A DNA stretch of 64,000 nucleotides from Alphaproteobacteria bacterium (lineage in GTDB: Bacteria > Pseudomonadota > Alphaproteobacteria > Rs-D84). The stretch lies in NCBI GenBank assembly GCA_009784235.1, contig WRCC01000001.1, forward strand, positions 113,506 through 177,505, written 5' to 3'. Below, in pieces: positions 1-64,000 of the stretch. The notes under the pieces are model-generated. The model saw only the letters and a list, made by a program, of their open reading frames with translations. It had not been told where the DNA came from and searched no databases. Made by a program: the position numbers and the translations under genes. Positions within the stretch are counted from its first letter, which is position 1. Each line of letters opens with the position of its first letter.

Positions 1-1
1 T

Positions 2-547
2 TCGATGTTTTTCAAAAGCCAATTGAAGTTATTTCGTCGCTCATTCTTGGACGGTATTAACTTTACGCCCGGATTGTATTGGGAAGATTTTATACATACA
101 TCGACTTTTTTAAAGAAAAATCCGCGAACGGTTTTTACGAATGAAAACCTCTATTATTATTCCGAATGTCCGGGCAGCATTACGCACAAGCCAATTTATG
201 CCGGCCATATTCGCAGCTATCATTCCGCATTTAACATAATATACGATATGTATGATGCCGAATCACCGGAAATAAAACAAATATTTATGCAGCATTTATT
301 CGATGATGCGCGCGATATGCATCGCAGAATTACACATGCACCGGTGGATGTTCAAAAAGAATTATCGCCTGTTTTGACTGAGTGGTTGTGCGATATGGAA
401 TCCAAGGGATGGCTGCGTCCAGGGCGAATATCAATTTCCCGCGCAGCATGGTTTGTAAAGTTTAAAAACATGGCAAACGGTGGATTTTATTTTTCGAATT
501 TTGATTTGTTTGGAAACGCGTCTTCTAGAAATTCTGTGACCATTTGA
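2..547 (+). CDS. Glycosyltransferase family 2, C-terminal part (5' truncated by window edge)
   Basis: The open frame runs off the left edge, so the start codon lies outside the window; the internal ATG at 5 is probably not the start. The visible 180 residues look like the C-terminal half of a GT-A fold (family 2) transferase of the type that adds sugars to cell-surface polysaccharides: an acidic 'LYWEDF' stretch, then 'YYYSECPGSIT', as in the PGSIT motif common in bacterial GT2 proteins. The nucleotide-sugar binding half is not present. It converges on the Stealth gene and overlaps its 3' end by about 60 bases. The family call rests on few motifs; substrate unknown. Confidence 0.65.
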   Translation, partial: SMFFKSQLKLFRRSFLDGINFTPGLYWEDFIHTSTFLKKNPRTVFTNENLYYYSECPGSITHKPIYAGHIRSYHSAFNIIYDMYDAESPEIKQIFMQHLFDDARDMHRRITHAPVDVQKELSPVLTEWLCDMESKGWLRPGRISISRAAWFVKFKNMANGGFYFSNFDLFGNASSRNSVTI

Positions 548-1488
548 ATCTTGTTTTTCGGAACATTATGAATACAAAATAATTTTGGACGATATTGTTT
601 TATACGACTGATGATACTTGCTTGTTTATCAAATTGGTCATATTTTATATATCCGAAAATTGTAGCAACCAACCATCGTGCACGATGCATCGTGCGACGA
701 AAAAATGAATCACGACGTACGTCATATTTAATTCGCGCCGGCCCATCGCGCCAATTTAATACAATTGTATTGCGCTTTTTTGCATTGTCCAGCATTGGAA
801 AAACAATACGCTGGATATTCATATTTTCACGAAAGGGTGTTGCTGTTGTGCGCAGAAATTCACCACTAAATTGATTATAATTGTCGGTCAGATAAGATTT
901 GCGCATTGGTTCAATCGCGTGCTTCATACTGATATTATAATGCAAACCAAATGCACTGCGGACCAATCGTGCCGCGTTGCGAATTGTTTGAAACCATAAA
1001 TGTCGGCCGCTTTCGTTCCGGTCCAGATTCCAGAAACGTTCTTTGGCGATTACAATGGGATTACCGGATTTATCAAAAAAGAATTCGGATGTCACATCTG
1101 CGCCAAAGAAAAAATCATCATTTGCGAACAGAAAATGTTCTGATAGTCCCGGAATATTTTGCAGAAACAATTCAATCATACTGGAATTAAATGTCGGCAG
1201 ATATTCGGTCGGAATTATATCACGGTGGTCAATAATTGTGATATCTGGTCCGGGTTTCAGCCATTTTGGATGTTGGCCATCCGTTATAATATAAATATGA
1301 TTTATCCATGGTGCAAATTTTGCCGCGGACCGCAATGAATACTTCAATTCATCATTATCATCCCATCGTTCATTTCGGGTTGCAAAATTGGAAAGCGGGC
1401 GACCACATGCGGCCAACGTGGCGTTCTTTTTCGATTGCCATTTTTTATCACTGCCATCCACCCAAAGATATACTATATCTATTTTCAT
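487..1488 (-). CDS. Stealth-family capsular polysaccharide phosphotransferase
   Basis: The 333-residue protein shows the conserved regions of the Stealth family: 'IDIVYLWVDGSD' at the N-terminus (CR1), 'RWDDNDELKYSLRS' near residue 40 (CR2), and 'FNSSMIELFLQNIPGLSEHF' followed by 'NDDFFFG' around residues 100-130. Stealth enzymes transfer hexose-1-phosphate to build phosphodiester-linked surface glycans. Its start overlaps the stop of the upstream GT2 gene in an ATGA arrangement, so the two are probably translated together. It is the last gene of a minus-strand operon led by a secreted protein and a two-component system. The sugar transferred is not predictable from sequence. Confidence 0.88.
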   Translation of the reverse strand: MKIDIVYLWVDGSDKKWQSKKNATLAACGRPLSNFATRNERWDDNDELKYSLRSAAKFAPWINHIYIITDGQHPKWLKPGPDITIIDHRDIIPTEYLPTFNSSMIELFLQNIPGLSEHFLFANDDFFFGADVTSEFFFDKSGNPIVIAKERFWNLDRNESGRHLWFQTIRNAARLVRSAFGLHYNISMKHAIEPMRKSYLTDNYNQFSGEFLRTTATPFRENMNIQRIVFPMLDNAKKRNTIVLNWRDGPARIKYDVRRDSFFRRTMHRARWLVATIFGYIKYDQFDKQASIISRIKQYRPKLFCIHNVPKNKIQMVTEFLEDAFPNKSKFEK

Positions 1489-2360
1489 TTGCGCCGCACG
1501 ATTGGTAATGGTATTCCGAATAAATAATATTTAATTTTTTTGCCACCGTCGATTATTCGAATTTTTGCAATTGTTATGCCGGGTACAATGAAATTAAATT
1601 TAACATCTTCAAATTTTTTATCCAGCATAGACCCAAGATTATTTTCATCCATAAATTTTTTGCGCGATGCATGCGCGTATTTTTTATCGGATTCGCGTTT
1701 TGCAATCGCAGCCGGATTTTTATTTTCAGTAATACTGGAAGCGGGGCGATTCTTGTAATAATAATTCGCACTCGGCACGGTCACAACGCGGTTGGCCAAT
1801 TTCATCATTCGTGGCACCAGAATCATATCTTCGAAAATTCGACCAGGTTCAAAGAATAAATTATTATCAATTATAAATGATTTTCTGAACAGATACCGCC
1901 ATACATGCGCGTTTTCCAAAAATCGCGTCACCAATGCTTTTTCACCAATATCAGACAATATGATGTGCGAATCAAAAATTACGGATGGATTTGCATGCTC
2001 TGAAATCATTCCGCCCACGGCAATATCAGCATTGGTTGCGGTTGCTGCATCCAGCATCTTTTCATAATAATCCAGATTGATATAATCATCTGCATCCATG
2101 AAATGAACATATTCGCCATGGCATACACGCAGCGCATTATTTCGCGCTGCAGATTGACCGGAATTTTTTTGCTTTATGATTTTTATGCGTTTGTCCGCGG
2201 CGGCATATCGGTTATAAATTTCCGCAGAATTATCCGGCGACCCATCGTCAACAATTATAATTTCCAGATTTTTATATGTTTGATAAATGATGTTATCCAA
2301 ACATTGTGGTAGGTATTCAGCCGCATTCCATACCGGAATAATAACGGATATAAGTTTCAT
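1485..2360 (-). CDS. Glycosyltransferase family 2
   Basis: This is a typical GT-A family 2 transferase of 291 residues. It opens with 'LISVIIPVWNAAEYL' and 'IIIVDDGSPDNSAEI' for nucleotide-sugar binding, has the DXD-type metal motif 'HFMDADDYI' near residue 90, and the late 'FEDMILVPRMM' acidic motif. It has no membrane segment and should act at the cytoplasmic face on a surface glycan precursor. A Shine-Dalgarno AAGGAA precedes the ATG, right after the stop of the histidine kinase gene. Its own stop overlaps the Stealth start, which suggests the two enzymes act on the same polymer. Confidence 0.88.
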   Translation of the reverse strand: MKLISVIIPVWNAAEYLPQCLDNIIYQTYKNLEIIIVDDGSPDNSAEIYNRYAAADKRIKIIKQKNSGQSAARNNALRVCHGEYVHFMDADDYINLDYYEKMLDAATATNADIAVGGMISEHANPSVIFDSHIILSDIGEKALVTRFLENAHVWRYLFRKSFIIDNNLFFEPGRIFEDMILVPRMMKLANRVVTVPSANYYYKNRPASSITENKNPAAIAKRESDKKYAHASRKKFMDENNLGSMLDKKFEDVKFNFIVPGITIAKIRIIDGGKKIKYYLFGIPLPIVRRK

Positions 2361-2369
2361 TTTAATTCC

Positions 2370-3647
2370 TTAGACCGGCAATGTGATGCGCACACGCAGA
2401 CCACCCAGCGGTGAATCTTCCAACGAAATCGTTCCACCATGATTTTCAATCGCGGTCTGTGCAATGGACAGGCCCAGGCCAGTGCCACCGGTTGCGGCAT
2501 CACGCGATTCATCCAGGCGTACAAATGGACGCATTGCATCCGCGCGTCGGTCCGTCGATATGCCGACACCATCGTCATCGATAAAGATTTCAATCTGTTC
2601 ATCAGAATCAATTTCTGTAATTTCGACGGTAGTTTTGGCATGACGTGCAGCATTTTCAATTATATTTTGGAATGCAGATGCCAGCGCGCTGGGTCGTGCG
2701 TAAAACCGCATCGGCGCATCCGGGAATTTCGTTACGATTTCTTTACCAACAACCGTATCACGTGCAATCCGGGTCAGCATAGGCGGCATGGTTATTTCTT
2801 GTTCGATTTCTGGAATTTCACCGCGTGCGAATGCCAAATATCCACCAATCATTTCGGACAGTCGGTCGATATCGGATATCAAAGATTCTTTTTTAATATC
2901 GCCAGTTTCAATGCCCAAACGCATGCGTGCCAATGGCGACTTTAAATCATGCGATACTGCGTTCAACATGTCTGTACGCGTACGATTATACCGGTTCAGA
3001 CGTTCTTTCATTGTAATCAATGCGGTGGCGGCTTCACGGATTTCAAAGCTGCCCGATGGATGGAAATCCGGTGCGTCTAATCCGCGGCCAAACCTGGATG
3101 CAGCGCGTGCCATACGGCGAATGGACCGTGCGTGACCAATAATAAACGGCGTCATCATCAGCGTTACAATAATAATTGATGCGGCCAGCCATATTAAAAA
3201 CACTTCGGTTGACGTTGAATATATTCGGTATAACGACGTTGCAAAAGTCGTGATTTTTCCATTTTGCGAAACATCAACGTAAAGCAATCGATTGCTGCGG
3301 TCGATATAAATTGTCGCAGGTTGTTTAATTCTGGATTCTAATTCGGCGGCCAGACGGCCCGCTTCGCGTGAATTATTATCATTTTGCGCCGGGCGATTCA
3401 AACGGTCATGTGTTGATACGTTAATCCGCGTGTTTTGCGCCATCATTGTCACGGCTGCATCGTTACCCGCATGCATTAAATTCAACATCGTTGCAATTTC
3501 ACCGGAAAAAGACCGCGCCATATTCGTATGCACGCGTTCCCAATGATTTCCAAAAAAGACATTCGCCATAATAATCTGTGCAACAACCAACGGCACCAAC
3601 ATCATCAATATAGTGCGCCACAGGAAAGACCGGGGAAATATTTTCAT
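2370..3647 (-). CDS. Sensor histidine kinase (EnvZ-like, HAMP-HisKA-HATPase)
   Basis: A 425-residue inner-membrane sensor kinase. Transmembrane segments lie near residues 10-32 and 150-172 and enclose a periplasmic region of about 115 residues, followed by a HAMP linker. The H-box 'AVSHDLKSPLARMRLG' carries the phospho-accepting His; then come the N-box 'NIIENAARHA', G1 'DDDGVGIS' and G2 'GTGLGLSIAQTAIENHGG'. The set is complete, so it should be active. It directly follows the response regulator gene, its likely partner, and is followed by two glycan transferase genes. The order suggests control of an envelope response, but the signal is unknown. Confidence 0.93.
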   Translation of the reverse strand: MKIFPRSFLWRTILMMLVPLVVAQIIMANVFFGNHWERVHTNMARSFSGEIATMLNLMHAGNDAAVTMMAQNTRINVSTHDRLNRPAQNDNNSREAGRLAAELESRIKQPATIYIDRSNRLLYVDVSQNGKITTFATSLYRIYSTSTEVFLIWLAASIIIVTLMMTPFIIGHARSIRRMARAASRFGRGLDAPDFHPSGSFEIREAATALITMKERLNRYNRTRTDMLNAVSHDLKSPLARMRLGIETGDIKKESLISDIDRLSEMIGGYLAFARGEIPEIEQEITMPPMLTRIARDTVVGKEIVTKFPDAPMRFYARPSALASAFQNIIENAARHAKTTVEITEIDSDEQIEIFIDDDGVGISTDRRADAMRPFVRLDESRDAATGGTGLGLSIAQTAIENHGGTISLEDSPLGGLRVRITLPV

Positions 3648-3658
3648 GTCCGCCTCAC

Positions 3659-4273
3659 TTATTTATTAATTAATTTATATCCGCGCCCGCGTACGGTTAT
3701 GATATCAATATTTTTCAGGTTTGCACTAATTTTTTCGCGCAGCCGTTTTGCGGTCATAGGCGCCGCCGCGGCAACATTTCCAACGGGTGATGTCAATGCG
3801 ACCAACAGTTCTTTTTCAAACAAAGATAATGCCAATAATTTATTATTTATATAAAATTCGTCGTCAACGATATGTAATCCATCGGGCAAGCGTGCATCGG
3901 GCAGGGCGCCATTTCGCATAATATTATTTAGTCGCAAGACTAATTCTTTTAGTTGAAATGGTTTGGCTAAATAATCATCTGCGCCGCATTCCAATCCATG
4001 AATTGTGTTTTCTGGGCCAACCATGGCGGTCAGCATTATGACCGGTGTTTTTACACCGCGCGCGCGCCATTTTTGCAGTGCAGCTGCACCATCCAAACCC
4101 GGCATCATACGGTCCAGAACAATCGCATCCGGTTTGATGCGTGTTAAAATTTCATCCGCAGATTCGGATGAATTGGCCAGAACGCATTCAAATCCATTCG
4201 TGCGCAATCCACGTGCCAGCATATCGCGCAATGCATCGTCATCGTCAATTATAAGGATAGTTTTTTTTTGCAT
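3659..4273 (-). CDS. OmpR-family response regulator
   Basis: The receiver domain (residues 1-120) has the acidic pocket 'IDDDD', the phospho-acceptor Asp in 'IVLDRMMPG', the Thr in 'MLTAM' and the Lys in 'YLAKPF'. The C-terminal part is a winged helix of OmpR type ending 'ITVRGRGYKL', but at 204 residues it is shorter than the usual 225-240 and the linker looks compressed. It should bind DNA when phosphorylated by the kinase encoded immediately downstream. Its start abuts the stop of the upstream secreted-protein gene. The target genes may include this operon, which is an inference from position only. Confidence 0.92.
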   Translation of the reverse strand: MQKKTILIIDDDDALRDMLARGLRTNGFECVLANSSESADEILTRIKPDAIVLDRMMPGLDGAAALQKWRARGVKTPVIMLTAMVGPENTIHGLECGADDYLAKPFQLKELVLRLNNIMRNGALPDARLPDGLHIVDDEFYINNKLLALSLFEKELLVALTSPVGNVAAAAPMTAKRLREKISANLKNIDIITVRGRGYKLINK

Positions 4274-5248
4274 TTATCTTTGCAACGGTTCAACGGCGTA
4301 TTCGCCCGGCTGTATCGTTCTTTGGCCATTGCCATTGTTCCGTGCGCCGTTGCTGGTACCATTTCCATTATTCACGGGCATTGGTTGTGCGCGCCCAGAA
4401 TTGGAAAATTCAGTCTTGAATAATACATATCCAGTTCCACCGCCCAACGCAGGTCCTTGCAATCCCAGTGAATAATATCCGCCCAGTATTCCATAATCCA
4501 AATCAATATAATCAATATTGAACATCATGGAAACATTGGTATTGCCATCTTGGGTCATTGTGCACGAAAATTCGCGCGCGACCAATGTGGCTTGGCTATT
4601 TTGTGGCACGACTATGTCCATGGTTGTTGGGCTGCACCGTGCGGCAACACCGTTCAGCAAGAATTCAAATGTCACGCCAATTGTTGCCCGCGACATGCCG
4701 GTGGAAATTGATACTTGGTCAACGGTCGCGTGCGGAATTTTCGCCATTGCGTTCGCGATTCCAACCTGGGCCGGAAAAGATATGCCGGATGTCAGACAGC
4801 CGCGCGTGAATGGGTCTGCTTCGCATATAAATATACGCGAATGTTGATTCATCATGAACATATTGGCCAAAGAATTAAACAAGAAAGTCCGCGTAATCCG
4901 GTCGTTCATTCGCGTACATCCGAAATCGCGACATACGACGGTCGGCCGGTCTGCGAAAGCAATACGCGCGTTTGGATTCGCAGCGCTTTCGGCCATGCGT
5001 GCGGCTTCTATATTATTATCCCAGTTTGGCGATTCTGCGCGTTGCATAAACATATCAACCGGTATGAAATTCGGGTCGTTCGGGAACGCGAAATAAGAAT
5101 CCACCGGCGTTTCAGTGTATATCACGCGGTGAAAACTGTCCATCTGTGCGCGCAAGTTCATTGGCATAATCATTGCGCACAATATGGTCGTCATCCGCCA
5201 AAATCCGAAAGATTTCGACCGTTGTTTTTTTGCGAATTTATACTTCAT
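4274..5248 (-). CDS. Secreted protein of unknown function heading the two-component operon
   Basis: I do not recognise a family. The 324-residue product has a basic N-terminus, a hydrophobic core ending 'NLRAQ' that looks like a signal peptide, a Cys-containing middle ('VVCRDFGC', 'FICEADPFTRGC', 'ARCSP') and a low-complexity Asn/Gly tail. The paired cysteines would suit disulfides in the periplasm. It starts after a Shine-Dalgarno AAGG and ends exactly where the response regulator begins. It could be a periplasmic accessory or target of the sensor system. That role is inferred from gene order only. Confidence 0.75.
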   Translation of the reverse strand: MKYKFAKKQRSKSFGFWRMTTILCAMIMPMNLRAQMDSFHRVIYTETPVDSYFAFPNDPNFIPVDMFMQRAESPNWDNNIEAARMAESAANPNARIAFADRPTVVCRDFGCTRMNDRITRTFLFNSLANMFMMNQHSRIFICEADPFTRGCLTSGISFPAQVGIANAMAKIPHATVDQVSISTGMSRATIGVTFEFLLNGVAARCSPTTMDIVVPQNSQATLVAREFSCTMTQDGNTNVSMMFNIDYIDLDYGILGGYYSLGLQGPALGGGTGYVLFKTEFSNSGRAQPMPVNNGNGTSNGARNNGNGQRTIQPGEYAVEPLQR

Positions 5249-5359
5249 TTTCGCGCCTTTTTGTTATTATCGGTCAAATCATAGAACAATCATCCGGGCC
5301 AGTGCAAGCGATAATTTTTGCTGGACAGGTGGGGTCCAGCAGTGTACAGTACCCCCGAT

Positions 5360-6640
5360 ATGTTCAGTTTTATAACGCGAAATTTTTCTTCCCTGGCATC
5401 TTTGCTGACCGCACCATTTCGGGCGTTTTGGCGGCTGGTCCGGCATATATTCCCAGCCCAAGACATAACCGCGATATCGGATGGCGGAAATTTATCCTAT
5501 TATCGAATGGAAACTTGGTACCGGTTTGGTAAATTTTGTGCCAAGGTTGGCCTGGTCATCTGGGCCGCATGGTCCAGCTATGTATTCGTATATCACCGCC
5601 CAATGTTGGACCGCCGTACGCGCCAGCTGAACGAATGTCGGATTCAACATGCCCAGCAGATGAGTGATTTAACCGTATTCTTCAAAGCATATTCCGATTT
5701 GCACAAAGAAATGAACACCATTGATGACCAATTGGCAAATTCAACACGCCTGTCCAAGGCAGACCGTGATAAATTATTGACGCGCCGCGTGACCACATGG
5801 GCCCAGATTGAAATGTTGGCAACCAGATTAAATACTATGTTCAATGATGCCGATTATGCGCCAGAATTTGTACGGTATTCTGATTTGGCGGTTGATTATG
5901 AAATAACACGTGAAGAAAATAATTTGTTGCGCACACAAAACAAAGCGCTAGAAGATGGCATGATTGCCATCGGTGACGCAAATACGCAAATTATTGAACG
6001 CGTATCAAAATTGACCAAGGAAAATACTGACGTACTGTCACGTGAATTGCGGAAAATTAATAATACGCTGACGTCGCTGGGGTTGTCTGAAAAATTGCTT
6101 GCCGCGCGGGCATTACAGACCAGTAACATAGTGGTCGGCGCAGCGGTCCAGCCGATGGCTTTCAATCCAAATACAGACCCGAAATATCTGGAATTGGCGG
6201 AAAAAATTGAATTGTGGCACGGATTGTCGCGTGCGCATTCAATGTTACCATTGGGTGCGCCGGTAACAAATCCGCGTATCACCAGTCCGTTTGGAAAACG
6301 CGAAGACCCGATTGACGGTGGTCCGGGTGTTCATCGCGGTATTGATTTTGCGGGTTCGGTCGGTACGCCACTGTTGGCTGTGGCACCGGGTCGTGTGACG
6401 TTTGTTGGCGAACGTTCTGGTTATGGAAAAACGGTTGAAATTGACCATGGCCTGGGCTTTACGACTTTGTATGCGCATTTGTCCAAGATATCAGTAGATA
6501 GGGGCGATATAGTCAAATCGCGCCAGATTATCGGCCTGGGCGGTAATTCGGGACGTTCGACTGGTCCGCATTTGCACTATGAAATCAGATATAATGATAA
6601 TCCGTTTAATCCATATGGATTTGTTAAGGGAGGGCAATAA
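5360..6640 (+). CDS. M23-family peptidoglycan endopeptidase, membrane-anchored
   Basis: The C-terminal 120 residues are an M23 (LytM-type) zinc metallopeptidase: 'HRGIDFAG' with the first His-Asp pair, 'LYAHLSKI', and the 'HLHYEIR' HxH motif. Both zinc-ligand motifs are intact, so it should cut peptide cross-links. A membrane helix sits near residues 65-90, followed by a long helical, coiled-coil-like stretch. I chose the ATG at 5360 over the in-frame TTG at 5318 because it gives a usual N-terminus. Its stop overlaps the bactofilin start, and M23-bactofilin pairs are known to shape the cell wall locally in other proteobacteria. Confidence 0.9.
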   Translation: MFSFITRNFSSLASLLTAPFRAFWRLVRHIFPAQDITAISDGGNLSYYRMETWYRFGKFCAKVGLVIWAAWSSYVFVYHRPMLDRRTRQLNECRIQHAQQMSDLTVFFKAYSDLHKEMNTIDDQLANSTRLSKADRDKLLTRRVTTWAQIEMLATRLNTMFNDADYAPEFVRYSDLAVDYEITREENNLLRTQNKALEDGMIAIGDANTQIIERVSKLTKENTDVLSRELRKINNTLTSLGLSEKLLAARALQTSNIVVGAAVQPMAFNPNTDPKYLELAEKIELWHGLSRAHSMLPLGAPVTNPRITSPFGKREDPIDGGPGVHRGIDFAGSVGTPLLAVAPGRVTFVGERSGYGKTVEIDHGLGFTTLYAHLSKISVDRGDIVKSRQIIGLGGNSGRSTGPHLHYEIRYNDNPFNPYGFVKGGQ

Positions 6641-6999
6641 TGTTTGCATTTACTAATTCAAAAGAGAAAATCAGTCCAACAATTGTTGGCGCTGGGTCAA
6701 AGGTTAACGGCGACATTATTACGACCGACGGCACAATTCAGATTCACGGAACGGTGAACGGAAATATTCGCGGCGACACGATTATTATCGCGCGCGGCGG
6801 CAAAGTTGTGGGTAAAATTACCACAAAGAATTTCTTTCTGCATGGCGCTATGGAAGGGCCAGCGACGGTAAATATCGCAAATGTTTTCGCAGATGCACAG
6901 ATGACCGGGACGCTGTCTTATATAAAATTGAACATCACGAATAATGATGGCTTGGAATGCAAATTGGTTGCAAGAAAAGGGGCCGCTTCCGATGAATAA
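6640..6999 (+). CDS. Bactofilin (polymer-forming cytoskeletal protein)
   Basis: This small 119-residue protein has the repeating pattern of the bactofilin beta-helix: 'IVGAGSKVNGDIITTDGTIQ', 'IHGTVNGNI', 'GGKVVGKI', with a Gly-Val/Ile step every few residues. Bactofilins self-assemble into filaments without nucleotides and position cell-wall enzymes. The TAATG overlap with the M23 peptidase gene just upstream fits a joint scaffold and hydrolase unit. The 3' end overlaps the rpiB start by eight bases, so the three genes form one transcript. The terminal regions are short, as usual for the family. Confidence 0.93.
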   Translation: MFAFTNSKEKISPTIVGAGSKVNGDIITTDGTIQIHGTVNGNIRGDTIIIARGGKVVGKITTKNFFLHGAMEGPATVNIANVFADAQMTGTLSYIKLNITNNDGLECKLVARKGAASDE

Positions 7000-7438
7000 A
7001 TCAATTACAAAGGTTTATATTGCGTCCGATCACCGTGGGGTAGGGCTGAAATTATATCTGATTGAAATGTTGTCTGCGGCGGGTTATGCGGTTGTAAATT
7101 TGGGTACGGATGACCCGACGGTAAAGGTTGATTTTCCCGAAATCACCCGGCGTGCAACGGATGCAATGTCGACGGACCCAGCATCACGCGGCATTGTAAT
7201 CTGCGGATTCGGGGGCGGGGTGGTTATTGCAGCAAACCGGTTTCGACATATTCGCGCAACAAGATGTTTCCAGCCGGACCACGCGCGCCACGACCGGATT
7301 CATGATGATACGAACGTGCTGGCACTTGCCGCCGAAGATATAGAACTAGAAATCGCAATGATGACGGCCCAAGCGTTCTTGGAAACACCATTTGATGCAA
7401 TTGAACGCCGGATTCGCCGGATACAAGAAATTTCTTAA
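6992..7438 (+). CDS. rpiB: Ribose-5-phosphate isomerase B (RpiB/LacA family)
   Basis: RpiB converts ribulose-5-phosphate and ribose-5-phosphate in the pentose phosphate pathway; a transketolase gene lies elsewhere in the window. The 148-residue product has the N-terminal 'IASDHRGVGLK' and the C-terminal 'DDTNVLALAAEDI', both typical of the family. The active-site Cys is kept in 'VICGFGGGVVIAANRF', but this loop differs from the usual 'CGTGIGMSIAANK', so the fit to substrate may be altered. I chose the ATG at 6992, which overlaps the bactofilin stop, over the longer frame in the ORF track. Confidence 0.87.
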   Translation: MNKSITKVYIASDHRGVGLKLYLIEMLSAAGYAVVNLGTDDPTVKVDFPEITRRATDAMSTDPASRGIVICGFGGGVVIAANRFRHIRATRCFQPDHARHDRIHDDTNVLALAAEDIELEIAMMTAQAFLETPFDAIERRIRRIQEIS

Positions 7439-7459
7439 AAAAAGATTATATTATGTTCA

Positions 7460-7488
7460 AAACTGTCCAATATATTGGACAGTTTTTT
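7460..7488. terminator. Rho-independent terminator after rpiB
   Basis: An 11-bp stem (AAACTGTCCAA/TTGGACAGTTT) is followed by a run of Ts on the plus strand, 20 bases after the rpiB stop. The A-rich left side would let it work from the other strand too. Confidence 0.85.
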
Positions 7489-7560
7489 ATTGTGAAAACA
7501 TTCCGCTTTTTTGTCGAGCCCAAACCTGATAAAATAAATCCAAACATAAAGGAGGGCAAT

Positions 7561-7887
7561 ATGCCATTTTTTTCCGGCCTTTGGGTCGCTGCATTATTTA
7601 TTCTGGTATTAATAGTTCTGGTCTTGTTGGTCCAGATTCCAATCGCAATTGCGCGAAATCGTGGAATTACCGGCGGCGCATTTATATTCATTGTTGTTTT
7701 ATCATGGCTGGGGATTCTTTGCGGGGTGACGTGGGTTATTGCGTTGCTGTTGTCGCTTGTCCTGGGCGGTACACCGGGCCAAACATTGGCCGATGTTGAC
7801 CGTTTGGATAAATTACATAAATTAAAGAAAGCAGGCGTAATCACCCAAAAAGAATTCGACCGCGAAAAGCAGCGTATTTTGGGGTAA
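7561..7887 (+). CDS. Small membrane protein with C-terminal SHOCT motif (superinfection-immunity-like)
   Basis: The ATG at 7561 follows a strong AAAGGAGGG ribosome-binding site, so I use it instead of the longer frame. The 108-residue product has two hydrophobic helices (about residues 5-28 and 38-68); the second contains 'WLGILCGVTWVIALL', resembling the superinfection-immunity domain. A C-terminal SHOCT-like helix pair follows: 'DRLDKLHKLKKAGVITQKEF'. SHOCT motifs occur at the ends of many small membrane proteins and are thought to mediate oligomerisation. The gene is separated from rpiB by a terminator and has its own leader. It lies near the microvirus, but immunity to that phage is not shown. 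Confidence 0.75.
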   Translation: MPFFSGLWVAALFILVLIVLVLLVQIPIAIARNRGITGGAFIFIVVLSWLGILCGVTWVIALLLSLVLGGTPGQTLADVDRLDKLHKLKKAGVITQKEFDREKQRILG

Positions 7888-7920
7888 ATTCACGTAAAAT
7901 CAATGATTTGTTATAACTTT

Positions 7921-7940
7921 ACGGCCCGTTATCGGGCCGT
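7921..7940. terminator. GC-rich hairpin downstream of the SHOCT gene
   Basis: ACGGCCCG-TTAT-CGGGCCGT forms a perfect 8-bp stem with a 4-nt loop 33 bases past the stop. There is no clear T-run on either side, so it may be a terminator of weak form or an mRNA-stabilising hairpin. Confidence 0.5.
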
Positions 7941-8047
7941 AAGTCATTGATAATGCAGTGGTTTCAATAAAAGTCGGGCATAAAAAGCGGAAAAATATAA
8001 ATAATTTTATTAGATTGATTTTGCAGTTTATTTTTACGGTGATCGGG

Positions 8048-8111
8048 CTGGACTTGCAAATTGCAATAACCATGTTGTTATTGCGAGGAGTGTAACGACG
8101 AAGCAATCCAG
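8048..8111. repeat. Dispersed palindromic repeat, copy 1 (partly decayed)
   Basis: The right arm 'ttgcgaggagtgtaacgacgaag...caatccag' matches the intergenic repeat also found at 17.6, 23.5, 32.1 and 56.6 kb. The left arm (ctggactTGCAAATTGCAATAAC) is degenerate. It lies 25 bases outside the prophage attachment site. Confidence 0.8.
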
Positions 8112-8135
8112 ATACGCGGCAGAATAGCATTAATC

Positions 8136-8163
8136 AAAGGCGCATAATATATATTATGCATTA
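8136..8163. other. dif-type XerC/XerD site, left prophage end (att)
   Basis: The core GCGCATAATATATATTATG matches the known E. coli dif (GCGCATAATGTATATTATG) at all but one position. It contains a XerC-type half (GCGCATAA), a 6-bp centre and a XerD-type half (TTATG...). The 23-bp string from AAAG to TTATG occurs again at 12477-12499. The right-hand flank (CATTAAA) belongs to the phage and the left flank to the host. Confidence 0.9.
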
Positions 8164-8217
8164 AAAAAGAATAGCAAGTAAAACCATCATCAAGATAATA
8201 AACTGCCAATTCTTCAT
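8161..8217 (-). CDS. 18-residue hydrophobic peptide at the end of the microvirus (candidate membrane or lysis peptide)
   Basis: This ORF is too short for the ORF track. It encodes MKNWQFIILMMVLLAILF, a single hydrophobic helix after a short polar start. The ATG overlaps the VP4 stop in an ATGA arrangement, and AAGGA lies at a workable distance upstream, so it would be translated by coupling to VP4. The stop codon falls just after the att core, so it stays intact in both the integrated and the circular genome. Small phages often kill with single-helix peptides, but no homology can be claimed, and a chance ORF of this length is possible. Confidence 0.5.
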   Translation of the reverse strand: MKNWQFIILMMVLLAILF

Positions 8218-9011
8218 AAATGTCCTTTTTTCTTAGACTGTTTATAATTTAACATAAAGTTATCACGAACGTCAAGCGCTTTTTTTGGATTAGCTCCACG
8301 CAGACCTTTTATATCAGAATTATCTAATCTCCACAATTTATGCAAGAGAGATGGTTCATCTGGAATTTCAGATTCAATACCGAGCTTAACTTTATAAAAT
8401 CTGGGTAAACCAACTTTGCAACCCTTTCGCCATACAAATGGAACGTCTTCAGAGCCTGGTACGCTCTTATAACGGACTCTGGATACGTCGCCAATACCAG
8501 GACGCCTGGACATGATAGCAAATGGAGACGAGGGCAAATTTGATGTGTCTTTACCAATAAACTTTTTAAGATGGTAACCAGCAACATATTGTGCACTATC
8601 AGGTGTAAGCGCTCCAAAATGAACCTGACCATAAGGCCATTGCGGTAAATCAACATAGCCCGGTTTACCAACAGGAGAATAACCAAGAAATGCAACATGA
8701 TAATGTGGGCGCATCGATTTTTCACCATACTCACCACAGGCATAATATTTAAATACATGGCCGGATTTACGCATACGTTTAAAGAAAAGTTGTAATTCTC
8801 TAACGAAAACAACATTAGGCATATCCTCATCTCGATAAGTTAAAGTCATAAAACAATTATCTTTATATTTTGAGGCCTCATGCATAATACGAATAGACCA
8901 TGAACGAGCATGATTTATACGACAAGGTATACACTGACCACAAGATACTACAACACGCTTATCAACACCATCATTCCATTTCGATGGTTTTAAAGGAAAT
9001 AAACAAATCAT
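8214..9011 (-). CDS. Microvirus replication initiation protein VP4 (HUH endonuclease)
   Basis: The 265-residue protein is the rolling-circle initiator of a microvirus: it nicks the double-stranded form at the origin and stays attached through a tyrosine. Visible features are the N-terminal 'CGQCIPCR' motif typical of gokushovirus VP4, the 'FMTLTYRDED' strand, the HUH metal motif 'RPHYHVAFLG', and the tyrosine motif 'SAQYVAGYHLKK' with two tyrosines. Length and order fit the family. Its ribosome-binding site AGAGG is buried in a perfect hairpin that also holds the stop of the preceding small gene, which suggests coupled or restrained translation. Confidence 0.95.
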   Translation of the reverse strand: MICLFPLKPSKWNDGVDKRVVVSCGQCIPCRINHARSWSIRIMHEASKYKDNCFMTLTYRDEDMPNVVFVRELQLFFKRMRKSGHVFKYYACGEYGEKSMRPHYHVAFLGYSPVGKPGYVDLPQWPYGQVHFGALTPDSAQYVAGYHLKKFIGKDTSNLPSSPFAIMSRRPGIGDVSRVRYKSVPGSEDVPFVWRKGCKVGLPRFYKVKLGIESEIPDEPSLLHKLWRLDNSDIKGLRGANPKKALDVRDNFMLNYKQSKKKGHL

Positions 9012-9012
9012 A

Positions 9013-9038
9013 GCTTAACCTCTATTTAGAGGTTAAGC
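9013..9038 (-). promoter_or_regulatory. Hairpin sequestering the VP4 ribosome-binding site
   Basis: A perfect 12-bp stem with a 2-nt loop (GCTTAACCTCTA/TAGAGGTTAAGC). On the minus strand the 3' arm contains AGAGG, seven bases before the VP4 ATG, and the 5' arm contains the TAA stop of the small basic-protein gene. Ribosomes finishing that gene would melt the stem, so VP4 output may depend on upstream translation. Confidence 0.75.
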
Positions 9039-9158
9039 TCTACGACCACGATATGTAGACACACGAGCTCGCTTAGGACGACGAAAGAATTTTTTAAAGC
9101 CACCAAAGACTTTACGAGCACGATTAAATGTACGTTTATATTTACGACGAAATGCCAT
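9033..9158 (-). CDS. Small basic DNA-binding protein of the microvirus (J/VP8-like)
   Basis: This 41-residue ORF is missing from the ORF track. It begins 'MAFRRKYKRTFNRARK' and is very rich in Arg and Lys throughout, ending 'YRGRRA'. Such peptides bind and condense the single-stranded genome inside microvirus capsids, equivalent in role to phiX174 J. A clear AAAAAAGGAG sits eight bases before the ATG. It lies between VP2 and VP4, the usual place in gokushoviruses. The stop codon falls inside the hairpin that covers the VP4 ribosome-binding site. Confidence 0.88.
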   Translation of the reverse strand: MAFRRKYKRTFNRARKVFGGFKKFFRRPKRARVSTYRGRRA

Positions 9159-9172
9159 AACAGACTCCTTTT

Positions 9173-9808
9173 TTAACGGTTATTTATCCACCTAACTATT
9201 CTGTTAGGATGATTCTTATCATCAATAGATTGACGCCAAGAATTAGCTCTTTCACCAGCACGATTAATAGCACCACGAACACTAGAAACAGCACCACGAG
9301 CAATAGACTCATAAGCAGACTCATGAGACTGAGCACCAGGACGGCTTTCTACAACTCCGGCATTGTGAGTAGCAATACGAGCAGCCGCAGAAGCTTCACG
9401 AGTTTGCTCAGCAAGTAACTTATTCTGAGCACCTAAATTACGAGTACTGGCCATAGTATGAGACAATGTAGCCAAATTCATAGCATGATCAAGGGGGTTA
9501 GAACCTTGAACTCCCGGAGCTTCAACTCCAGAACTTCCAGAACTTATTCCACCAAACAGGGGATTAATACCAGCATCTTCAAGACGACCACGTTGATTAA
9601 TCGGATCCGAATACTCTTGCTCACGACGCTCAGCATCTAATTGCTCAGCACGACGAGCTTTATTACCAGTAATAGTCTCATGTATAACACCACCAGGCAT
9701 AACTGACTTAACGGCACTATAACCACCACCAGTGGACATATTAAAGGTCAAATCTTTTGCCCATCTATTCCAAGGATTTTTAAAAACTTTTTTTAAGAAC
9801 TTCACCAA
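9173..9808 (-). CDS. Microvirus DNA pilot protein VP2
   Basis: The pilot protein helps the genome cross the cell envelope at infection (the H-protein role in phiX174). The 211-residue product has the features of gokushovirus VP2: 'RREQEYSDPINQRGRLEDAGINP', where 'RLEDAGINPLFGG' resembles the conserved 'M..AGINP' motif, then a Gly/Ser-rich segment and a long Ala-rich helical stretch. The ORF track begins at a TTG (9808); the GTG at 9805 is better spaced from the GGAG signal and may be the true start. It is preceded by a strong hairpin after VP3. Confidence 0.9.
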   Translation of the reverse strand: MVKFLKKVFKNPWNRWAKDLTFNMSTGGGYSAVKSVMPGGVIHETITGNKARRAEQLDAERREQEYSDPINQRGRLEDAGINPLFGGISSGSSGVEAPGVQGSNPLDHAMNLATLSHTMASTRNLGAQNKLLAEQTREASAAARIATHNAGVVESRPGAQSHESAYESIARGAVSSVRGAINRAGERANSWRQSIDDKNHPNRIVRWINNR

Positions 9809-9829
9809 TAACTCCGTTTTTTGGTGTCA

Positions 9830-9867
9830 GTCCGCACTGTTACATCAAGAAGAGATACAGTGCGGAC
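9830..9867 (-). other. Strong hairpin between VP3 and VP2
   Basis: GTCCGCACTGT and ACAGTGCGGAC form an 11-bp perfect stem with a 16-nt loop. No T-run follows on the minus strand, so it may protect mRNA ends or slow polymerase instead of acting as a classical terminator. Intergenic hairpins are common in microviruses. Confidence 0.65.
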
Positions 9868-9875
9868 ATTTTTGG

Positions 9876-10430
9876 TCACTCAACTTTGTTATCGTTCGCC
9901 GAAGGTTCATCCATCGGCTTTTTGTCGGCCTTAGCCTTTTGAATTGGCTGGCCGACCTCCGCCTCGGATTCACCATCGGCTTCTTCTACGAAGGAGTGAC
10001 CTCTAGACTCGAGATAGTTTTCAATCATATTCATTCGAATATCATATTGCTCGAGTATATCTTCGGCTTGTTCAATGGACAATCCGGATAGCTCTTCAGG
10101 GGTATATTCTTTGGCATCTTTATCTTCCAAAGAAGTTTGCACCCATTCGGGCAAAGCTACACCATTGTTTATAAGACCATTTACGTCCTTTTTAGACATA
10201 TTATGGATACGAACGCACCTATCTACCATCTGTTGTATTGATTCGCCTGTATCAGGCTCTGTTTCATCAGGAAGAGCATTGTACTCATAACCCAAACTAC
10301 GCATAGTACAACAAGTATTTAAAACTTTAGTATCGTATTGCAGTTTTTCATCCTTGGTGAAACTTTCACCAAGGGGGTCTACACACTGAAATTCAACACA
10401 ATCATAATTAGCTTTATATCTAGAAAACAT
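9876..10430 (-). CDS. Microvirus internal scaffolding protein VP3
   Basis: VP3 guides procapsid assembly and is lost on maturation. The 184-residue product is acidic and mostly helical, with no membrane segment. It lies directly after the capsid gene, the standard gokushovirus position, behind AAAGGAG seven bases from the ATG. Its N-terminal 'VDPLGESFTKDEKL' and the central 'DVNGLINNGVALPEW' match what is typical of VP3. The Glu- and Lys-rich C-terminal tail is longer than the core fold needs. The assignment rests on gene order plus overall character. Confidence 0.88.
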   Translation of the reverse strand: MFSRYKANYDCVEFQCVDPLGESFTKDEKLQYDTKVLNTCCTMRSLGYEYNALPDETEPDTGESIQQMVDRCVRIHNMSKKDVNGLINNGVALPEWVQTSLEDKDAKEYTPEELSGLSIEQAEDILEQYDIRMNMIENYLESRGHSFVEEADGESEAEVGQPIQKAKADKKPMDEPSANDNKVE

Positions 10431-10441
10431 AACAAACTCCT

Positions 10442-12031
10442 TTAAGCATGATCTATACGACCAGACGTTCCACGTTTAGGCATTGGACGCAAAGCTTTAA
10501 TGTGATGCATCATTTCAACTACCCAAGGTGACTGATCAGTTATCTTAAATGGACGACCACCGGGACGACACTGAATAAAATCAGAATTAAGTGATTGCTC
10601 ATTAGAAAAAACACGCTGCCATGCAAAAAAATCAAGATTAGTCTTAACAAGTCCATGAACAGAAGGGAGAATATGACGATACTCATCCCAAACGTCTTGA
10701 TAACCAAACACAGCATTAGGGTTACGACCTTGAGTTGCATCTACTTCATATTTATAAACAGGCTGTTGAGATAAATGAGCAAAGACAGGAATATAATGGT
10801 CAAATCGAGTCAACTTTGTAAAATGACGAGATAATGACTGTTGATACTGTCCTTTCGGGCGAATATATATAAATCCTAAGACCCATCCGTCTTCAACAAA
10901 AGACTTAGTAAATTCATGGGTCTCTTGAGCAGTAAATCCATGACCACCAAGTTGTCCAAGGGGTTGGTCACCAGAAGTTTCAGAAGTCTGCAGTACTTCA
11001 CGGAAAATAACAGGAGATTGACCACCACCAAGAAATTCAGCACGCTGTAAACGACTATCAGGGGGAATAACATTAAACAAATTACGCAAATGCTCTGTAT
11101 AACGGTTACCACCGTCCATATTTATTTCAAACAATAACTGAGTCTGAAAACCTTGACGAACATCCGGCACAGGAATACCGGCCGCAAGAGAAGTCTTAGC
11201 AACCAAATTCAAAGGTTTAACACCTGTAGGAGCCGCAGTAGCATTAGCAGTAGTACCAACAATACCAGTAGTACTCACACCAAGAACTTGATTCTGAGCA
11301 GGAAATGAACCATTAAAATAAGCCATACGCAAAACTTCATTAGCAGTAATAGAGTTATCTGTAGGACTAGTCACAACTGGAGAATCGCCAATAAGGGGAA
11401 TAGTAACAACTGGACCTTTTTGACGCTGTTGAACAGAAGAAGTTAAATAATCTCTGCCCCAATTTACACGGGGCATACCACCTCTAGAAGTGGGCAAATC
11501 ACCAAAGTAATCTCTCCACCAATTTAAATTAACTTGATTACCAGACGTACGCGGATAATCGACTTCAGGTTGTATATTTTGATCACGTATCCAATCAGAC
11601 CAAACTTTAGCAATAGCACGCAAAGGCTCTTCAGTAACAGCAATACCACGAAAATCTAAAGGAAAGCCAATATAATCCAAAATAGATTCAGCCTGAGCAG
11701 TGCCGGCATAAACATGACTCGGGGCAGTAGGGGGAGTAATATTATCAACAGACAAATCACGACCATCTTTAGCTCCTGTAATCATGGTTTCCCAATCATC
11801 AAACAATAAACGATTAGGTACAAAGAAATAACGAGTATAAGCTTTTACTTGATGCATAAGCGGAAATAAGGGAACATTATAAGCACGAACAACCATACGA
11901 GTCTTAACATTCCAAACATCACCGGGTAAAACACGTTGTACAAGCATAGGATTAAAAGTACCTGTATCCATAGTAAAAACACGGGGATGACTTAAATTAA
12001 ATAAATTACGACGGTTATTTTTTACTCTCAT
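10442..12031 (-). CDS. Microvirus major capsid protein VP1 (F-type)
   Basis: This 529-residue protein forms the T=1 shell. The start 'NLFNLSHPRVFTMDTGTFNPM' and 'VLPGDVWNVKTRMVVRAYN' are typical of gokushovirus VP1, as are 'LMHQVKAYTRYFFVPNRLLFDDWE' and the late 'HYIPVFAHLSQQPVYKYE' region. Size matches the group, which carries an extra surface loop compared with phiX174 F. That loop probably spans the variable Thr/Pro/Ala-rich section around residues 215-270 and would recognise the host. GGAG lies seven bases before the ATG. No disruption is seen. Confidence 0.96.
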   Translation of the reverse strand: MRVKNNRRNLFNLSHPRVFTMDTGTFNPMLVQRVLPGDVWNVKTRMVVRAYNVPLFPLMHQVKAYTRYFFVPNRLLFDDWETMITGAKDGRDLSVDNITPPTAPSHVYAGTAQAESILDYIGFPLDFRGIAVTEEPLRAIAKVWSDWIRDQNIQPEVDYPRTSGNQVNLNWWRDYFGDLPTSRGGMPRVNWGRDYLTSSVQQRQKGPVVTIPLIGDSPVVTSPTDNSITANEVLRMAYFNGSFPAQNQVLGVSTTGIVGTTANATAAPTGVKPLNLVAKTSLAAGIPVPDVRQGFQTQLLFEINMDGGNRYTEHLRNLFNVIPPDSRLQRAEFLGGGQSPVIFREVLQTSETSGDQPLGQLGGHGFTAQETHEFTKSFVEDGWVLGFIYIRPKGQYQQSLSRHFTKLTRFDHYIPVFAHLSQQPVYKYEVDATQGRNPNAVFGYQDVWDEYRHILPSVHGLVKTNLDFFAWQRVFSNEQSLNSDFIQCRPGGRPFKITDQSPWVVEMMHHIKALRPMPKRGTSGRIDHA

Positions 12032-12040
12032 ATCAAGCTC

Positions 12041-12121
12041 CTATATCAAACTCAATGCAGTACCTAAGCCTGCAAGAAAAGCAGTCCCATATTTCAGGAC
12101 TGCTGTAAATATTTTAATCAT
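12041..12121 (-). CDS. 26-residue hydrophobic ORF between the first microvirus gene and VP1
   Basis: This ORF is too short for the ORF track. It begins 'MIKIFTAVLKYG' and continues as a Leu/Ala/Gly-rich hydrophobic helix ending 'LSLI'. Its ATG overlaps the end of the 106-residue gene, with GGAG eight to nine bases upstream. A terminator-like hairpin lies within it, so the same DNA can be read as a terminator, and the ORF may be chance. If real, it is a second single-helix membrane peptide in this phage. Confidence 0.38.
   Translation of the reverse strand: MIKIFTAVLKYGTAFLAGLGTALSLI
12076..12104 (-). terminator. Terminator-like hairpin between the first microvirus gene and VP1
   Basis: On the minus strand AGCAGTCC-N9-GGACTGCT (8-bp stem) is followed by TTTTCTT. 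It would end or reduce transcription from the upstream gene before VP1. Microvirus genomes often use such partial terminators to set mRNA ratios. Confidence 0.6.
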
Positions 12122-12434
12122 CTTCATTCTCCGGCATATCATCTGTAGTCGAAACACAGAAATTTTCACAAATACGCATATCAAACTCAAACAATTTATC
12201 TTCATCTAATTTATAATCATCAACTTTAACAGCTAACAATTCCTTAAACTTTTTAATAACTTCATCATAATTAAATTCTTCACAATCTTGGATATAAGAA
12301 TACAGCATCCGAGAAACAGAATTCATAAAAGCAGTAGATATAAATTCAGCAGTAAAAGTAGCAGAGAGAGAACCCAACTTTTTTTGATTCATACCGGCAC
12401 GAAGTTTCAAAAGAGAAGATTTTTTCATATTCAT
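12114..12434 (-). CDS. Small microvirus accessory protein (VP5-like position)
   Basis: A 106-residue protein with a basic N-terminus ('KKSSLLKLRAGMNQKK') and a strongly acidic C-terminus ending 'DDMPENEDD'. I see no known motif. It is the first gene after the attachment site in reading direction, where gokushoviruses place a small non-structural protein (VP5). AAGGAG lies upstream of the first ATG. A second ATG two codons on is also possible. The function is unknown; a role in DNA synthesis or packaging control would be a guess from other microviruses. Confidence 0.7.
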   Translation of the reverse strand: MNMKKSSLLKLRAGMNQKKLGSLSATFTAEFISTAFMNSVSRMLYSYIQDCEEFNYDEVIKKFKELLAVKVDDYKLDEDKLFEFDMRICENFCVSTTDDMPENEDD

Positions 12435-12476
12435 TATAACACTCCTTGTGTTTTGACAATTATTAATATTAAGAAT

Positions 12477-12504
12477 AAAGGCGCATAATATATATTATGT
12501 ATAG
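12477..12504. other. dif-type XerC/XerD site, right prophage end (att)
   Basis: The same core as at 8136, GCGCATAATATATATTATG, here followed by host sequence TATAGTTC. The pre-insertion chromosomal site can be rebuilt by joining the left flank of the first copy to the right flank of this one. This suggests that the window lies near the replication terminus. Confidence 0.9.
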
Positions 12505-12509
12505 TTCAA

Positions 12510-12562
12510 GATGTATAGTGGCACATATTGGCAAAATTTGCCAATATGTGCCACTATACATC
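12510..12562. repeat. 53-nt perfect palindrome next to the dif site
   Basis: Two 26-nt arms (GATGTATAGTGGCACATATT... and its exact complement) flank a single A. It begins ten bases outside the right att site on the host side. No T-run follows, so it is not a usual terminator. It could be a cruciform-forming element, a binding site, or the remnant of an earlier dif-integrated element. Confidence 0.9.
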
Positions 12563-12781
12563 GCGTGCCGCAAACATATACATAATATATAAATAATTTA
12601 CTTCAAATTATGTTCGGAATAGATTGAATATTCATAATAATTTTAATTTATTAAATCAGTCTGAGAAATAAAAACTACGGTTTTGGGATTTGTGGAAGGC
12701 AAGCTTTGAGACGACAATCACCCCGCTTTCATCATTCTTATAACCTCACGGCTTATTTTGCGGTTTCTTGCAGGATTGCTA

Positions 12782-12809
12782 TTGACGGCTTTGGTTTTAT
12801 TGGTATTAT
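12782..12809 (+). promoter_or_regulatory. Promoter of the 167-residue orphan gene (predicted leaderless)
   Basis: TTGACG, a 16-base spacer, then TATTAT. The -10 box ends six bases before the ATG at 12816, with no room for a ribosome-binding site, so transcription would start at or next to the start codon. The stretch from the palindrome to here (about 220 bases) shows no other gene. Confidence 0.65.
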
Positions 12810-12815
12810 AAAAGA

Positions 12816-13319
12816 ATGAAAAATTTAGAATTAGAAAAAGACCCCATTGCAATTGCTCTACAAACCTTGTCTTCTGAGGACATTGTAGCCAATTTCAATG
12901 AAATACTAAAAACAGCTTTTTATCCCAATATTCATGTCGGAAAAGTTTGCCGAATTTATCATGCAATACTAATTATTGAGCAAGCAAAAGGGTATCTGGA
13001 AGCACCGCAAATTTTACGGTTATGTAAAGAAATTGGGTGGGATTGGCGTGTATGTAAAATACTTTTACAATCTGCTAATCTAAATGCAAAATTAAATACA
13101 AGGCAGCGTATATTTTTGATTAAAAAAGCGCATTGTACTTTTAATTCATCGTTATCATTTAATAAAATGTTTGCACACGGCATTTATAATTATCAAGAAC
13201 AAATTATCAAAAAATTTAATTATCATAATCAGCCCGCAGATATTAAAATGCAGGTTTTGAATTCAGCGCAGAGATTAGTTTCGTTTAAAATTAATTGCCA
13301 TAAACAAGGTTCTTTATGA
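12816..13319 (+). CDS. Protein of unknown function next to the dif region
   Basis: I do not recognise this 167-residue protein. It is soluble, Lys/Ile/Asn-rich and mostly helical in character, with scattered cysteines ('GKVCRIYH', 'RLCKEIG', 'WRVCKILLQ'). The low GC content and codon use look unlike the neighbouring housekeeping genes, which hints at acquired DNA. It is alone on its strand, with its own promoter, and ends two bases before the stop of the convergent XRE regulator gene. It lies outside the prophage att sites, so it is not part of the phage. Confidence 0.65.
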   Translation: MKNLELEKDPIAIALQTLSSEDIVANFNEILKTAFYPNIHVGKVCRIYHAILIIEQAKGYLEAPQILRLCKEIGWDWRVCKILLQSANLNAKLNTRQRIFLIKKAHCTFNSSLSFNKMFAHGIYNYQEQIIKKFNYHNQPADIKMQVLNSAQRLVSFKINCHKQGSL

Positions 13320-13320
13320 C

Positions 13321-13845
13321 CTATTCTGGCTTGTCCATTGGTGTTGGCGTTGTGGCGGCCAAGCTTTTCATTAAATCAAGTATCATCCGGCGTTTGTCAT
13401 CAGTTGGCAATTTCCAGTACAAATTCACAAGTTGAAGCGATTCATTGTTGCCCAGGGGGTCGTTTGGTGATGGTTCGGCGACTTTGTGAATCTTGGTTTT
13501 GCCACCAGTGTCGGTTTGGGATATATTTGGATGTCGCGCATGTTGATGTGGCAGTCCGCTGAAAAAGAATGCAACCGGCGCGTCCAGCGCGATACCAATT
13601 TGAAACAAGCGCGATGCAGACACCCGATTACCGGCTTTTTCATATTTTTGCATCTGTTGGAATGTTATGCCGCATTTATCGGCCAAGACTTTCTGAGTAA
13701 TGCCAAGCATATTGCGGCGTAATTGAATACGCTGGCCGATATAGGAATCAACCGCAGTCGGAATAGAATTGTTAACAGAATTGTTAACGATAGCGGCGGA
13801 ATTCTTGTTGCTGGGCAAGATTCTGTCTTTGGTCATCGTTGGCAT
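13321..13845 (-). CDS. XRE-family helix-turn-helix regulator
   Basis: Residues 32-95 form an XRE/Cro-type DNA-binding domain: 'IGQRIQLRRNMLGITQKVLA', 'CGITFQQMQKYEKAGNRVS', 'LFQIGIALDAPVAFFF'. This version, with 'YEKG/AxNRxS' in the recognition helix, is common in alphaproteobacteria. The N-terminal 30 residues are Asn/Ser-rich and probably disordered; the true start could be the internal ATG a few codons in. The C-terminus has a second helical segment ('LQLVNLYWKLPTDDKRRMIL') that may dimerise. Single gene, targets unknown. Confidence 0.88.
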   Translation of the reverse strand: MPTMTKDRILPSNKNSAAIVNNSVNNSIPTAVDSYIGQRIQLRRNMLGITQKVLADKCGITFQQMQKYEKAGNRVSASRLFQIGIALDAPVAFFFSGLPHQHARHPNISQTDTGGKTKIHKVAEPSPNDPLGNNESLQLVNLYWKLPTDDKRRMILDLMKSLAATTPTPMDKPE

Positions 13846-13912
13846 GATACGCCTTTTTAATAATTTTGCAAGAGAAAAAGGATAAATATCCCATTATCCA
13901 ATAGATTTTCTT

Positions 13913-13995
13913 GAAAAAAACAGGACGACCCGGATGTCTGATGCTGGATTGCTGGTTTCCCCCTGGCCCGCTGGCACTGAATGCCGTCCGTCCTG
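13913..13995 (-). ncRNA. ffs: SRP RNA (4.5S-like) candidate
   Basis: A transcript of about 83 nt is bounded by a good promoter and a T-run terminator. The ends pair (CAGGACG/CGTCCTG) and the whole folds as one long hairpin. Its tip reads GCCAGG-GG-GAAA-CC-AGCA, which keeps the features of SRP domain IV: an AGG strand opposite AGCA around a GNRA tetraloop. The usual CAGGTCCGGAAGGAAGCAG string is not present; the tip helix is two pairs shorter, so the call is tentative. The protein partner Ffh is encoded at 39.8 kb. The RNA follows tsaD on the same strand but has its own promoter. Confidence 0.58.
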
Positions 13996-14000
13996 TGACA

Positions 14001-14030
14001 ATAATATATATTTATTTAATGGAAAGTCAA
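14001..14030 (-). promoter_or_regulatory. Promoter of the SRP-like RNA
   Basis: On the minus strand TTGACT, an 18-base spacer and TATTAT. Transcription would begin about seven bases on, at the first base of the closing helix of the RNA, which supports both calls. Confidence 0.72.
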
Positions 14031-14043
14031 GATGTGAAAATTC

Positions 14044-15075
14044 TCAGAGCTCTGTTAATGGCCAACGCGGCCGTGGCGCAACCGGTTCGCGGACAATATT
14101 TCCAGCAATATAATTTTCAATTCCGGCCCACGCAATCATTGCACCATTATCAGTGCATAAATTCAATGGTGGCGCAGCGTATTGCATGCCATTGTCGGTC
14201 GCCATTTGTTCCAGGCATGTGCGAATCGCCAAATTTTTTGCAACACCGCCCGCAACAACCAATGTCTTTGGCGCGGCCGCAATAACACGTTCGTCACGCA
14301 ATGCATTTTTCATACGATTTATTACAACATCCACAACCGCAGATTGGAACGATGCACAGAAATCATTTATAAATGATTTTTCACATATATTTTTTTCTTT
14401 ATCCAACATCGTTCGCGCCGCGGTTTTTATACCGCTGAACGAAAAGTTACACCCCGGCTTATCGCATAATGGTCGCGGGAATTTGAATCTTGTACCATCG
14501 CCCTGCTCTGCATGTTTATCAATAATCGGTCCGCCGGGGTATCCCAGTCCCAGCATCTTTGCAACTTTGTCGAATGCTTCGCCCGCGCTGTCGTCCAATG
14601 TTTGTCCGATTAATTCATATTTTCCGACGCCGTCCACCAATAAAATTTGTGTATGTCCACCAGATACCAGCAATAGTAAAAATGGAAATGGGACATCGTT
14701 TGCCAATCGTGGCACCAATGCATGTCCTTCCAGATGATTTACCGCGACCAATGGTTTTCCGGTTGATTGAGCAATTCCGACCGCGCCCATCCATCCGACC
14801 AATACACCACCAATCAGACCGGGACCGGCGGTCGCTGCAATTACATCAATGTCATCAATTGTTTTTTTCGCGTCCGATAATGCGCGACGAACAACATCTT
14901 CGAATGCCAATATATGTGCGCGTGCGGCCAGTTCTGGCACAACGCCACCGAATTTTTGATGTTGTGGGATTTGCGAATAAATTATATGCGATAAAATATT
15001 GCGGTCGCTGTCCACGACAGCCGTGGACGTTTCATCGCATGAAGATTCAATACCAAGACATAAAATTTTTTGCAT
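14044..15075 (-). CDS. tsaD: tRNA N6-adenosine threonylcarbamoyltransferase TsaD
   Basis: TsaD transfers the threonylcarbamoyl group to A37 of tRNAs that read ANN codons, with TsaB/TsaE as partners. The 343-residue form starting 'MQKILCLGIESSCDETS' is the family start; the ten residues before it in the ORF track are an extension over the upstream stop. Metal ligands are present in 'VNHLEGHALVP', and the ASKHA-fold motifs 'LVSGGHTQILLV', 'DDSAGEAFDKVAKMLGL' and 'VVAGGVAKN' are intact. It is the last gene of a minus-strand run that begins with the DUF2155 gene; one base separates it from the gene upstream. Confidence 0.96.
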   Translation of the reverse strand: MQKILCLGIESSCDETSTAVVDSDRNILSHIIYSQIPQHQKFGGVVPELAARAHILAFEDVVRRALSDAKKTIDDIDVIAATAGPGLIGGVLVGWMGAVGIAQSTGKPLVAVNHLEGHALVPRLANDVPFPFLLLLVSGGHTQILLVDGVGKYELIGQTLDDSAGEAFDKVAKMLGLGYPGGPIIDKHAEQGDGTRFKFPRPLCDKPGCNFSFSGIKTAARTMLDKEKNICEKSFINDFCASFQSAVVDVVINRMKNALRDERVIAAAPKTLVVAGGVAKNLAIRTCLEQMATDNGMQYAAPPLNLCTDNGAMIAWAGIENYIAGNIVREPVAPRPRWPLTEL

Positions 15076-15076
15076 A

Positions 15077-15385
15077 TTATTGTGCGTCACGCAGTGCGAT
15101 TCCAACGGCGCAAAGCGATGCGGCGTCGCGAATTTTAAAGCGCCCAGAATCTGGCAAGGATGCCATTTTTGTTATGCATCCGGACATCAATTCAGCGGTT
15201 TCAGCCGACCCGCCCATGATTTCAGCAGTCGCCAACCGACGCGATTCGGATGCGGTTGTCCAATTGCGCAAATCGCCATCTTCCAGATTTTGTTGCGCGC
15301 GCAGCGTTACAAAAAATATCATCACAACCAAACAGATTGCGCAAATTCCGATGATTAATTTCAAGTTTGATTTTATAAAATTCAT
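15077..15385 (-). CDS. Small single-pass membrane protein of unknown function
   Basis: A 102-residue product with one N-terminal membrane helix (about residues 8-28, 'LIIGICAICLVVMIFFV') and a soluble domain of about 70 residues, probably periplasmic. Two cysteines in the soluble part ('SGCITKM', 'ASLCAVG') could form a disulfide. No family recognised. It lies immediately before tsaD and after a small coiled-coil-like gene, so it is part of the same transcript. Confidence 0.65.
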   Translation of the reverse strand: MNFIKSNLKLIIGICAICLVVMIFFVTLRAQQNLEDGDLRNWTTASESRRLATAEIMGGSAETAELMSGCITKMASLPDSGRFKIRDAASLCAVGIALRDAQ

Positions 15386-15406
15386 TAGCGCGCCTTTTTC
15401 TTGATT

Positions 15407-15631
15407 TTATCTTATTCCCTGCATGTTCAGGCGGGAATAAAAATTGTTCACAGCCATGGTTGCAGAGATTTTGAACTTTGGTGAATCTGGATTAAGACTT
15501 TCTATATTGGCCATATCAAGTTCAAATTTTGTAATGATATCCTGTGCAACTGCTATCTTTCTAAGTTGTTCAACTGTGTTTTTTGCAGCGGCAATTTTAT
15601 CTTTCACGCTGTTAATATTTACATTTTCCAT
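15407..15631 (-). CDS. Small helical protein of unknown function
   Basis: This 74-residue soluble protein is predicted helical ('VKDKIAAAKNTVEQLRKIAV'), with no motif I recognise. Its ATG overlaps the stop of the DUF2155 gene (TAATG), which supports it being a real, translationally coupled gene. Confidence 0.6.
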   Translation of the reverse strand: MENVNINSVKDKIAAAKNTVEQLRKIAVAQDIITKFELDMANIESLNPDSPKFKISATMAVNNFYSRLNMQGIR

Positions 15632-15981
15632 TATTCACACCTCAGCAGCCATAAATCAAAATCCGCATCTTGCATCGGGTTTTCGCCGGGTTCGGATGCA
15701 GTCATCCAACCGCTGAAAATTCGTGCGTTTTGCGGCGATTTCCATATTTGAACAAAGGCAAAATAATCCAGCGCGGCGTATGGTTCTGATTGCTTGCAAT
15801 CACGTACCAATATTTTTAATTTATCAAATTCAGTATCAATGCCAACTGGAATATTCACCATTTGCGCGCGTCCAGCGGCTTTGTTCATAATCCGCACAAC
15901 GGCGGTTTCGCGATTGATATATTCGTTTGCGTTCGCAGCCGAAAAAATAAATATTGAAAAGATTAAAAGTAATTTTTTCAT
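15631..15981 (-). CDS. DUF2155 periplasmic protein
   Basis: A signal peptide ('LLLIFSIFIFSAANAN') is followed by a DUF2155-type domain: 'AVVRIMNKAAGRAQMVNIPVG', 'LKILVRDCKQSEP', 'FVQIW', 'IFSGWMTASEP' and the closing 'DFDLWLLRC'. The two cysteines at the ends of the domain fit the conserved pair. The family is confined mainly to alphaproteobacteria and its function is unknown; it resembles an envelope accessory protein. It heads a four-gene run ending in tsaD, just after the terminator that closes the rplS operon. Confidence 0.85.
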   Translation of the reverse strand: MKKLLLIFSIFIFSAANANEYINRETAVVRIMNKAAGRAQMVNIPVGIDTEFDKLKILVRDCKQSEPYAALDYFAFVQIWKSPQNARIFSGWMTASEPGENPMQDADFDLWLLRCE

Positions 15982-15991
15982 CTAATAATTT

Positions 15992-16012
15992 GGGGCGTAT
16001 TGCATACGCCCC
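15992..16012 (-). terminator. Hairpin closing the rimM-trmD-rplS operon
   Basis: GGGGCGTATGCAATACGCCCC gives an 8-bp GC-rich stem nine bases past the rplS stop on the minus strand. The following AAATTATT is a poor T-run, so termination may be partial. Confidence 0.65.
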
Positions 16013-16020
16013 CCATGATA

Positions 16021-16416
16021 TTACTGTGCTTTTGCTGCTTTTTCTGCAGCTGTTGCGCCCAGGTCTTCAACGATACGTGCTTTCTTGCCAGACAATCCAC
16101 GCAAGAAGAATAATTTCGCGCGGCGAACTTTACCGATGCGGACTTTTTCGATTTTTTCAATTGCTGGTGAATACAGCGGGAATTTGCGTTCTACGCCGAC
16201 ACCATGTGATTCTTTGCGTACAGTAAATGATGCGTTTGCGCCGGCACCACCGCGTTCGATTACAACACCCTCGAACAATTGGGTGCGGAATTTATCGCCG
16301 TCTTTAATTTTAACGCCGATGCGAATGGTATCACCTGCTTTGAAATTCGGAATGGTTTTTCCGTTGGCCAATTTTTCAATCTGTGCTTTTTCTATTTTTT
16401 TAATCAAGTTTGTCAT
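16021..16416 (-). CDS. rplS: 50S ribosomal protein L19
   Basis: L19 sits at the 30S-50S interface. The 131-residue product carries the family signature '[15 protein letters not shown]', '[23 protein letters not shown]' and '[19 protein letters not shown]', with a short Ala-rich tail typical of alphaproteobacteria. The start overlaps the end of trmD by 17 bases. Gene order rimM-trmD-rplS is widely conserved in bacteria. Confidence 0.98.
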
Positions 16417-17110
16417 TTTTTTTTGCCTTTATTATGTCGGGTCGGCGTTCTTTTGTTATCGCCTCCGACTGTTCTTTCCGCCACCGTTCGATATTGCCGT
16501 GGTGACCAGACAACAGGACTTCTGGGACATTGCGTCCACGCCATGTTGACGGGCGGGTGTATAACGGCCATTCCAACCCCCCGATTTCAAAACTTTCATT
16601 CGCGATTGATTCTGGCGAATGGACCACATTATCCACCAGACGGACCATGCTGTCAACAAAAACCTGAGCCGCCAATTCCCCACCAGACAAAATATAATCG
16701 CCGATAGAAATTTCCACCATATCGTATTCTTCGATAACGCGTTGATCAATGCCTTCGTATCGACCGCATAAGAGCGTGAAGCGTGAGGCGTGAGGCGTAA
16801 GGTTATTTGTAAATTCCCGCACCAACTTCTGGTCCAGCACCCTGCCCCGTGGGGAAAAATAGATTATTTGCCCGCGTTTGTCGATTGGAATTGAATCGAT
16901 TGCAGCAGCGATTACGTCTGGTTTCATAACCATCCCAGCGCCACCACCGAATTGTGTATCATCCACCGAACCATAATTATCCGTCGCAAAATCCCGAATA
17001 TTTATCACGTCAAACGACCATGCACCTGATTCCAGCCCGCGACCAATAACCCCACCGCCCAGCGTCCCAGGAAACATTTCCGGAAAAATAGTCAGGATAT
17101 TAAAGTGCAT
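16400..17110 (-). CDS. trmD: tRNA (guanine-37-N1)-methyltransferase TrmD
   Basis: TrmD methylates G37 of tRNAs and prevents frameshifting. The 236-residue SPOUT enzyme has '[13 protein letters not shown]', the '[12 protein letters not shown]' region, the knot loops '[17 protein letters not shown]' and '[16 protein letters not shown]', and the catalytic Asp motif '[14 protein letters not shown]'. The residues just before the knot ('LTPHASRFT') are coded by a short tandem DNA repeat that looks like an in-frame insertion, but the core is intact. Its start overlaps the rimM stop by one base. Confidence 0.97.
16773..16802. repeat. Tandem micro-repeat inserted in frame in trmD
   Basis: About four imperfect copies of a 7-8-base unit (GCGTGAA/GCGTGAG) inside the coding sequence, adding 'TPHASRF'-type residues just before the conserved LLCGRYEG loop. 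Other TrmD proteins have a shorter linker here. Confidence 0.65.
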
Positions 17111-17541
17111 CAGAATGTAATTTTGTTATTTACCAAATCAACTTTTGCGCCGGCAAATGATACCATTTCGCCGTTGGATAATTCCAAAATATCGCCTGCA
17201 CCGTAATTCTGTACGGCTACAACAGTGTTCGCGCCAACGCGCATTCCAATCAAATCCGTGGCGTAATATTCATCGTTTGCCAATTGCGGCAAATCGTCAC
17301 GATTTATAAATAATTCCGTGTTGCGCAGGGATTCCGCTGCATTACGGTCATTGATACCGTCGATTTTTGCAATAATTACACTGGAACTGGGCAATGCGCG
17401 AATAAATTTCAAATTTTGATTTTCGATTTTTAAATTTTGGAAATCAGTTGGGTTTTGTGTGTACGTTTGCACACGAACTTCGCCGTGCAGTCCCTGCGCA
17501 CCGACGATTTTTCCAACCAAGATTTTGTTGTTTTCGGACAT
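17110..17541 (-). CDS. rimM: 16S rRNA processing protein RimM
   Basis: RimM helps mature the 30S head. The 143-residue product has the N-terminal barrel start 'ILVGKIVGAQGLHGEVRV', 'LRNTELFINRDDLP', and the PRC-barrel part 'EYYATDLIGMRV' ending with 'VDLVNNKITF'. It is shorter than the usual 165-175 residues. I chose the ATG at 17541 over the ORF-track start because a -10 box ends seven bases before it and the family begins here. First gene of the rimM-trmD-rplS operon. Confidence 0.93.
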   Translation of the reverse strand: MSENNKILVGKIVGAQGLHGEVRVQTYTQNPTDFQNLKIENQNLKFIRALPSSSVIIAKIDGINDRNAAESLRNTELFINRDDLPQLANDEYYATDLIGMRVGANTVVAVQNYGAGDILELSNGEMVSFAGAKVDLVNNKITF

Positions 17542-17548
17542 AGAGGAA

Positions 17549-17576
17549 AATTTATCATAAAATACGGAAAAGTCAA
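17549..17576 (-). promoter_or_regulatory. rimM promoter (predicted leaderless)
   Basis: TTGACT, 16-base spacer, TAAATT; the -10 box ends seven bases before the rimM ATG. The intervening TTCCTCT is not a ribosome-binding site. Confidence 0.7.
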
Positions 17577-17598
17577 TAAATTGTGGGGGCATTAATTA

Positions 17599-17675
17599 CT
17601 GGATTGCTTCGCGTTCGCTCGCAATGACAAGAACAGTGTTGTCATTGCGAGGAGTGAAACGACGAAGCAATCCAG
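17599..17675. repeat. Dispersed palindromic repeat, copy 2 (full length)
   Basis: CTGGATTGCTTCGCG...TCGCAATGAC, a short centre, then the complementary arm ending GAAGCAATCCAG. This is the most complete copy in the window, lying between dnaK and rimM. Confidence 0.88.
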
Positions 17676-17687
17676 TTGATTAATAAA

Positions 17688-17705
17688 GGGCGCGTATTCG
17701 CGCCC
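17688..17705 (-). terminator. Hairpin downstream of dnaK
   Basis: GGGCGCG-AATA-CGCGCCC followed by TTTATT on the minus strand, nine bases past the dnaK stop. Confidence 0.7.
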
Positions 17706-17713
17706 CTGCATTT

Positions 17714-19612
17714 TTATTTTTTTTCTTCGAAATCGGCGTCAGTGGTTTTATCGTCGGCGCCCTGCTCTGGTGCCGCTTCGGTCGCCGCTGGTTGGGCGGT
17801 TTGTTGCGATTTATAAATCGCTTCGCCCAGTTTCATTGCGGCGGCGGACAGTGCTTCGGTTTTGGATTTCAAAGATTTTGCGGTCGCATCGATTTTTGAC
17901 AGCTCTTGTTCCAGTTCCGATTTTGCCATATCAATTGCGGTGCGCGTTGCATCGTCGATTTTATCGCCATGTTCTTTGAGCGATTTTTCGGTCGCGTGCA
18001 CCGCGGTTTCGGCGCCATTTTTGGCTTCGGCCATTTCGCGTTTTGCTTTATCCGCTTCGGCATTTGCGGCGGCCTCTTCGACCATTTTTTTGATGTCTGC
18101 TTCGGATAATCCGCCGTCGGATTTAATCGAAATTGCTTGTTCTTTGCCGGTCGCTTTGTCCTTGGCAGATACATGCACAATGCCGTTTGCGTCAATGTCA
18201 AAAGACACTTCGATTTGCGGCATGCCACGTGGCGCGGGCGCGATGCCTTCCAGATTAAATTGGCCCAACATTTTGTTGTCGGCCGCCATGTCGCGTTCGC
18301 CTTGGAATACGCGGATTGTCACAGCACTTTGATTATCATCCGCCGTTGAAAAGATTTGTGATTTTTTCGTCGGAATCGTTGTATTGCGGTCGATAAGGCG
18401 CGTGAACACACCACCCAATGTTTCAATGCCCAATGACAAAGGCGTCACGTCCAACAGCAGAACGTCTTTGACGTCGCCCTTTAACACGCCACCTTGGACT
18501 GCCGCGCCCAGGGCCACAACTTCGTCCGGATTCACGCCTTTGTGCGGTTCTTTGCCAAAGAATTCTTTGACGGCCGATTGCACTTTGGGCATACGGGTTT
18601 GTCCGCCGACCAATATTACTTCGGAAATTTGTGATTTATCCAAACCGGCGTCCAGCAATGCTTTGCGGCATGGTTCAATTGAACGCGCGATTAAATCTTC
18701 GACCAAAGATTCCAATCGCGCGCGTGACAGTGTTGTCGTAAAATGTTTTGGACCGGATGCGTCCGCTGTGATAAACGGCAGATTGATGTCCGTTGTTTGA
18801 ACGCTGGATAATTCAATTTTTGCTTTTTCTGCGGCTTCTTTCAAACGTTGCAGCGCCAATTTATCCGCGGACAAATCGATACCCGATTGTCGTTTGAATT
18901 CTTCGACCAAATAATTTAATACGCGCGCGTCGAAATCCGCACCGCCCAGTGTAGTATCGCCGTTTGTCGACTTGACTTCGAACACGCCATCAACGATTTC
19001 CAGAATCGATACGTCAAATGTTCCACCACCAAGGTCATACACAGCAACAATGCCATTTTTGGATTTATCCAGACCATATGCCAAAGCGGCGGCGGTTGGT
19101 TCGTTAACGATACGCAAAACGTTCAGTCCGGCAATGCGACCGGCGTCTTTGGTTGCCTGGCGCTGGGAATCATTAAAATAAGCTGGCACGGTAATAACCG
19201 CATCGGTCACGGTTTCGCCAAGGTAAGATTCAGCATCTTTTTTCAATTTGCCCAAAATAATCGCAGAAATTTGTGACGGAGCATATTTTTTGCCATCGAT
19301 TTCAACCCAAGCATCACCATTTTCGCCTGCGATAACCTTGAACGGTACGCGTGCGGCTATTTCTTTTGCTTCCGCACTGTCGAAACGCACGCCCATCAAG
19401 CGCTTGATTTCATAAATAGTATTCGCGTGGTTGGTCACCATTTGGTTTTTTGCAGTCGTGCCGACCAATTGTTCCCCGCCGGCGGTAAACGCGACCACGG
19501 ACGGCGTCGTCCGCTGGCCTTCGGCATTTTCGATGATTTTCGGGTCCGCGCCGTCCATAAACGCCATCGCGCTGTTTGTTGTACCCAAATCTATTCCCAA
19601 AACTTTCGCCAT
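17714..19612 (-). CDS. dnaK: Chaperone DnaK (Hsp70)
   Basis: This is a full-length Hsp70 of 632 residues. The ATPase domain starts '[15 protein letters not shown]', with '[20 protein letters not shown]', '[14 protein letters not shown]' and '[16 protein letters not shown]'. The linker '[16 protein letters not shown]' leads into the substrate domain and an acidic tail ending 'DADFEEKK'. It refolds proteins with DnaJ and GrpE; the canonical dnaJ is not adjacent, though a separate J-domain protein occurs at 39.2 kb. A strong AAGGAG lies upstream of the ATG, unlike the leaderless genes nearby. Confidence 0.99.
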
Positions 19613-19644
19613 AATTTAATCTCCTTATTATGATTTACCCGGTG

Positions 19645-19672
19645 AATATAGTTAAAAAAATCCCCCCGTCAA
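19645..19672 (-). promoter_or_regulatory. dnaK promoter
   Basis: TTGACG, 16-base spacer, TATATT on the minus strand, with a leader of about 25 bases carrying AAGGAG before the ATG. The -35 flank CTTGACG could also suit a heat-shock sigma factor, which is uncertain. Confidence 0.6.
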
Positions 19673-19684
19673 GGGGGACAAAAT

Positions 19685-20350
19685 TCATAATTTCTTCAAA
19701 TCGCGCAGCAATGTTTTTCGGCTGATTTTATGCCATCTGAAAAATGCCGCGATATCGTTATAGATATATACGAACATAGTGGCCAGGACCAGATAAGAAC
19801 CCGACATCCAGAATAATGCAAGTCCGGCGATATCGCTGGCCGTGAATGAAACCCATGCGTCAGTTTTTTTACGGACCAATAACATCATGCCAATTATGCC
19901 TGTTGCCATTACGAAATAGTCCAATGCCCCGACCGTGCCGCGCATTGTTGCGCCGATAACGGCGGCAATTGTTACGGTCAACATTATTCCAACCTGCCAA
20001 AATCGCGGCAAAAATGTCGGTCGGATTATTTTACCAGTGTCCGCACTTGGGCGCAGCCATGAATAAATGCTGGCCCCGTTCAGAATTACATATACTGCGG
20101 CCAAGACTAATTGGCCGAATAATTGGACCTGCAAGAAATACAGCATGAAAATAATGCTGGCCACCACGCCAAAAAAGAGGCCGACAGGATTTTCACGTTT
20201 CAACAACATACGCCCGGTTATCGCGCACATTACAGCGCCGAATTCCAAGTATGATAATTTTGCAATGCCGCTGAAATGCAGTGCGGCGGTCAATATAATC
20301 ATTGCCGTTGGAAAAAATATCAGGTCCCAATATTTGCGGATGAAATTCAT
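19685..20350 (-). CDS. PnuC-like nicotinamide/nucleoside transporter
   Basis: A 221-residue protein with six to seven membrane helices and the layout of PnuC-type vitamin uniporters: 'FLQVQLFGQLVLAAVYVILNGASIYSW' and the late 'VRKKTDAWVSFTASDIAGLALF'. PnuC carries nicotinamide riboside across the inner membrane. It begins 'MNFIRKYWDLIFFP', nearly the same as the second copy at 51.2 kb, so the window holds two paralogues. The start overlaps the pfkA stop (ATGA). The exact substrate is not predictable; a related vitamin or nucleoside is possible. Confidence 0.72.
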   Translation of the reverse strand: MNFIRKYWDLIFFPTAMIILTAALHFSGIAKLSYLEFGAVMCAITGRMLLKRENPVGLFFGVVASIIFMLYFLQVQLFGQLVLAAVYVILNGASIYSWLRPSADTGKIIRPTFLPRFWQVGIMLTVTIAAVIGATMRGTVGALDYFVMATGIIGMMLLVRKKTDAWVSFTASDIAGLALFWMSGSYLVLATMFVYIYNDIAAFFRWHKISRKTLLRDLKKL

Positions 20351-21444
20351 TTAATTTCACCCATATAAACGCCCATATTTACCGCAGTGGTCAATAAGGG
20401 GTGGTCATCGGGGACAAAATAATCCGAAACCCACATATCCGGAATATTCGGGTCGGGCGTTTTCACCCCTGCTTCAAACATATCTGCAATTGGAACGGTT
20501 TTACAGTCGCCATTTGTCGCAGACACCATTACGTAAGTTTCGCCGCCATCGATCGCGGCCAGCGCCGTATCTGCCATCTGCGCGGCCAGCAATCGGTCCG
20601 CAGCAGTCGTGTCCCCCGCCCTTTGCGTATGTTCTGGGAAAATTGCGCGATGTGGAATATTTGCACGTTTCAGTTCGCGTGCAATCATATCGCCCGGCGC
20701 ACCTGAATGTCCGCGCAGCTTTATCCCTTCGCCGACCAAGACCAATCCATAATCACGCCCGGTTTTTTTCGTTATATTTTGCAGATGCTTGATTAAATTT
20801 TCGGGCTCGAATTTAATTTCCGGAATTAAAATTGCATCCGCAGATGCCGCGACACCGGCGTGCAGTGCCAGATGCCCAGTATTACGGCCCATTGTTTGCA
20901 CCACAAACCATCTGTGATGCGACCGCGCGGTTAAAATCAATTGGTCGCAATAAGCCGTTAATTCCTGGACCGCCGTTGCAAAGCCCAATGTAGTATCAGT
21001 CAGCGGAATATCCATATCAATCGTCTTTGGAATACCAATTAATTGTATATTTCCATAAATATCCCGCGCATGATTGGCCAATGATAATGACCCATTTCCG
21101 CCAATTATGACCAATGCATCCAATTTCAGCGTTCGCAAAGATTTTCGCATACGGTTTCCGAATTCCGCGTGATTTCCAGTCTTTTTCGCAGATTCGAAAT
21201 TCATCGAATGCGAATTTCCATTACGCAAATATGACCCGGCAAGGCGCGAATATTCAATTGGCAAAGTATCCAGGTTCAGCGGAATCGCATGCGGCGCACC
21301 GGTCAAAGTAAGCCCGTCCGTACCGTCGATAATGCCGACCATTTCCCATCCACGGCGTGTGCCACCAACGACCAAGCGCCGTATGGCTGCGTTCAACCCG
21401 GAACAATCCCCGCCGGTTGTCATAATTGCAATTTTTTTGGTCAT
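20347..21444 (-). CDS. pfkA: 6-phosphofructokinase
   Basis: The enzyme phosphorylates fructose-6-phosphate in glycolysis. The 365-residue product has 'MTTGGDCSGLNAAIRRLV', the substrate loop 'GIPKTIDMDIPLTDTTLGF' with both catalytic Asp residues, and 'VVQTMGRNTGHLAL'. The phosphoryl-donor loop reads 'IIGGNGSLSLA', with Asn where ATP-dependent PFKs have Asp (GGDGS), so donor preference (ATP or pyrophosphate) is open. A ribosome-binding site AAGGA precedes the ATG. Its stop overlaps the PnuC-like gene; any functional link is unclear. Confidence 0.92.
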   Translation of the reverse strand: MTKKIAIMTTGGDCSGLNAAIRRLVVGGTRRGWEMVGIIDGTDGLTLTGAPHAIPLNLDTLPIEYSRLAGSYLRNGNSHSMNFESAKKTGNHAEFGNRMRKSLRTLKLDALVIIGGNGSLSLANHARDIYGNIQLIGIPKTIDMDIPLTDTTLGFATAVQELTAYCDQLILTARSHHRWFVVQTMGRNTGHLALHAGVAASADAILIPEIKFEPENLIKHLQNITKKTGRDYGLVLVGEGIKLRGHSGAPGDMIARELKRANIPHRAIFPEHTQRAGDTTAADRLLAAQMADTALAAIDGGETYVMVSATNGDCKTVPIADMFEAGVKTPDPNIPDMWVSDYFVPDDHPLLTTAVNMGVYMGEIK

Positions 21445-21510
21445 AATATTCCTTTTTACACTGTTTCGCTATAATACCACTTTTTAACCTGTTTTACAAC
21501 GATAAACCCC

Positions 21511-21540
21511 TTGACAAAGAGAATTTATAAATAGTATTAT
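21511..21540 (+). promoter_or_regulatory. Promoter of the LysM-protein operon
   Basis: TTGACA, 18-base spacer, TATTAT, ending 40 bases before the ATG of the LysM gene. Confidence 0.75.
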
Positions 21541-21580
21541 CCATACGGGCGGAGAGAGACCGATAGAAAGGTTCGCCTGT

Positions 21581-22717
21581 ATGTTCAGAAAAAAAGAACG
21601 CTTTGCCGATATGGGCAAATTAAAAAAATCAACAAACACTTTGGTGGATAATGCGGTCGCGGCCCAGAACAGATGGCTGGCCGGATTGCATCGCCGTGGC
21701 AAAAGGTTGGTAGGGTTCTTGCGCACGACGGATGCAAAGCCCACGAAGAAATCAAAAGGCAAAGATATGAAATCCAATAAAACATGTAAAGTTTTGCGCG
21801 CGTACTGGTTCCCTATTCTGTGTGCGCTTGCTGTTATCATCATGGCGCTGTGGGTCGTATTGATTCCGCGCTGCATCGGCACATCGACGCCAGCCGCCGA
21901 CCCAATTCCAGAACCGACAACGCGCATTGTGGCGGAAGCAAACGTGCCGACATTCGATGCCGTACGCATTGGCAAAGACGGTCGCATTGTTATCGCTGGA
22001 CGATTCGCGCCGCGCAAAGGCGTGTCGATAATCGTGAATAAAAAAATCGTCGCAACTGAACAGACAAATGCACGCGGCGAATTTACATACGCGCCGAAAA
22101 AAGAATTCGCACCGGGCAATTATACAATTCGACTGATTTCAGCATGCGGCGTGCGTTCTGAAAATGATGTGTTTGTTTATATTCCAGAAAGCAAAGATTA
22201 TTCCAAAGCTTTGTCATTATTGATGACCGATGGGGGCAGCAAATTGTTGCAAGCGCCAGTGGTTCGTGATGGTGATTTGGTAGTGTCGAAAATCGATTAT
22301 TTGGAAAATGGCCGTATTGTCGTAATGGGCACCGCATCGCCGCGCCTGCGCGTGACATTATCATTGGATGGCGAACAGATTGGCATGACACGCGTTTCCG
22401 ATCATCGTAATTTCGGCCTGGGTGCGGACGTTGAACGCCTTCGTCCGGGTGCCAAATATGAAATCACAATTCGCATGCATGACACCAGCGGAACAACAGC
22501 CGCCATTATAAATCATGAATTCGTAATGCCGGAAATGACACCGGGCGACGAAACATTTTACACCGTTCGCCGCGATGATTCTTTGTGGGTGATATCGCGC
22601 AATTTCTTGGGCCGTGGCGCGCTTTATACGCTGATATTTGACGCGAACAAAGACAAGATAAAAGATGCGAATCTTATTCACCCGAAACAGGAATTAAAAA
22701 TTCCAATCAGGAAATAA
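21581..22717 (+). CDS. Membrane-anchored LysM-domain protein
   Basis: The 378-residue protein has a basic cytoplasmic N-terminus, one membrane helix near residues 75-97, a long periplasmic part with two Ig-like segments ('GRIVIAGRFAPRKGVSIIVN', 'GRIVVMGTASPRLRVTLSLD'), and a C-terminal LysM ('YTVRRDDSLWVISRNFLGRG...NLIHPKQELKIP') that binds peptidoglycan. The layout resembles alphaproteobacterial YgaU-type LysM proteins that link membrane and cell wall. It heads a three-gene operon with a small helical protein and an HNH nuclease. Confidence 0.82.
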   Translation: MFRKKERFADMGKLKKSTNTLVDNAVAAQNRWLAGLHRRGKRLVGFLRTTDAKPTKKSKGKDMKSNKTCKVLRAYWFPILCALAVIIMALWVVLIPRCIGTSTPAADPIPEPTTRIVAEANVPTFDAVRIGKDGRIVIAGRFAPRKGVSIIVNKKIVATEQTNARGEFTYAPKKEFAPGNYTIRLISACGVRSENDVFVYIPESKDYSKALSLLMTDGGSKLLQAPVVRDGDLVVSKIDYLENGRIVVMGTASPRLRVTLSLDGEQIGMTRVSDHRNFGLGADVERLRPGAKYEITIRMHDTSGTTAAIINHEFVMPEMTPGDETFYTVRRDDSLWVISRNFLGRGALYTLIFDANKDKIKDANLIHPKQELKIPIRK

Positions 22718-22980
22718 TGGCCAACGAAAAGCTTAAAAAACTCAGAGAATGGCAAAGAGAAAATAAACGGTCATCGCCTGGCCGTGACTGGAAACAGCCG
22801 TACTTTGAACAAATTGATGGACTGGAAAGAAAATTAAAAACAATTGCGGCATATAATACACAGCGGCAGGTCGAGCAAGCAATAAAGAAAGCAAGAAATG
22901 CGCTGCATTGCGGCGAATCAGCCGATAAAATAAAACAAAGAATCGCCATGATTCTTAAAAATATGGAACAATCTAAATAG
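22717..22980 (+). CDS. Small charged helical protein of unknown function
   Basis: An 87-residue product, rich in Lys, Arg and Gln ('KLKKLREWQRENKRSSPG', 'KIKQRIAMILKNMEQ'), with no recognised domain. Its ATG overlaps the stop of the LysM gene and it ends ten bases before the HNH gene. The basic character and position suggest a nucleic-acid context shared with the HNH protein, which is a guess. Confidence 0.65.
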   Translation: MANEKLKKLREWQRENKRSSPGRDWKQPYFEQIDGLERKLKTIAAYNTQRQVEQAIKKARNALHCGESADKIKQRIAMILKNMEQSK

Positions 22981-22990
22981 AGAGACCGAG

Positions 22991-23398
22991 ATGTTCAAAA
23001 AAGAAGTAAAGCGACTTTATTCGATATCCATTAAGTATGGCGAATATCCACCATGTGCTTTGTGTGGCGAACCAATTACCGATATACGCGATTTTTCGTT
23101 CGACCACAAAATTCCAGCATCCAAGGGCGGCAAGGGAACGCTTGAAAATTTGCAGCCGTCGCACAAATGGTGCAATCGCGACCGCGGTAATAAATATATA
23201 AAGATTGAAGAATATTCCATAGATAACAACTATATAGTCGAAATTACCCGCAGAGAATTCGGCCGGGAGTACACAGTGAAAATTACGTACTTTGGTAATG
23301 AAATTAAATTCGAAGGCGACCATGAAATACTTGGGCAATATGAATCCCAACGAAAGCGTAAAAATCGTCATAAAACCCGAAATCCCAGGGGGCGTTAG
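22991..23398 (+). CDS. HNH endonuclease domain protein
   Basis: This 135-residue protein is built around an HNH nuclease: zinc-type 'CALCGEPI', then 'FSFDHKIPASKGGKGTLENLQPSHKWCNRDRGNK' with the His, Asn and second Cys pair in place. Such small nucleases occur in phage, restriction and repair contexts; the partner is unknown here. A GAGACCGAG leader precedes the ATG. A clear terminator follows, so this is the last gene of the LysM operon. Confidence 0.85.
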   Translation: MFKKEVKRLYSISIKYGEYPPCALCGEPITDIRDFSFDHKIPASKGGKGTLENLQPSHKWCNRDRGNKYIKIEEYSIDNNYIVEITRREFGREYTVKITYFGNEIKFEGDHEILGQYESQRKRKNRHKTRNPRGR

Positions 23399-23413
23399 AA
23401 GTCGATAAAAAAT

Positions 23414-23436
23414 CGGCGCATTCGCGCCGGTTTTTT
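23414..23436 (+). terminator. Terminator after the HNH gene
   Basis: CGGCGC-ATTC-GCGCCG followed by GTTTTTT on the plus strand, 16 bases past the stop. Confidence 0.88.
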
Positions 23437-23455
23437 GTTAAATTTATTTAATTAA

Positions 23456-23487
23456 CTGGATTGCTTCGCGTACGCTCGCAATGACAA
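23456..23487. repeat. Dispersed palindromic repeat, copy 3 (half element)
   Basis: CTGGATTGCTTCGCGTACGC...CGCAATGACAA: only one arm is present, between the HNH terminator and the lipoprotein gene. Confidence 0.8.
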
Positions 23488-23508
23488 CTGTGCTTTAATA
23501 TCGTGTTC

Positions 23509-23964
23509 CTACTTCTCTAACTCATCCAGCACTTTGTCCAATCGGCGCATGGAACTGTTCGCACAACCTTTACCGGACCAAGATAATATTTCTTCGCTGG
23601 TCTTTTGGTCTGCAATAGATATATTAAAATTCCACCACCAGAATCCATTAAAAACACACCATACGGGAGTAAATCTTTCGCGACGTTCTCTTACAATGAC
23701 TGCATATTTTACATTAGCGGGAAGTCTTGAAGAGCTCATGCTAATATCTTCATCGCCATCACCGCTTACAGAACTTGACGAGCGCAGCGTTCCGACCGTA
23801 ACCTGAAATCCGCGTTCTTCCAAATTTTCTTTTAATGCGCGCTTCATGGAATATCCGCCACGGTCAGCGTAAATCAATGTACCCTTTTCAAGTGTATCCG
23901 GCTTTACATGCATATAATTACAAGCGCCAAGCAGCACAACAGGAATCAGAAGATATATTTTCAT
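23509..23964 (-). CDS. Lipoprotein of unknown function
   Basis: The signal peptide ends in a lipobox 'VVLLGACNYM', so the mature 135 residues should be lipid-anchored in the envelope. The body contains 'YSMKRALKENLEERGFQVTVG' followed by a Ser-rich loop and 'YAVIVRERRERFTPVWCVFNGFWWWNF', resembling small outer-membrane lipoproteins that pack against other envelope proteins. No family assigned. AAAGGAA precedes the ATG. It is a single gene, converging on the HNH operon. Confidence 0.75.
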   Translation of the reverse strand: MKIYLLIPVVLLGACNYMHVKPDTLEKGTLIYADRGGYSMKRALKENLEERGFQVTVGTLRSSSSVSGDGDEDISMSSSRLPANVKYAVIVRERRERFTPVWCVFNGFWWWNFNISIADQKTSEEILSWSGKGCANSSMRRLDKVLDELEK

Positions 23965-24080
23965 TGGAAATTTCCTTTGTTATGAAAATAATCATAATAC
24001 GGATTTGGGAATACGGGCAAGGGATTTTTGTTTGGGCTTGATTTCCCACCGCTTGATGCTATAATGCGCTGCGGTTGAAT

Positions 24081-24155
24081 GCTCCCGTAGTTCAATGGAT
24101 AGAATAAGCCCCTCCGAAGGGCTCGATACACGTTCGAATCGTGTCGGGAGCGCCA
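24081..24155 (+). tRNA. tRNA-Arg (anticodon CCG)
   Basis: GCTCCCG acceptor pairs with CGGGAGC, then discriminator G and an encoded CCA. The anticodon arm AGCCC-CTCCGAA-GGGCT gives CCG, and the T-loop is GTTCGAATC. A complete cloverleaf with no defect seen. The GT39 gene starts 15 bases downstream; the longer ORF-track start for that gene overlaps this tRNA and is rejected. Confidence 0.97.
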
Positions 24156-24170
24156 TTTTCAAGGTTATAC

Positions 24171-25655
24171 ATGTCAGATTCCCAAAACAAAATAATAAAA
24201 ACTTTGCTCTGGATTGCTGTTATTATGTTTTTTGTTCGCCTTGTGTCGTTGGGCTTTACGCCAATGTTCGATACCACCGAAGCGCGATATGCCGAAATCG
24301 GTCGCATTATGTATGAAACAGGCAATTGGTTGATTCCGCAATTTGATTATGGAATTCCATTTTGGGGTAAACCACCGTTATCTTTCTGGGCAACGGCCGC
24401 ATCGTTCCACGTTTTTGGTGTTAATGACTTTGCTACTCGCCTGCCCCATTTCTTGTTTATGTTGGGTATTGCTGTTATGATGTATTTCTTTGTAAAGAAA
24501 TATCTTGGTCAGATGATGGCCGCGACAACCATTGCCGTATTATCAACAACAACCGTATTTATTTATCTGGCGGGTGGGGTTATGACCGACCCAGCATTCG
24601 CATTCTGTACAACATTGGCGATGATTGCATTTTATAACGCGCTGTTTGGTGGGGACAGAAAGCGACTTTGGGGATATACATTCTTTATTGGCATGGGGAT
24701 TGGTCTGCTCGCCAAGGGGCCACTGATATTCGCCATCGTCGGCATACCTATTTTCTTGTTCGTACTGATTAAGAACAAATGGAGCGAAGTATTTCGCGAA
24801 TTGCCGATTGTTACGGGTACATTATTGATGCTGGCCATCGCATTGCCGTGGTATATTTTGGCCGAACGCGCGTCACCAGGATTTTTGGAATACTTTATAA
24901 TCGGTGAACATTACTTGCGATATATAACGCCGGAATGGGCGGGCGATATGTACGGTGCGGGTCGCGGCGGATACATCGGTCAAATGGTAGTATTTTGGTT
25001 GGAATCACTATTGCCGTGGTTGATATGGTTGGCCGTTATGTCATTCAGTCGGCGGTTTCGCGGCACCCTGTTTTCACGCGAATTTATAAAAAACGATTTT
25101 CTATTTTATATGATATTAAACGTTGCCGTGACGCTTTTGTTCTTTTCGTTGTCCAAGAATCTTGTCATGAATTATGTTGCGACGATCTTTGCGCCGACCG
25201 CGGCCATTATAGGATGGCTGGTTTATAAGAACGATGACGATATGCCAAAATTGCCCAAATTCAAATTATTCACAGGATTGAATGTCGCCATATTCGTCGT
25301 GATTATTGCGGTCGGTGCATTGTATCCGAAATACAGCGCGGACATGGGGCGCAGCGACAGATTCTTGGTAAAAACATATATTGCACAGCGCAGCGGTGAC
25401 GATGTGCCGTTGATATATTTCATGCGTGGTCGAAATTATTCGGGTCGATTTTATTCTGGTGGCAAAGTAATAATGATTTCCGATTTTGATAAAATTCGGT
25501 CTGCGGCGTTTGAACATGGCGAAGTATTTATAATAATCCGACGCAATTTAAATATCGAAGATTATGATTTCAAAGATATGAAAAAAACGGTCGTAACCGT
25601 CGGCAAAAAGACATCATTGATAAAAATTACTGCCGTGACAAATTCGCCAACATAA
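24171..25655 (+). CDS. ArnT-like GT39 membrane glycosyltransferase
   Basis: The 494-residue polytopic protein has about ten to twelve membrane helices. The first periplasmic loop carries the family motif 'DTTEARYAEIGRIMYETGNW' with the acidic residue needed for catalysis, followed by 'GIPFWGKPPLSFW'. These enzymes use undecaprenyl-phosphate sugars to decorate lipid A or other envelope molecules; 4-amino-arabinose is one known donor, but the donor here is unknown. The start is ATG 24171 with AAGG upstream. The 3' end overlaps the end of prfB by about 29 bases, convergent. Confidence 0.87.
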   Translation: MSDSQNKIIKTLLWIAVIMFFVRLVSLGFTPMFDTTEARYAEIGRIMYETGNWLIPQFDYGIPFWGKPPLSFWATAASFHVFGVNDFATRLPHFLFMLGIAVMMYFFVKKYLGQMMAATTIAVLSTTTVFIYLAGGVMTDPAFAFCTTLAMIAFYNALFGGDRKRLWGYTFFIGMGIGLLAKGPLIFAIVGIPIFLFVLIKNKWSEVFRELPIVTGTLLMLAIALPWYILAERASPGFLEYFIIGEHYLRYITPEWAGDMYGAGRGGYIGQMVVFWLESLLPWLIWLAVMSFSRRFRGTLFSREFIKNDFLFYMILNVAVTLLFFSLSKNLVMNYVATIFAPTAAIIGWLVYKNDDDMPKLPKFKLFTGLNVAIFVVIIAVGALYPKYSADMGRSDRFLVKTYIAQRSGDDVPLIYFMRGRNYSGRFYSGGKVIMISDFDKIRSAAFEHGEVFIIIRRNLNIEDYDFKDMKKTVVTVGKKTSLIKITAVTNSPT

Positions 25656-26698
25656 ATTCGTCCAAATCGCCGTCAAGTACGGCAGCGGAATCTGTGGTTT
25701 CTGTTCCGGTGCGGGTATCCTTGACCAATTGATATGGGTACAATACGTAATTTCGTATCTGGCTGCCCCATTCTATTTTTTTCTGGGCGGCTTTGGCGGC
25801 ATCTTGCTGGGCTGCACGCTTTTGCATTTCCAATTCGTATAATTTCGAACGCAACATCTTCATCGCCATTTCGCGATTTTGCAATTGGCTGCGGTCATTC
25901 TGGCATGTTATGACCGTATTTGTTGGCAAGTGTGTTATTCGCACCGCGCTGTCCGTTTTATTGACATGTTGTCCACCCGCACCTTGGGCGCGATATGTAT
26001 CAATCCGCAAATCTTTCTGTTCGATTTCAATTTCAATTGAATCGTCGATATCCGGCCATACATCAACGGATGCGAACGAAGTCTGGCGTTTTCCATTCGC
26101 ATTGAACGGCGAAATGCGAACCAAGCGATGCACGCCAATTTCATTTTTCAGCCAACCGTAAGCACGCAAACCATTAATACGATAAGTAATATTTTTTATT
26201 CCGGCGGTATCGCCCAAGTGTTCTTCAATAACTTCGACATCGAATCCATGTCGGTCGCCCCATCGTTCATACATGCGGGCCAACATGGATGCCCAATCTT
26301 GTGCTTCGGTTCCGCCGGCGCCCGCTTGGATAAACAAGAACGCGCCGGATTCATCCGCGGGTTCATTGAACAGTGTTATAAATTTTGCAGCATGTGCGTC
26401 GGCGGCCAATTTTTGTATCGCCGCCCCTATTTCCATATCATCTGGTGCGATTTCAAACAGTTCGGTTAAATTTTTATAATCGGATTCCAGTGCGGCAAAA
26501 TCGGAAAGTGTTTTTTCCAGCGCGGCTTTTTTCTGCATGATAACACGCGCGGCATCCGCATCATTCCAAAGTTCGGGATTGTTTGATTGTTCGGTTATAG
26601 CGGCCAGTTCGGCGCCCAGTTTATCCAGGTCAAAGAAACCCCCTGACGGCTGTGACGTCGTCGCGGATTTGTATCAAGAGCTCGTTATTCGTTTGCAT
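25627..26698 (-). CDS. prfB: Peptide chain release factor 2 with programmed +1 frameshift
   Basis: RF2 ends translation at UGA and UAA. The ORF track shows only the second frame (from 26538); the true start is ATG 26698, which opens a 22-codon first frame 'MQTNNELLIQIRDD...VRGFL' ending in CTT TGA. As in E. coli prfB, CTT-TGA-C preceded by AGGGGG directs a +1 shift, after which 'DLDKLGAEL' continues in frame; the total length fits +1. Also visible are the tripeptide anticodon 'SPF' in 'VRISPFNANGKRQTS' and 'GAGGQHVNKTDSAVRITH'. The UGA in the leader gives autoregulation by RF2 level. Confidence 0.95.
26630..26644 (-). promoter_or_regulatory. prfB programmed frameshift site
   Basis: Minus strand AGGGGG-TTT-CTT-TGA-C: an internal Shine-Dalgarno, slippery CTT and in-frame stop, matching the known E. 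coli AGGGGGTATCTTTGAC apart from one codon. Confidence 0.95.
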
Positions 26699-26705
26699 AC
26701 GGGAA

Positions 26706-26734
26706 ATTTTATCATCGCGCGGTTCAGATGTCAA
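26706..26734 (-). promoter_or_regulatory. prfB promoter (predicted leaderless)
   Basis: TTGACA, 17-base spacer, TAAAAT, then seven bases to the prfB ATG. The intervening TTCCCGT holds no ribosome-binding site. Confidence 0.8.
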
Positions 26735-26790
26735 ATAATGTGAATAAGTTCAAATAGGAACCAAGGTATGCTTTCAGATATCATAAGGGG

Positions 26791-29700
26791 GTGGAGAGAA
26801 AAATTTTGCCCCAAATATCCTTGTTTTTTCGCAAAATTGCGTTGGCTGTGGCGGTGTTTGTGTTTGCTGGCACAATTGCCGCCACCGCCGACACCATTAT
26901 CACGCTGAATAAAATGGGTGGTTCTGGTGCGGTCGCAATCGCTGCCGGTAACGTTGGTCGTATAACCGACCCCGGTGACGATGGCGACGCCACGTTGGTT
27001 TGCACGGGTACAAGTTGTCTTCTACCGAATATTGGAACCGTGCGACGCGAGAATTTCAATATATCTGCAAACAATTCTTTGTGGAGTCTGGAACCGAACG
27101 GTAACTCGATTGTTCCTGGCGGATTTGCCCGTACATTTGATTCTGATACAACGTTATATATGCGATGGGTAACATGTGCCACTGGGTTTTACATGAATAA
27201 TAATAACTGTTTGCCGTGTACTAATAAGCCAGTCAGTCCAGATAGCAGTTATACAGGTGGTGGCACAGGCCCGACCAGTAATTGCGCATGGGAATATGAT
27301 ACTATGATTATTCTGGACAAAGCGGGCGGCAGTGGAACTGCATCAACCATGGCGGCGCGTGGTCGTATTATTGACCCTGGTGGAACAGATGATGCGATAT
27401 GGATGTGTTGGGGGAGAGATTGTAATTTTGCCCCTAATGTGAGTATGACCCGTGCTAATTCTAACTGGAGCCCCAATGCGACCAATGCACCATGGTGTAC
27501 AGAGCCGAACGGCGGGGGTACATGTTTTGCTCAAAATACTATACATAGACTGACACCAGGTACCAGGGTGTATGTGAATTGGAATTGTTCAACGACTTTT
27601 CTTGTTCAGAATGAAAGAAGTTGCGATTTTCGTACGGTTACCTTGAATAAATCCGGTGGTTCTGGGACGATTACCGGGACTATGGTCGGTGCTAATAGTG
27701 GTACGGACGATGCGCTGGTAACTTGCAGTGCGACCCACTGTACTTTGCCACTGGTCAGCGCAGCCGCCGTTACAAGAAGCAATTCTGCAATTAATCCTCA
27801 GCCATATTGGTGCACAGAGCCAAATGGTGGTGGCACATGTTTTACGGCTAATGCTAACCTGACCACAATTCCGTTGGATGCTACACTGTACCTGCGCTGG
27901 AATTGTGTAACTGGCTATTATCGTGATGGTGATACGTGCGTTCCGTGTAATAATGCCCCGGTGAATTCCACATATACAACACGTGGCGATGGCCCGACCA
28001 GTAATTGCGCATGGGAATGTAATACGAATCATACTTTGCAAGATGGCGAATGTGTGCCGAATACTGGTGTTACTTTTAATATGTCAGGGGGTTCGGGTGT
28101 AGCCATTCCGCCATTGGTTTGCGAAGGAACGACTTGCATGTTGCCCATAGTATCAGGTATAACGCGTGCGAATTCTGAATTGGCCAAAGACCCCTGGTGT
28201 ACTGAACCCATGGGTGGTGGTACTTGTTATGCCGATGGCTCTGGACAAATATTGTCGGTTGATACTGAATTACATCTGCATTGGATATGCGATACCGGAT
28301 TCATCGCGGGCGAAGATTCATGTAATTGGCGGTTACGATTAAATAAATCTGGTGGCAGTGGTGAAATCACAGATGCTGGCGCTGCGGCTAATCCAGGTAC
28401 ATCAGAGGTAATATTTGCTTGCGCTGGTGCAAGTTGTGCTTTGCCCGACGCGTCGCATCTGACGCGGGCAAATTCCGTATTGGCGGACAATCCATATTGG
28501 TGTACCGGACAGACTGGCGGCGGCACATGTTACGCGGGCGGTTCGACATATGATTTTTTTTCAGCACCCATGTTGTATCTCAGCTGGACGTGTAATTCTG
28601 GATGGGATAATTTCAGCTATGATGCTTGTGGCCGACAAACTATACTGAGCAAAGAAGGTGGAAGCGGAACAATTACAGGCACGCGTGTCACCGACCCAGG
28701 CGGTACAGATGATGCAATAGTGCTTTGCTCTGCGACAAACTTTTGTCAGATTCCGGTTGTTAATGCATCAGACGTTACCCGTGAATATTCTTTTATTGGC
28801 GCATCACCGTATTGGTGTACCGGAAACCAGGGCCAAGGTACATGTTATGCTGGTGGGACATCGGCCACTCTTGCGACAACCAGACTGCGTCTTAAATGGG
28901 CGTGTGACCCTGGACTATTTTTGACTGGTTATGCGTGCGTTTTTGGTCGAGTGACATTGAGCAAGACGGGCGGTTCCGGCACGATAAGCGGCGGCGGTGT
29001 TGAGGATAATACGGGCACAACCAATGCAATATTGACTTGTACAAACCTGGGTTGTACTTTGCCGGTGGTGGATGCTTTGACGCGCGCAAATTCTACCGTG
29101 GCAGCGAACCCTTATTGGTGCACGGCACGCAATGGTGGTGGAACATGTTACGAAAGCGGTTCGACCCAAGAATTTACATCACAGAATACCAATTTGTTCC
29201 TTCGTTGGACTTGCGACAATGGATATCGTTTTACTACTGCGACTGCTGATACGTGCAGCGCGTGCACGAATGCCCCAGCCGGGGCCCAATACACTGGGCC
29301 CAGCGCCGGCCTTACAAACGATTGTCCATGGGAATGTAATACTGGCTATACCCAAGTCGGCAATACTTGTGTTCGGAATACAGTAATAAGCTTCGATTTG
29401 TACGGCGGCACCGGCGACATTCCGGATTTGGTTTGCGCGGGGACAAGCTGTACATTGCCCGGTGTTTCGGGTTTTACACGCCCGTATTCCGTATTGCCGA
29501 CACAGCTTCATTGGTGTCGCGATGCAGCCTGCTCTGGCGGTACTTATGAAGCTGGGTCAACGCACACAATTACCGAAGACACACGGCTATATTTAAGATG
29601 GGACTGCGAGACAGGTTTTGCGAGCAACCTATCTTCGTGCGATTTGTTGGTGCATTTGGATAAAACCGGTGGGTCTGGTGTATTAAGTGGAAATGGCATC

Positions 29701-30891
29701 CCAGCCAACAGTGCTGCGGACCTAATTGTTTGGATGACATGCGATGGGACAACCTGTACTTTGCCGGATGCGTCACATATAACGCGGGCTAATTCCAGCT
29801 TGGTCGCAAATCCATATTGGTGTACTGAACTGATGGGTGGCGGCACGTGTTATAACGGCGGTTCGGTGCAAACATTGTCAGCGGGCGCCACATTGTATTT
29901 GCATTGGACATGTAATACTAATTTTGCCTTGGCAGGCAGAGCGTGTAATCGTCAGTTGAGATTGAACAAAGTGGGCGGCACTGGCACCATTCTTGGCAGT
30001 CAAATAACGGATTCCGGCGGTACAGATGAAGCTATATTGCTGTGCAGCGGAAACCAGTGCAGTCTGCCCCCCGTTAATGCATCGAATATGACGCGTGAAA
30101 ATTCTGTCATCGCCCCCGCCCCATATTGGTGTTCCAACGTCCAAGGTGGTGGTACTTGCTATAGCGGAACGGTTGCGAATATGCCATTTTCAACTTTGCA
30201 TCTAAGTTGGCGATGTGCACCTGGTTTTTTTGTATCAGGAAATACCTGTGTTTCCGGAGAGATGATGTTGAACAAGCGCGGCGGAATCGGGATTTTGGTT
30301 GGTCCAGGCATTGATGACACTGGTGATACAAGTGCAGTAATGATATGCGACGGCAGCCAGTGCACATTGCCTTCGGCAGATACCTTGACGCGCCCGAATT
30401 CCGTTTTGCCGCTGTTTCCATATTGGTGTGTTTCTGTTACTGATACTTCACAGGATTGTTGGGCGCCTGGGGAAATTCGGACAATTACATCACCTTCTCG
30501 TTTCAGTAATGCTGTGGAATTAGTTTGGGCGTGTAACAGCGGATTCCGAATGCAGAGTGTGGCTAACCAGGCATGCGTGGCGTGCACAAATGCTCCGGCG
30601 AATTCAACTTATATTGGTCCCAGTCCTAATAATACCAACACCTGCCCATGGGAATGTAATACCGGGTTCAGTTTGACCGCGACAAATCAATGTGGCCAGA
30701 TGTGTACGGCTGGATTTACAACTTTGCGTGTTGGTGATTTGGAAATTCCATTGTATAATACCAAAATGACCACGCATGCACTGGGCGTCAGCGATGGTAC
30801 GAATATATGCTATGCCAGTTTGGCCACAGGTGCTGGCCCGAATGCATTGAATGTTCACATTAATGGGACGACGTATCGTTCAACTTATTAA
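26791..30891 (+). CDS. Giant Cys-rich secreted repeat protein (Listeria-Bacteroides-repeat-like)
   Basis: A 1366-residue protein with a signal peptide ('IALAVAVFVFAGTIAATAD') and 11 repeats of about 100 residues. Each opens with 'LNKxGGSGxI' and runs through 'CxLPxVS..TRANS', 'PYWCTEPNGGGTCY' to 'LYLRWxC', a pattern like the InlB B-repeat / Listeria-Bacteroides repeat but with added cysteines. Four EGF-like inserts ('CTNAPANSTY...CPWECNTGF') punctuate it. The C-terminal 60 residues form a different, conserved-looking cap. It is probably surface-exposed or secreted and involved in contact; that is an inference. The start is uncertain: GTG 26791, or TTG 26806 behind GGAGAG. Confidence 0.83.
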   Translation: MERKILPQISLFFRKIALAVAVFVFAGTIAATADTIITLNKMGGSGAVAIAAGNVGRITDPGDDGDATLVCTGTSCLLPNIGTVRRENFNISANNSLWSLEPNGNSIVPGGFARTFDSDTTLYMRWVTCATGFYMNNNNCLPCTNKPVSPDSSYTGGGTGPTSNCAWEYDTMIILDKAGGSGTASTMAARGRIIDPGGTDDAIWMCWGRDCNFAPNVSMTRANSNWSPNATNAPWCTEPNGGGTCFAQNTIHRLTPGTRVYVNWNCSTTFLVQNERSCDFRTVTLNKSGGSGTITGTMVGANSGTDDALVTCSATHCTLPLVSAAAVTRSNSAINPQPYWCTEPNGGGTCFTANANLTTIPLDATLYLRWNCVTGYYRDGDTCVPCNNAPVNSTYTTRGDGPTSNCAWECNTNHTLQDGECVPNTGVTFNMSGGSGVAIPPLVCEGTTCMLPIVSGITRANSELAKDPWCTEPMGGGTCYADGSGQILSVDTELHLHWICDTGFIAGEDSCNWRLRLNKSGGSGEITDAGAAANPGTSEVIFACAGASCALPDASHLTRANSVLADNPYWCTGQTGGGTCYAGGSTYDFFSAPMLYLSWTCNSGWDNFSYDACGRQTILSKEGGSGTITGTRVTDPGGTDDAIVLCSATNFCQIPVVNASDVTREYSFIGASPYWCTGNQGQGTCYAGGTSATLATTRLRLKWACDPGLFLTGYACVFGRVTLSKTGGSGTISGGGVEDNTGTTNAILTCTNLGCTLPVVDALTRANSTVAANPYWCTARNGGGTCYESGSTQEFTSQNTNLFLRWTCDNGYRFTTATADTCSACTNAPAGAQYTGPSAGLTNDCPWECNTGYTQVGNTCVRNTVISFDLYGGTGDIPDLVCAGTSCTLPGVSGFTRPYSVLPTQLHWCRDAACSGGTYEAGSTHTITEDTRLYLRWDCETGFASNLSSCDLLVHLDKTGGSGVLSGNGIPANSAADLIVWMTCDGTTCTLPDASHITRANSSLVANPYWCTELMGGGTCYNGGSVQTLSAGATLYLHWTCNTNFALAGRACNRQLRLNKVGGTGTILGSQITDSGGTDEAILLCSGNQCSLPPVNASNMTRENSVIAPAPYWCSNVQGGGTCYSGTVANMPFSTLHLSWRCAPGFFVSGNTCVSGEMMLNKRGGIGILVGPGIDDTGDTSAVMICDGSQCTLPSADTLTRPNSVLPLFPYWCVSVTDTSQDCWAPGEIRTITSPSRFSNAVELVWACNSGFRMQSVANQACVACTNAPANSTYIGPSPNNTNTCPWECNTGFSLTATNQCGQMCTAGFTTLRVGDLEIPLYNTKMTTHALGVSDGTNICYASLATGAGPNALNVHINGTTYRSTY

Positions 30892-30950
30892 ATTATTTGT
30901 TTTTATCCGCAATTTCTGATAAAATAAACTGGATGAGAGAGGATTCTATA

Positions 30951-32111
30951 ATGAAGAAAGCATTTATTGCCGGTTTTTGTTTATTGTTTGTGGTGTCCGC
31001 AGATGCAGCGACGCGCGGTAATGCGTCGTTGACCGCCGCGTACCAGCAAAACCAGCGTAATACTTATTACATCGTGAATGCACCGGACGTTGATACCGCG
31101 TGCCGCAATCGTATATTCGCATGTTTGGCCGAATATTGCGGCGATGTGACTGTCGTTCCGGGCCAGCGGTCCAGCCGGTGTGTCAGTGCGACCGAATCCG
31201 AACTTTATAATTTCGCTTTGCTGTGTTTGCAAAAAGATAATACACCACTGTTGCCAACATTTTCGGTCAGCCATCAGAACGTTGCACGCGGAATGAATAC
31301 TGCGGCACGCCTGTGTCCATCATTTGTTCAACAAGAATTAATGGCGTATCTGTCCATGGCGAACATGGCGGAACAACTGACGAAACAGCGTTCCGACCAA
31401 TGTGTCCAGCGTAGATATGAATTAGAGGCCGCAATTGCATGTCATTCCGTCGCGCTGGCGTACGGTAACGAAACCGCGAATATGTTGCGTTCTCAGTTAA
31501 CTGATTTTTGTGGCGCAGGCGTACCAGGCGGTTCGGCCGATATGGTGCAACGATTTGCAAATGCTGGAAATGTTGGCGCGAATATCTGGGGCTGGGCGGA
31601 AAAAATCGTATCACTGGATTTATCTAAAAAAGGCGCGGAATGGCAATCAGCGGTTGATTCAGTCTTGGCCGGATATGTTAATCGTATGAATTTGGCATGC
31701 GGCGAAAACATGCAGATGCAGGCAGTTGCGCGCGAACGCGATACCAGTCCGACAAATCTGCAAATCATGGCGACAATGGCCGTCGGTGCAGCGTTCCCGA
31801 TTGACACGCGTGAACCAGAAAATCCACATGCATCGAATCTGTGGATGGAAATAAATTCAATGTCTGTTTTGCCAGACTTTGCAACTGCACGTCAAGTTGT
31901 CCAAGCCGGATTGACCAATGCGGCAACGACCCAGAACGCGTTCTTGTCCACTGCGACAATGCAACAGATGCAGCGCGCATATACGCATAATCAAACCAAA
32001 GCATTTATTATCCGTGATTCCGCACGATGCTATATTATTCCGGTGCAAACGCTGTCGGTCCAGGAAAACGCCGTCATCGCACAAACATTTGCATCATGCC
32101 GGTATAATTGA
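30951..32111 (+). CDS. Secreted Cys-containing protein of unknown function
   Basis: The ATG at 30951 follows AGAGAGGA and opens a signal peptide 'MKKAFIAGFCLLFVVSADA'. The 386-residue product has repeated cysteines in its first third ('DTACRNRIFACLAEYCGD', 'SSRCVSA', 'LLCLQ') and a mainly helical remainder. I recognise no family. It follows the giant repeat protein by 60 bases on the same strand and may be co-transcribed and exported with it. A repeat copy and a terminator follow. Confidence 0.72.
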   Translation: MKKAFIAGFCLLFVVSADAATRGNASLTAAYQQNQRNTYYIVNAPDVDTACRNRIFACLAEYCGDVTVVPGQRSSRCVSATESELYNFALLCLQKDNTPLLPTFSVSHQNVARGMNTAARLCPSFVQQELMAYLSMANMAEQLTKQRSDQCVQRRYELEAAIACHSVALAYGNETANMLRSQLTDFCGAGVPGGSADMVQRFANAGNVGANIWGWAEKIVSLDLSKKGAEWQSAVDSVLAGYVNRMNLACGENMQMQAVARERDTSPTNLQIMATMAVGAAFPIDTREPENPHASNLWMEINSMSVLPDFATARQVVQAGLTNAATTQNAFLSTATMQQMQRAYTHNQTKAFIIRDSARCYIIPVQTLSVQENAVIAQTFASCRYN

Positions 32112-32119
32112 CACGAAGT

Positions 32120-32149
32120 GTCATTGCGAGCATACGCGAAGCAATCCAG
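32120..32149. repeat. Dispersed palindromic repeat, copy 4 (half element)
   Basis: GTCATTGCGAGCATACGCGA...GCAATCCAG, one arm, right after the stop of the secreted protein. Confidence 0.82.
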
Positions 32150-32158
32150 TAAATAAAT

Positions 32159-32192
32159 AAAAAGGTTGTCTAATATATTAGACAACCTTTTT
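32159..32192. terminator. Bidirectional terminator between convergent genes
   Basis: A perfect palindrome AAAAAGGTTGTCTAATA/TATTAGACAACCTTTTT, with A- and T-runs on both sides, serves the plus-strand secreted-protein gene and the minus-strand murA-like gene. Confidence 0.9.
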
Positions 32193-32217
32193 AACGCAAT
32201 ATTTTTCAAATTTGTTT

Positions 32218-34718
<2,501 letters not shown>

Positions 34719-34736
34719 GCAGGTAATCTTTGTGAT

Positions 34737-34792
34737 GGGCGGGAATTTACCCGCCCACACACAGGAGAGCCCGTACTCAGGCATAAATTCCC
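34737..34792. other. Mutually exclusive hairpins between obg and the RNA gene
   Basis: GGGCGGG-N6-CCCGCCC (34737-34756) competes with a 9-bp stem formed by GGGAATTTA (34741-34749) and TAAATTCCC (34784-34792). Such overlap is typical of switches or attenuators, but no ligand motif is recognised. The remaining bases of this gene-free stretch hold the obg promoter. Confidence 0.5.
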
Positions 34793-34803
34793 ATGTAAAA
34801 TCG

Positions 34804-35018
34804 AAAAATAGACCGCCAAGAAGGTTTGGCGGTCGGGAAGTTAGAAAATCAGCAAAGTAGTGACTCCCCGGTTTTTGGGCGAACCCTATTTTATAACCGG
34901 TGGCTTCCCGACCAAGGTCAGGACAACGGTGCGAGAAGCACGCGTCTGTTGTAACGGTGCTCTCGCACCGACTTTGCTGGGACTTCTATATCCCGAATTC
35001 CGATTTTACCTGGAATTC
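34804..35018 (-). ncRNA. Unclassified structured RNA gene of about 215 nt
   Basis: A minus-strand promoter, a chain of strong helices and a T-run terminator define an RNA with no ORF. The helices are: GGAATTC/GAATTCC at the 5' end; a 13-bp arm closed by CGGTGCGAG/CTCGCACCG, with an alternative CGGTGC-GAGA-GCACCG hairpin; CCGGTT/AACCGG enclosing a GGG-TTCG-CCC tip; and GACCGCCA/TGGCGGTC before the TATTTTT terminator. CTTCCCG (34904-34910) can pair with CGGGAAG (34834-34840) while AGCAAAGT pairs with ACTTTGCT around it, which would make a pseudoknot. The AGGAAAGTCC of RNase P and any tmRNA tag are missing. A divergent 6S RNA is possible. Confidence 0.6.
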
Positions 35019-35024
35019 CGGTGC

Positions 35025-35052
35025 ATTGTATAAGATTTATAATTTTTGTAAA
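35025..35052 (-). promoter_or_regulatory. Promoter of the unclassified RNA
   Basis: TTTACA, 16-base spacer, TACAAT on the minus strand. The start would fall at the GGAATTCC that opens the RNA. Confidence 0.65.
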
Positions 35053-35054
35053 GA

Positions 35055-35087
35055 GAAAAAAATTCCCCAATCCGGGGAATTTTTTTA
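35055..35087 (-). terminator. Terminator of the META lipoprotein gene
   Basis: AAATTCCCC-GGAT-TGGGGAATTTTTTT-type hairpin overlapping the stop codon, with T-runs on both strands. Confidence 0.9.
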
Positions 35088-35474
35088 GTTCAATTTTTCA
35101 AATACTATTTCCTTGCCATCAGTCGCGCGCAGCAATAATTCATTGCCGGACAATTTGAATGTTTCCACCGCATTCAAGAATTGAAAATATTCGAATTCGA
35201 CGCGCATGGCATTTTCGTCCAAGCCCATCATCATCGTTGCCGCAGCCGGACCGAATCTGATGTTGCGACCGTTGATTTCATACGGCGCATTGTAAGTATT
35301 GACCACGCGACCGAACGCACGGTCTGCATCGTCTGCAAAATTCAATGTGATTTCTGTACCATCAACGGTCGTAATAAATTCACCGCCGCGCAAGACAACC
35401 GGTTCTTCGGATGTGCATGCCGCGATTGGCAGCAACAGTGCCATTGCCAGTATAGATGTTGAAAGTTTTTTCAT
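35085..35474 (-). CDS. META-domain lipoprotein (HslJ-like)
   Basis: A lipobox 'LLLPIAACTSEE' predicts lipid anchoring. The 110-residue mature part has the META-domain pattern 'NGRNIRFGPAAATMMMG...MRVEFEYFQFLNAVETFKLSGNELLLRATDGKEIVFEKL'. META proteins include HslJ, a heat-shock-induced envelope protein linked to novobiocin resistance; the biochemical role is unknown. It lies 20 bases after the YgjP-like protease gene and is the last gene of the tkt run, closed by a strong terminator. Confidence 0.87.
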   Translation of the reverse strand: MKKLSTSILAMALLLPIAACTSEEPVVLRGGEFITTVDGTEITLNFADDADRAFGRVVNTYNAPYEINGRNIRFGPAAATMMMGLDENAMRVEFEYFQFLNAVETFKLSGNELLLRATDGKEIVFEKLN

Positions 35475-35493
35475 TTTTGCTCCTTTTTATTTA

Positions 35494-36171
35494 TTAAAAA
35501 TATTTATGCAATGATTGTCCATTTTTAGACAGCCACAGTTTCGCGCGTTCAACGCCCGGACCATACAGTTCCGATACAAGGCGCCAAAAATCCGGCGAAT
35601 GGTCCATATGTTTTCGGTGTGCCAATTCATGCAATATTACATATCGCATTACGGCTGGCGGCGCGAATGCCAGACGATATGAAAATGAAATTGTTCCGCT
35701 GGCGGAACAGCTGCCCCACCGGGAAGTTGTATCGCGTACTGCAATTCGTGCCGGGCGGAATTCACGTGGCGCGGCGGCGATTTCACACTTTACACGCGCC
35801 AAGAATTGTTTTTTAATTTCATCGCGTACGCGCCGTTCGAAAAATTCAGGCGAACCGCCAACGATAATTGCATGTTGCGTTTCGGATTTATTATTTGTTA
35901 ACAGTGTTTCTTTGCCGAATACTGTAATAATATCACCTGATTTTAATTTAATTTTTTCTGGTGCGCGGGCAAATATTTTTTCCAGCCATCGTTGCTTTTC
36001 TGCAACGAATTTCATTGCGCGTGCATGCGACACCAATCGCGGCAATGTTATATGCAGTTCGCGCGTTGGTGATACTTTTGGTCGCAAGACAATGTTCCGA
36101 ACACCGGATTTGGTATTAAAAATAATTGGAATTTCTTCGCCGCTGGCAAGTACGAATGTTTCGGTTTTCAT
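35494..36171 (-). CDS. YgjP-type (DUF45) zinc metallopeptidase
   Basis: The 225-residue protein has the DUF45/YgjP layout: an N-terminal beta-rich part ('NIVLRPKVSPTRELHITLPRLV', 'KFVAEKQRWLEKI'), 'DTTSRWGSCSASGTISFSYRLA', and the zinc motif 'HELAHRKHMDHSPDFW' with HExxH and a downstream third His. The fold is related to SprT and WSS1; substrates are unknown. Its start overlaps the transketolase stop (ATGA), so both are on one transcript. Confidence 0.88.
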   Translation of the reverse strand: MKTETFVLASGEEIPIIFNTKSGVRNIVLRPKVSPTRELHITLPRLVSHARAMKFVAEKQRWLEKIFARAPEKIKLKSGDIITVFGKETLLTNNKSETQHAIIVGGSPEFFERRVRDEIKKQFLARVKCEIAAAPREFRPARIAVRDTTSRWGSCSASGTISFSYRLAFAPPAVMRYVILHELAHRKHMDHSPDFWRLVSELYGPGVERAKLWLSKNGQSLHKYF

Positions 36172-38090
36172 TTTGTTGGTTTCAGTTTTGCTTCAATTTT
36201 TTTGGCAATTATGGTCGCATCAAATCCAAAATACTTATATACATCTGCGCCTTTGCCGCCTGCGCCGAATGTGTCAACTCCGATGACTTCATCTGCGAAT
36301 TCATGCCATGCGCGCGTCGTTCCCGCTTCGATAACAATCACACGTCCACGCAATATCTTGCGCCGATATTCATCGCTTTGCAAGCGGAAAATTTCAGGTG
36401 CGGGCATGCTGACAACCGCGGCGGAAACACCGCGCGAATACAGTGTTTTTTGCACGGCCAATGCAAGTGCAACTTCGGACCCCGTGGCCATCAGCGTAAT
36501 GGTTGGCTTTTTTGAAACAGCATCGCGCAATATATATCCGCCCTTTTCCATCTCGTCTGGCGCGGCGCCATCCGGCACAATTGGAAAATCTTGCCGTGAC
36601 AGTACAATCGCCGTCGGGCCATCTTTGCGACGCAGTGCCAATTCCATAGACATCGCAACTTCGATTGCATTTGCCGGTCGCATAACATGCAAGTTCGGAA
36701 TCAGGCGCAACGACGCCAATTGTTCAATCGGTTGATGCGTTACACCATCTTCGCCCAGTGCGATGGAATCATGTGTGAATACGTAAATCACTGGCTGATT
36801 CATCAGCGCAGATAACCGAATTGCCGGACGCATATAATCGCTGAAAATTAAAAAAGTCGAACCGCATGGACGCAATCCGGACAAAGACAATCCGTTCATA
36901 ATCGCCGACATAGCATGTTCGCGCACACCATAATGAATATAGTTTCCGTGATAATTTTCTGGCGTGATATCGGTCGCAATATCTGGTCGTGCATGCGTGC
37001 TGGCGGCCAAGTCTGCACTGCCCCCAATCAATATACCCGGCATTTGTTCCATTGCGATTTTTATCGCACGACCAAACATTGTTCGTGTGGATTCGGGCTT
37101 TTTCGATTTTGCAATGTTTGTTAAAATTTCGGTTGATAAAGTATCGAAATTTATTTCAATTGGTGACACAGGTTCTGATATTGTCGGCGTGCTGATTTTT
37201 ATATTTCGCAATCTTGCCCATAATGTTGTCGCGGATTTTGCAACTGTGAACGGTTTGCCGCCCGGACGTAATTTGTTCAATACTTCGGTTGCATCCGCAT
37301 CCGACAAAGGCGACCCATGAACCGCCGCAGTCCCGGCATGTTCGGACAGATATCCGATTGTGGTTTTGCATGCGATAAATACAGGCTTTCGCATTTTTTT
37401 CGCGATATTTATCGCGCGGTTTATTTCATCTGGGTTCATGCCGTTGATTTCAATCGTTGCCCATCCAGCAGACAAAAATCGTGCCGGAATATCATCTGAC
37501 ATCGCGACATTGCCATCAATTGAAATTCCATTGTTATCCCAAAAAACAATCAAATTATTTAATTTATAATATCCGGCGAATGATGCTGCTTCGGATGAAA
37601 CGCCTTCCATCAAGTCACCATCAGAACAAAGGCAATAAACCCGCGAATTTGTTTTTTTTATTTTCGCCGCCATTGCCATTCCGATCGCGTTCGCGAATCC
37701 TTGGCCCAGTGGCCCAGTGGATGTTTCAATTCCGGGCATTGCGCCGTATTCTGGATGACCTTGGGTACGTGCGCCCAGTTGTCGGAACTTTTTCAAATCG
37801 TTCATCAAAACATCATATCCGGCCAGATGCAAAGTTGCATATAGCATTGCGCTTGCGTGCCCTGCACTCAATACAAATCGGTCGCGTACCGGCCATTCGG
37901 GATTATTTGGATTAAATCGCAAATGATTCGCAAAGATGGTTGTTATAATATCCGCCATGCCCAGCGGTGCGCCCGGGTGCCCACTTTGTGCGGCTTGGAC
38001 TTGGTCAATGGACAGTGCGCGCACGGCATCCGCCATGATGCGGATTTCCGCCGAATTAAAATCGCTTTTTTGCGCCCGCCAGAAAAACAT
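36168..38090 (-). CDS. tkt: Transketolase
   Basis: Transketolase moves two-carbon units in the pentose phosphate pathway with thiamine diphosphate. The 640-residue protein shows 'AAQSGHPGAPLGMADI', the cofactor motif 'CSDGDLMEGVSSEAASFAGYY' through 'VFWDNNGISIDG', the pyrimidine domain 'VFTHDSIALGEDGVTHQPIEQL' and 'VIEAGTTRAWHEF'. Full length for the family. A ribosome-binding site AGGGGGA precedes the ATG, and TATAAT lies about 26 bases further up, back-to-back with rnhA. Confidence 0.97.
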   Translation of the reverse strand: MFFWRAQKSDFNSAEIRIMADAVRALSIDQVQAAQSGHPGAPLGMADIITTIFANHLRFNPNNPEWPVRDRFVLSAGHASAMLYATLHLAGYDVLMNDLKKFRQLGARTQGHPEYGAMPGIETSTGPLGQGFANAIGMAMAAKIKKTNSRVYCLCSDGDLMEGVSSEAASFAGYYKLNNLIVFWDNNGISIDGNVAMSDDIPARFLSAGWATIEINGMNPDEINRAINIAKKMRKPVFIACKTTIGYLSEHAGTAAVHGSPLSDADATEVLNKLRPGGKPFTVAKSATTLWARLRNIKISTPTISEPVSPIEINFDTLSTEILTNIAKSKKPESTRTMFGRAIKIAMEQMPGILIGGSADLAASTHARPDIATDITPENYHGNYIHYGVREHAMSAIMNGLSLSGLRPCGSTFLIFSDYMRPAIRLSALMNQPVIYVFTHDSIALGEDGVTHQPIEQLASLRLIPNLHVMRPANAIEVAMSMELALRRKDGPTAIVLSRQDFPIVPDGAAPDEMEKGGYILRDAVSKKPTITLMATGSEVALALAVQKTLYSRGVSAAVVSMPAPEIFRLQSDEYRRKILRGRVIVIEAGTTRAWHEFADEVIGVDTFGAGGKGADVYKYFGFDATIIAKKIEAKLKPTK

Positions 38091-38147
38091 GTCATTCCCC
38101 CTGAATTTATGGTAAAATTATAGAACAAAAATAAAAGGTAATGCAAC

Positions 38148-38573
38148 ATGATTAAAGTCTGGACTGATGGTTCTTGTTTGGGCAATCCGGGCCCCGGTGG
38201 GTGGGCGTTTGTGGCGACCGATGGCACCAAAATCGCCGAAAAATCGGGTGGCGAACCAAATACGACCAACAATCGCATGGAACTGATGGCTGTGATTCGC
38301 GCTTTGTCGTCCATAAAAAATCCGGCGGTTGAAATTAATACGGACAGTCAATATGTAAAAAATGGTATGCAATCGTGGATGACGAATTGGAAACGCAACA
38401 ATTGGCGTACGGCCGATAAAAAGCCCGTTAAAAATCAAGATTTATGGATGTTATTGGATGCGGCCGCATCGGAAAAAAATATTAAATGGGTTTGGGTTCG
38501 CGGACATAATGGCGATGAAATGAACGAACGTGCGGATACCCTGGCGCGTACGGCGGCCGAATCTATTTCTTGA
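38148..38573 (+). CDS. rnhA: Ribonuclease HI
   Basis: RNase HI cuts RNA in RNA-DNA hybrids. All catalytic acids are seen: 'VWTDGSCLGNPGPGGWAF', 'NNRMELMAVIRAL', 'INTDSQYVKNGM', and the last Asp in 'GHNGDEMNERAD', with the basic handle 'WKRNNWRTADKKPVKNQDLW'. At 141 residues it is the normal length. AAAGG precedes the ATG. The 3' end overlaps the convergent rlmE by 11 bases, and the start is divergent from tkt with only 57 bases between them. Confidence 0.97.
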   Translation: MIKVWTDGSCLGNPGPGGWAFVATDGTKIAEKSGGEPNTTNNRMELMAVIRALSSIKNPAVEINTDSQYVKNGMQSWMTNWKRNNWRTADKKPVKNQDLWMLLDAAASEKNIKWVWVRGHNGDEMNERADTLARTAAESIS

Positions 38574-39201
38574 ATCCCAACCCAACGATAAACATTTCCA
38601 CTGAATCTTTGCGGGATGCAGCGGGTTTGATATGCGCGACTTTATCAAAATGTTTTTTGACGTCGGCCATGATTTCATTGGTCGTGCCGCCAGTAAAAGA
38701 TTTAGCAACAAATGTTCCGCCGGGTTTCAAAGTATCTTTTGCAAAATCCCACGCGTATTCCAATAATGTCATCTGGCGCAGATGGTCAGTCTTTTGATGC
38801 CCGGTCGTATTCGGCGCCATATCGGAAAGAACGACATTAACACCCGCCCCACCTACTTTTTCGTTCAACCAATCCAACGCTTCGTCAGTTGTAAAATCAC
38901 CTTCGTAAAATTCAACACCAGTAATCGGTTTTATAGGCAGCAAGTCCATTGCGATAATGCGCGATTTTGGAAATTCGCGCGCGATATATTGCGACCAGGA
39001 ACCCGGTGCCGCGCCCAAATCCACAACGACCATACCGTCACGCAGGAACTTATATTTTTCATTTATTTCGATTAATTTATATGCGGCGCGCGCGCGATAG
39101 CCTTCTTTGCGTGCGCGTTCAACATAAGGGTCATTCGCCTGGCGCTGAATCCACGCAACACTTGATTTTGATTTTGCAATTTTTTTGTTTATTATTTTCA
39201 T
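38563..39201 (-). CDS. rlmE: 23S rRNA 2'-O-methyltransferase RlmE (FtsJ)
   Basis: RlmE methylates U2552 in the ribosomal A loop. The 212-residue product has '[15 protein letters not shown]' (SAM binding), the catalytic Asp in '[18 protein letters not shown]', '[15 protein letters not shown]' (catalytic Lys) and '[19 protein letters not shown]'. The basic N-terminus suits rRNA binding. Last gene of the ffh-dnaJ-like-rlmE operon; the start overlaps the stop of the J-domain gene. Confidence 0.97.
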
Positions 39202-39839
39202 CTGTCATCACGTTCTTTGCTATAAGAGTATTGTCCGCGCTGCATCAGGTCTTTCAATACAACCAAGGCACGGATATCGCCGAACGCAGGCTGCAGAAGG
39301 ATTCCATGCTCCTTGGAATGTAAAATCGATAAACGAACGTTGTGTGCGCTGAAAACCTTTTGCGCTTCCATGGCATTTTGCTCGTTCTTTGGTTTGAAAT
39401 AATACGTCGGTCTGTTTGTCGTGTCGTCAATGGCGTTTATAACGATTCCGAACTGTCGCAGTGAATTGGACAAGGTATCGATAATTTCGTCATATGATTT
39501 GAAGTCAAAGCCTTTTATCCGGCTGGATGCATCTGCAAAAGATTGCTGTTTCACTCGATTGCTTGGGTAAAATTTCGGCATAACCTCTGAATCATAGCGT
39601 TTGCGTTTTTCGGGGTTGCTCAGTATTTCCCATGCTTCTGCGGCTTTTCTGAATTGTTCCGCGGCTTCTTTGTCCCCTGGATTCTTATCGGGGTGATATT
39701 TGTGTGCGATTGACCTGTATGCTTTTTTTATATCCTGATTTGTTGCCGCCGTAATTTCTTCGCGCGTGGCATCCCATCTGATATTGAACGGCAGATATAA
39801 ATTTGCATCTCTAACTTTATCCAGCCAATCTCTCATCAC
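39198..39839 (-). CDS. J-domain (DnaJ-like) protein
   Basis: A J domain lies unusually within residues 15-85 after a 15-residue lead: '[47 protein letters not shown]', with the HPD motif intact. There is no Gly/Phe or zinc-finger region, so it is not canonical DnaJ (type III J protein). The C-terminal 115 residues are unassigned. It should recruit DnaK to a specific client. It sits between ffh and rlmE with ATGA overlaps on both sides, perhaps linking folding to protein targeting or ribosome assembly. Confidence 0.87.
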
Positions 39840-41170
39840 GATTCTCCGCCGGGTATGTTTTTCATCATTTCCATCAGTTTATCGGGCGAACCGAATTGTG
39901 ATAATTGCTTCATCTGGGTGCGCATTTTGTCGAAGTTTTTCAGCAATTGTTCAACGTCGCGTACGGCTGTTCCGCTGCCCGCTGCGATGCGTGTTTTGCG
40001 GCTGGCTAAAATTATTTCCGGCCGCATGCGTTCGGCCGCGGTCATTGATTGAATAATTGCCATCTGTTTATTAACGGCGTCATCGGTCGCGCGGTCTTTC
40101 AGCGCACCCGCCATTTGCGACATGCCCGGAATCATTTTAAGCAATCCGCCGATGGAACCCATTTTTTTAATTTGCTTCATTTGTTTCAGCATATCGTCAA
40201 GGGTAAATTCGCCGCTGAACATTTTCATCATTGCATTTTCGGCGTCTTTTTCGTTGATGTGTTCTTGGGCGCGTTCAACCAAAGATACAACGTCGCCCAT
40301 GCCCAAAATTCGCGACGCGACGCGGTCGGGATAGAACTGTTCAAAATCTGTAATTTTTTCGCCCGTTCCGGTGAACAGCACAGGCGCACCGGTTTCCATG
40401 CGCGCGGACAACACCGCCCCGCCCCGCGCATCACCATCGGCACGCGTCATAATCAATCCAGTGACGCCCAGCTGATTATTAAATTCCCGCGCAACATTTA
40501 ATGAATCTTGCCCGGCCATCGCGTCGATGGTCAACATGATATCGGTCGGCGATAAAATCTTTTTCAAATCGCGCAATTCAAGCATCAGCTTTTCATCAAT
40601 TTGCAAACGACCGGCAGTATCGATAATTAAAATATCAGATTTATTTTCACGCAGTGCGCGTTTTGCAATTTCAATTGGTTTTTCATCCGCAATAATCGGC
40701 AAAGAATTCACGCCGGCCTGGGTCGCCAGCATTTCCAATTGTTCACGCGCGGATGGGCGATATATATCAGTCGATACCAATAAAACCGATTTGCCCAGCT
40801 TTTTATAATGAACGGCCAGTTTTCCTGCGGTGGTGGTTTTGCCGGTGCCTTGCAATCCAATCAGCATGATGATTTCTGATTTATGATTTATGATTTCTGA
40901 TTTAGTGCCACCAAGTAAATTGACCAATTCATCATAAACAATCTTGGCAACCTGTTCCGCTGGACGGACATTTTCGGTGATTTTTTGTCCGACTGCTTTT
41001 TCACGAATATCAGACATTAATTTTTTTACAACGGGCAGCGCAACATCTGCTTCCAGTAACGCAATCCGAATTTCGGACAAAGCATCGTCCAGCATTGATT
41101 CAGTCAGATGTGTCCGGCCAGTTAATTTTGCAAAAGTGGTACCCAATCGGCGGGTTAAATTATCAAACAT
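39836..41170 (-). CDS. ffh: Signal recognition particle protein Ffh
   Basis: Ffh binds signal peptides on ribosomes and delivers them to FtsY. The 444-residue product starts '[16 protein letters not shown]' and has the NG domain ('[17 protein letters not shown]', '[13 protein letters not shown]', '[14 protein letters not shown]') and the Met-rich M domain with 'MIPGMSQM' and the RNA-binding '[14 protein letters not shown]'. Just before the P-loop sits '[12 protein letters not shown]', coded by a short DNA repeat also found in cysS. The start was moved to 41170; the predicted mRNA is leaderless. Confidence 0.97.
40871..40905. repeat. GATTTATGATTT-type micro-repeat inserted in ffh
   Basis: Tandem 7-base units (gattta/c-tg). 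A 27-base stretch (40878-40904) is identical to one in cysS (57053-57079) and is read in the same frame, giving 'KSEIINHKS'. Confidence 0.9.
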
Positions 41171-41177
41171 AGCGAAT

Positions 41178-41206
41178 ATTTTACCGCGAAAAACGCGAAA
41201 TTGCAA
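41178..41206 (-). promoter_or_regulatory. ffh promoter (predicted leaderless)
   Basis: TTGCAA, 17-base spacer, TAAAAT, then seven bases (ATTCGCT) to the ffh ATG. Confidence 0.78.
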
Positions 41207-41211
41207 ACGAA

Positions 41212-41778
41212 TTAAAAAGTAGTATGAAAGCGCAACATCGCGCCCCCATCTGTCGGTTCAACCGATAAATTAACGTTGTCCGGAATGTATCTGGTGGTGA
41301 ATAAATAATTAAATCCTATGCCAATTGCGGCCGCGGTACCGATATCCAACCAATTGTGCATTCGCGCATAATTCCGCGAATATCCAACGTACGCCGCGGC
41401 CGCATACATTGGCGCACCAATGTACCAACCGTAACGCATCTGCCAATATGCAGCGCCAGAAAAAGCAAAACTGGTATGCCCAGATGGAAATGTTCGACCA
41501 TCCACGCCCGAATCTTGATATGGGCGTTCTTCGTTCGTTACGAATTTAAGTACCTCGGTTGTCACCGCGGTGGAACCAATGGCCAGACTCCATTGCCGTG
41601 CCCCTTGCCAATCTTGGATGGCAACCGTATATAGAATCGCGGATATTGGAATGGCCAGCATGGTATAATCGCCAATGCGTGTTACGGTGGCATCATTACG
41701 CGCTGTATGCCTGTCTGCGTGCGCGGTATGCGTTACCAATAGTGTCACAACAGCTAAACATAATAGGACTTTTTTCAT
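41212..41778 (-). CDS. PAP2-family phosphatase
   Basis: After a signal peptide ('MKKVLLCLAVVTLLVTHTAHA') come the three PAP2 motifs: 'KFVTNEERPYQ' (KX6RP), 'FPSGHTSFAF' (PSGH) and 'SRNYARMHNWLDI' (SRX5HX3D), all intact. PAP2 enzymes remove phosphate from lipids such as undecaprenyl-pyrophosphate or lipid A, on the periplasmic side. The 188-residue length, hydrophobic middle and final Phe would also fit an outer-membrane location. The start was moved to 41778. It is followed by ffh on the same strand, with the ffh promoter just inside the gap. Confidence 0.88.
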   Translation of the reverse strand: MKKVLLCLAVVTLLVTHTAHADRHTARNDATVTRIGDYTMLAIPISAILYTVAIQDWQGARQWSLAIGSTAVTTEVLKFVTNEERPYQDSGVDGRTFPSGHTSFAFSGAAYWQMRYGWYIGAPMYAAAAYVGYSRNYARMHNWLDIGTAAAIGIGFNYLFTTRYIPDNVNLSVEPTDGGAMLRFHTTF

Positions 41779-41818
41779 GCACGAAAGTGTTACACAGATG
41801 AAATTGCCGCGCAACTAT

Positions 41819-44635
41819 TTATTTCAAATATCTTTGAAGGTATTTTCCGGTTGGACTGGTCGGGATTTTTGCAACCGATTCCGGTGTGCCGGCCGCGACA
41901 ATATTTCCGCCCGCATCGCCGCCGCCGGGACCCAAATCAATGACCCAGTCTGCGGTTTTGATGACTTCCAGATTGTGTTCAATTACGATAACTGTATTGC
42001 CCTGGTCGGCCAATTCATGCAGAACAGACAATAACATTTTAATATCTTCGAAATGCAATCCAGTCGTTGGTTCGTCCAATATATACAATGTCCGGCCGGT
42101 CGAACGCGCGGCCAATTCTTTAGAAAGCTTTACGCGTTGTGCTTCACCACCCGATAATTCCAGCGACGATTGGCCCAATTTTATATAATCCAGTCCGACG
42201 CGGCGCAGCAATTCTAATTTATTTTTAATCAGTGGAACATTGATGAAGAATCTGTACGCTTCATCGACCGTCATATTTAAAACGTCCGCAATCGATTTGC
42301 CTTTGTACGTTACTTTCAACGTTTCATCATTATATCGTGACCCATGGCATTTTTCGCATTCTACATAAATATCGGGCAAGAAATTCATTTCGATTCTGAT
42401 TACGCCATCGCCCTGGCATGCTTCGCATCGGCCGCCTTTGACATTAAAAGAAAATCGTCCGGCCGCATATCCGCGTGCTTTCGATTCCGGCAACGCGGCA
42501 TAAAAATCACGAATATGGGTAAACAATCCGGTATAAGTCGCCGGGTTCGAACGTGGACTGCGCCCAATCGGACTTTGATCTATATCGACAACTTTATCGA
42601 TGTTTTCGATACCGGTAATTTTATCATGCGCACCAGATTCCAGCTTTGAATTATGCAGCACGCGCATTATTGATGGATATAAAGTATTTAACAACAGCGT
42701 TGATTTTCCAGAGCCCGAAACACCGGTCAGCGCAACCAGTTTACCCAGTGGAATTTCTACATCAACATTTTTCAAATTATTCTGACGCGCGCCTTTGATA
42801 TTTATAACCGCGCCCGTGCCATCGCGTCGCGTTTTCGGCACATCGATTTTTTTTGCACCGGATAAATATTGTCCGGTTAATGAATCTTTGTTTTTCAAGA
42901 TGTCTGCAGGTTTTCCAGCCGCAACAATCGAACCACCGTGAACACCGGCGTTGCGGCCAATGTCGATTAAATAATCGGCCGACATCATTGCGTCTTCATC
43001 ATGTTCAACTACGATTACCGTATTATCTTTATCGCGCAAAGCTTTCAAAGTTTCCAGTAATTTATCGTTATCAGATTGGTGCAATCCGATTGACGGTTCA
43101 TCCAAAACATACAAAACGCCGGTCAGTCCGGAACCAATTTGCGATGCCAATCGAATACGTTGTGCTTCACCGCCGGACAGTGTTCCAGCGTTACGCGACA
43201 ATGTTAGATATCCGAGTCCAACATTAGCCAAAAATTCCAAACGCGATGTAATTTCGCGCAATATTACGCGGGCGATTTCATTCTGTTTTTTCGTCATGCG
43301 TTCTGGCAAATCGCGAAACCATGCAAGTGCTTTCGTCACTGACATTTCTGAAATATCCATGATGTCCGCGCTATTGACTTTCACACATAATGCTTGGACG
43401 TTCAGGCGTTTTCCGTGGCACGCTGGGCATGGCGTTTGCGATTGGAATTTTTCCAAAAATTCTTTCATTAAATTGGATTCGGATTCGCGGAATCTTCGTT
43501 CCAGGTTTCCAATTACGCCTTCGAACGGTTTTTCATATTTGTATCCGTTCCAATTTATATGGATTGGTGTGTCGCCGCTGCCATACAATATAATGTCTTG
43601 CTGGGCCGCGGTCAAAGAATTCCAAGGTTTTGACATTGGAATTTTATAATGCTTTGTGACGCCTTCCAAAACATGTTCATACTGCGTTAACATTCCGCCG
43701 CGCGACCACGGTGCAATCGCGCCATCGCGCAACGATAATGAAGTATCCGGAATAACCAGTGCGACTGACATATTCAATTGGACGCCCAGACCGTCGCATT
43801 CGCTGCACGCGCCCAATGGCGCATTAAACGAAAACAATCGCGGTTCGATTTTCGGCACGGTAAATCCAGAAACCGGGCATGCGAATTCGGTGGAATATAA
43901 AATGTCTTCGTTGGTGTCCAATCGGCGCACCAAAACAGAACCCGGTACCAGACGCAAAGATGATTCAAATGACGCGGACAAGCGTGAAATAAAATCTTCA
44001 TCATTTTTTACGACCAGCCGGTCAACAACAACAAAAATATTATGTTTCTTATTTTTATCCAATGTCGGTGGCCGCGATAAATCAACCAATTCACCATCGA
44101 TAATTGCGCGCTGATATCCTTGTTTTACCAGGAACGCTAATTCTTTTTTATATTCGCCTTTGCGTTCACGGACCAATGGCGCCATAACGTAAATTTTTGT
44201 ATCGGCTGGCAGTTTAAGAGTCCATTCGACCATTTCCGGAATTGTCTGAGATGAAATCGGTTTGCCCGTCATCGGTGAATGCGGCACGCCGACACGCGCC
44301 CACAACAGACGGAAATAATCGTAGATTTCAGTAACCGTACCGACAGTGGAACGTGGATTTTTCGATGTTGTTTTTTGTTCAATCGAAATCGCAGGCGATA
44401 ATCCTTCAATTAAATCGACATCCGGCTTGCGCTGCATATCCAAAAATTGACGCGCGTATGACGATAATGATTCGACGTATCGACGTTGGCCCTCGGCATA
44501 AATTGTATTAAACGCCAACGATGATTTCCCCGAACCGGACACGCCAGTAATGACCACCAATTTATTTTTTGGTATGTCCAGGTCGATATTCTTTAAATTG
44601 TTTTCCCGCGCACCGCGGATTTTAATTGTATTCAT
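41819..44635 (-). CDS. uvrA: Excinuclease ABC subunit A (UvrA)
   Basis: UvrA scans DNA for bulky damage and loads UvrB. The 938-residue protein holds two ABC modules: Walker A '[34 protein letters not shown]' and '[18 protein letters not shown]', ABC signatures '[16 protein letters not shown]' and '[16 protein letters not shown]', and CxxC zinc clusters ('CSECDGLG', 'CPACHGKR', '[10 protein letters not shown]'). Full length. A -10 box ends seven bases before the ATG, so it is another predicted leaderless mRNA. uvrB and uvrC are not in the window. Confidence 0.98.
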
Positions 44636-44642
44636 GTCCGAC

Positions 44643-44670
44643 TATATAGTGATAAATTTGTCGGGTTCAA
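44643..44670 (-). promoter_or_regulatory. uvrA promoter (predicted leaderless)
   Basis: TTGAAC, 16-base spacer, TATATA, then GTCGGAC and the uvrA ATG. No SOS box (CTG-N10-CAG or GTTC-type) is obvious. Confidence 0.7.
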
Positions 44671-44703
44671 GTATAACCGACCGATATTAAAAAGCAACAA
44701 AAG

Positions 44704-44725
44704 AAAACGCCCCAGGGGGCGTTTT
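44704..44725. terminator. Terminator at the end of pyrF
   Basis: AAAACGCCCC-AG-GGGGCGTTTT, with A/T runs on both sides, touching the pyrF stop codon. It separates pyrF from uvrA. Confidence 0.9.
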
Positions 44726-45543
44726 TATCTGGGTTTTGACCTGAAATATTTATACCCGTCTGCGGCGGCATTATTGATATCGTTTTTCCATTTTTCTGCG
44801 GCCTTGGCCGGCTTCATTTTTCCCAAATATTCCGGATTGGTCAGTCCACTGGAAATTGGATATATGGCATTCGGCCCGGCATATTTTATAAAATCCAAAT
44901 CGCCGCCCTGGCGGCCGAATCCGGGTGCCAAAACGAACGCCAGGTCTTTCGTATCATGCCCATTATCCAGTTCCGCGGTGCGGATATTTTTCATGGATTC
45001 CGGTTTTGTTGCGCCGACCACGAAACCAACGCGTTCTTTGTCCACATTGCGAATTTCCAATGCCATGTGTTGATACACATAAAGCCCGTCTTCGGCCCGC
45101 AAATTTTGTATTTTGGCATTTTCGTTTGATGTAGCCGCCAACGCGAACACGCACATATTCGGATCGGCGTCCAGATAAGGCATTATTGTATCGATTTCCC
45201 CTATGTACGGGCTGACCGTGACTATGTCCGGGACAAAATTGTAAATATCCGCAGTACTGTATTCTTTCTGGGTACTGCCGATATCGCCGCGTTTGTCATC
45301 CAAAATGCGCAGCAAATTCGGATGAGCAATCGCGGTATAGTTCATAATTTCGGCCAATATATGCCGCGAATGTTTTTCATAAAACGCCAAATTTAGCTTT
45401 ATTCCGACAATATGCGGCGCGCATTTATCGATAATTTTACGCAATTTTTTGTAATCCATTTGTTCTGGCGATGGGTCCAGTCCCAGTACAAGACGGGAAT
45501 TTTTGGTTTTTATCTGCTGGGCCAATTTTTGAAAAGCGTGCAT
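44725..45543 (-). CDS. pyrF: Orotidine 5'-phosphate decarboxylase (type 2)
   Basis: PyrF makes UMP from OMP, the last step of pyrimidine synthesis. The 272-residue length and 'LVLGLDPSPEQM' followed by 'RILDDKRGDIGSTQKEY' mark the longer type 2 subfamily; the catalytic Lys-Asp set is in 'DDKRGDIGST'. Later motifs 'FVVGATKPE', 'VLAPGFGRQGGDL' and 'IYPISSGL' are present. A ribosome-binding site AAGGA precedes the ATG. It stands as a single gene after the nuclease/helicase pair on the same strand. Confidence 0.95.
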   Translation of the reverse strand: MHAFQKLAQQIKTKNSRLVLGLDPSPEQMDYKKLRKIIDKCAPHIVGIKLNLAFYEKHSRHILAEIMNYTAIAHPNLLRILDDKRGDIGSTQKEYSTADIYNFVPDIVTVSPYIGEIDTIMPYLDADPNMCVFALAATSNENAKIQNLRAEDGLYVYQHMALEIRNVDKERVGFVVGATKPESMKNIRTAELDNGHDTKDLAFVLAPGFGRQGGDLDFIKYAGPNAIYPISSGLTNPEYLGKMKPAKAAEKWKNDINNAAADGYKYFRSKPR

Positions 45544-45571
45544 ATTCTATCCTTTATGTGCCAAGATAGTA

Positions 45572-46027
45572 TCAATCGGGGCTGTTTTCAACAATTTTTT
45601 CCAATTCCCAATCGGACAGCCACAAAATATATCCCCGTACGGCGCGGCCAGGAAATGCAGCGCGCAAAAGTGCGGCGTATTCCGCCATCTGCGCGGCGTA
45701 CAGGTCGCGTCGTGCAGATTTATCAGTGTCTGTTTTATAATCCAAGAATTCGATTTCTGTGTCGCTTATTATCATTCGGTCTATGCGGCGGCTGATGAAT
45801 TTTTCGCGAATTTTCCCGGCGATTGGAACTTCGGTGCGTGCGCCGGATGCAAAAAATCGCGCAATTTTCGGCTGTGCGGTGATTTTTTTGGCCAGCATAG
45901 CATCGCCTTGCGCACCCTGCCCGTCAATTATAACATGTTGTAATCGCTTGTGCATCACGGTGCCTGCATCTGTTGCATGTTTCTGCGATTCATGTGATTT
46001 TAAAAAATCGGACAGTGTTCCATTCAT
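45572..46027 (-). CDS. PD-(D/E)XK nuclease, AddA C-terminal domain as a separate protein
   Basis: A 151-residue RecB-type nuclease: 'AGTVMHKRLQHV' (His), 'SRRIDRMIISDTEIEFLDYKTD' with the D-x(n)-D-x-K core, and 'AAQMAEYAALLRAAF' (QxxxY). In AddA this domain is fused to the helicase; here the helicase ends and this ORF starts in an ATGA overlap, so the protein is split into two subunits. The nuclease would trim ends during double-strand break repair. A frameshift or sequencing error cannot be ruled out, but both motif sets are intact. Confidence 0.85.
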   Translation of the reverse strand: MNGTLSDFLKSHESQKHATDAGTVMHKRLQHVIIDGQGAQGDAMLAKKITAQPKIARFFASGARTEVPIAGKIREKFISRRIDRMIISDTEIEFLDYKTDTDKSARRDLYAAQMAEYAALLRAAFPGRAVRGYILWLSDWELEKIVENSPD

Positions 46028-48618
46028 TTTGTAATCCGTATTATTCCATTTTCATCAACCGCAGCGTACGGATGTGTTGCCAGAACGGCGGCAAGGCGAG
46101 TATGCCAGCTGTCGGCCGGTGGTTCCAGCGTATTATTAAATCCGTAAATATACAGCCGGTCGCGTGCGCGTGTCATTGCGACATACAGTAATCGATAATA
46201 TTCTTCCAGCTGTGTCTGATATTTTGCATCTGCGACCATCGTGAAGTTTTCCGATTTATCCGCACGTCCGCGCCATAAAAATGTATCGCCTGTTGGGATT
46301 GGTTCCGCAATTCGCACTGTGTTCGCGTTGCGCGGATTACGGATGGTGTCAATCAGAAACACACATGGTGCCTCCAATCCTTTGGCGCCGTGGGTCGTTA
46401 CAATTCGCACGCCGGCGGATGCATCGATGTCGCGTGTGATTTCGCTGTCGCCCTTGATAAACCATTCCAGAAAATCGATTAATTCGCCCGGTTGGGTTCG
46501 TTCATAAGACAGACATATGGTCAGAAACTCTTCCAGTGGGTCGATAATTTGCCCGCCCAACGCGGCAATCATTTTCTGGCGTCGGTCATCTGTATTCAAA
46601 ATTTTCATGAAAAACGAATAAGGTGCAAGGTTTTTCCATTCCAAAATTTGTTGAAATTTAGTATAAAGTTCTGGATTTAATTCATTGATACGACTTAATA
46701 ATAATTCTTTGTTGCGATTATGGCATAGTGCATATAATTCATGCTCTGATGATCGGAATAATGGCGACCGCAATATGCATGCCAATGCATAATCATCCGA
46801 TTGGTCAATGCAAAATCGAACCAGGTTCAAAAGGTCGCGAATGGCTGGGAATTCAGGTAGTTTAATACGGTCGCTGCCCGCAACTGGGATGCCACGTTTT
46901 TGTAGTTCTGATATCAAAGGCGCGGCAAATGGATGGCGTCGTTGGACCAGAATCATGATGTCGCTGGGTTTTAGAGTCGGTTCGGTCAACAGATTTTCGA
47001 TTTTACCGGCCAAATCGCATATAAATTGCTTTCGTGCTGTGCCAGAATCCACATCTTCCGCGGGTTTCGTCAATGGATGCAATTCAACCAATCCAAAATC
47101 ATCATTCCGAAAGCATTTGTGAATATTGTTCTTGAACTTTGTCAAAGAACCAATTGATACATCGCTGAAAAAATGGTCAACCGTGGAAAGTACAGCGGAT
47201 GTCGACCGAAAGGATTGTTCCAGTGGTACATTAACTATGCGACGCGCATCATGTCTGATTTGCGCATCAATTGCATCTTTGGATTTTGCGAATGCGGTTG
47301 GGTCGGCGCCCTGGAATGAATAAATAGATTGCTTTGTGTCACCAACGACAAACAAAGACCGCGGGTTTTCTGATTCGCCGTCAGTCGTAAAATCCATTGT
47401 CAGTGCGTTCATTATTTCCCATTGTTCTGGCGATGTATCTTGGGCTTCATCAACCAAAATATGATGCAAATTTGTATCCAGTTGCGATAAAATCCACCCC
47501 ATTTGTGCCGGGTCGGAAAACAATTTATTCGTATATAGAATTAAATCGTCGAAATCCAGTGATCCGCGGTCCAGCTTGGTTTTACGATATTTTTGCGCAA
47601 ATACAGCGGTCAAATCATACAGCGCAATTGTGTTTTCAAATATTTCACGGTTTATATTTTCTTGATTCAGCGTATAAACCAAATCTTGTTCGGCAACCAG
47701 ATAGTCTTTTTTCGAAACGTTAACGTTTTTTGTGCCGGTCGCAGTCAAAAAAGCAGCCTTGTATTCATTAAAATCGCACTTACTATTCCATTGTCCATTG
47801 TTGCAGAGATTCTTTTTTATCTGTTCGGAAATCTTTAATAAATATCCAGCGGGTTTTGGTTCGGTGGCAATAGAATCCAAAATTAATTTACGGTTTTGAA
47901 TGGCCGCGGACGAGCAAAAATCGGCCCCGGTCAAATTATTAGTTTTTAATAATTGTTTCGTTGTATCAATAAATTGTTGTCGAATATTAAAGTTATTTTC
48001 AGTCTTGAAAAATTGCTTGTATTGTCCTGTCAAAATATTTAACAGGTCATCCAGCGAATATTCCGACACCTGTGAAATGATACGGTCAAATGCAGATGAT
48101 AACCCCGAGCCCGCTTGTTCGTTCATCAAATCTTGAAATACATCTTTTTGCAATCTGGTTTGTTCGGCGCCGAAAACCAATTTCCATGCAGGCCCTATTC
48201 CGGCTTCGATTGGAAACCGGCGCAGAATTTCTTCGCAAAATCCATGGATAGTTCGAATTTTCAGCATTTGTGGATTATCGATATATTCATAGAAAATCGC
48301 ACGCGTGCGTGCCAAATCTGCATCTGATGGTGCGCGTTCATGTGCCACGCCCACCAATAAATCGCGCAAATTGTCGTCATCTGCAAATGCCCATTCGCGA
48401 AGCGCGGCCAGAATTCGGTTTCGCATCTCGCTGGCGCCGGCATTGGTATAGGTCAGGCATAATATACCGTTTTTATCGTCAGAGCGGAATAAAATACGCA
48501 ACAGCCGCAACACCAAGACCGAAGTCTTGCCCGTGCCGGCGTTTGCCTGGACCCAGATATTCTGGGTTGGGTCGGCGGCCAAAGTTTGTTCCAAAGATAA
48601 TTTGCGCTTGTGTGACAT
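46024..48618 (-). CDS. AddA-type UvrD/RecB-like helicase (without nuclease domain)
   Basis: This superfamily 1A helicase of 864 residues has Q and Walker A 'VQANAGTGKTSVLVLRLL', 'RTIHGFCEEILRRF' (motif Ib), Walker B 'LVDEAQDTSPEQWEI', 'VVGDTKQSIYSFQGADP' (motif III) and 'VRIVTTHGAKGLEAPCVFLID' (motif V), then 'RLLYVAMTRARDRLYI' (VI). It resembles AddA of alphaproteobacterial AddAB but stops before the nuclease, which is coded by the next ORF. The AddB partner is not in view upstream; addA usually follows addB, so this gene looks separated. It unwinds broken DNA ends for RecA loading. Confidence 0.9.
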   Translation of the reverse strand: MSHKRKLSLEQTLAADPTQNIWVQANAGTGKTSVLVLRLLRILFRSDDKNGILCLTYTNAGASEMRNRILAALREWAFADDDNLRDLLVGVAHERAPSDADLARTRAIFYEYIDNPQMLKIRTIHGFCEEILRRFPIEAGIGPAWKLVFGAEQTRLQKDVFQDLMNEQAGSGLSSAFDRIISQVSEYSLDDLLNILTGQYKQFFKTENNFNIRQQFIDTTKQLLKTNNLTGADFCSSAAIQNRKLILDSIATEPKPAGYLLKISEQIKKNLCNNGQWNSKCDFNEYKAAFLTATGTKNVNVSKKDYLVAEQDLVYTLNQENINREIFENTIALYDLTAVFAQKYRKTKLDRGSLDFDDLILYTNKLFSDPAQMGWILSQLDTNLHHILVDEAQDTSPEQWEIMNALTMDFTTDGESENPRSLFVVGDTKQSIYSFQGADPTAFAKSKDAIDAQIRHDARRIVNVPLEQSFRSTSAVLSTVDHFFSDVSIGSLTKFKNNIHKCFRNDDFGLVELHPLTKPAEDVDSGTARKQFICDLAGKIENLLTEPTLKPSDIMILVQRRHPFAAPLISELQKRGIPVAGSDRIKLPEFPAIRDLLNLVRFCIDQSDDYALACILRSPLFRSSEHELYALCHNRNKELLLSRINELNPELYTKFQQILEWKNLAPYSFFMKILNTDDRRQKMIAALGGQIIDPLEEFLTICLSYERTQPGELIDFLEWFIKGDSEITRDIDASAGVRIVTTHGAKGLEAPCVFLIDTIRNPRNANTVRIAEPIPTGDTFLWRGRADKSENFTMVADAKYQTQLEEYYRLLYVAMTRARDRLYIYGFNNTLEPPADSWHTRLAAVLATHPYAAVDENGIIRITK

Positions 48619-48720
48619 TTCATATTGCTTTGTATGCCCGAATTGTAGTATAAAAATCCCATGATTTCAACAGAAAGGATGCAAAGTTCAATCTGGTCGG
48701 CATTTAGAAAGGAGAGCCAA

Positions 48721-48780
48721 ATGTCAGCAAAATCACGCGTTACCCGCGCAACAAAAAGGGATTTACGATGCAAAAACTGA
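48721..48780 (+). CDS. 19-residue upstream ORF before the nucleosidase gene (possible leader peptide)
   Basis: 'MSAKSRVTRATKRDLRCKN' begins after a good AAAGGAG and overlaps the start of the nucleosidase gene by 13 bases in another frame. It is basic and hydrophilic. It could couple translation or be a leader peptide; it could equally be chance. The nucleosidase has no strong signal of its own, which makes coupling attractive. Confidence 0.35.
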   Translation: MSAKSRVTRATKRDLRCKN

Positions 48781-49355
48781 AACGCAATGATTCTGGGGTG
48801 TGGGTTCTGGTCGCGACATCGTGCGATTTTTCGCACCCGGATGCAAATATATGTTGTACTGGTGTTGGAAAAATCAATGCTGCCATTGCTGCGCGGCATA
48901 TTATCGATACTGAAAATCCACGTTTGATTTTATCGCTGGGCAGTGTCAGTTCCGGTGCATTTGAATTCGGTCAAATAATAAATCCAACTGGCTGGGTTCA
49001 GCGAGATATGAATTTGTGCGAATTCCTTGGACCCAAATACGTCACACCGATGAGTGGCGATGAACAAATAATAAAATACGGTATGCGTGATGATAAATAT
49101 CCGAACGCGGTTTGCGGCAGTGGTGACACTTGGATAAAAGATATGTCCGAGGAAATTTGGAATTGCGTCGATATAGACGGATTTGCAATTGCGGTTGTTT
49201 GTCGCGCGGCTGATGTGCCGTTTATTTCATACAAATTCGTCACCGATGGCAAATCATGCAAGGTGAGTCCAGATGAATGGTCGGAATTGGCCGACCAGTC
49301 GCGGGAATCATTACATTGGATTTATGACGAAATTATGGATGATGAAGATGAATAA
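48768..49355 (+). CDS. Nucleosidase of the MTA/SAH phosphorylase superfamily
   Basis: The 195-residue protein has the superfamily pattern: 'VLVATSCDFSHPDANICCTGVGKINAAIAARHII', the Gly-rich 'ILSLGSVSSGAFEFGQI', and the C-terminal 'DGFAIAVVCRAADVPFISYKFVTDG' with the acidic residue that binds the ribose hydroxyls. Members hydrolyse methylthioadenosine, S-adenosylhomocysteine or similar nucleosides. The protein is shorter than MtnN (about 230), so the substrate is uncertain. It opens an operon with GH3, deacetylase and PnuC-like genes; the next gene starts inside its last codons. Confidence 0.82.
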   Translation: MQKLKRNDSGVWVLVATSCDFSHPDANICCTGVGKINAAIAARHIIDTENPRLILSLGSVSSGAFEFGQIINPTGWVQRDMNLCEFLGPKYVTPMSGDEQIIKYGMRDDKYPNAVCGSGDTWIKDMSEEIWNCVDIDGFAIAVVCRAADVPFISYKFVTDGKSCKVSPDEWSELADQSRESLHWIYDEIMDDEDE

Positions 49356-50514
49356 TAAATATATTTTGATTTTCTTAACTTTGTTATTGGCTGTGGGCGT
49401 ATGGCTTGGCATACGCGAATATCGACGTGCGCAATTGAATAAAATGGTCGGCCAGATGATTCTGGTTGGATTTCGCGGCACATCGCCGGATGATGAATCT
49501 GTTCGTGAATTGGCAAACGATATTCGTGCGGGTCGCATTGGCGGCGTGATATTGTTCAGCTTTGATGTCGCATCCGGAGTTGCAGACGGCATACCGCGAA
49601 ATGAAATACGATGGCAGACAAAATCACGGAATATTATCGATATAGACCAGGTTCGCGAACTGAACGATTATCTGCAAAACGCCGCGTCTGCTCGTCCGCC
49701 GCTGTTCGTTTCAATCGATTTCGAAGGCGGCCGCATTTCGCGAATCCTGCCCGAACACAGATTTGATTTCGTGCTTGATTCCGCAAAAGAATTGGCGGCG
49801 AATTATCCGCCGGAAACAGTTGGCGAAATGTATTACGAACTGGGCATACGTTTGCGCGATTTGGGATTCAATGTAAATTTTGCGCCGACGGTCGATGTGG
49901 ATATTAATCCGCACAGTCCGGCAATCGGCGCAATGGGCCGGGCTTTTTCCGACGATGCGGCGTTGGTTACGAAATACGGCCGCGCCGCGTCGGACGGATT
50001 GGCGCGCGCAAATATTATTTATTCGCTGAAACATTTTCCGGGCCACGGTTCGGCCGACGTCGATTCCCATCACGGCACGGTCGATATAACGAATACATGG
50101 GTTGAATCGGAATTGATTCCATACCGCGAATTGGCGCGGACTGATATGCCCGGCATGGTTATGGTCGCGCATGTGTTCAAGAAAACGCTGGATGCTGAAT
50201 TTCCAGCATCACTGTCGCCGAAAATAGTCGACGGAATGCTGCGCACGGATATCGGATTTGACGGCGTCGTGATTACTGATGATTTGCAAATGGGCGCGAT
50301 TTATGAACATTACGGTCTGCGCGAAACTTTGCGTCTGGCGATTCTGGCGGGCAACGACATTATGCTGCTGGGCAATTGCATGACATACACCGAAAATTTG
50401 GGTCGTATCGCGTACGGGGAAATAATCGACATGGTGCGCCGCGGCGAAATACCGCGCAGCCGAATCAAAGAATCGTATCGGCGAATCATAAAATTAAAAG
50501 GCGATATTAAATGA
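49348..50514 (+). CDS. Glycoside hydrolase family 3 (NagZ-like beta-N-acetylhexosaminidase), membrane-anchored
   Basis: After a single N-terminal membrane helix ('YILIFLTLLLAVGVWLG'), a GH3 domain follows: 'MILVGFRGT', 'VSIDFEGGRISRI', 'NFAPTVDVDINPHSPAIGAMGRAFSDD', 'SLKHFPGHGSADVDSHHG' with the His-Asp catalytic loop of NagZ, and the nucleophile Asp in 'VITDDLQMGAI'. NagZ removes GlcNAc from muropeptides, usually in the cytoplasm, so an anchored version is unusual and suggests a periplasmic-face role. I start at ATG 49348. It overlaps both neighbours. Confidence 0.9.
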   Translation: MNNKYILIFLTLLLAVGVWLGIREYRRAQLNKMVGQMILVGFRGTSPDDESVRELANDIRAGRIGGVILFSFDVASGVADGIPRNEIRWQTKSRNIIDIDQVRELNDYLQNAASARPPLFVSIDFEGGRISRILPEHRFDFVLDSAKELAANYPPETVGEMYYELGIRLRDLGFNVNFAPTVDVDINPHSPAIGAMGRAFSDDAALVTKYGRAASDGLARANIIYSLKHFPGHGSADVDSHHGTVDITNTWVESELIPYRELARTDMPGMVMVAHVFKKTLDAEFPASLSPKIVDGMLRTDIGFDGVVITDDLQMGAIYEHYGLRETLRLAILAGNDIMLLGNCMTYTENLGRIAYGEIIDMVRRGEIPRSRIKESYRRIIKLKGDIK

Positions 50515-51236
50515 GAAAATTATTCATGACGATTGCCATAATGTCTGTTTTCGGATGTTCCGACGCCGACGAATGGGGCGAACATATCGACGGCGTAATC
50601 GACAGAATTCACGTCGAACAATCCGGTGCGAAAATCATCGCGCTGACATTGGATATATGCGGCAGTAACAAAGGCCCCGGCATCGATAAAGAACTGGCGC
50701 AATATCTGCACGACAACAAAATCAAAGCAACTTTGTTTATAAATAAAAGATTCATAGATAAAAATCCGGATGATTTTCTGGCGCTGGCCGCGTCCGAATA
50801 TTTCGATATCCAAAACCACGGGACCCAGCATCGACCTGCATCGATTACGGGCCGGTCCGCGTGGGGAATTCGCGGGTTCGATTCCAAGCAGGAATTAATC
50901 GATGAAATCCAGGACGCTGAAAACCGTATATACGAAATGACTGGTCGCCGCACGACTTTGTATCGTTCTGGAACCGCGTTTTATGAAACGGCCGCGATGA
51001 AAATCATTCACGGATTGGGATACAAAGTCATCGGATTTGCAGTCAACGGCGACCACGGCGCGTCGGATTCAGCGGACACGGTCGAACAAAACCTGGCGGG
51101 TGCGAAATCCGGCGATATTATAATCAATCATATGAATCATCCGGCCAGCGGGGTCCGCGACGGAATGATTGCCGCGATTGACAAATGGAAATCCGAAGGC
51201 GTTCAATTTGTTTTCGTAAAAGATTATTTGCAATGA
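50511..51236 (+). CDS. Polysaccharide deacetylase lipoprotein (NodB-like)
   Basis: A short signal with lipobox-like 'IMSVFGCSDAD' is followed by a NodB-type carbohydrate esterase domain: 'IIALTLDICGSNKG' (metal Asp), 'IQNHGTQHRPAS' (HxxxH-like metal motif), 'YRSGTAFYET' and 'DIIINHMNHP'. The first motif reads LDICG instead of TFDDG, so one of the two usual aspartates is lost. It would deacetylate GlcNAc in a glycan, likely peptidoglycan, in the periplasm. The start overlaps the GH3 stop, which fits joint work on the same polymer. Confidence 0.83.
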   Translation: MRKLFMTIAIMSVFGCSDADEWGEHIDGVIDRIHVEQSGAKIIALTLDICGSNKGPGIDKELAQYLHDNKIKATLFINKRFIDKNPDDFLALAASEYFDIQNHGTQHRPASITGRSAWGIRGFDSKQELIDEIQDAENRIYEMTGRRTTLYRSGTAFYETAAMKIIHGLGYKVIGFAVNGDHGASDSADTVEQNLAGAKSGDIIINHMNHPASGVRDGMIAAIDKWKSEGVQFVFVKDYLQ

Positions 51237-51874
51237 TATCGCTGCTTCGAAAATATTGGGATATTTTATTTCTGCCGGCGTTGCTGCTGGGCACTTTTGC
51301 GATACTGAAAATTTCCGGGTCGGCGGCGGTGTCGGGTCTGGAATTATTTGGCGTAATGCTGCCCTTTTTCGGCAAGGTTTTGATAAAGCGCGAAATCGCA
51401 TTTGGTAATTTATTGGCCGTTGCGGGCCAAGGGTTTTTAATTGCATATTTCCTGCCAATGCAGCTTTATGGAATGGTCGCGTTCTGCATCGCATGGGCGA
51501 TGATACATCTGGCGACATATTTTTCATGGAAATGGCCGGGTGCGCGAAAAAAATTAAAACCATCATACGCAGACGCCATTTATATATGGATGATATTTAT
51601 CGGATTGGCGATTCTGGTCGCATACCTTTGGAATCGTGGACTGGTCGGTGTATTGGATTATACGGCGCTGTATATGGGATTGGTCGGCCAAGCATTATTG
51701 ATAAACAAAAAAATCCAAGGCTGGATAATACTGGCAATTTGCACCGTTATGACCATGACTTTATTTTGGACAACCGCATCTTATTTATTGTTTATTCGTG
51801 CGATACTGAACGGTGTCGTTAATGTAACCGCATACGTTCGTTGGAAGAAAGAATTAAGTGGACATTTGAATTAA
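51233..51874 (+). CDS. PnuC-like transporter, second paralogue
   Basis: A 213-residue protein with six to seven membrane helices. The start 'MISLLRKYWDILFLPALLL' mirrors the copy at 19.7 kb ('MNFIRKYWDLIFFPTAMII'), as do 'LPMQLYGMVAFCIAWAMIHL' and the late 'INKKIQGWIILAICTVMTMTLFW'. Of PnuC type, it probably carries a nucleoside, vitamin or related small molecule. It ends the nucleosidase-GH3-deacetylase operon; its ATG overlaps the deacetylase stop. The link with a nucleosidase suggests salvage, an inference from order. Confidence 0.7.
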   Translation: MISLLRKYWDILFLPALLLGTFAILKISGSAAVSGLELFGVMLPFFGKVLIKREIAFGNLLAVAGQGFLIAYFLPMQLYGMVAFCIAWAMIHLATYFSWKWPGARKKLKPSYADAIYIWMIFIGLAILVAYLWNRGLVGVLDYTALYMGLVGQALLINKKIQGWIILAICTVMTMTLFWTTASYLLFIRAILNGVVNVTAYVRWKKELSGHLN

Positions 51875-51905
51875 AATTTTGCTAAGTTTGGTCAGAGGGT
51901 AAGAC

Positions 51906-53849
51906 ATGGATATAAATCAGATTTTTTTAATTATTTTTGCAGTCGTGGCCATTGGTATGGTTTTTGGCGCAGCGGCGATGTTTATGTCTTCGCGCCGGGC
52001 ACAAAAAATCACGGAATCCATGTTGCTTTTGCTGACCAAGCCAGAGCGTGCAAAAATCCAAGATGCCGCACGTGTTTTGCAGGTCATCATGGCGGGCGAA
52101 ATTGAAAAAATTGAAAATAATTTTAAATCTATGTCGGATACATTGGCGGTCCAGGTTGTGCGCGCCGAAGAATTGCGCCGCGAACTGGGCGAACATAACG
52201 AACAATTGGTGACGACCGCGGATGATGCGGCGAAAAAAATCGCCGTGATGAACCAGCGCTTGGAAAATATGCTGGCCGGATTTACGCAAGTTGTCGAATC
52301 CCAAGAATGGATTGAAATCGACGGTGCGGCGGATAAATTCGCCGGACGTATTAATGATTTATTGAACAAAGTTGACGGCACGGCCCAAGATACAGTCGAG
52401 CGCACTCGCACGCTGCAATCGCATATTGATGGTTGGATTGATTCTGGAAAAAAGATGACTACACAACTGCAATCGGATATGGAAGACAATACTTCACTGA
52501 TGAATTCAATGGTTGTTGAATCAGATGCGATGACTGAAAAGCTGGGCATTCTGGCTAAATCAGTGGCCGATGGATTTGATGGTGTCAAGGCTGGCGCGAC
52601 TGAATATGAAAATGCGATGTCTGAAAACGACCGATTACTGGCGGCCCAGGTTGAAAAATTAGAAGAATTTACAAAGCAATCGAAACAGATGTTGGCCGCA
52701 CAATTAAACGGTTTAACAAACACTGCAAACAGTGTTGGCGCACAGATTAGATTGGTCGAATCTTCGATTGAAAAGCAAGAAAAGAAATTGCGCGATACTG
52801 TCGGAATGTTGGACGAATCTGCATCCGCCACCGAAAATTCCGTACGGAATATTGTTAACGAAGTATCTGTTTTGGTCGGTAAATTTAACGGTGATATCAA
52901 AGATTTCGCAGTTGGTGTTGTCGGCGAATTGAACAATGTTCATGGTGTTGCGAATGTCACATTGAACGATACAAAAACCGCGGCAGGCGCATTTGCAGAT
53001 TCGGTAAGAGCAATGGCCGAAGGCGTCCGTGAAACACTGATTGAAATGAACAACGCGCACGCACAATTGACTGGGCAATCGGCGGAATTAGTGCGAATAT
53101 CTGCGGAAACAACGGAACAATTGGCGCCACTGTCAGAATTGATTGAAAAATATTATGCCGCCCTGCCCGATTTGACGCGCGGTTCGGCGGAATTATCAGA
53201 ACAATTATCGGGCGACATTTCGACTTTGGATGAAAAAATTCGCGGACTGAATTCGGCGATGGAAAAATCGATTGTTGGAATTGCGGATTCGTCATTAAAG
53301 CTTGACCATTTGGCGGGTGAATCGCGCCAGCAAATGATTGATTTGCTGTCCGATTATGCCAAGGCAGTAGATACAATGAAAACGCTGACCACCCAGATGG
53401 CAGAAACCAAAGCATCCGCGCCGATGAAAGCATTATCCAAGGAATCGCCAAAATCCGTCGGTCCGGTTACCGCCATGCCAACCATGGCCGCCCAAGATTT
53501 TATTGCATCTGCGGGCAGCGTAATCGAACGCTTGCATGAATTATCGGTTGATTTAACACGCAGTGTTGGCGCCGAAATCCCAGATGCAGTTTGGGCAAAA
53601 TATCATGCAGGCGACAAGACTATATTTTCCAAATGGTTTGCGAAAATGCTGGGCGCGGCGGATAAGCGTAAAGTCAAAGATTTGTTAAAACAAGATGCTG
53701 TATTCCGGTCCCAAGCGACGCAATTTGTCCGCGGATTTACAAAAATGATGGCCGGCGCGGAACAGACGGATAACAAAGAAATGATAACCGCGACATTGCT
53801 TAAAACTGACCTGGGTCAGATGTACATGGCACTGCGCAATTTTATATAA
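51906..53849 (+). CDS. Large coiled-coil membrane protein of unknown function
   Basis: A 647-residue protein with one N-terminal membrane helix (residues 5-27) and a long cytoplasmic or periplasmic coiled coil over residues 60-490, rich in heptad-like Leu/Ala/Glu. A separate C-terminal domain of about 130 residues contains 'WAKYHAGDKTIFSKWFAKMLG' and 'MITATLLKTDLGQMYMALRN'. The build resembles methyl-accepting or structural coiled-coil proteins, but no signalling hairpin is seen. Similar proteins next to TrcR and rpoD occur in alphaproteobacteria as far as I recall. SD AGAGGGT precedes the ATG. Confidence 0.72.
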   Translation: MDINQIFLIIFAVVAIGMVFGAAAMFMSSRRAQKITESMLLLLTKPERAKIQDAARVLQVIMAGEIEKIENNFKSMSDTLAVQVVRAEELRRELGEHNEQLVTTADDAAKKIAVMNQRLENMLAGFTQVVESQEWIEIDGAADKFAGRINDLLNKVDGTAQDTVERTRTLQSHIDGWIDSGKKMTTQLQSDMEDNTSLMNSMVVESDAMTEKLGILAKSVADGFDGVKAGATEYENAMSENDRLLAAQVEKLEEFTKQSKQMLAAQLNGLTNTANSVGAQIRLVESSIEKQEKKLRDTVGMLDESASATENSVRNIVNEVSVLVGKFNGDIKDFAVGVVGELNNVHGVANVTLNDTKTAAGAFADSVRAMAEGVRETLIEMNNAHAQLTGQSAELVRISAETTEQLAPLSELIEKYYAALPDLTRGSAELSEQLSGDISTLDEKIRGLNSAMEKSIVGIADSSLKLDHLAGESRQQMIDLLSDYAKAVDTMKTLTTQMAETKASAPMKALSKESPKSVGPVTAMPTMAAQDFIASAGSVIERLHELSVDLTRSVGAEIPDAVWAKYHAGDKTIFSKWFAKMLGAADKRKVKDLLKQDAVFRSQATQFVRGFTKMMAGAEQTDNKEMITATLLKTDLGQMYMALRNFI

Positions 53850-53869
53850 AAAAATAAATAATAAATACC

Positions 53870-53898
53870 TTGAAAATAGGTATCTTTTGCACTATATT
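53870..53898 (+). promoter_or_regulatory. Promoter of the TrcR-like gene
   Basis: TTGAAA, 17-base spacer, TATATT, followed by a leader of about 20 bases with AAAGGA before the ATG. Confidence 0.7.
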
Positions 53899-53924
53899 CC
53901 CTGGGCTTAATCAAAGGATGCCAA

Positions 53925-54449
53925 ATGAACTATCCGTATATGCCGAAATCGACTGCGTTGTGGCTGGTCGAAAATACTGCCCTTTCATTCGAACAAATCG
54001 CCAATTTCTGTGGCATGCACGAATTGGAAGTCAAAAGTATCGCCGATTCCGAAACCCACAAAGTCCAAGGTTTAGACCCTGTTTTAAATGGTCAATTGAC
54101 CCGCGAAGATATCGCAAGGTGCGAAGCTGATATTGCCGCACGCCTTGTCCTGCGCACTGAAATTGTCGAAGCACAAAAAAAACAGAACAAAAAAGGCGTC
54201 GGATACACACCGAAATTACACCGTCAAAACCGTTTGGGCGGCATATTGTGGATTGTAAAAAACTATGCTGAATTGACAGACGGCCAGATTGCACGCCTGA
54301 TGCGTTCGACCAATCCAACGGTCGCCAGCATCCGCAATAAAACGCACAAATCGTATTCGAATATCCAAATTCAAAGCCCGATTGTTTTGGGTCTGGTTTC
54401 CGAATCCGCATTGCACGAATCTGTTGCCAAAGCACGCAAAAGCAAATAA
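53925..54449 (+). CDS. DUF1013 cell-cycle regulator (TrcR-like)
   Basis: The 174-residue protein matches the alphaproteobacterial DUF1013/TrcR family: 'MPKSTALWLVENTALSFEQIANFCGMHELEVKSIAD', 'GLDPVLNGQLTREDIARCEAD', then 'TPKLHRQNRLGGILWIVKNYAELTDGQIARLMRSTNPTVASIRNKTH', a helix-turn-helix-like region. TrcR has been linked to cell-cycle transcription and RNA polymerase in this class. AAAGGA precedes the ATG. It lies directly before rpoD, in keeping with a role at transcription initiation. Confidence 0.9.
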   Translation: MNYPYMPKSTALWLVENTALSFEQIANFCGMHELEVKSIADSETHKVQGLDPVLNGQLTREDIARCEADIAARLVLRTEIVEAQKKQNKKGVGYTPKLHRQNRLGGILWIVKNYAELTDGQIARLMRSTNPTVASIRNKTHKSYSNIQIQSPIVLGLVSESALHESVAKARKSK

Positions 54450-54486
54450 TTAACGGACGATTATAAATCGAGCCAAGGGTTTTTTC

Positions 54487-56562
54487 ATGCCGAAACAAAT
54501 CACTGACGATACAAAATTCATCATAGATTCTTTGCCGGAACACTTGCGTAAATTGGCGCACGAAGCCGCATCTGCCGGATATCTGTCCCAGCAAGAATTT
54601 AACACTGCCGCCGAATCTGACGAAGTGCCGGCATCTGAACGCGAAGAATTATTATCGTTTTTCGTACAAGACTTGGGCGCGGAATTCATTGAATCCGCGG
54701 CTTTTTCCCGTGATATGGAAAAATATGACGATGATGACAGCAATCGTGACAAAAGCCGTGACCTGCTGCATTCTGATTCCGAACAAGTCGATGTCAACGA
54801 CGAAGATTATGAATATTATGCAAACCAGCTGATGAAATCCACAACCGGCGGCTTGACACTGGGTATCCAGGATTCTGTTCAATCGTACTTGAAGCAAATT
54901 GGCACAGTTCAACTGTTGACCGCGCCGGGCGAAGTCGCAATTGCACAGCGTATCGAAGCGGCAAACCGATTGGTCGTGTATGGTCTGTGCGAATCACCGA
55001 TGACAATTCGCGCGATACTGGATTGGTATCGTCAATTGATGGATGATGAAATTCGCTTGCGCTATATCGTGAATTTAGAAGTCATGTATTCATCCGATTC
55101 CGAAAAGAAATCATTGGCTGCATTGGCCGATGCCCTGCGTTCCAAAGGTGTCGAAGACGTCGAAGATTTGGATGACGAAGATTTGGAAGATGAACAATTG
55201 GCCGGCGAAGACGAAGAAGAGGAAGAAGAATCCGAAGACGGTGAAGACGAAGGCGTGCGCAAAGAAGATACACCGCGCAGCACGTCCGGCGTACCGATTC
55301 CAGTTATGGAAGAATCATTGTTACCCGTTGTTTTGGACTTGTTCGCGAAAATTAAAAAGATATTTGCCAGTATGGAAAAATTGCAAAAATTGCGCCTGGA
55401 AAACTTGCTAAAAACTGCAAAACCAGACGACGCACTGGAAAAGAAATACGCAAAATTACGCCTGGAATTGTTCGAGTATGTCAGTCAGATACGCCTTGCC
55501 GACGACCGTATTAATGAAATTTTATCGACGCTGACCGCACGTAACGCGTTGCTGATGGGACTGGAAGGCAAAATTTGGCGCATGGCGTTGGCGATGAAAA
55601 TCAAACGCGAAGAATTTATCGCGGAATGGACCGGTAATGAATTGAACCGTAACTGGGTGAAAAAATTGCTGAAAAGCAAATCACCAGTGTGGCAGAAATT
55701 TGCAAAAAAACATGAAAAAGATATCGTAAAAATCCAAGAAGCGATTACGAATATCGCACTGGAAACCGGTCAACCGACATCTGAATACAAGAAAGTTGTG
55801 GAATTGGTTCGTCGCGGCCAGACAGAAGCCGCGCGCGCAAAACGCGAAATGATTGAAGCAAACTTGCGACTGGTTATCAAGTTCGCAAAAAAGTCTGCGA
55901 ATCGCGGATTGGGTTTGGATTTTTCTGACTTGGTTCAAGATGGAAACATCGGCCTGATGAAAGCGGTTGATAAATTTGATTATCGTCTGGGTAATAAATT
56001 TTCAACATACGCAACCAACTGGATTCAGCAAGGTATTTCGCGCAGCATCGCCGACCAAGCGCGTACGATACGTATCCCAGTTCATATGATTGATAATATT
56101 CACAAGATTCAAAAAGCATCGCGCCAGTTTATGCATAAATACGGACGCATGCCGACAGCGGAAGAATTATCAAAAATCATATATCTGCCTGTTGAAAAAA
56201 TCCACAAAGCGATGAAAGTTAATCTGCGCCCTATTTCATTGGAACAGCCGGTTGGTACGGATGACGATGCGTCGCGCATCGAAATCATCGCGGATGAAAC
56301 CGCGCGCAATCCGTTTGTTTCCGCGGCCCAGAAAAACCTGCGCAAAATCGTCACCCAGATTTTGTCTGAACTGGACCCAAAGGAAGAAACCGTCCTGCGC
56401 CAGCGTTTCGGCATGTCTACGAACAAGACCAGCACGTTGGAAGAAGTCGGCGAATACATCGGCGTGACCCGCGAACGTATCCGCCAGATTGAACAAAAAG
56501 CATTAAATAAACTGAAACACCCAACCCGCGCCCGCAAATTGCGATCGTTCTTGGAAGAATAA
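54487..56562 (+). CDS. rpoD: RNA polymerase sigma-70 factor RpoD
   Basis: The housekeeping sigma factor, 691 residues. An acidic stretch of Glu/Asp (around residues 215-260) sits in the non-conserved region. Region 1.2 ('[27 protein letters not shown]'), region 2 ('[66 protein letters not shown]'), and region 4 with '[29 protein letters not shown]' are intact. It would read the TTGACA/TATAAT-type promoters seen throughout the window. AAGGG lies before the ATG and a TATAAA further up. Convergent with cysS. Confidence 0.98.
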
Positions 56563-56594
56563 TTGTCATTGCGAGCGCATGCGAAGCAATCCAG
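56563..56594. repeat. Dispersed palindromic repeat, copy 5
   Basis: TGTCATTGCGAGCGCATGCG...AAGCAATCCAG begins right at the rpoD stop. It faces copy 6 in the opposite orientation, with a hairpin between. Confidence 0.85.
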
Positions 56595-56608
56595 TAATTA
56601 ACTAGAAA

Positions 56609-56630
56609 AGGGGCGCAAATATGCGCCCCT
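56609..56630. terminator. Hairpin between rpoD and cysS
   Basis: AGGGGCGCA-AATA-TGCGCCCCT, a perfect 9-bp stem. No strong T-run, though AT-rich sequence follows; it may serve both converging genes. Confidence 0.7.
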
Positions 56631-56655
56631 ACAATTTTATAAAATTATTAATTAA

Positions 56656-56692
56656 CTAGATTGTTTCGTCGTTCCACTCATCGCAATGACAA
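56656..56692. repeat. Dispersed palindromic repeat, copy 6 (diverged)
   Basis: CTAGATTGTTTCGTCGTTCC...TCGCAATGACAA, inverted relative to copy 5. Several bases differ from the consensus. Confidence 0.78.
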
Positions 56693-56694
56693 GT

Positions 56695-58119
56695 TTATTT
56701 CCTCGCGATCTTCATTCCGTCTTTGTTGTCCATGATTGTATATCCAAGTGCATCAATTTGATTGCGCAATTCGTCGGCGCGGGCCCAATCCTTGGCGGAT
56801 TTGGCGGCATTGCGTTCGTTGGCCAGTTTCTGAATTTTGGCGGGCACGGGTGCGGATTCAACGTCCAATAATTTCTTTGCGCGGTCGATAAATTGCAGGC
56901 CCAGCAATTCGTCGATAAATTCGAACAGAGCAATCTTTGTTGCTGCATCGGTCGTGTCGTCGTTCAGTAAATCTTGGATATCAGCCAATGCTACAGATGT
57001 TTTCAAATTATCATTAACCGCGGATAAAATTTTATCATGCCATTCATCAAAGGATTTATGATTTATGATTTCTGATTTATGATTTAATAATCCTGCAACC
57101 TTTTTTACAATATTTTTATATCCTGTTGCGGCGGCGTCCAATGCTTCGAATGAAAATTCCATCGGACTGCGATACGTTCCCATCAAAACCATATAGCGAA
57201 ACGCCATCGGGTCATAGCCCAGTTTTTTAATATACGGAACGGTCAGCGCGTCGCCTGCAGATTTAGACAGTTTTGCATCCTTGCCCATCAGCCAGCCGAA
57301 ATGCACCCAATAATTCACCCATGGTTTGCCTGTAATCGGTTCGCTTTGCGCGATTTCATTCGCATGATGGATATTTATGTGTTCTTGGGCGGCGGTGTGA
57401 ATATCGAAATGGTTGCCCAGTAACTTCATGCTCATCGCGCTGCATTCAATGTGCCATCCGGGAAAACCACGACCCCATGGCGAATCCCATATCATTTCGT
57501 TTTTCGCATCGTCCGACAAAAAAGCCCACAGTACAAAGTCCGCCGGATTACGTTTGCCTTCGTCTGATATACGTGCGCCGGCACGCTGCTTTGATGCATC
57601 TTGTCCGGAAAGTGCGCCATAATCTGCAAATTTCGACGTGTCGTAATAAACACCTTTGCCTGGAATCGCGTACGCATAGCCCAATGATTCCAATTTTTGA
57701 ATCAGTTCGATTTGTTCCGGAATATAATCAGTTGCGCGCGGTGTATGTGTCGGCGAAATAATGTTCAAATCGTTCATATCGTTCACGACCGAACCGATAT
57801 ACTGTTTTGCGATATCCCAGACAGATTTGTTTTCACGGCGTGCACCGGATTCCATTTTATCTTCGGCGCCTTCGTCCGCATCGCCCGCCAGATGTCCGAC
57901 ATCGGTAAAGTTCATTACATGAGTGACTTTATATCCGTTCGCCATGAACATGCGTTTTATCAAATCGTTGCTGATGAATGTGCGCATATTGCCCAAATGC
58001 TGGTCCCAATAGACAGTTGGTCCGCAGGTATAAAAACTGACCACGCCCGGCACCAGCGGTCGGAATTCTTCCAGTCCTCGCGACATCGTATTATAAAGCT
58101 TTATCGGTGCGATGGGCAT
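56695..58119 (-). CDS. cysS: Cysteine-tRNA ligase
   Basis: CysRS charges tRNA-Cys. The 474-residue protein has the first zinc Cys in 'FYTCGPTVYWDQHLGNMRTF' with the HIGH-type 'HLGN', zinc ligands in 'GWHIECSAMS' and 'NIHHANEIAQSE', and the KMSKS-type 'DAKLSKSAGD'. In the C-terminal part, '[11 protein letters not shown]' is an insertion coded by the same DNA micro-repeat as in ffh. The rest is normal. It follows the RodZ-like gene on the same strand with one base between them. Confidence 0.97.
   Translation of the reverse strand: MPIAPIKLYNTMSRGLEEFRPLVPGVVSFYTCGPTVYWDQHLGNMRTFISNDLIKRMFMANGYKVTHVMNFTDVGHLAGDADEGAEDKMESGARRENKSVWDIAKQYIGSVVNDMNDLNIISPTHTPRATDYIPEQIELIQKLESLGYAYAIPGKGVYYDTSKFADYGALSGQDASKQRAGARISDEGKRNPADFVLWAFLSDDAKNEMIWDSPWGRGFPGWHIECSAMSMKLLGNHFDIHTAAQEHINIHHANEIAQSEPITGKPWVNYWVHFGWLMGKDAKLSKSAGDALTVPYIKKLGYDPMAFRYMVLMGTYRSPMEFSFEALDAAATGYKNIVKKVAGLLNHKSEIINHKSFDEWHDKILSAVNDNLKTSVALADIQDLLNDDTTDAATKIALFEFIDELLGLQFIDRAKKLLDVESAPVPAKIQKLANERNAAKSAKDWARADELRNQIDALGYTIMDNKDGMKIARK
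57053..57086. repeat. GATTTATGATTT-type micro-repeat inserted in cysS
   Basis: A 27-base part (57053-57079) is identical to that inside ffh and is read in the same frame ('KSEIINHKS'). Confidence 0.9.
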
Positions 58120-58120
58120 T

Positions 58121-58963
58121 TTATTCTTCTGTGGTTGCCGTCGGTTGTGGTGACAATGATGCAGGTGTCAATGCAATCCCAGTTTTACGTGCCCCACTTG
58201 CACCCAATTTTGGTGCCGGTTTGCCGTTTACAAATACATCCAGCCCACCGGCGTTTCCGACCGTTGCCTTTGCCCCCGGTGTTGTTGGCACATAATATAC
58301 ATCGCCCGGCATCATAACGCGTGAAAACAATGTTTCGCCGCGCGAATCTTCGATACGCAGCCATGTTTCAGAATTCGCCTGGAACACAATGGCCGCGTTC
58401 GTGCGATTGTCAGCACCAAAAGATTCACGCACCGGAATTTTAAATTCGATTCCGTGGGTGGTGGTTTCAGTGGTATATGCACCCGAATTATCACTGCGTT
58501 GTGCGCGCGCAATGTTCGCAACAAATATAGCACCGATAATTATTACGATAATTGCAACCGCAATCCATGCGACAGTTTTCCAATTTCGCACCAATATACT
58601 GGCGGTTTTTTCACTGGCTTTTTTTGCGGCGGCTTTGACCGATGCAGTTTTGGATTTCCGTATTGGCGCTGGTTTGATTTCAATTTCTGATTCCAATAAA
58701 CCCATTTCAGATTTGATTTTTTGGATAATCATATTCGCGTCCAGTTCCAATTCAAGCGCATAGTTGCGCGCAAAGCCCAATGTATAAACTGCTTCGGGAA
58801 TTTTGTGATATTCGCCGGATTCCAGTGCGGCCAAGAATTCTTCACGAATGCACAATTGTTTTGAAATTGTTGATAATTCACGCTTGCGTCGACCGGTGGT
58901 GCGTGCACAACGCAAAATTTCACCCGCGGTTCGATTATCAATATTGTGGTTTTTATCTGTCAT
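58121..58963 (-). CDS. RodZ-like helix-turn-helix membrane protein
   Basis: This 280-residue protein has an N-terminal HTH_25 domain as in RodZ ('AGEILRCARTTGRRKRELSTISKQLCIREEFLAALESGEYHKIPEAVYTLGFARNYA'), a basic linker, one membrane helix near residues 133-153, and a periplasmic DUF4115-like domain ('WLRIEDSRGETLFSRVMMPGDVYYVP'). RodZ links MreB to the cell-wall elongation machinery. AAAGGAA precedes the ATG. It is followed by cysS on one transcript. Confidence 0.88.
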   Translation of the reverse strand: MTDKNHNIDNRTAGEILRCARTTGRRKRELSTISKQLCIREEFLAALESGEYHKIPEAVYTLGFARNYALELELDANMIIQKIKSEMGLLESEIEIKPAPIRKSKTASVKAAAKKASEKTASILVRNWKTVAWIAVAIIVIIIGAIFVANIARAQRSDNSGAYTTETTTHGIEFKIPVRESFGADNRTNAAIVFQANSETWLRIEDSRGETLFSRVMMPGDVYYVPTTPGAKATVGNAGGLDVFVNGKPAPKLGASGARKTGIALTPASLSPQPTATTEE

Positions 58964-59011
58964 GATTATTTCCTTTTGCCCATGATAAACCGCGAATTCG
59001 CCGTGCGCAAC

Positions 59012-59980
59012 TTAAATTTTGAAAAATTCCAATATGGCGCGTTCCATTTCCGCTGGGTCGATAATCTGGTTTATCCGCGTGCGAAATTCAGCGCCGCCCG
59101 TCATACCGGCTGAATACCAAGCTGCATGTTTCCGAAACAAAGGAACACCCGCACGAACGCCGTAATATTCTAATGTCAGATGTAAATGTTCGATAATGAT
59201 TGGACCGATGGAATCAGGCTTTTTATATCCTGGTCTGGTTAATTCATCCATCAGCCAAGGATTACCTAATATAGCGCGTCCGACCATTGCACCATCAAAT
59301 CCCATTTTTTCGATTTCCGCAATGTCCACGGTCGTTTTAATATCGCCATTGTACATTACGGGTATTGGTGCGGTATGTTTTATATCCAATGATTTCATGC
59401 GGTCGGCCAATCCAGCATATCCCTGGGCCCGCGTGCGTCCATGAATTGTTGCAAATTGCGCACCGTTATCCGCGCATATTCGGACCAGTTCGGCGGAATG
59501 CAAGCTGGAATTATCCCATCCCAGTCGTGTTTTAATTGAGACTGGTATTTTGACGCTGCGTACAACTGCATCGACTATGTGGCCAGCCAATTTTGGGTCA
59601 CGCATTAAAAAAGCGCCCGCCCCTGCCTTGGTCGCGACCTTTGGAACCGGACATCCCATATTTATGTCAATCCAAGATGCGCCGTTTTGTTCCAAGATTT
59701 TTGCGCCGGTCGCCATAATGGCCGGATCTGCGCCGAAAATTTGGGCGCCAATCAGGCCCTCGTCAGACAGATTGTCGAAATTACGTTTATTGCCAGTGTT
59801 CGGTGATGGCTTGCGATTATTAATCAGCGCGTGGCACGAAATCATTTCGGTCAGCAGCGGGGCATCCGGTGCGCATTTTCGTAAAATTTGGCGATACGGA
59901 CGGTCAGTAATTCCCGCCAATGGCGCAGCAAAAACGGGCGTGTTAATAGTCATATTTTTAAGATGAAGCGATGTGAACAT
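59012..59980 (-). CDS. dusB: tRNA-dihydrouridine synthase (DusB-like)
   Basis: Dus enzymes reduce uridines in the tRNA D-loop with FMN and NADPH. The 322-residue protein shows 'FAAPLAGITDRPYRQILR', 'GAQIFGADPAIM', the catalytic Cys in 'WIDINMGCPVPKVATKAGAGAFLM', 'SIKTRLGWD', 'ATIHGRTRAQGYAG' and 'GDIKTTVDIAEI..GFDGAMVGRAILGNPW'. The order fits DusB of alphaproteobacteria; the exact uridine is not predictable. The ATG at 59980 lies six bases after a TATTAT on the minus strand; the next in-frame ATG is nine codons in. Confidence 0.92.
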   Translation of the reverse strand: MFTSLHLKNMTINTPVFAAPLAGITDRPYRQILRKCAPDAPLLTEMISCHALINNRKPSPNTGNKRNFDNLSDEGLIGAQIFGADPAIMATGAKILEQNGASWIDINMGCPVPKVATKAGAGAFLMRDPKLAGHIVDAVVRSVKIPVSIKTRLGWDNSSLHSAELVRICADNGAQFATIHGRTRAQGYAGLADRMKSLDIKHTAPIPVMYNGDIKTTVDIAEIEKMGFDGAMVGRAILGNPWLMDELTRPGYKKPDSIGPIIIEHLHLTLEYYGVRAGVPLFRKHAAWYSAGMTGGAEFRTRINQIIDPAEMERAILEFFKI

Positions 59981-59985
59981 TGTGT

Positions 59986-59992
59986 TATAATA
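59986..59992. promoter_or_regulatory. Overlapping divergent -10 boxes for dusB and the ftsB-like gene
   Basis: TATAAT on the plus strand (59986-59991, preceded by TGT, an extended -10) lies seven bases before the ftsB-like ATG. TATTAT on the minus strand (59987-59992, with TTGATT 17 bases further up) lies six bases before the dusB ATG. Both genes would give leaderless mRNAs and compete for polymerase. Confidence 0.65.
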
Positions 59993-59998
59993 ACCGGT

Positions 59999-60322
59999 AT
60001 GAAAGAAAAAATCAAAAATTTATTTGAATTCGTTGGGCGGGCTTGGCGCGGCGGAACGCGTGGGAAAATCGGTCTTGCGCTTGCTGTATTTTCCATATTT
60101 GTAATCGCCCGGATGTTTGTCGGTACGGTCAGTGTCCAAGCACTGGTAATGAACGGATTTAAATTAAAGAAAGAACAGCAACAACTGGCCACAGAACAAG
60201 CCAAATTGGATGACATGAATATGCATATTCGTCTGGTGACGGAACATTCACCGGATTATATTGAAGAATTGGCCGCAAAGCGTTTGAACTTGGGCGACCC
60301 GAAAGTGCGGATTTTGCGATAG
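59999..60322 (+). CDS. FtsB/DivIC-like septum formation initiator
   Basis: A 107-residue protein: basic N-terminus, one membrane helix around residues 23-45 ('IGLALAVFSIFVIARMFVG'), a coiled coil ('FKLKKEQQQLATEQAKLDDMN'), and a short C-terminal segment 'YIEELAAKRLNLGDPKVRIL' typical of FtsB. With FtsL and FtsQ, FtsB builds the division complex. I chose the ATG at 59999 because the -10 box is seven bases before it and the family begins there. Divergent from dusB. Confidence 0.85.
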   Translation: MKEKIKNLFEFVGRAWRGGTRGKIGLALAVFSIFVIARMFVGTVSVQALVMNGFKLKKEQQQLATEQAKLDDMNMHIRLVTEHSPDYIEELAAKRLNLGDPKVRILR

Positions 60323-60327
60323 CTTAA

Positions 60328-60771
60328 TCAAGATTTTTTATCGTCGGACCAGTTGTTCAAAATCCAGGACGAAGAATTCGCTTTGTTTTCACCACCGACG
60401 CCGAACGCCATATTGATGTTGTATTTTTTGCACGCTGTATGTTCCGGTACATTATCCGGCGTGCGGTCGCCGCCATTGGCGAATACCAATCTTGCATCTG
60501 GATATTTAATGCGTGCACGTGCAATACCGTCGCAGGCCGAATTATCAGCATCATTGAAATCCAAAACATCTATGACACCCTTGATATTTTCGGTAACGAT
60601 TTTACGCGAATTAAAATTCATAAAGAATTTGCCCTTTTTCCGCACCAGCCAATCATCGGAATTCAGCAAGACAATCACGCCGTCGGATGCGGCGGCCGAT
60701 GCCCGTATTATATCAATATAACCTTCGTGAATTGGGTCGAATCCACCACTGACGATGTAATATGTTTGCAT
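60328..60771 (-). CDS. Nucleotidyltransferase of the cytidylyltransferase/RfaE2 family
   Basis: The 147-residue protein begins 'YYIVSGGFDPIHEGYIDIIRAS', a nucleotidyltransferase loop in which the second His of HxGH is Tyr. It then has 'VIVLLNSDDWLVRKKGKFFMNFNSRKIV' and the C-terminal 'FANGGDRTPDNVPEHTACKKYNI', 'FGVGGENKANSSSWIL', as in adenylyl/cytidylyltransferases related to glycerol-3-phosphate cytidylyltransferase and RfaE. It would activate a small sugar or polyol phosphate. A GGAGA signal precedes the ATG. Single gene, substrate unknown. Confidence 0.8.
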   Translation of the reverse strand: MQTYYIVSGGFDPIHEGYIDIIRASAAASDGVIVLLNSDDWLVRKKGKFFMNFNSRKIVTENIKGVIDVLDFNDADNSACDGIARARIKYPDARLVFANGGDRTPDNVPEHTACKKYNINMAFGVGGENKANSSSWILNNWSDDKKS

Positions 60772-60846
60772 TTTATCTCCATTTGCTTTTATGAAATTCT
60801 AGGCAAGTCGAAAACTAAAAACAATATAATTTCTTTTTACTTTATG

Positions 60847-60875
60847 TTGACAAATGAGAAATCCTGGCATATAAT
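60847..60875 (+). promoter_or_regulatory. Perfect-consensus sigma-70 promoter
   Basis: TTGACA, 17-base spacer, TATAAT: every consensus position matches, and a G follows. It drives the 98-residue gene and is the strongest promoter recognisable in the window. Confidence 0.88.
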
Positions 60876-60898
60876 GTATTCCAATAAAAGGCATAACT

Positions 60899-61195
60899 AT
60901 GAAAAAATGTACGTTCAGCGATATTGATTGCAAAAATAATTTTCGATGCACCATATATATCCAGGATTTCGACCTGGGCCGTGTAGAGCGAACCGTATCA
61001 AAGATGCAGCGCAAAAAGTATGTCAAGCCCGAAGGCCTGCGCATACTGCGCCACGAAGTCCAATGCTTCATACCGAAAAAAATGATTGGGTTCGGCGCGG
61101 AACAGCAGCATACCCAAATGCCCGCGTCCCAGAATATGCCATACTATTTTCAAACCATGGAATGCATGCACTGTCGGAATAATAATGGTAAATAA
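60899..61195 (+). CDS. Small Cys-containing protein of unknown function behind a strong promoter
   Basis: A 98-residue soluble, basic product. Cysteines occur as 'KCTFSDIDCKNNFRC' at the start and 'MECMHCRNN' at the end, so zinc binding is possible. The middle 'VSKMQRKKYVKPEGLRILRH' is highly basic. No family recognised. Its promoter is a perfect match to the sigma-70 consensus, so it may be highly expressed, and a terminator follows at once, making it a single-gene unit. Confidence 0.72.
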   Translation: MKKCTFSDIDCKNNFRCTIYIQDFDLGRVERTVSKMQRKKYVKPEGLRILRHEVQCFIPKKMIGFGAEQQHTQMPASQNMPYYFQTMECMHCRNNNGK

Positions 61196-61224
61196 AAAAC
61201 TGTCCGTTGTCGGACAGTTTTTTT
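61195..61224. terminator. Bidirectional terminator between convergent genes
   Basis: AAAAAACTGTCCG-TTG-TCGGACAGTTTTTT, perfect stem with A/T runs, shared by the small Cys-containing gene and the M48 gene. Confidence 0.92.
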
Positions 61225-62044
61225 ATCGCAGCTGCGCCGCTGTTGCCTGGGCCTTTGGAATTGAATCGCGCAGGTTCTTAATCCGACCTTCGTGCGAGGG
61301 GTGGGTGCTGAGCCATGCGGGACCAGATGAACCGCCCAGTGCGTTCATGCGTTCCCATAATTTGGGCGCTTCATGGGGGTCATAACCGGCAATTGTCATC
61401 AGCACCAGTCCAAGATAATCCGCTTCGTCTTCATGTTTCCGGCTGAATGGCAATGTACCCAATATACTGGTCCCTGCCCCGGCGGCGGTCATCGACAATT
61501 CTTGGGTCTTTTTCGACATACCCGTGGTGCCCAATAATATTTGTGTGCCCAGTAATCCGCCTTGTTGAATCATATCTGCACTCATCCGTTGCTGGCCATG
61601 ATTTAAAATAGCATGGGCGATTTCATGTCCCATTACGACCGCAATGCCTGCTTCATTTTTCGTTACTGGTAAAATTCCAGTATAGAACGCAATCCGCCCG
61701 CCCGGCATGGCCCATGCGTTTATACTGTCATCTTGAATCAAAGCAAACGACCATTGATAATCTTTAAAGTGATTGGGCGAGCCCTGGGCCGTTACCCATT
61801 TTTCAGCCGCCGCGACCAATTTCCACCCAACCCGGTCCAGCATTATTGCGTCCGGCGTGCCCTTTACAACTTTGCTGTCTTTCAAAACCGTTGCATATTG
61901 TTCGGCTGCTGCTGAATTAATCTGGCTGTTTGGAACAAAAGCCATCGTGCTTTTCCCGGTCATAACGTCCGTTGCACACCCACTCAATAACAACGCCCCA
62001 GCCAGAAAGATATAAGAGATTTTAAATATAGATATAGTTTTCAT
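61223..62044 (-). CDS. M48-family metalloprotease lipoprotein
   Basis: A lipobox 'GALLLSGCATD' anchors this 273-residue protein in the envelope. The M48 domain follows: 'INAWAMPGGRIAFYTGIL', the zinc motif 'VVMGHEIAHAILNHG' (HExxH), 'SRKHEDEADYLGLVLMTIAGYDP' (third ligand Glu), and the C-terminal 'LSTHPSHEGRIKNL'. It resembles LoiP/YggG and BepA-type outer-membrane quality-control proteases. I start at ATG 62044; the ORF track adds four residues from an upstream GTG. Confidence 0.92.
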   Translation of the reverse strand: MKTISIFKISYIFLAGALLLSGCATDVMTGKSTMAFVPNSQINSAAAEQYATVLKDSKVVKGTPDAIMLDRVGWKLVAAAEKWVTAQGSPNHFKDYQWSFALIQDDSINAWAMPGGRIAFYTGILPVTKNEAGIAVVMGHEIAHAILNHGQQRMSADMIQQGGLLGTQILLGTTGMSKKTQELSMTAAGAGTSILGTLPFSRKHEDEADYLGLVLMTIAGYDPHEAPKLWERMNALGGSSGPAWLSTHPSHEGRIKNLRDSIPKAQATAAQLR

Positions 62045-62071
62045 AATGACCACCACGTTTTTGTAAATAGA

Positions 62072-62091
62072 TGGTCGGGGAAACAGGATTC
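62072..62091. repeat. 20-bp copy of the tRNA-Pro 3' end
   Basis: TGGTCGGGGAAACAGGATTC is identical to the 3' end of the tRNA-Pro gene (62243-62262, reading the other strand), including the CCA. Between the two copies lie hairpins such as GCAAACC-TGTC-GGTTTGC and GAACCTGCAGGTTC, and no gene. Confidence 0.85.
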
Positions 62092-62242
62092 CCTTGGCGC
62101 TTTGCGCCTGCGGGGCATTCGTTCATGCAAACCTGTCGGTTTGCTGCGCTCGCGTGCCCGCTCGCTGACTCATTGTCGAACCTGCAGGTTCTCATGAATC
62201 TATCGCGACCAGATTAAAAATACCGCAGGGGTATTTTAAATC

Positions 62243-62319
62243 TGGTCGGGGAAACAGGATTCGAACCTGCGACATCTTGCTCCCAAAGCAAGCACTCTAC
62301 CAGACTGAGCTATTCCCCG
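62243..62319 (-). tRNA. tRNA-Pro (anticodon TGG)
   Basis: CGGGGAA acceptor pairs with TTCCCCG, followed by discriminator A and encoded CCA. The anticodon arm CTTGC-TTTGGGA-GCAAG gives TGG, and the T-loop is GGTTCGAATCC. Complete cloverleaf. A truncated copy of its 3' end lies 170 bases away. Confidence 0.97.
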
Positions 62320-62398
62320 AAACTGGCAGATTATAACATCTTGTTATAAAAATGCAAATGTTATTTATTGGGCCACGGCGGCCAGAAAAGTCAAAAAT

Positions 62399-62427
62399 TT
62401 GCAATATTCGAATAATTTTGATATAAA
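62399..62427 (+). promoter_or_regulatory. Promoter of the laccase-domain gene (predicted leaderless)
   Basis: TTGCAA, 17-base spacer, TATAAA, then TTGCGGC and the ATG at 62435. Confidence 0.72.
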
Positions 62428-62434
62428 TTGCGGC

Positions 62435-63181
62435 ATGATAAAATTCTTTGGAAACCAATTACCAAAAGACCGATGTAATCGCACAGCAAATCGTGCCATT
62501 GACGTTGGCATGTCCGAAATAGAACACGTATCGGCGGCCATAAAGTCGTTGGACGCAATTGCAAAATCCGTCGGCAAGACTTTCATGGATACCGTCAATG
62601 TACGACAAGGCCACACTGCGACGGCCGTCTATGCGTATAAGTTTGACTTTCTGTCCCGGGTGGCGGACGGAATTGTCACGACTAATCCCGATTTACTGCT
62701 CTGTATCCGGACTGCAGATTGCGCGCCAGTATTATTCCAAGATAAACGAAATGGCGTAATTGGCGCGGCACATGCTGGGTGGCGCGGCGCTTTGTCTGGG
62801 ATATTGGAAAATACCGTGCGCCTTATGCTGGAATACGGTGCACGGACGGGTGATATTCGCGCATTTATCGGACCGCTATTGGTCCAAGGCAGCTTTGAAT
62901 GCAAAGATAACATGCGTACATCGTTCATCAACCAAGATAAAAATTTTGCACGATTTTTCGAAATTGGTGATGATACGACAATTCACTTTGATTTTCCAAA
63001 TTTTGTAAAATATAAATTGGAATCCAGCGGAATATCAAATATAACCTGGGGCGATATATATAAAGCGCGCAATCAAAATCCCATCGATACATATAATTCA
63101 CCAGAATATCACAGTTATCGCCGTGCCCAGCATCAGATGATATCGGACACTGGGCGAAATTGTTCTGTAATATCAATATAA
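62435..63181 (+). CDS. Laccase-domain (YfiH/PgeF-like) protein
   Basis: The 248-residue protein has the YfiH fold motifs: 'VNVRQGHTATAV', 'CIRTADCAPVLFQDKRNGVIGAAHAGWRGALSGILENTV' with the zinc-site His and Cys, 'IRAFIGPLLVQGSFE' (the family has IGP.I....YEV) and 'YNSPEYHSYRRAQHQMISDTGRNCSVI'. Members act as purine nucleoside phosphorylase/deaminase or as the peptidoglycan-editing factor PgeF. The start is ATG 62435, seven bases after a -10 box. Confidence 0.88.
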   Translation: MIKFFGNQLPKDRCNRTANRAIDVGMSEIEHVSAAIKSLDAIAKSVGKTFMDTVNVRQGHTATAVYAYKFDFLSRVADGIVTTNPDLLLCIRTADCAPVLFQDKRNGVIGAAHAGWRGALSGILENTVRLMLEYGARTGDIRAFIGPLLVQGSFECKDNMRTSFINQDKNFARFFEIGDDTTIHFDFPNFVKYKLESSGISNITWGDIYKARNQNPIDTYNSPEYHSYRRAQHQMISDTGRNCSVISI

Positions 63182-63195
63182 GGATGAAAAATACA

Positions 63196-63720
63196 ATGAA
63201 CACAATTAACGATATAATCAAATTCAATGAACAATTTGTTGCAGATAAAAAATATATTCCATATGCCCAGGAACGCGGATTGCCGCGGAAACAATTGGCC
63301 GTGCTGACGTGTATGGATACCCGCCTTGTCGAATTATTGCCCGCGGCACTGGATTTGCACAATGGCGATGCGAAAATTATCAAAAATGCCGGCGGATGTG
63401 TTTTGCACCCATGTGGCAGCGTAATGCGCAGCTTGCTGGTCGCGGTGCATGCATTGGGCGTGCGCGATATAATGGTTGTCGGGCATACAGATTGCGGAAT
63501 GGAAAAATTGGATGTGCCGGCACTGTCTGAAAAAATGAAATCGGTTGGCGTATGCCCGGATTCTGATGTCGGAACTTGGCTGTGCGGGTTCGAAGACGGC
63601 ACAGATTCTGTCAGCAAAAGCGTAGATATTATCAAGACCCATTCCTTGATGCCAGACTATGTATCCGTTCGCGGATTTATTATGGATATAAACACAGGTG
63701 CGTTATCCGAAATTAATTAA
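63196..63720 (+). CDS. Beta-class carbonic anhydrase
   Basis: Carbonic anhydrase interconverts CO2 and bicarbonate. The 174-residue protein has the zinc and dyad motifs 'VLTCMDTRLVELLPAAL' (Cys, Asp, Arg), 'IIKNAGGCVLHPCGSVMRSLLVAVHALGVRDIMVVGHTDCGM' (His and Cys ligands), typical of the small beta-CA subgroup. I chose ATG 63196 behind AAGGA; ATG 63184 is too close to that signal. It lies 15 bases after the laccase-domain gene and is probably co-transcribed. Confidence 0.93.
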   Translation: MNTINDIIKFNEQFVADKKYIPYAQERGLPRKQLAVLTCMDTRLVELLPAALDLHNGDAKIIKNAGGCVLHPCGSVMRSLLVAVHALGVRDIMVVGHTDCGMEKLDVPALSEKMKSVGVCPDSDVGTWLCGFEDGTDSVSKSVDIIKTHSLMPDYVSVRGFIMDINTGALSEIN

Positions 63721-63785
63721 ATATTTTTTGTAACCTTTTGATGTGCCCACACGTATATATGTGTGTACAACCAAAAGGAAGAAAA

Positions 63786-64000
63786 ATGAAAAAAATAATA
63801 ATCAGCTCTATGGCAATAATCTTGATGGCGGGCGCCGCGAATGCAATGCCGTGCAAGCATACTAAACATGCCCCAGCGCCACACCATAAACCCGGCGTAG
63901 TCGCCCTGCACGCCGGACCGCGCCCAGTTGCACGACCGGCGGTTGCCCCGCGCAGCACGGTTGTCGTCGTAAAAAACAATCATCAAAAACATAATAATTG
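63786..64000 (+). CDS. Secreted His-rich protein, 3' truncated by the window edge
   Basis: An ORF with AAAGGAAG upstream encodes a signal peptide ('IIISSMAIILMAGAANA') and then 'MPCKHTKHAPAPHHKPG', rich in His, Pro and Lys. It continues 'RPVARPAVAPRS' and runs off the right edge. His-rich secreted proteins may bind metals. No family assigned. It was not in the ORF track because no stop lies within the window. Confidence 0.6.
   Translation, partial: MKKIIISSMAIILMAGAANAMPCKHTKHAPAPHHKPGVVALHAGPRPVARPAVAPRSTVVVVKNNHQKHNN

Follow-up and report, generated by a model that had tools for sequence, protein, structure and literature searches.

A probable C4-type antisense RNA gene, divergent from sRNA-Xcc1, near obg in an alphaproteobacterium of order Rs-D84

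The RNA gene and its neighbors

The window, defined here as the whole 64,000-nucleotide stretch of contig WRCC01000001.1 that was analyzed, contains a structured RNA gene at positions 34804-35018 on the minus strand. It lies in a gene-free stretch flanked by a lipoprotein ORF (35085-35474, minus) and obg (33641-34684, minus). The first-pass annotation had placed a promoter-to-terminator RNA gene at nearly exact coordinates and had not given its strand. A minus-strand promoter-like site, a terminator, and the fold of the RNA bear out a real gene, and the strand is minus. The predicted primary RNA is about 215 nucleotides long. Its promoter, terminator, fold, and match to covariance model R1 (described below) point to an orphan copy of an sRNA-Xcc1/C4-type antisense RNA.

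The minus-strand fold has an energy of −97.3 kcal/mol, compared with −62.0 ± 4.2 kcal/mol for shuffled sequences (z −8.3; 0 of 200 shuffles as good). The plus-strand fold also scores because hairpins fold on both strands. A plus-strand RNA was rejected, as it lacks a terminator at the 35018 end and the promoter and terminator fit the minus strand.

All parts of the element are on the minus strand and are given here from 5’ to 3’. The candidate promoter, a consensus match only, is sigma-70-like (35025-35052, TTTACA-16-TACAAT) and matches at 10 of 12 positions. The RNA begins with a predicted cap hairpin, P0a (34995-35018, GAATTCC...GGAATTC), whose place in relatives is taken by hairpins of the GAATCCAAAGGGATTTGGGTTC type. 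Hairpin P0b (34979-34994) has the form GGGA-TATAGAAG-TCCC. Its loop is the a1 segment, and both stem and loop covary in relatives (helices 1 and 2). The b1 segment (34971-34979, CAGCAAAGT) is complementary to b’ by pair search and covariation (helix 3). A variable hairpin region (34914-34970), recognized from the fold and from comparison with relatives, connects the 5’ domain to the core.

The antisense core (34831-34913) is sRNA-Xcc1-like and is closed by stem P1 (GGTCGGGAAG/CTTCCCGACC), with P2 and P3 inside. It is identified by RF02221, R1, and covariation. The core contains the b’ antisense segment (34850-34858, ACTTTGCTG), found by pair search and covariation, and the a’ antisense segment (34841-34849, ATTTTCTAA), found by covariation. 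The intrinsic terminator (34804-34834) is composed of GACCGCCAAACCTTCTTGGCGGTC and TATTTTT, and its stem covaries in relatives (helix 4). The terminator 5’ arm and the 3’ strand of stem P1 have the bases GACC in common.

A perfect hairpin, GGGCGGGTAAATTCCCGCCC, is present between the RNA and obg (34737-34756, minus). Comparison with loci L002, L015, L019, and L023 suggests that it is possibly a remnant of a second small element seen at that place in relatives. The next gene, obg, starts about 120 nucleotides after the terminator. It has its own promoter-like site (34718-34691), and its start has no match to a’ or b’.

Relation to Rfam families

At Rfam cut-offs, a scan of the window returned tRNAs only (n = 2). 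With the thresholds relaxed, RF02221 (sRNA-Xcc1) aligns to the core (34913-34823, minus) with 43.1 bits and an E value of 1.8e-6, a score that falls short of the curated cut-off of 53 bits. The alignment is full-length, with all 87 model positions covered by the window core. The RF02221 layout of P1, P2, P3, antisense stretch, and terminator is present, and those helices covary in relatives. Because its score is below the cut-off, the window element is filed as a divergent relative and not as a member. Linking copies from the class-level sample match both R1 and RF02221; one of these (L102) passes the RF02221 cut-off at 56.2 bits, and two more score 44.

The first-pass annotation had set aside RNase P RNA, tmRNA, and SRP RNA and had suggested a divergent 6S RNA or a new class. 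The former is upheld: the three RNAs have no match in the window at Rfam cut-offs or relaxed thresholds, and ARAGORN reports tRNAs only and no tmRNA. Neither suggestion holds. The 6S RNA model (RF00013) has no match in the window at its cut-off or even at E ≤ 10, and the 3’ half of the element matches sRNA-Xcc1 below threshold in a layout like that of a phage C4 locus. The Rfam scan proposed there as a check thus found a family, yet with a sub-threshold score, and covariation, whose absence would have counted against an RNA, is very strong. The window element is a divergent relative of sRNA-Xcc1, neither a 6S RNA nor a new class.

The C4 models (RF01695 and RF03163) have no match in the window element, the phage copies, or the other Enterousia copies, and the same is true of the c4-2 family (RF02944), named as an Rfam family in PMC11701678. 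A scan of 40 genomes of the family with RF01695 found none, and the control genomes for that scan also gave none. The same kind of Rfam scan recovers C4 in phage P1. Rfam places sRNA-Xcc1 outside the C4 clan.

An integron attC-like DNA element was considered since sRNA-Xcc1 had been described as integron-borne. It was rejected because promoters and terminators accompany the copies, which occur at scattered sites and show covariation at the RNA level.

Distribution and copy number

The nearest relatives of the window Obg are found in alphaproteobacterial MAGs, Candidatus Enterousia among them. Enterousia belongs to order Rs-D84, and its genomes are mostly smaller than 1 Mb (PMC12306168). By blastn of relatives, the RNA was found in 51 of 100 genomes, many with several copies. 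Covariance model R1 was built from 28 copies; its alignment shows two-sided changes at 17 of 26 pairs, and 95.1% of cells pair. The window contains one R1 copy, which scores 91.5 bits at 34913-34810. R1 matches are present in 137 of the 142 genomes of the family (order Rs-D84, Candidatus Enterousia), and R1 also matches another family of the order. A class-level sample has matches in 22 of 289 genomes. RF02221 is present in 57 of the 399 Pseudomonadota genomes searched.

With laxer filters (E ≤ 0.001), 30 genomes carry 3-40 copies each. At E ≤ 0.01, there are 22 copies in G035, 39 in G104, and 64 in G006. The last is the largest copy number and belongs to a genome of about 1.1 Mb. The window’s own genome has three copies at this threshold, none with a clear gene directly behind it.

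Copies in the family can be sorted into two subtypes. Type I has stem P1 GGTCGGGGAG, as in the window. Type II has stem P1 GGTCAGGAGG and a shorter core. At L011 (368-455, minus), an RF02221 copy of 58 bits, above the cut-off, is beside a type I copy and precedes a signal-peptide gene. Divergent pairs of copies about 1 kb apart occur in G104 (C2:161699-162822), G108 (C4:79623-80747), and G137 (C42:3207-4332). With their equal spacing, they apparently form a conserved two-gene unit.

The 5’ domain and the pseudoknot

Relatives contain a conserved 5’ domain upstream of the core, composed of the cap hairpin, P0b, and then the variable b1. The Rfam RF02221 model spans only the 3’ half of the element, and the 5’ domain with a1 and b1 is outside it. 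The P0b loop (a1) is complementary to a’, the stretch just before the 3’ strand of stem P1. In the window copy, a1 pairs with a’ only partly. The b1-b’ pairs are 7-15 base pairs long with 53 distinct b1 heptamers in a pair search over 65 copies, nearly all from the family, and some of these pairs are chance registers. The window copy retains b1-b’ as nine base pairs (CAGCAAAGT with ACTTTGCTG).

In the full structure of 30 copies, 92.6% of cells are paired, and a1-a’ and b1-b’ both cross stem P1. This pseudoknotted structure has 134 cells with two-sided changes compared with 44.3 ± 4.6 in shuffles, and the pairing collapses when the alignment is slid by one base. Cognate pairing of the 5’ domain with the antisense segments, compared with permutation, gives z values of −12.8 for Enterousia type I, −2.8 for type II, −7.9 for phage-type copies, and −3.8 for other Alphaproteobacteria. 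The pseudoknot is therefore well supported by covariation and permutation, and the crossing pairings that the first-pass annotation had read as a possible pseudoknot are confirmed by covariation in the 30 relatives.

At L207-L236, the leader contains a conserved hairpin upstream of the core (CCGCACCCGWCAG...TGCGG), followed by TATTTTTGTGCC. This hairpin looks like a first terminator and could release a short, IsrK-like RNA of a1b1 only.

Genes behind the RNA

In relatives, the median gap from the terminator to a start codon with a Shine-Dalgarno sequence is 30-35 nucleotides. By a strict criterion, such a start is found no more than 70 nucleotides after 68 of 106 elements, compared with 16 of 177 other terminators in the family. 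A second promoter would not fit in this gap, and the gene would thus have to be expressed by read-through.

Most Enterousia copies precede genes for secreted or surface proteins and glycosyltransferases. A signal-peptide-like N-terminus, called by a simple purpose-written rule, is present in 55 of 82 next genes and in 30 of 170 background ORFs. Cysteine makes up 5.3% of the next-gene products compared with 2.0% of the background. Pfam identifies glycosyltransferases, LicD, Chlamydia-type PMP repeats, a YadA anchor, and an outer membrane barrel. Copies outside the family precede other genes. Those following RF02221 copies in Pseudomonadota include antirepressor-type proteins (Bro-N, Rha, P22_AR_N, and KilA-N) and SymE, and those following class-level R1 copies include DNA methylase, GmrSD, and Mrr.

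In records of Escherichia, Pasteurella, Aggregatibacter, Acinetobacter, and Vibrio phages, the RNA is located directly before genes annotated as ant, anti-repressor, or KilA-N. Phages with the RNA before ant or KilA-N genes include Rac-SA53, Aaphi23 (Haemophilus phage), Pmp1, VaK, and Acinetobacter 4316. In Moraxella phage Mcat15, the gene directly behind the RNA is unannotated. Stenotrophomonas phage Smp131 has the RNA within an ORF annotated as anti-repressor, the start of which was probably called too early.

An XRE-type helix-turn-helix regulator follows the RNA at L146, L092, and L126 (first copy). Loci L002, L015, L019, and L023 have a gap of 104-150 nucleotides downstream of the RNA, before LicD or glycosyltransferase genes. 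The gap holds an apparent second small element (GGGTGGATGCG...TGATTGTTTGAACATCCACCC).

Complementarity to the next start site

In phage-type copies, a’/b’ match the ribosome-binding region of the next gene (for example, at L236, RNA GTCTTGTTGCGGTTTTCGGC and mRNA CCCGAAAAGGAGCAACAAGAC). Cognate pairing of a’b’ with the start exceeds that of permuted pairs with z 8.4-8.7 (0 of 20,000 as good), and 19 of 24 copies pair more strongly with their own start than with 95% of unrelated gene starts. In these copies, a1b1 thus repeats the target in the sense orientation.

In Enterousia, a’/b’ alone do not match the next start above permuted pairs (type I z 0.6, type II z 0.1), and the type I antisense fits its own gene no better than unrelated starts (z −0.31). 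A signal appears when a’ is taken together with the inner strand of stem P1, which faces the Shine-Dalgarno sequence: the duplex energy with the start gives z 3.6 for type I (4 of 20,000) and z 2.4 for type II. Since the tests of a’/b’ alone are null and the wider segment gives a signal, a C4 mechanism within the Enterousia family is plausible and only partly supported.

Comparison with known systems

The studied element and sRNA-Xcc1 (RF02221), a Xanthomonas integron and phage small RNA, share the closing stem, P2/P3 with an AUAMAAYA-type loop, the downstream GAUUUU-CUAAC stretch, and the terminator. Both are multi-copy, mobile, and located before genes. They differ in the sub-threshold score of the window copy and in the a1/b1 domain, which the Rfam model lacks. 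In Xanthomonas integrons, sRNA-Xcc1 is upstream of symE (PMC12444791), and RNA-seq of E. coli O157:H7 places it among non-translated RNAs with counts similar to RNase P RNA (PMC5331693).

The C4 locus of phages P1 and P7 (RF01695; c4-a1b1, RF03163) has the same order of promoter, a1, b1, hairpin with a T run, and antisense core, followed by a2 and b2 at the start of an antirepressor operon; within the core, a hairpin holds b’, and a’ precedes the closing strand. The P1 record is annotated promoter-a1-b1-c4-a2-b2-icd-ant. Its b’ (TCACTAAC) is in a hairpin, and its a’ (CTGTCAA) is just before the closing strand. The 5’ hairpin of P1, GCGGTATTTTTGTGYCC, resembles that of the studied copies, which also hold a close equivalent of the P1 leader hairpin with GCGGTATTTTTGTGTCC. 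Rfam matches in P1 are C4, c4-a1b1, and, below threshold, isrK (35 bits, in the C4 leader). As in C4, an upstream a1b1 is complementary to a’b’, with b1-b’ of nine base pairs and a partial a1-a’ in the window. The a2b2 counterpart at the ribosome-binding site of the next gene is strong in phage-type copies, weak in Enterousia, and absent beside the window copy. The studied RNA differs from C4 in core sequence and inner helices, has no RF01695 match, and in Enterousia mostly precedes surface or secreted protein genes and not antirepressors.

IsrK, a short RNA upstream of anrP, acts in trans on the read-through mRNA that shares its promoter (PMC4825925). The likeness to IsrK of Salmonella prophage Gifsy-1 (RF01394) is that of a short terminated RNA and a read-through mRNA from a single promoter. 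IsrK differs in that it activates translation in trans, and the window element has no isrK match. SymE/SymR and P22 sar are further cases of antisense RNA control of SymE or an antirepressor, and SymE and antirepressor genes are among those behind the studied RNA. SymR and sar differ in orientation, with transcription opposite to the target or directed away from it. In the studied element, RNA and gene have strand and promoter in common.

Proposed mechanism and alternatives

The locus probably encodes a self-targeting antisense RNA of C4 type that is divergently related to sRNA-Xcc1. The window copy is read as an orphan of this type. In general order, such a gene would consist of a promoter, a 5’ domain with sense segments a1 and b1, a core with antisense segments a’ and b’, a terminator, and the ribosome-binding site of the next gene. 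In phage-type copies, that site, tens of bases further on, would be the second sense copy, a2b2. Termination would turn most transcripts into a stable antisense RNA. Read-through transcripts would carry the gene, but a’/b’ would cover its start site, acting either in cis or in trans from the short RNA, and the gene would be kept nearly silent. By analogy with C4 and IsrK, a1b1 would compete for a’/b’ and so set or release the block. The structure, the covarying a1-a’ and b1-b’ pairs, the placement before genes, and, in phage-type copies, the cognate match to the next start are observed. Silencing, its direction, and its trigger are the parts that we infer. In the Enterousia family, the device has expanded ahead of genes for surface and secreted proteins.

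An unlikely alternative is a riboswitch-type cis attenuator, in which a ligand or protein is bound by the P2 internal loop (TTATAMAAYA opposite GAAA), and the choice between termination and read-through depends on whether stem P1, with the GACC it has in common with the terminator, forms. Such an attenuator would account for the RNA and terminator just before genes, for the bases common to P1 and terminator, and for a P2 loop that is almost invariant with no base pairing to explain it. Dozens of copies before functionally similar genes also recall known multi-copy riboswitches. However, the most variable segments covary in pairs and, in phage-type copies, match the target start gene by gene, which argues for an address and not a ligand pocket, and the next genes have no common metabolic theme across phyla. 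Less probable still is a classical trans-acting sRNA whose many targets are unrelated. This role was proposed for sRNA-Xcc1 in Xanthomonas, where the RNA is about 88 nucleotides long (88 by Northern and RACE) and has numerous predicted targets (PMC2996969). The window copy, having no adjacent target, would fit this reading. Across Pseudomonadota, however, the antisense segments fit the adjacent gene specifically, and placement beside a gene is conserved.

Under the preferred C4-type reading, a further consequence may follow in Enterousia. Much of the antisense sequence (a’ and the anti-Shine-Dalgarno part) is common to the RNAs, and the b1/b’ lock is private to each. Cross-repression may therefore occur. 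It is conceivable, if doubtful, that these RNAs repress each other’s genes and thereby limit production at any one time to one or a few of the secreted or surface proteins. If so, a phage immunity device would have given rise to an RNA-based antigenic or receptor-choice system.

With the C4-type reading, sRNA-Xcc1, an Rfam family that had lacked an explanation, gains a concrete and testable mechanism. A literature search found no paper linking sRNA-Xcc1 to C4 or describing the Enterousia expansion, though one may exist. The surprise lies less in the window copy than in the amplification of this leader to dozens of copies per genome of about 1 Mb. An RNA device of phage-immunity type has repeatedly become the leader of genes for secreted proteins, autotransporters, and glycosyltransferases in very small genomes of gut bacteria, and how these uncultured organisms control surface variation thereby becomes testable. 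This leader is also found before antirepressor, SymE, and restriction genes in proteobacterial chromosomes and in phages, so the result predicts which genes are kept silent, and how.

The window copy and obg

Apart from the element itself, a target search of the window’s own genome found only four matches, each with three mismatches, and none of them is a convincing start site. Together with the distance of 120 nucleotides to obg, the gene’s own promoter-like site, and the absence of an a’/b’ match there, this makes the window copy look like an orphan of a device that is rare in its genome (three copies), with no recognizable target. The copy would have kept its RNA and either lost an adjacent target or never had one, and it may act in trans or be a relic.

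That the RNA is instead a leader regulating obg is very improbable. The two are on the same strand, with about 120 nucleotides from terminator to obg and no gene between, as a leader would require. The adjacency is not conserved, however: only 1 of 80 obg loci (L146) has the element just upstream, and there it points the other way. A close relative, L184, has ygjP directly beside obg without the RNA, and the promoter-like site and unmatched start of obg also argue against a leader.

Window positions 35085-36171 were also compared with L184. In the window, the lipoprotein gene and the RNA are located between ygjP and obg, and they were either inserted here or lost in the relative.
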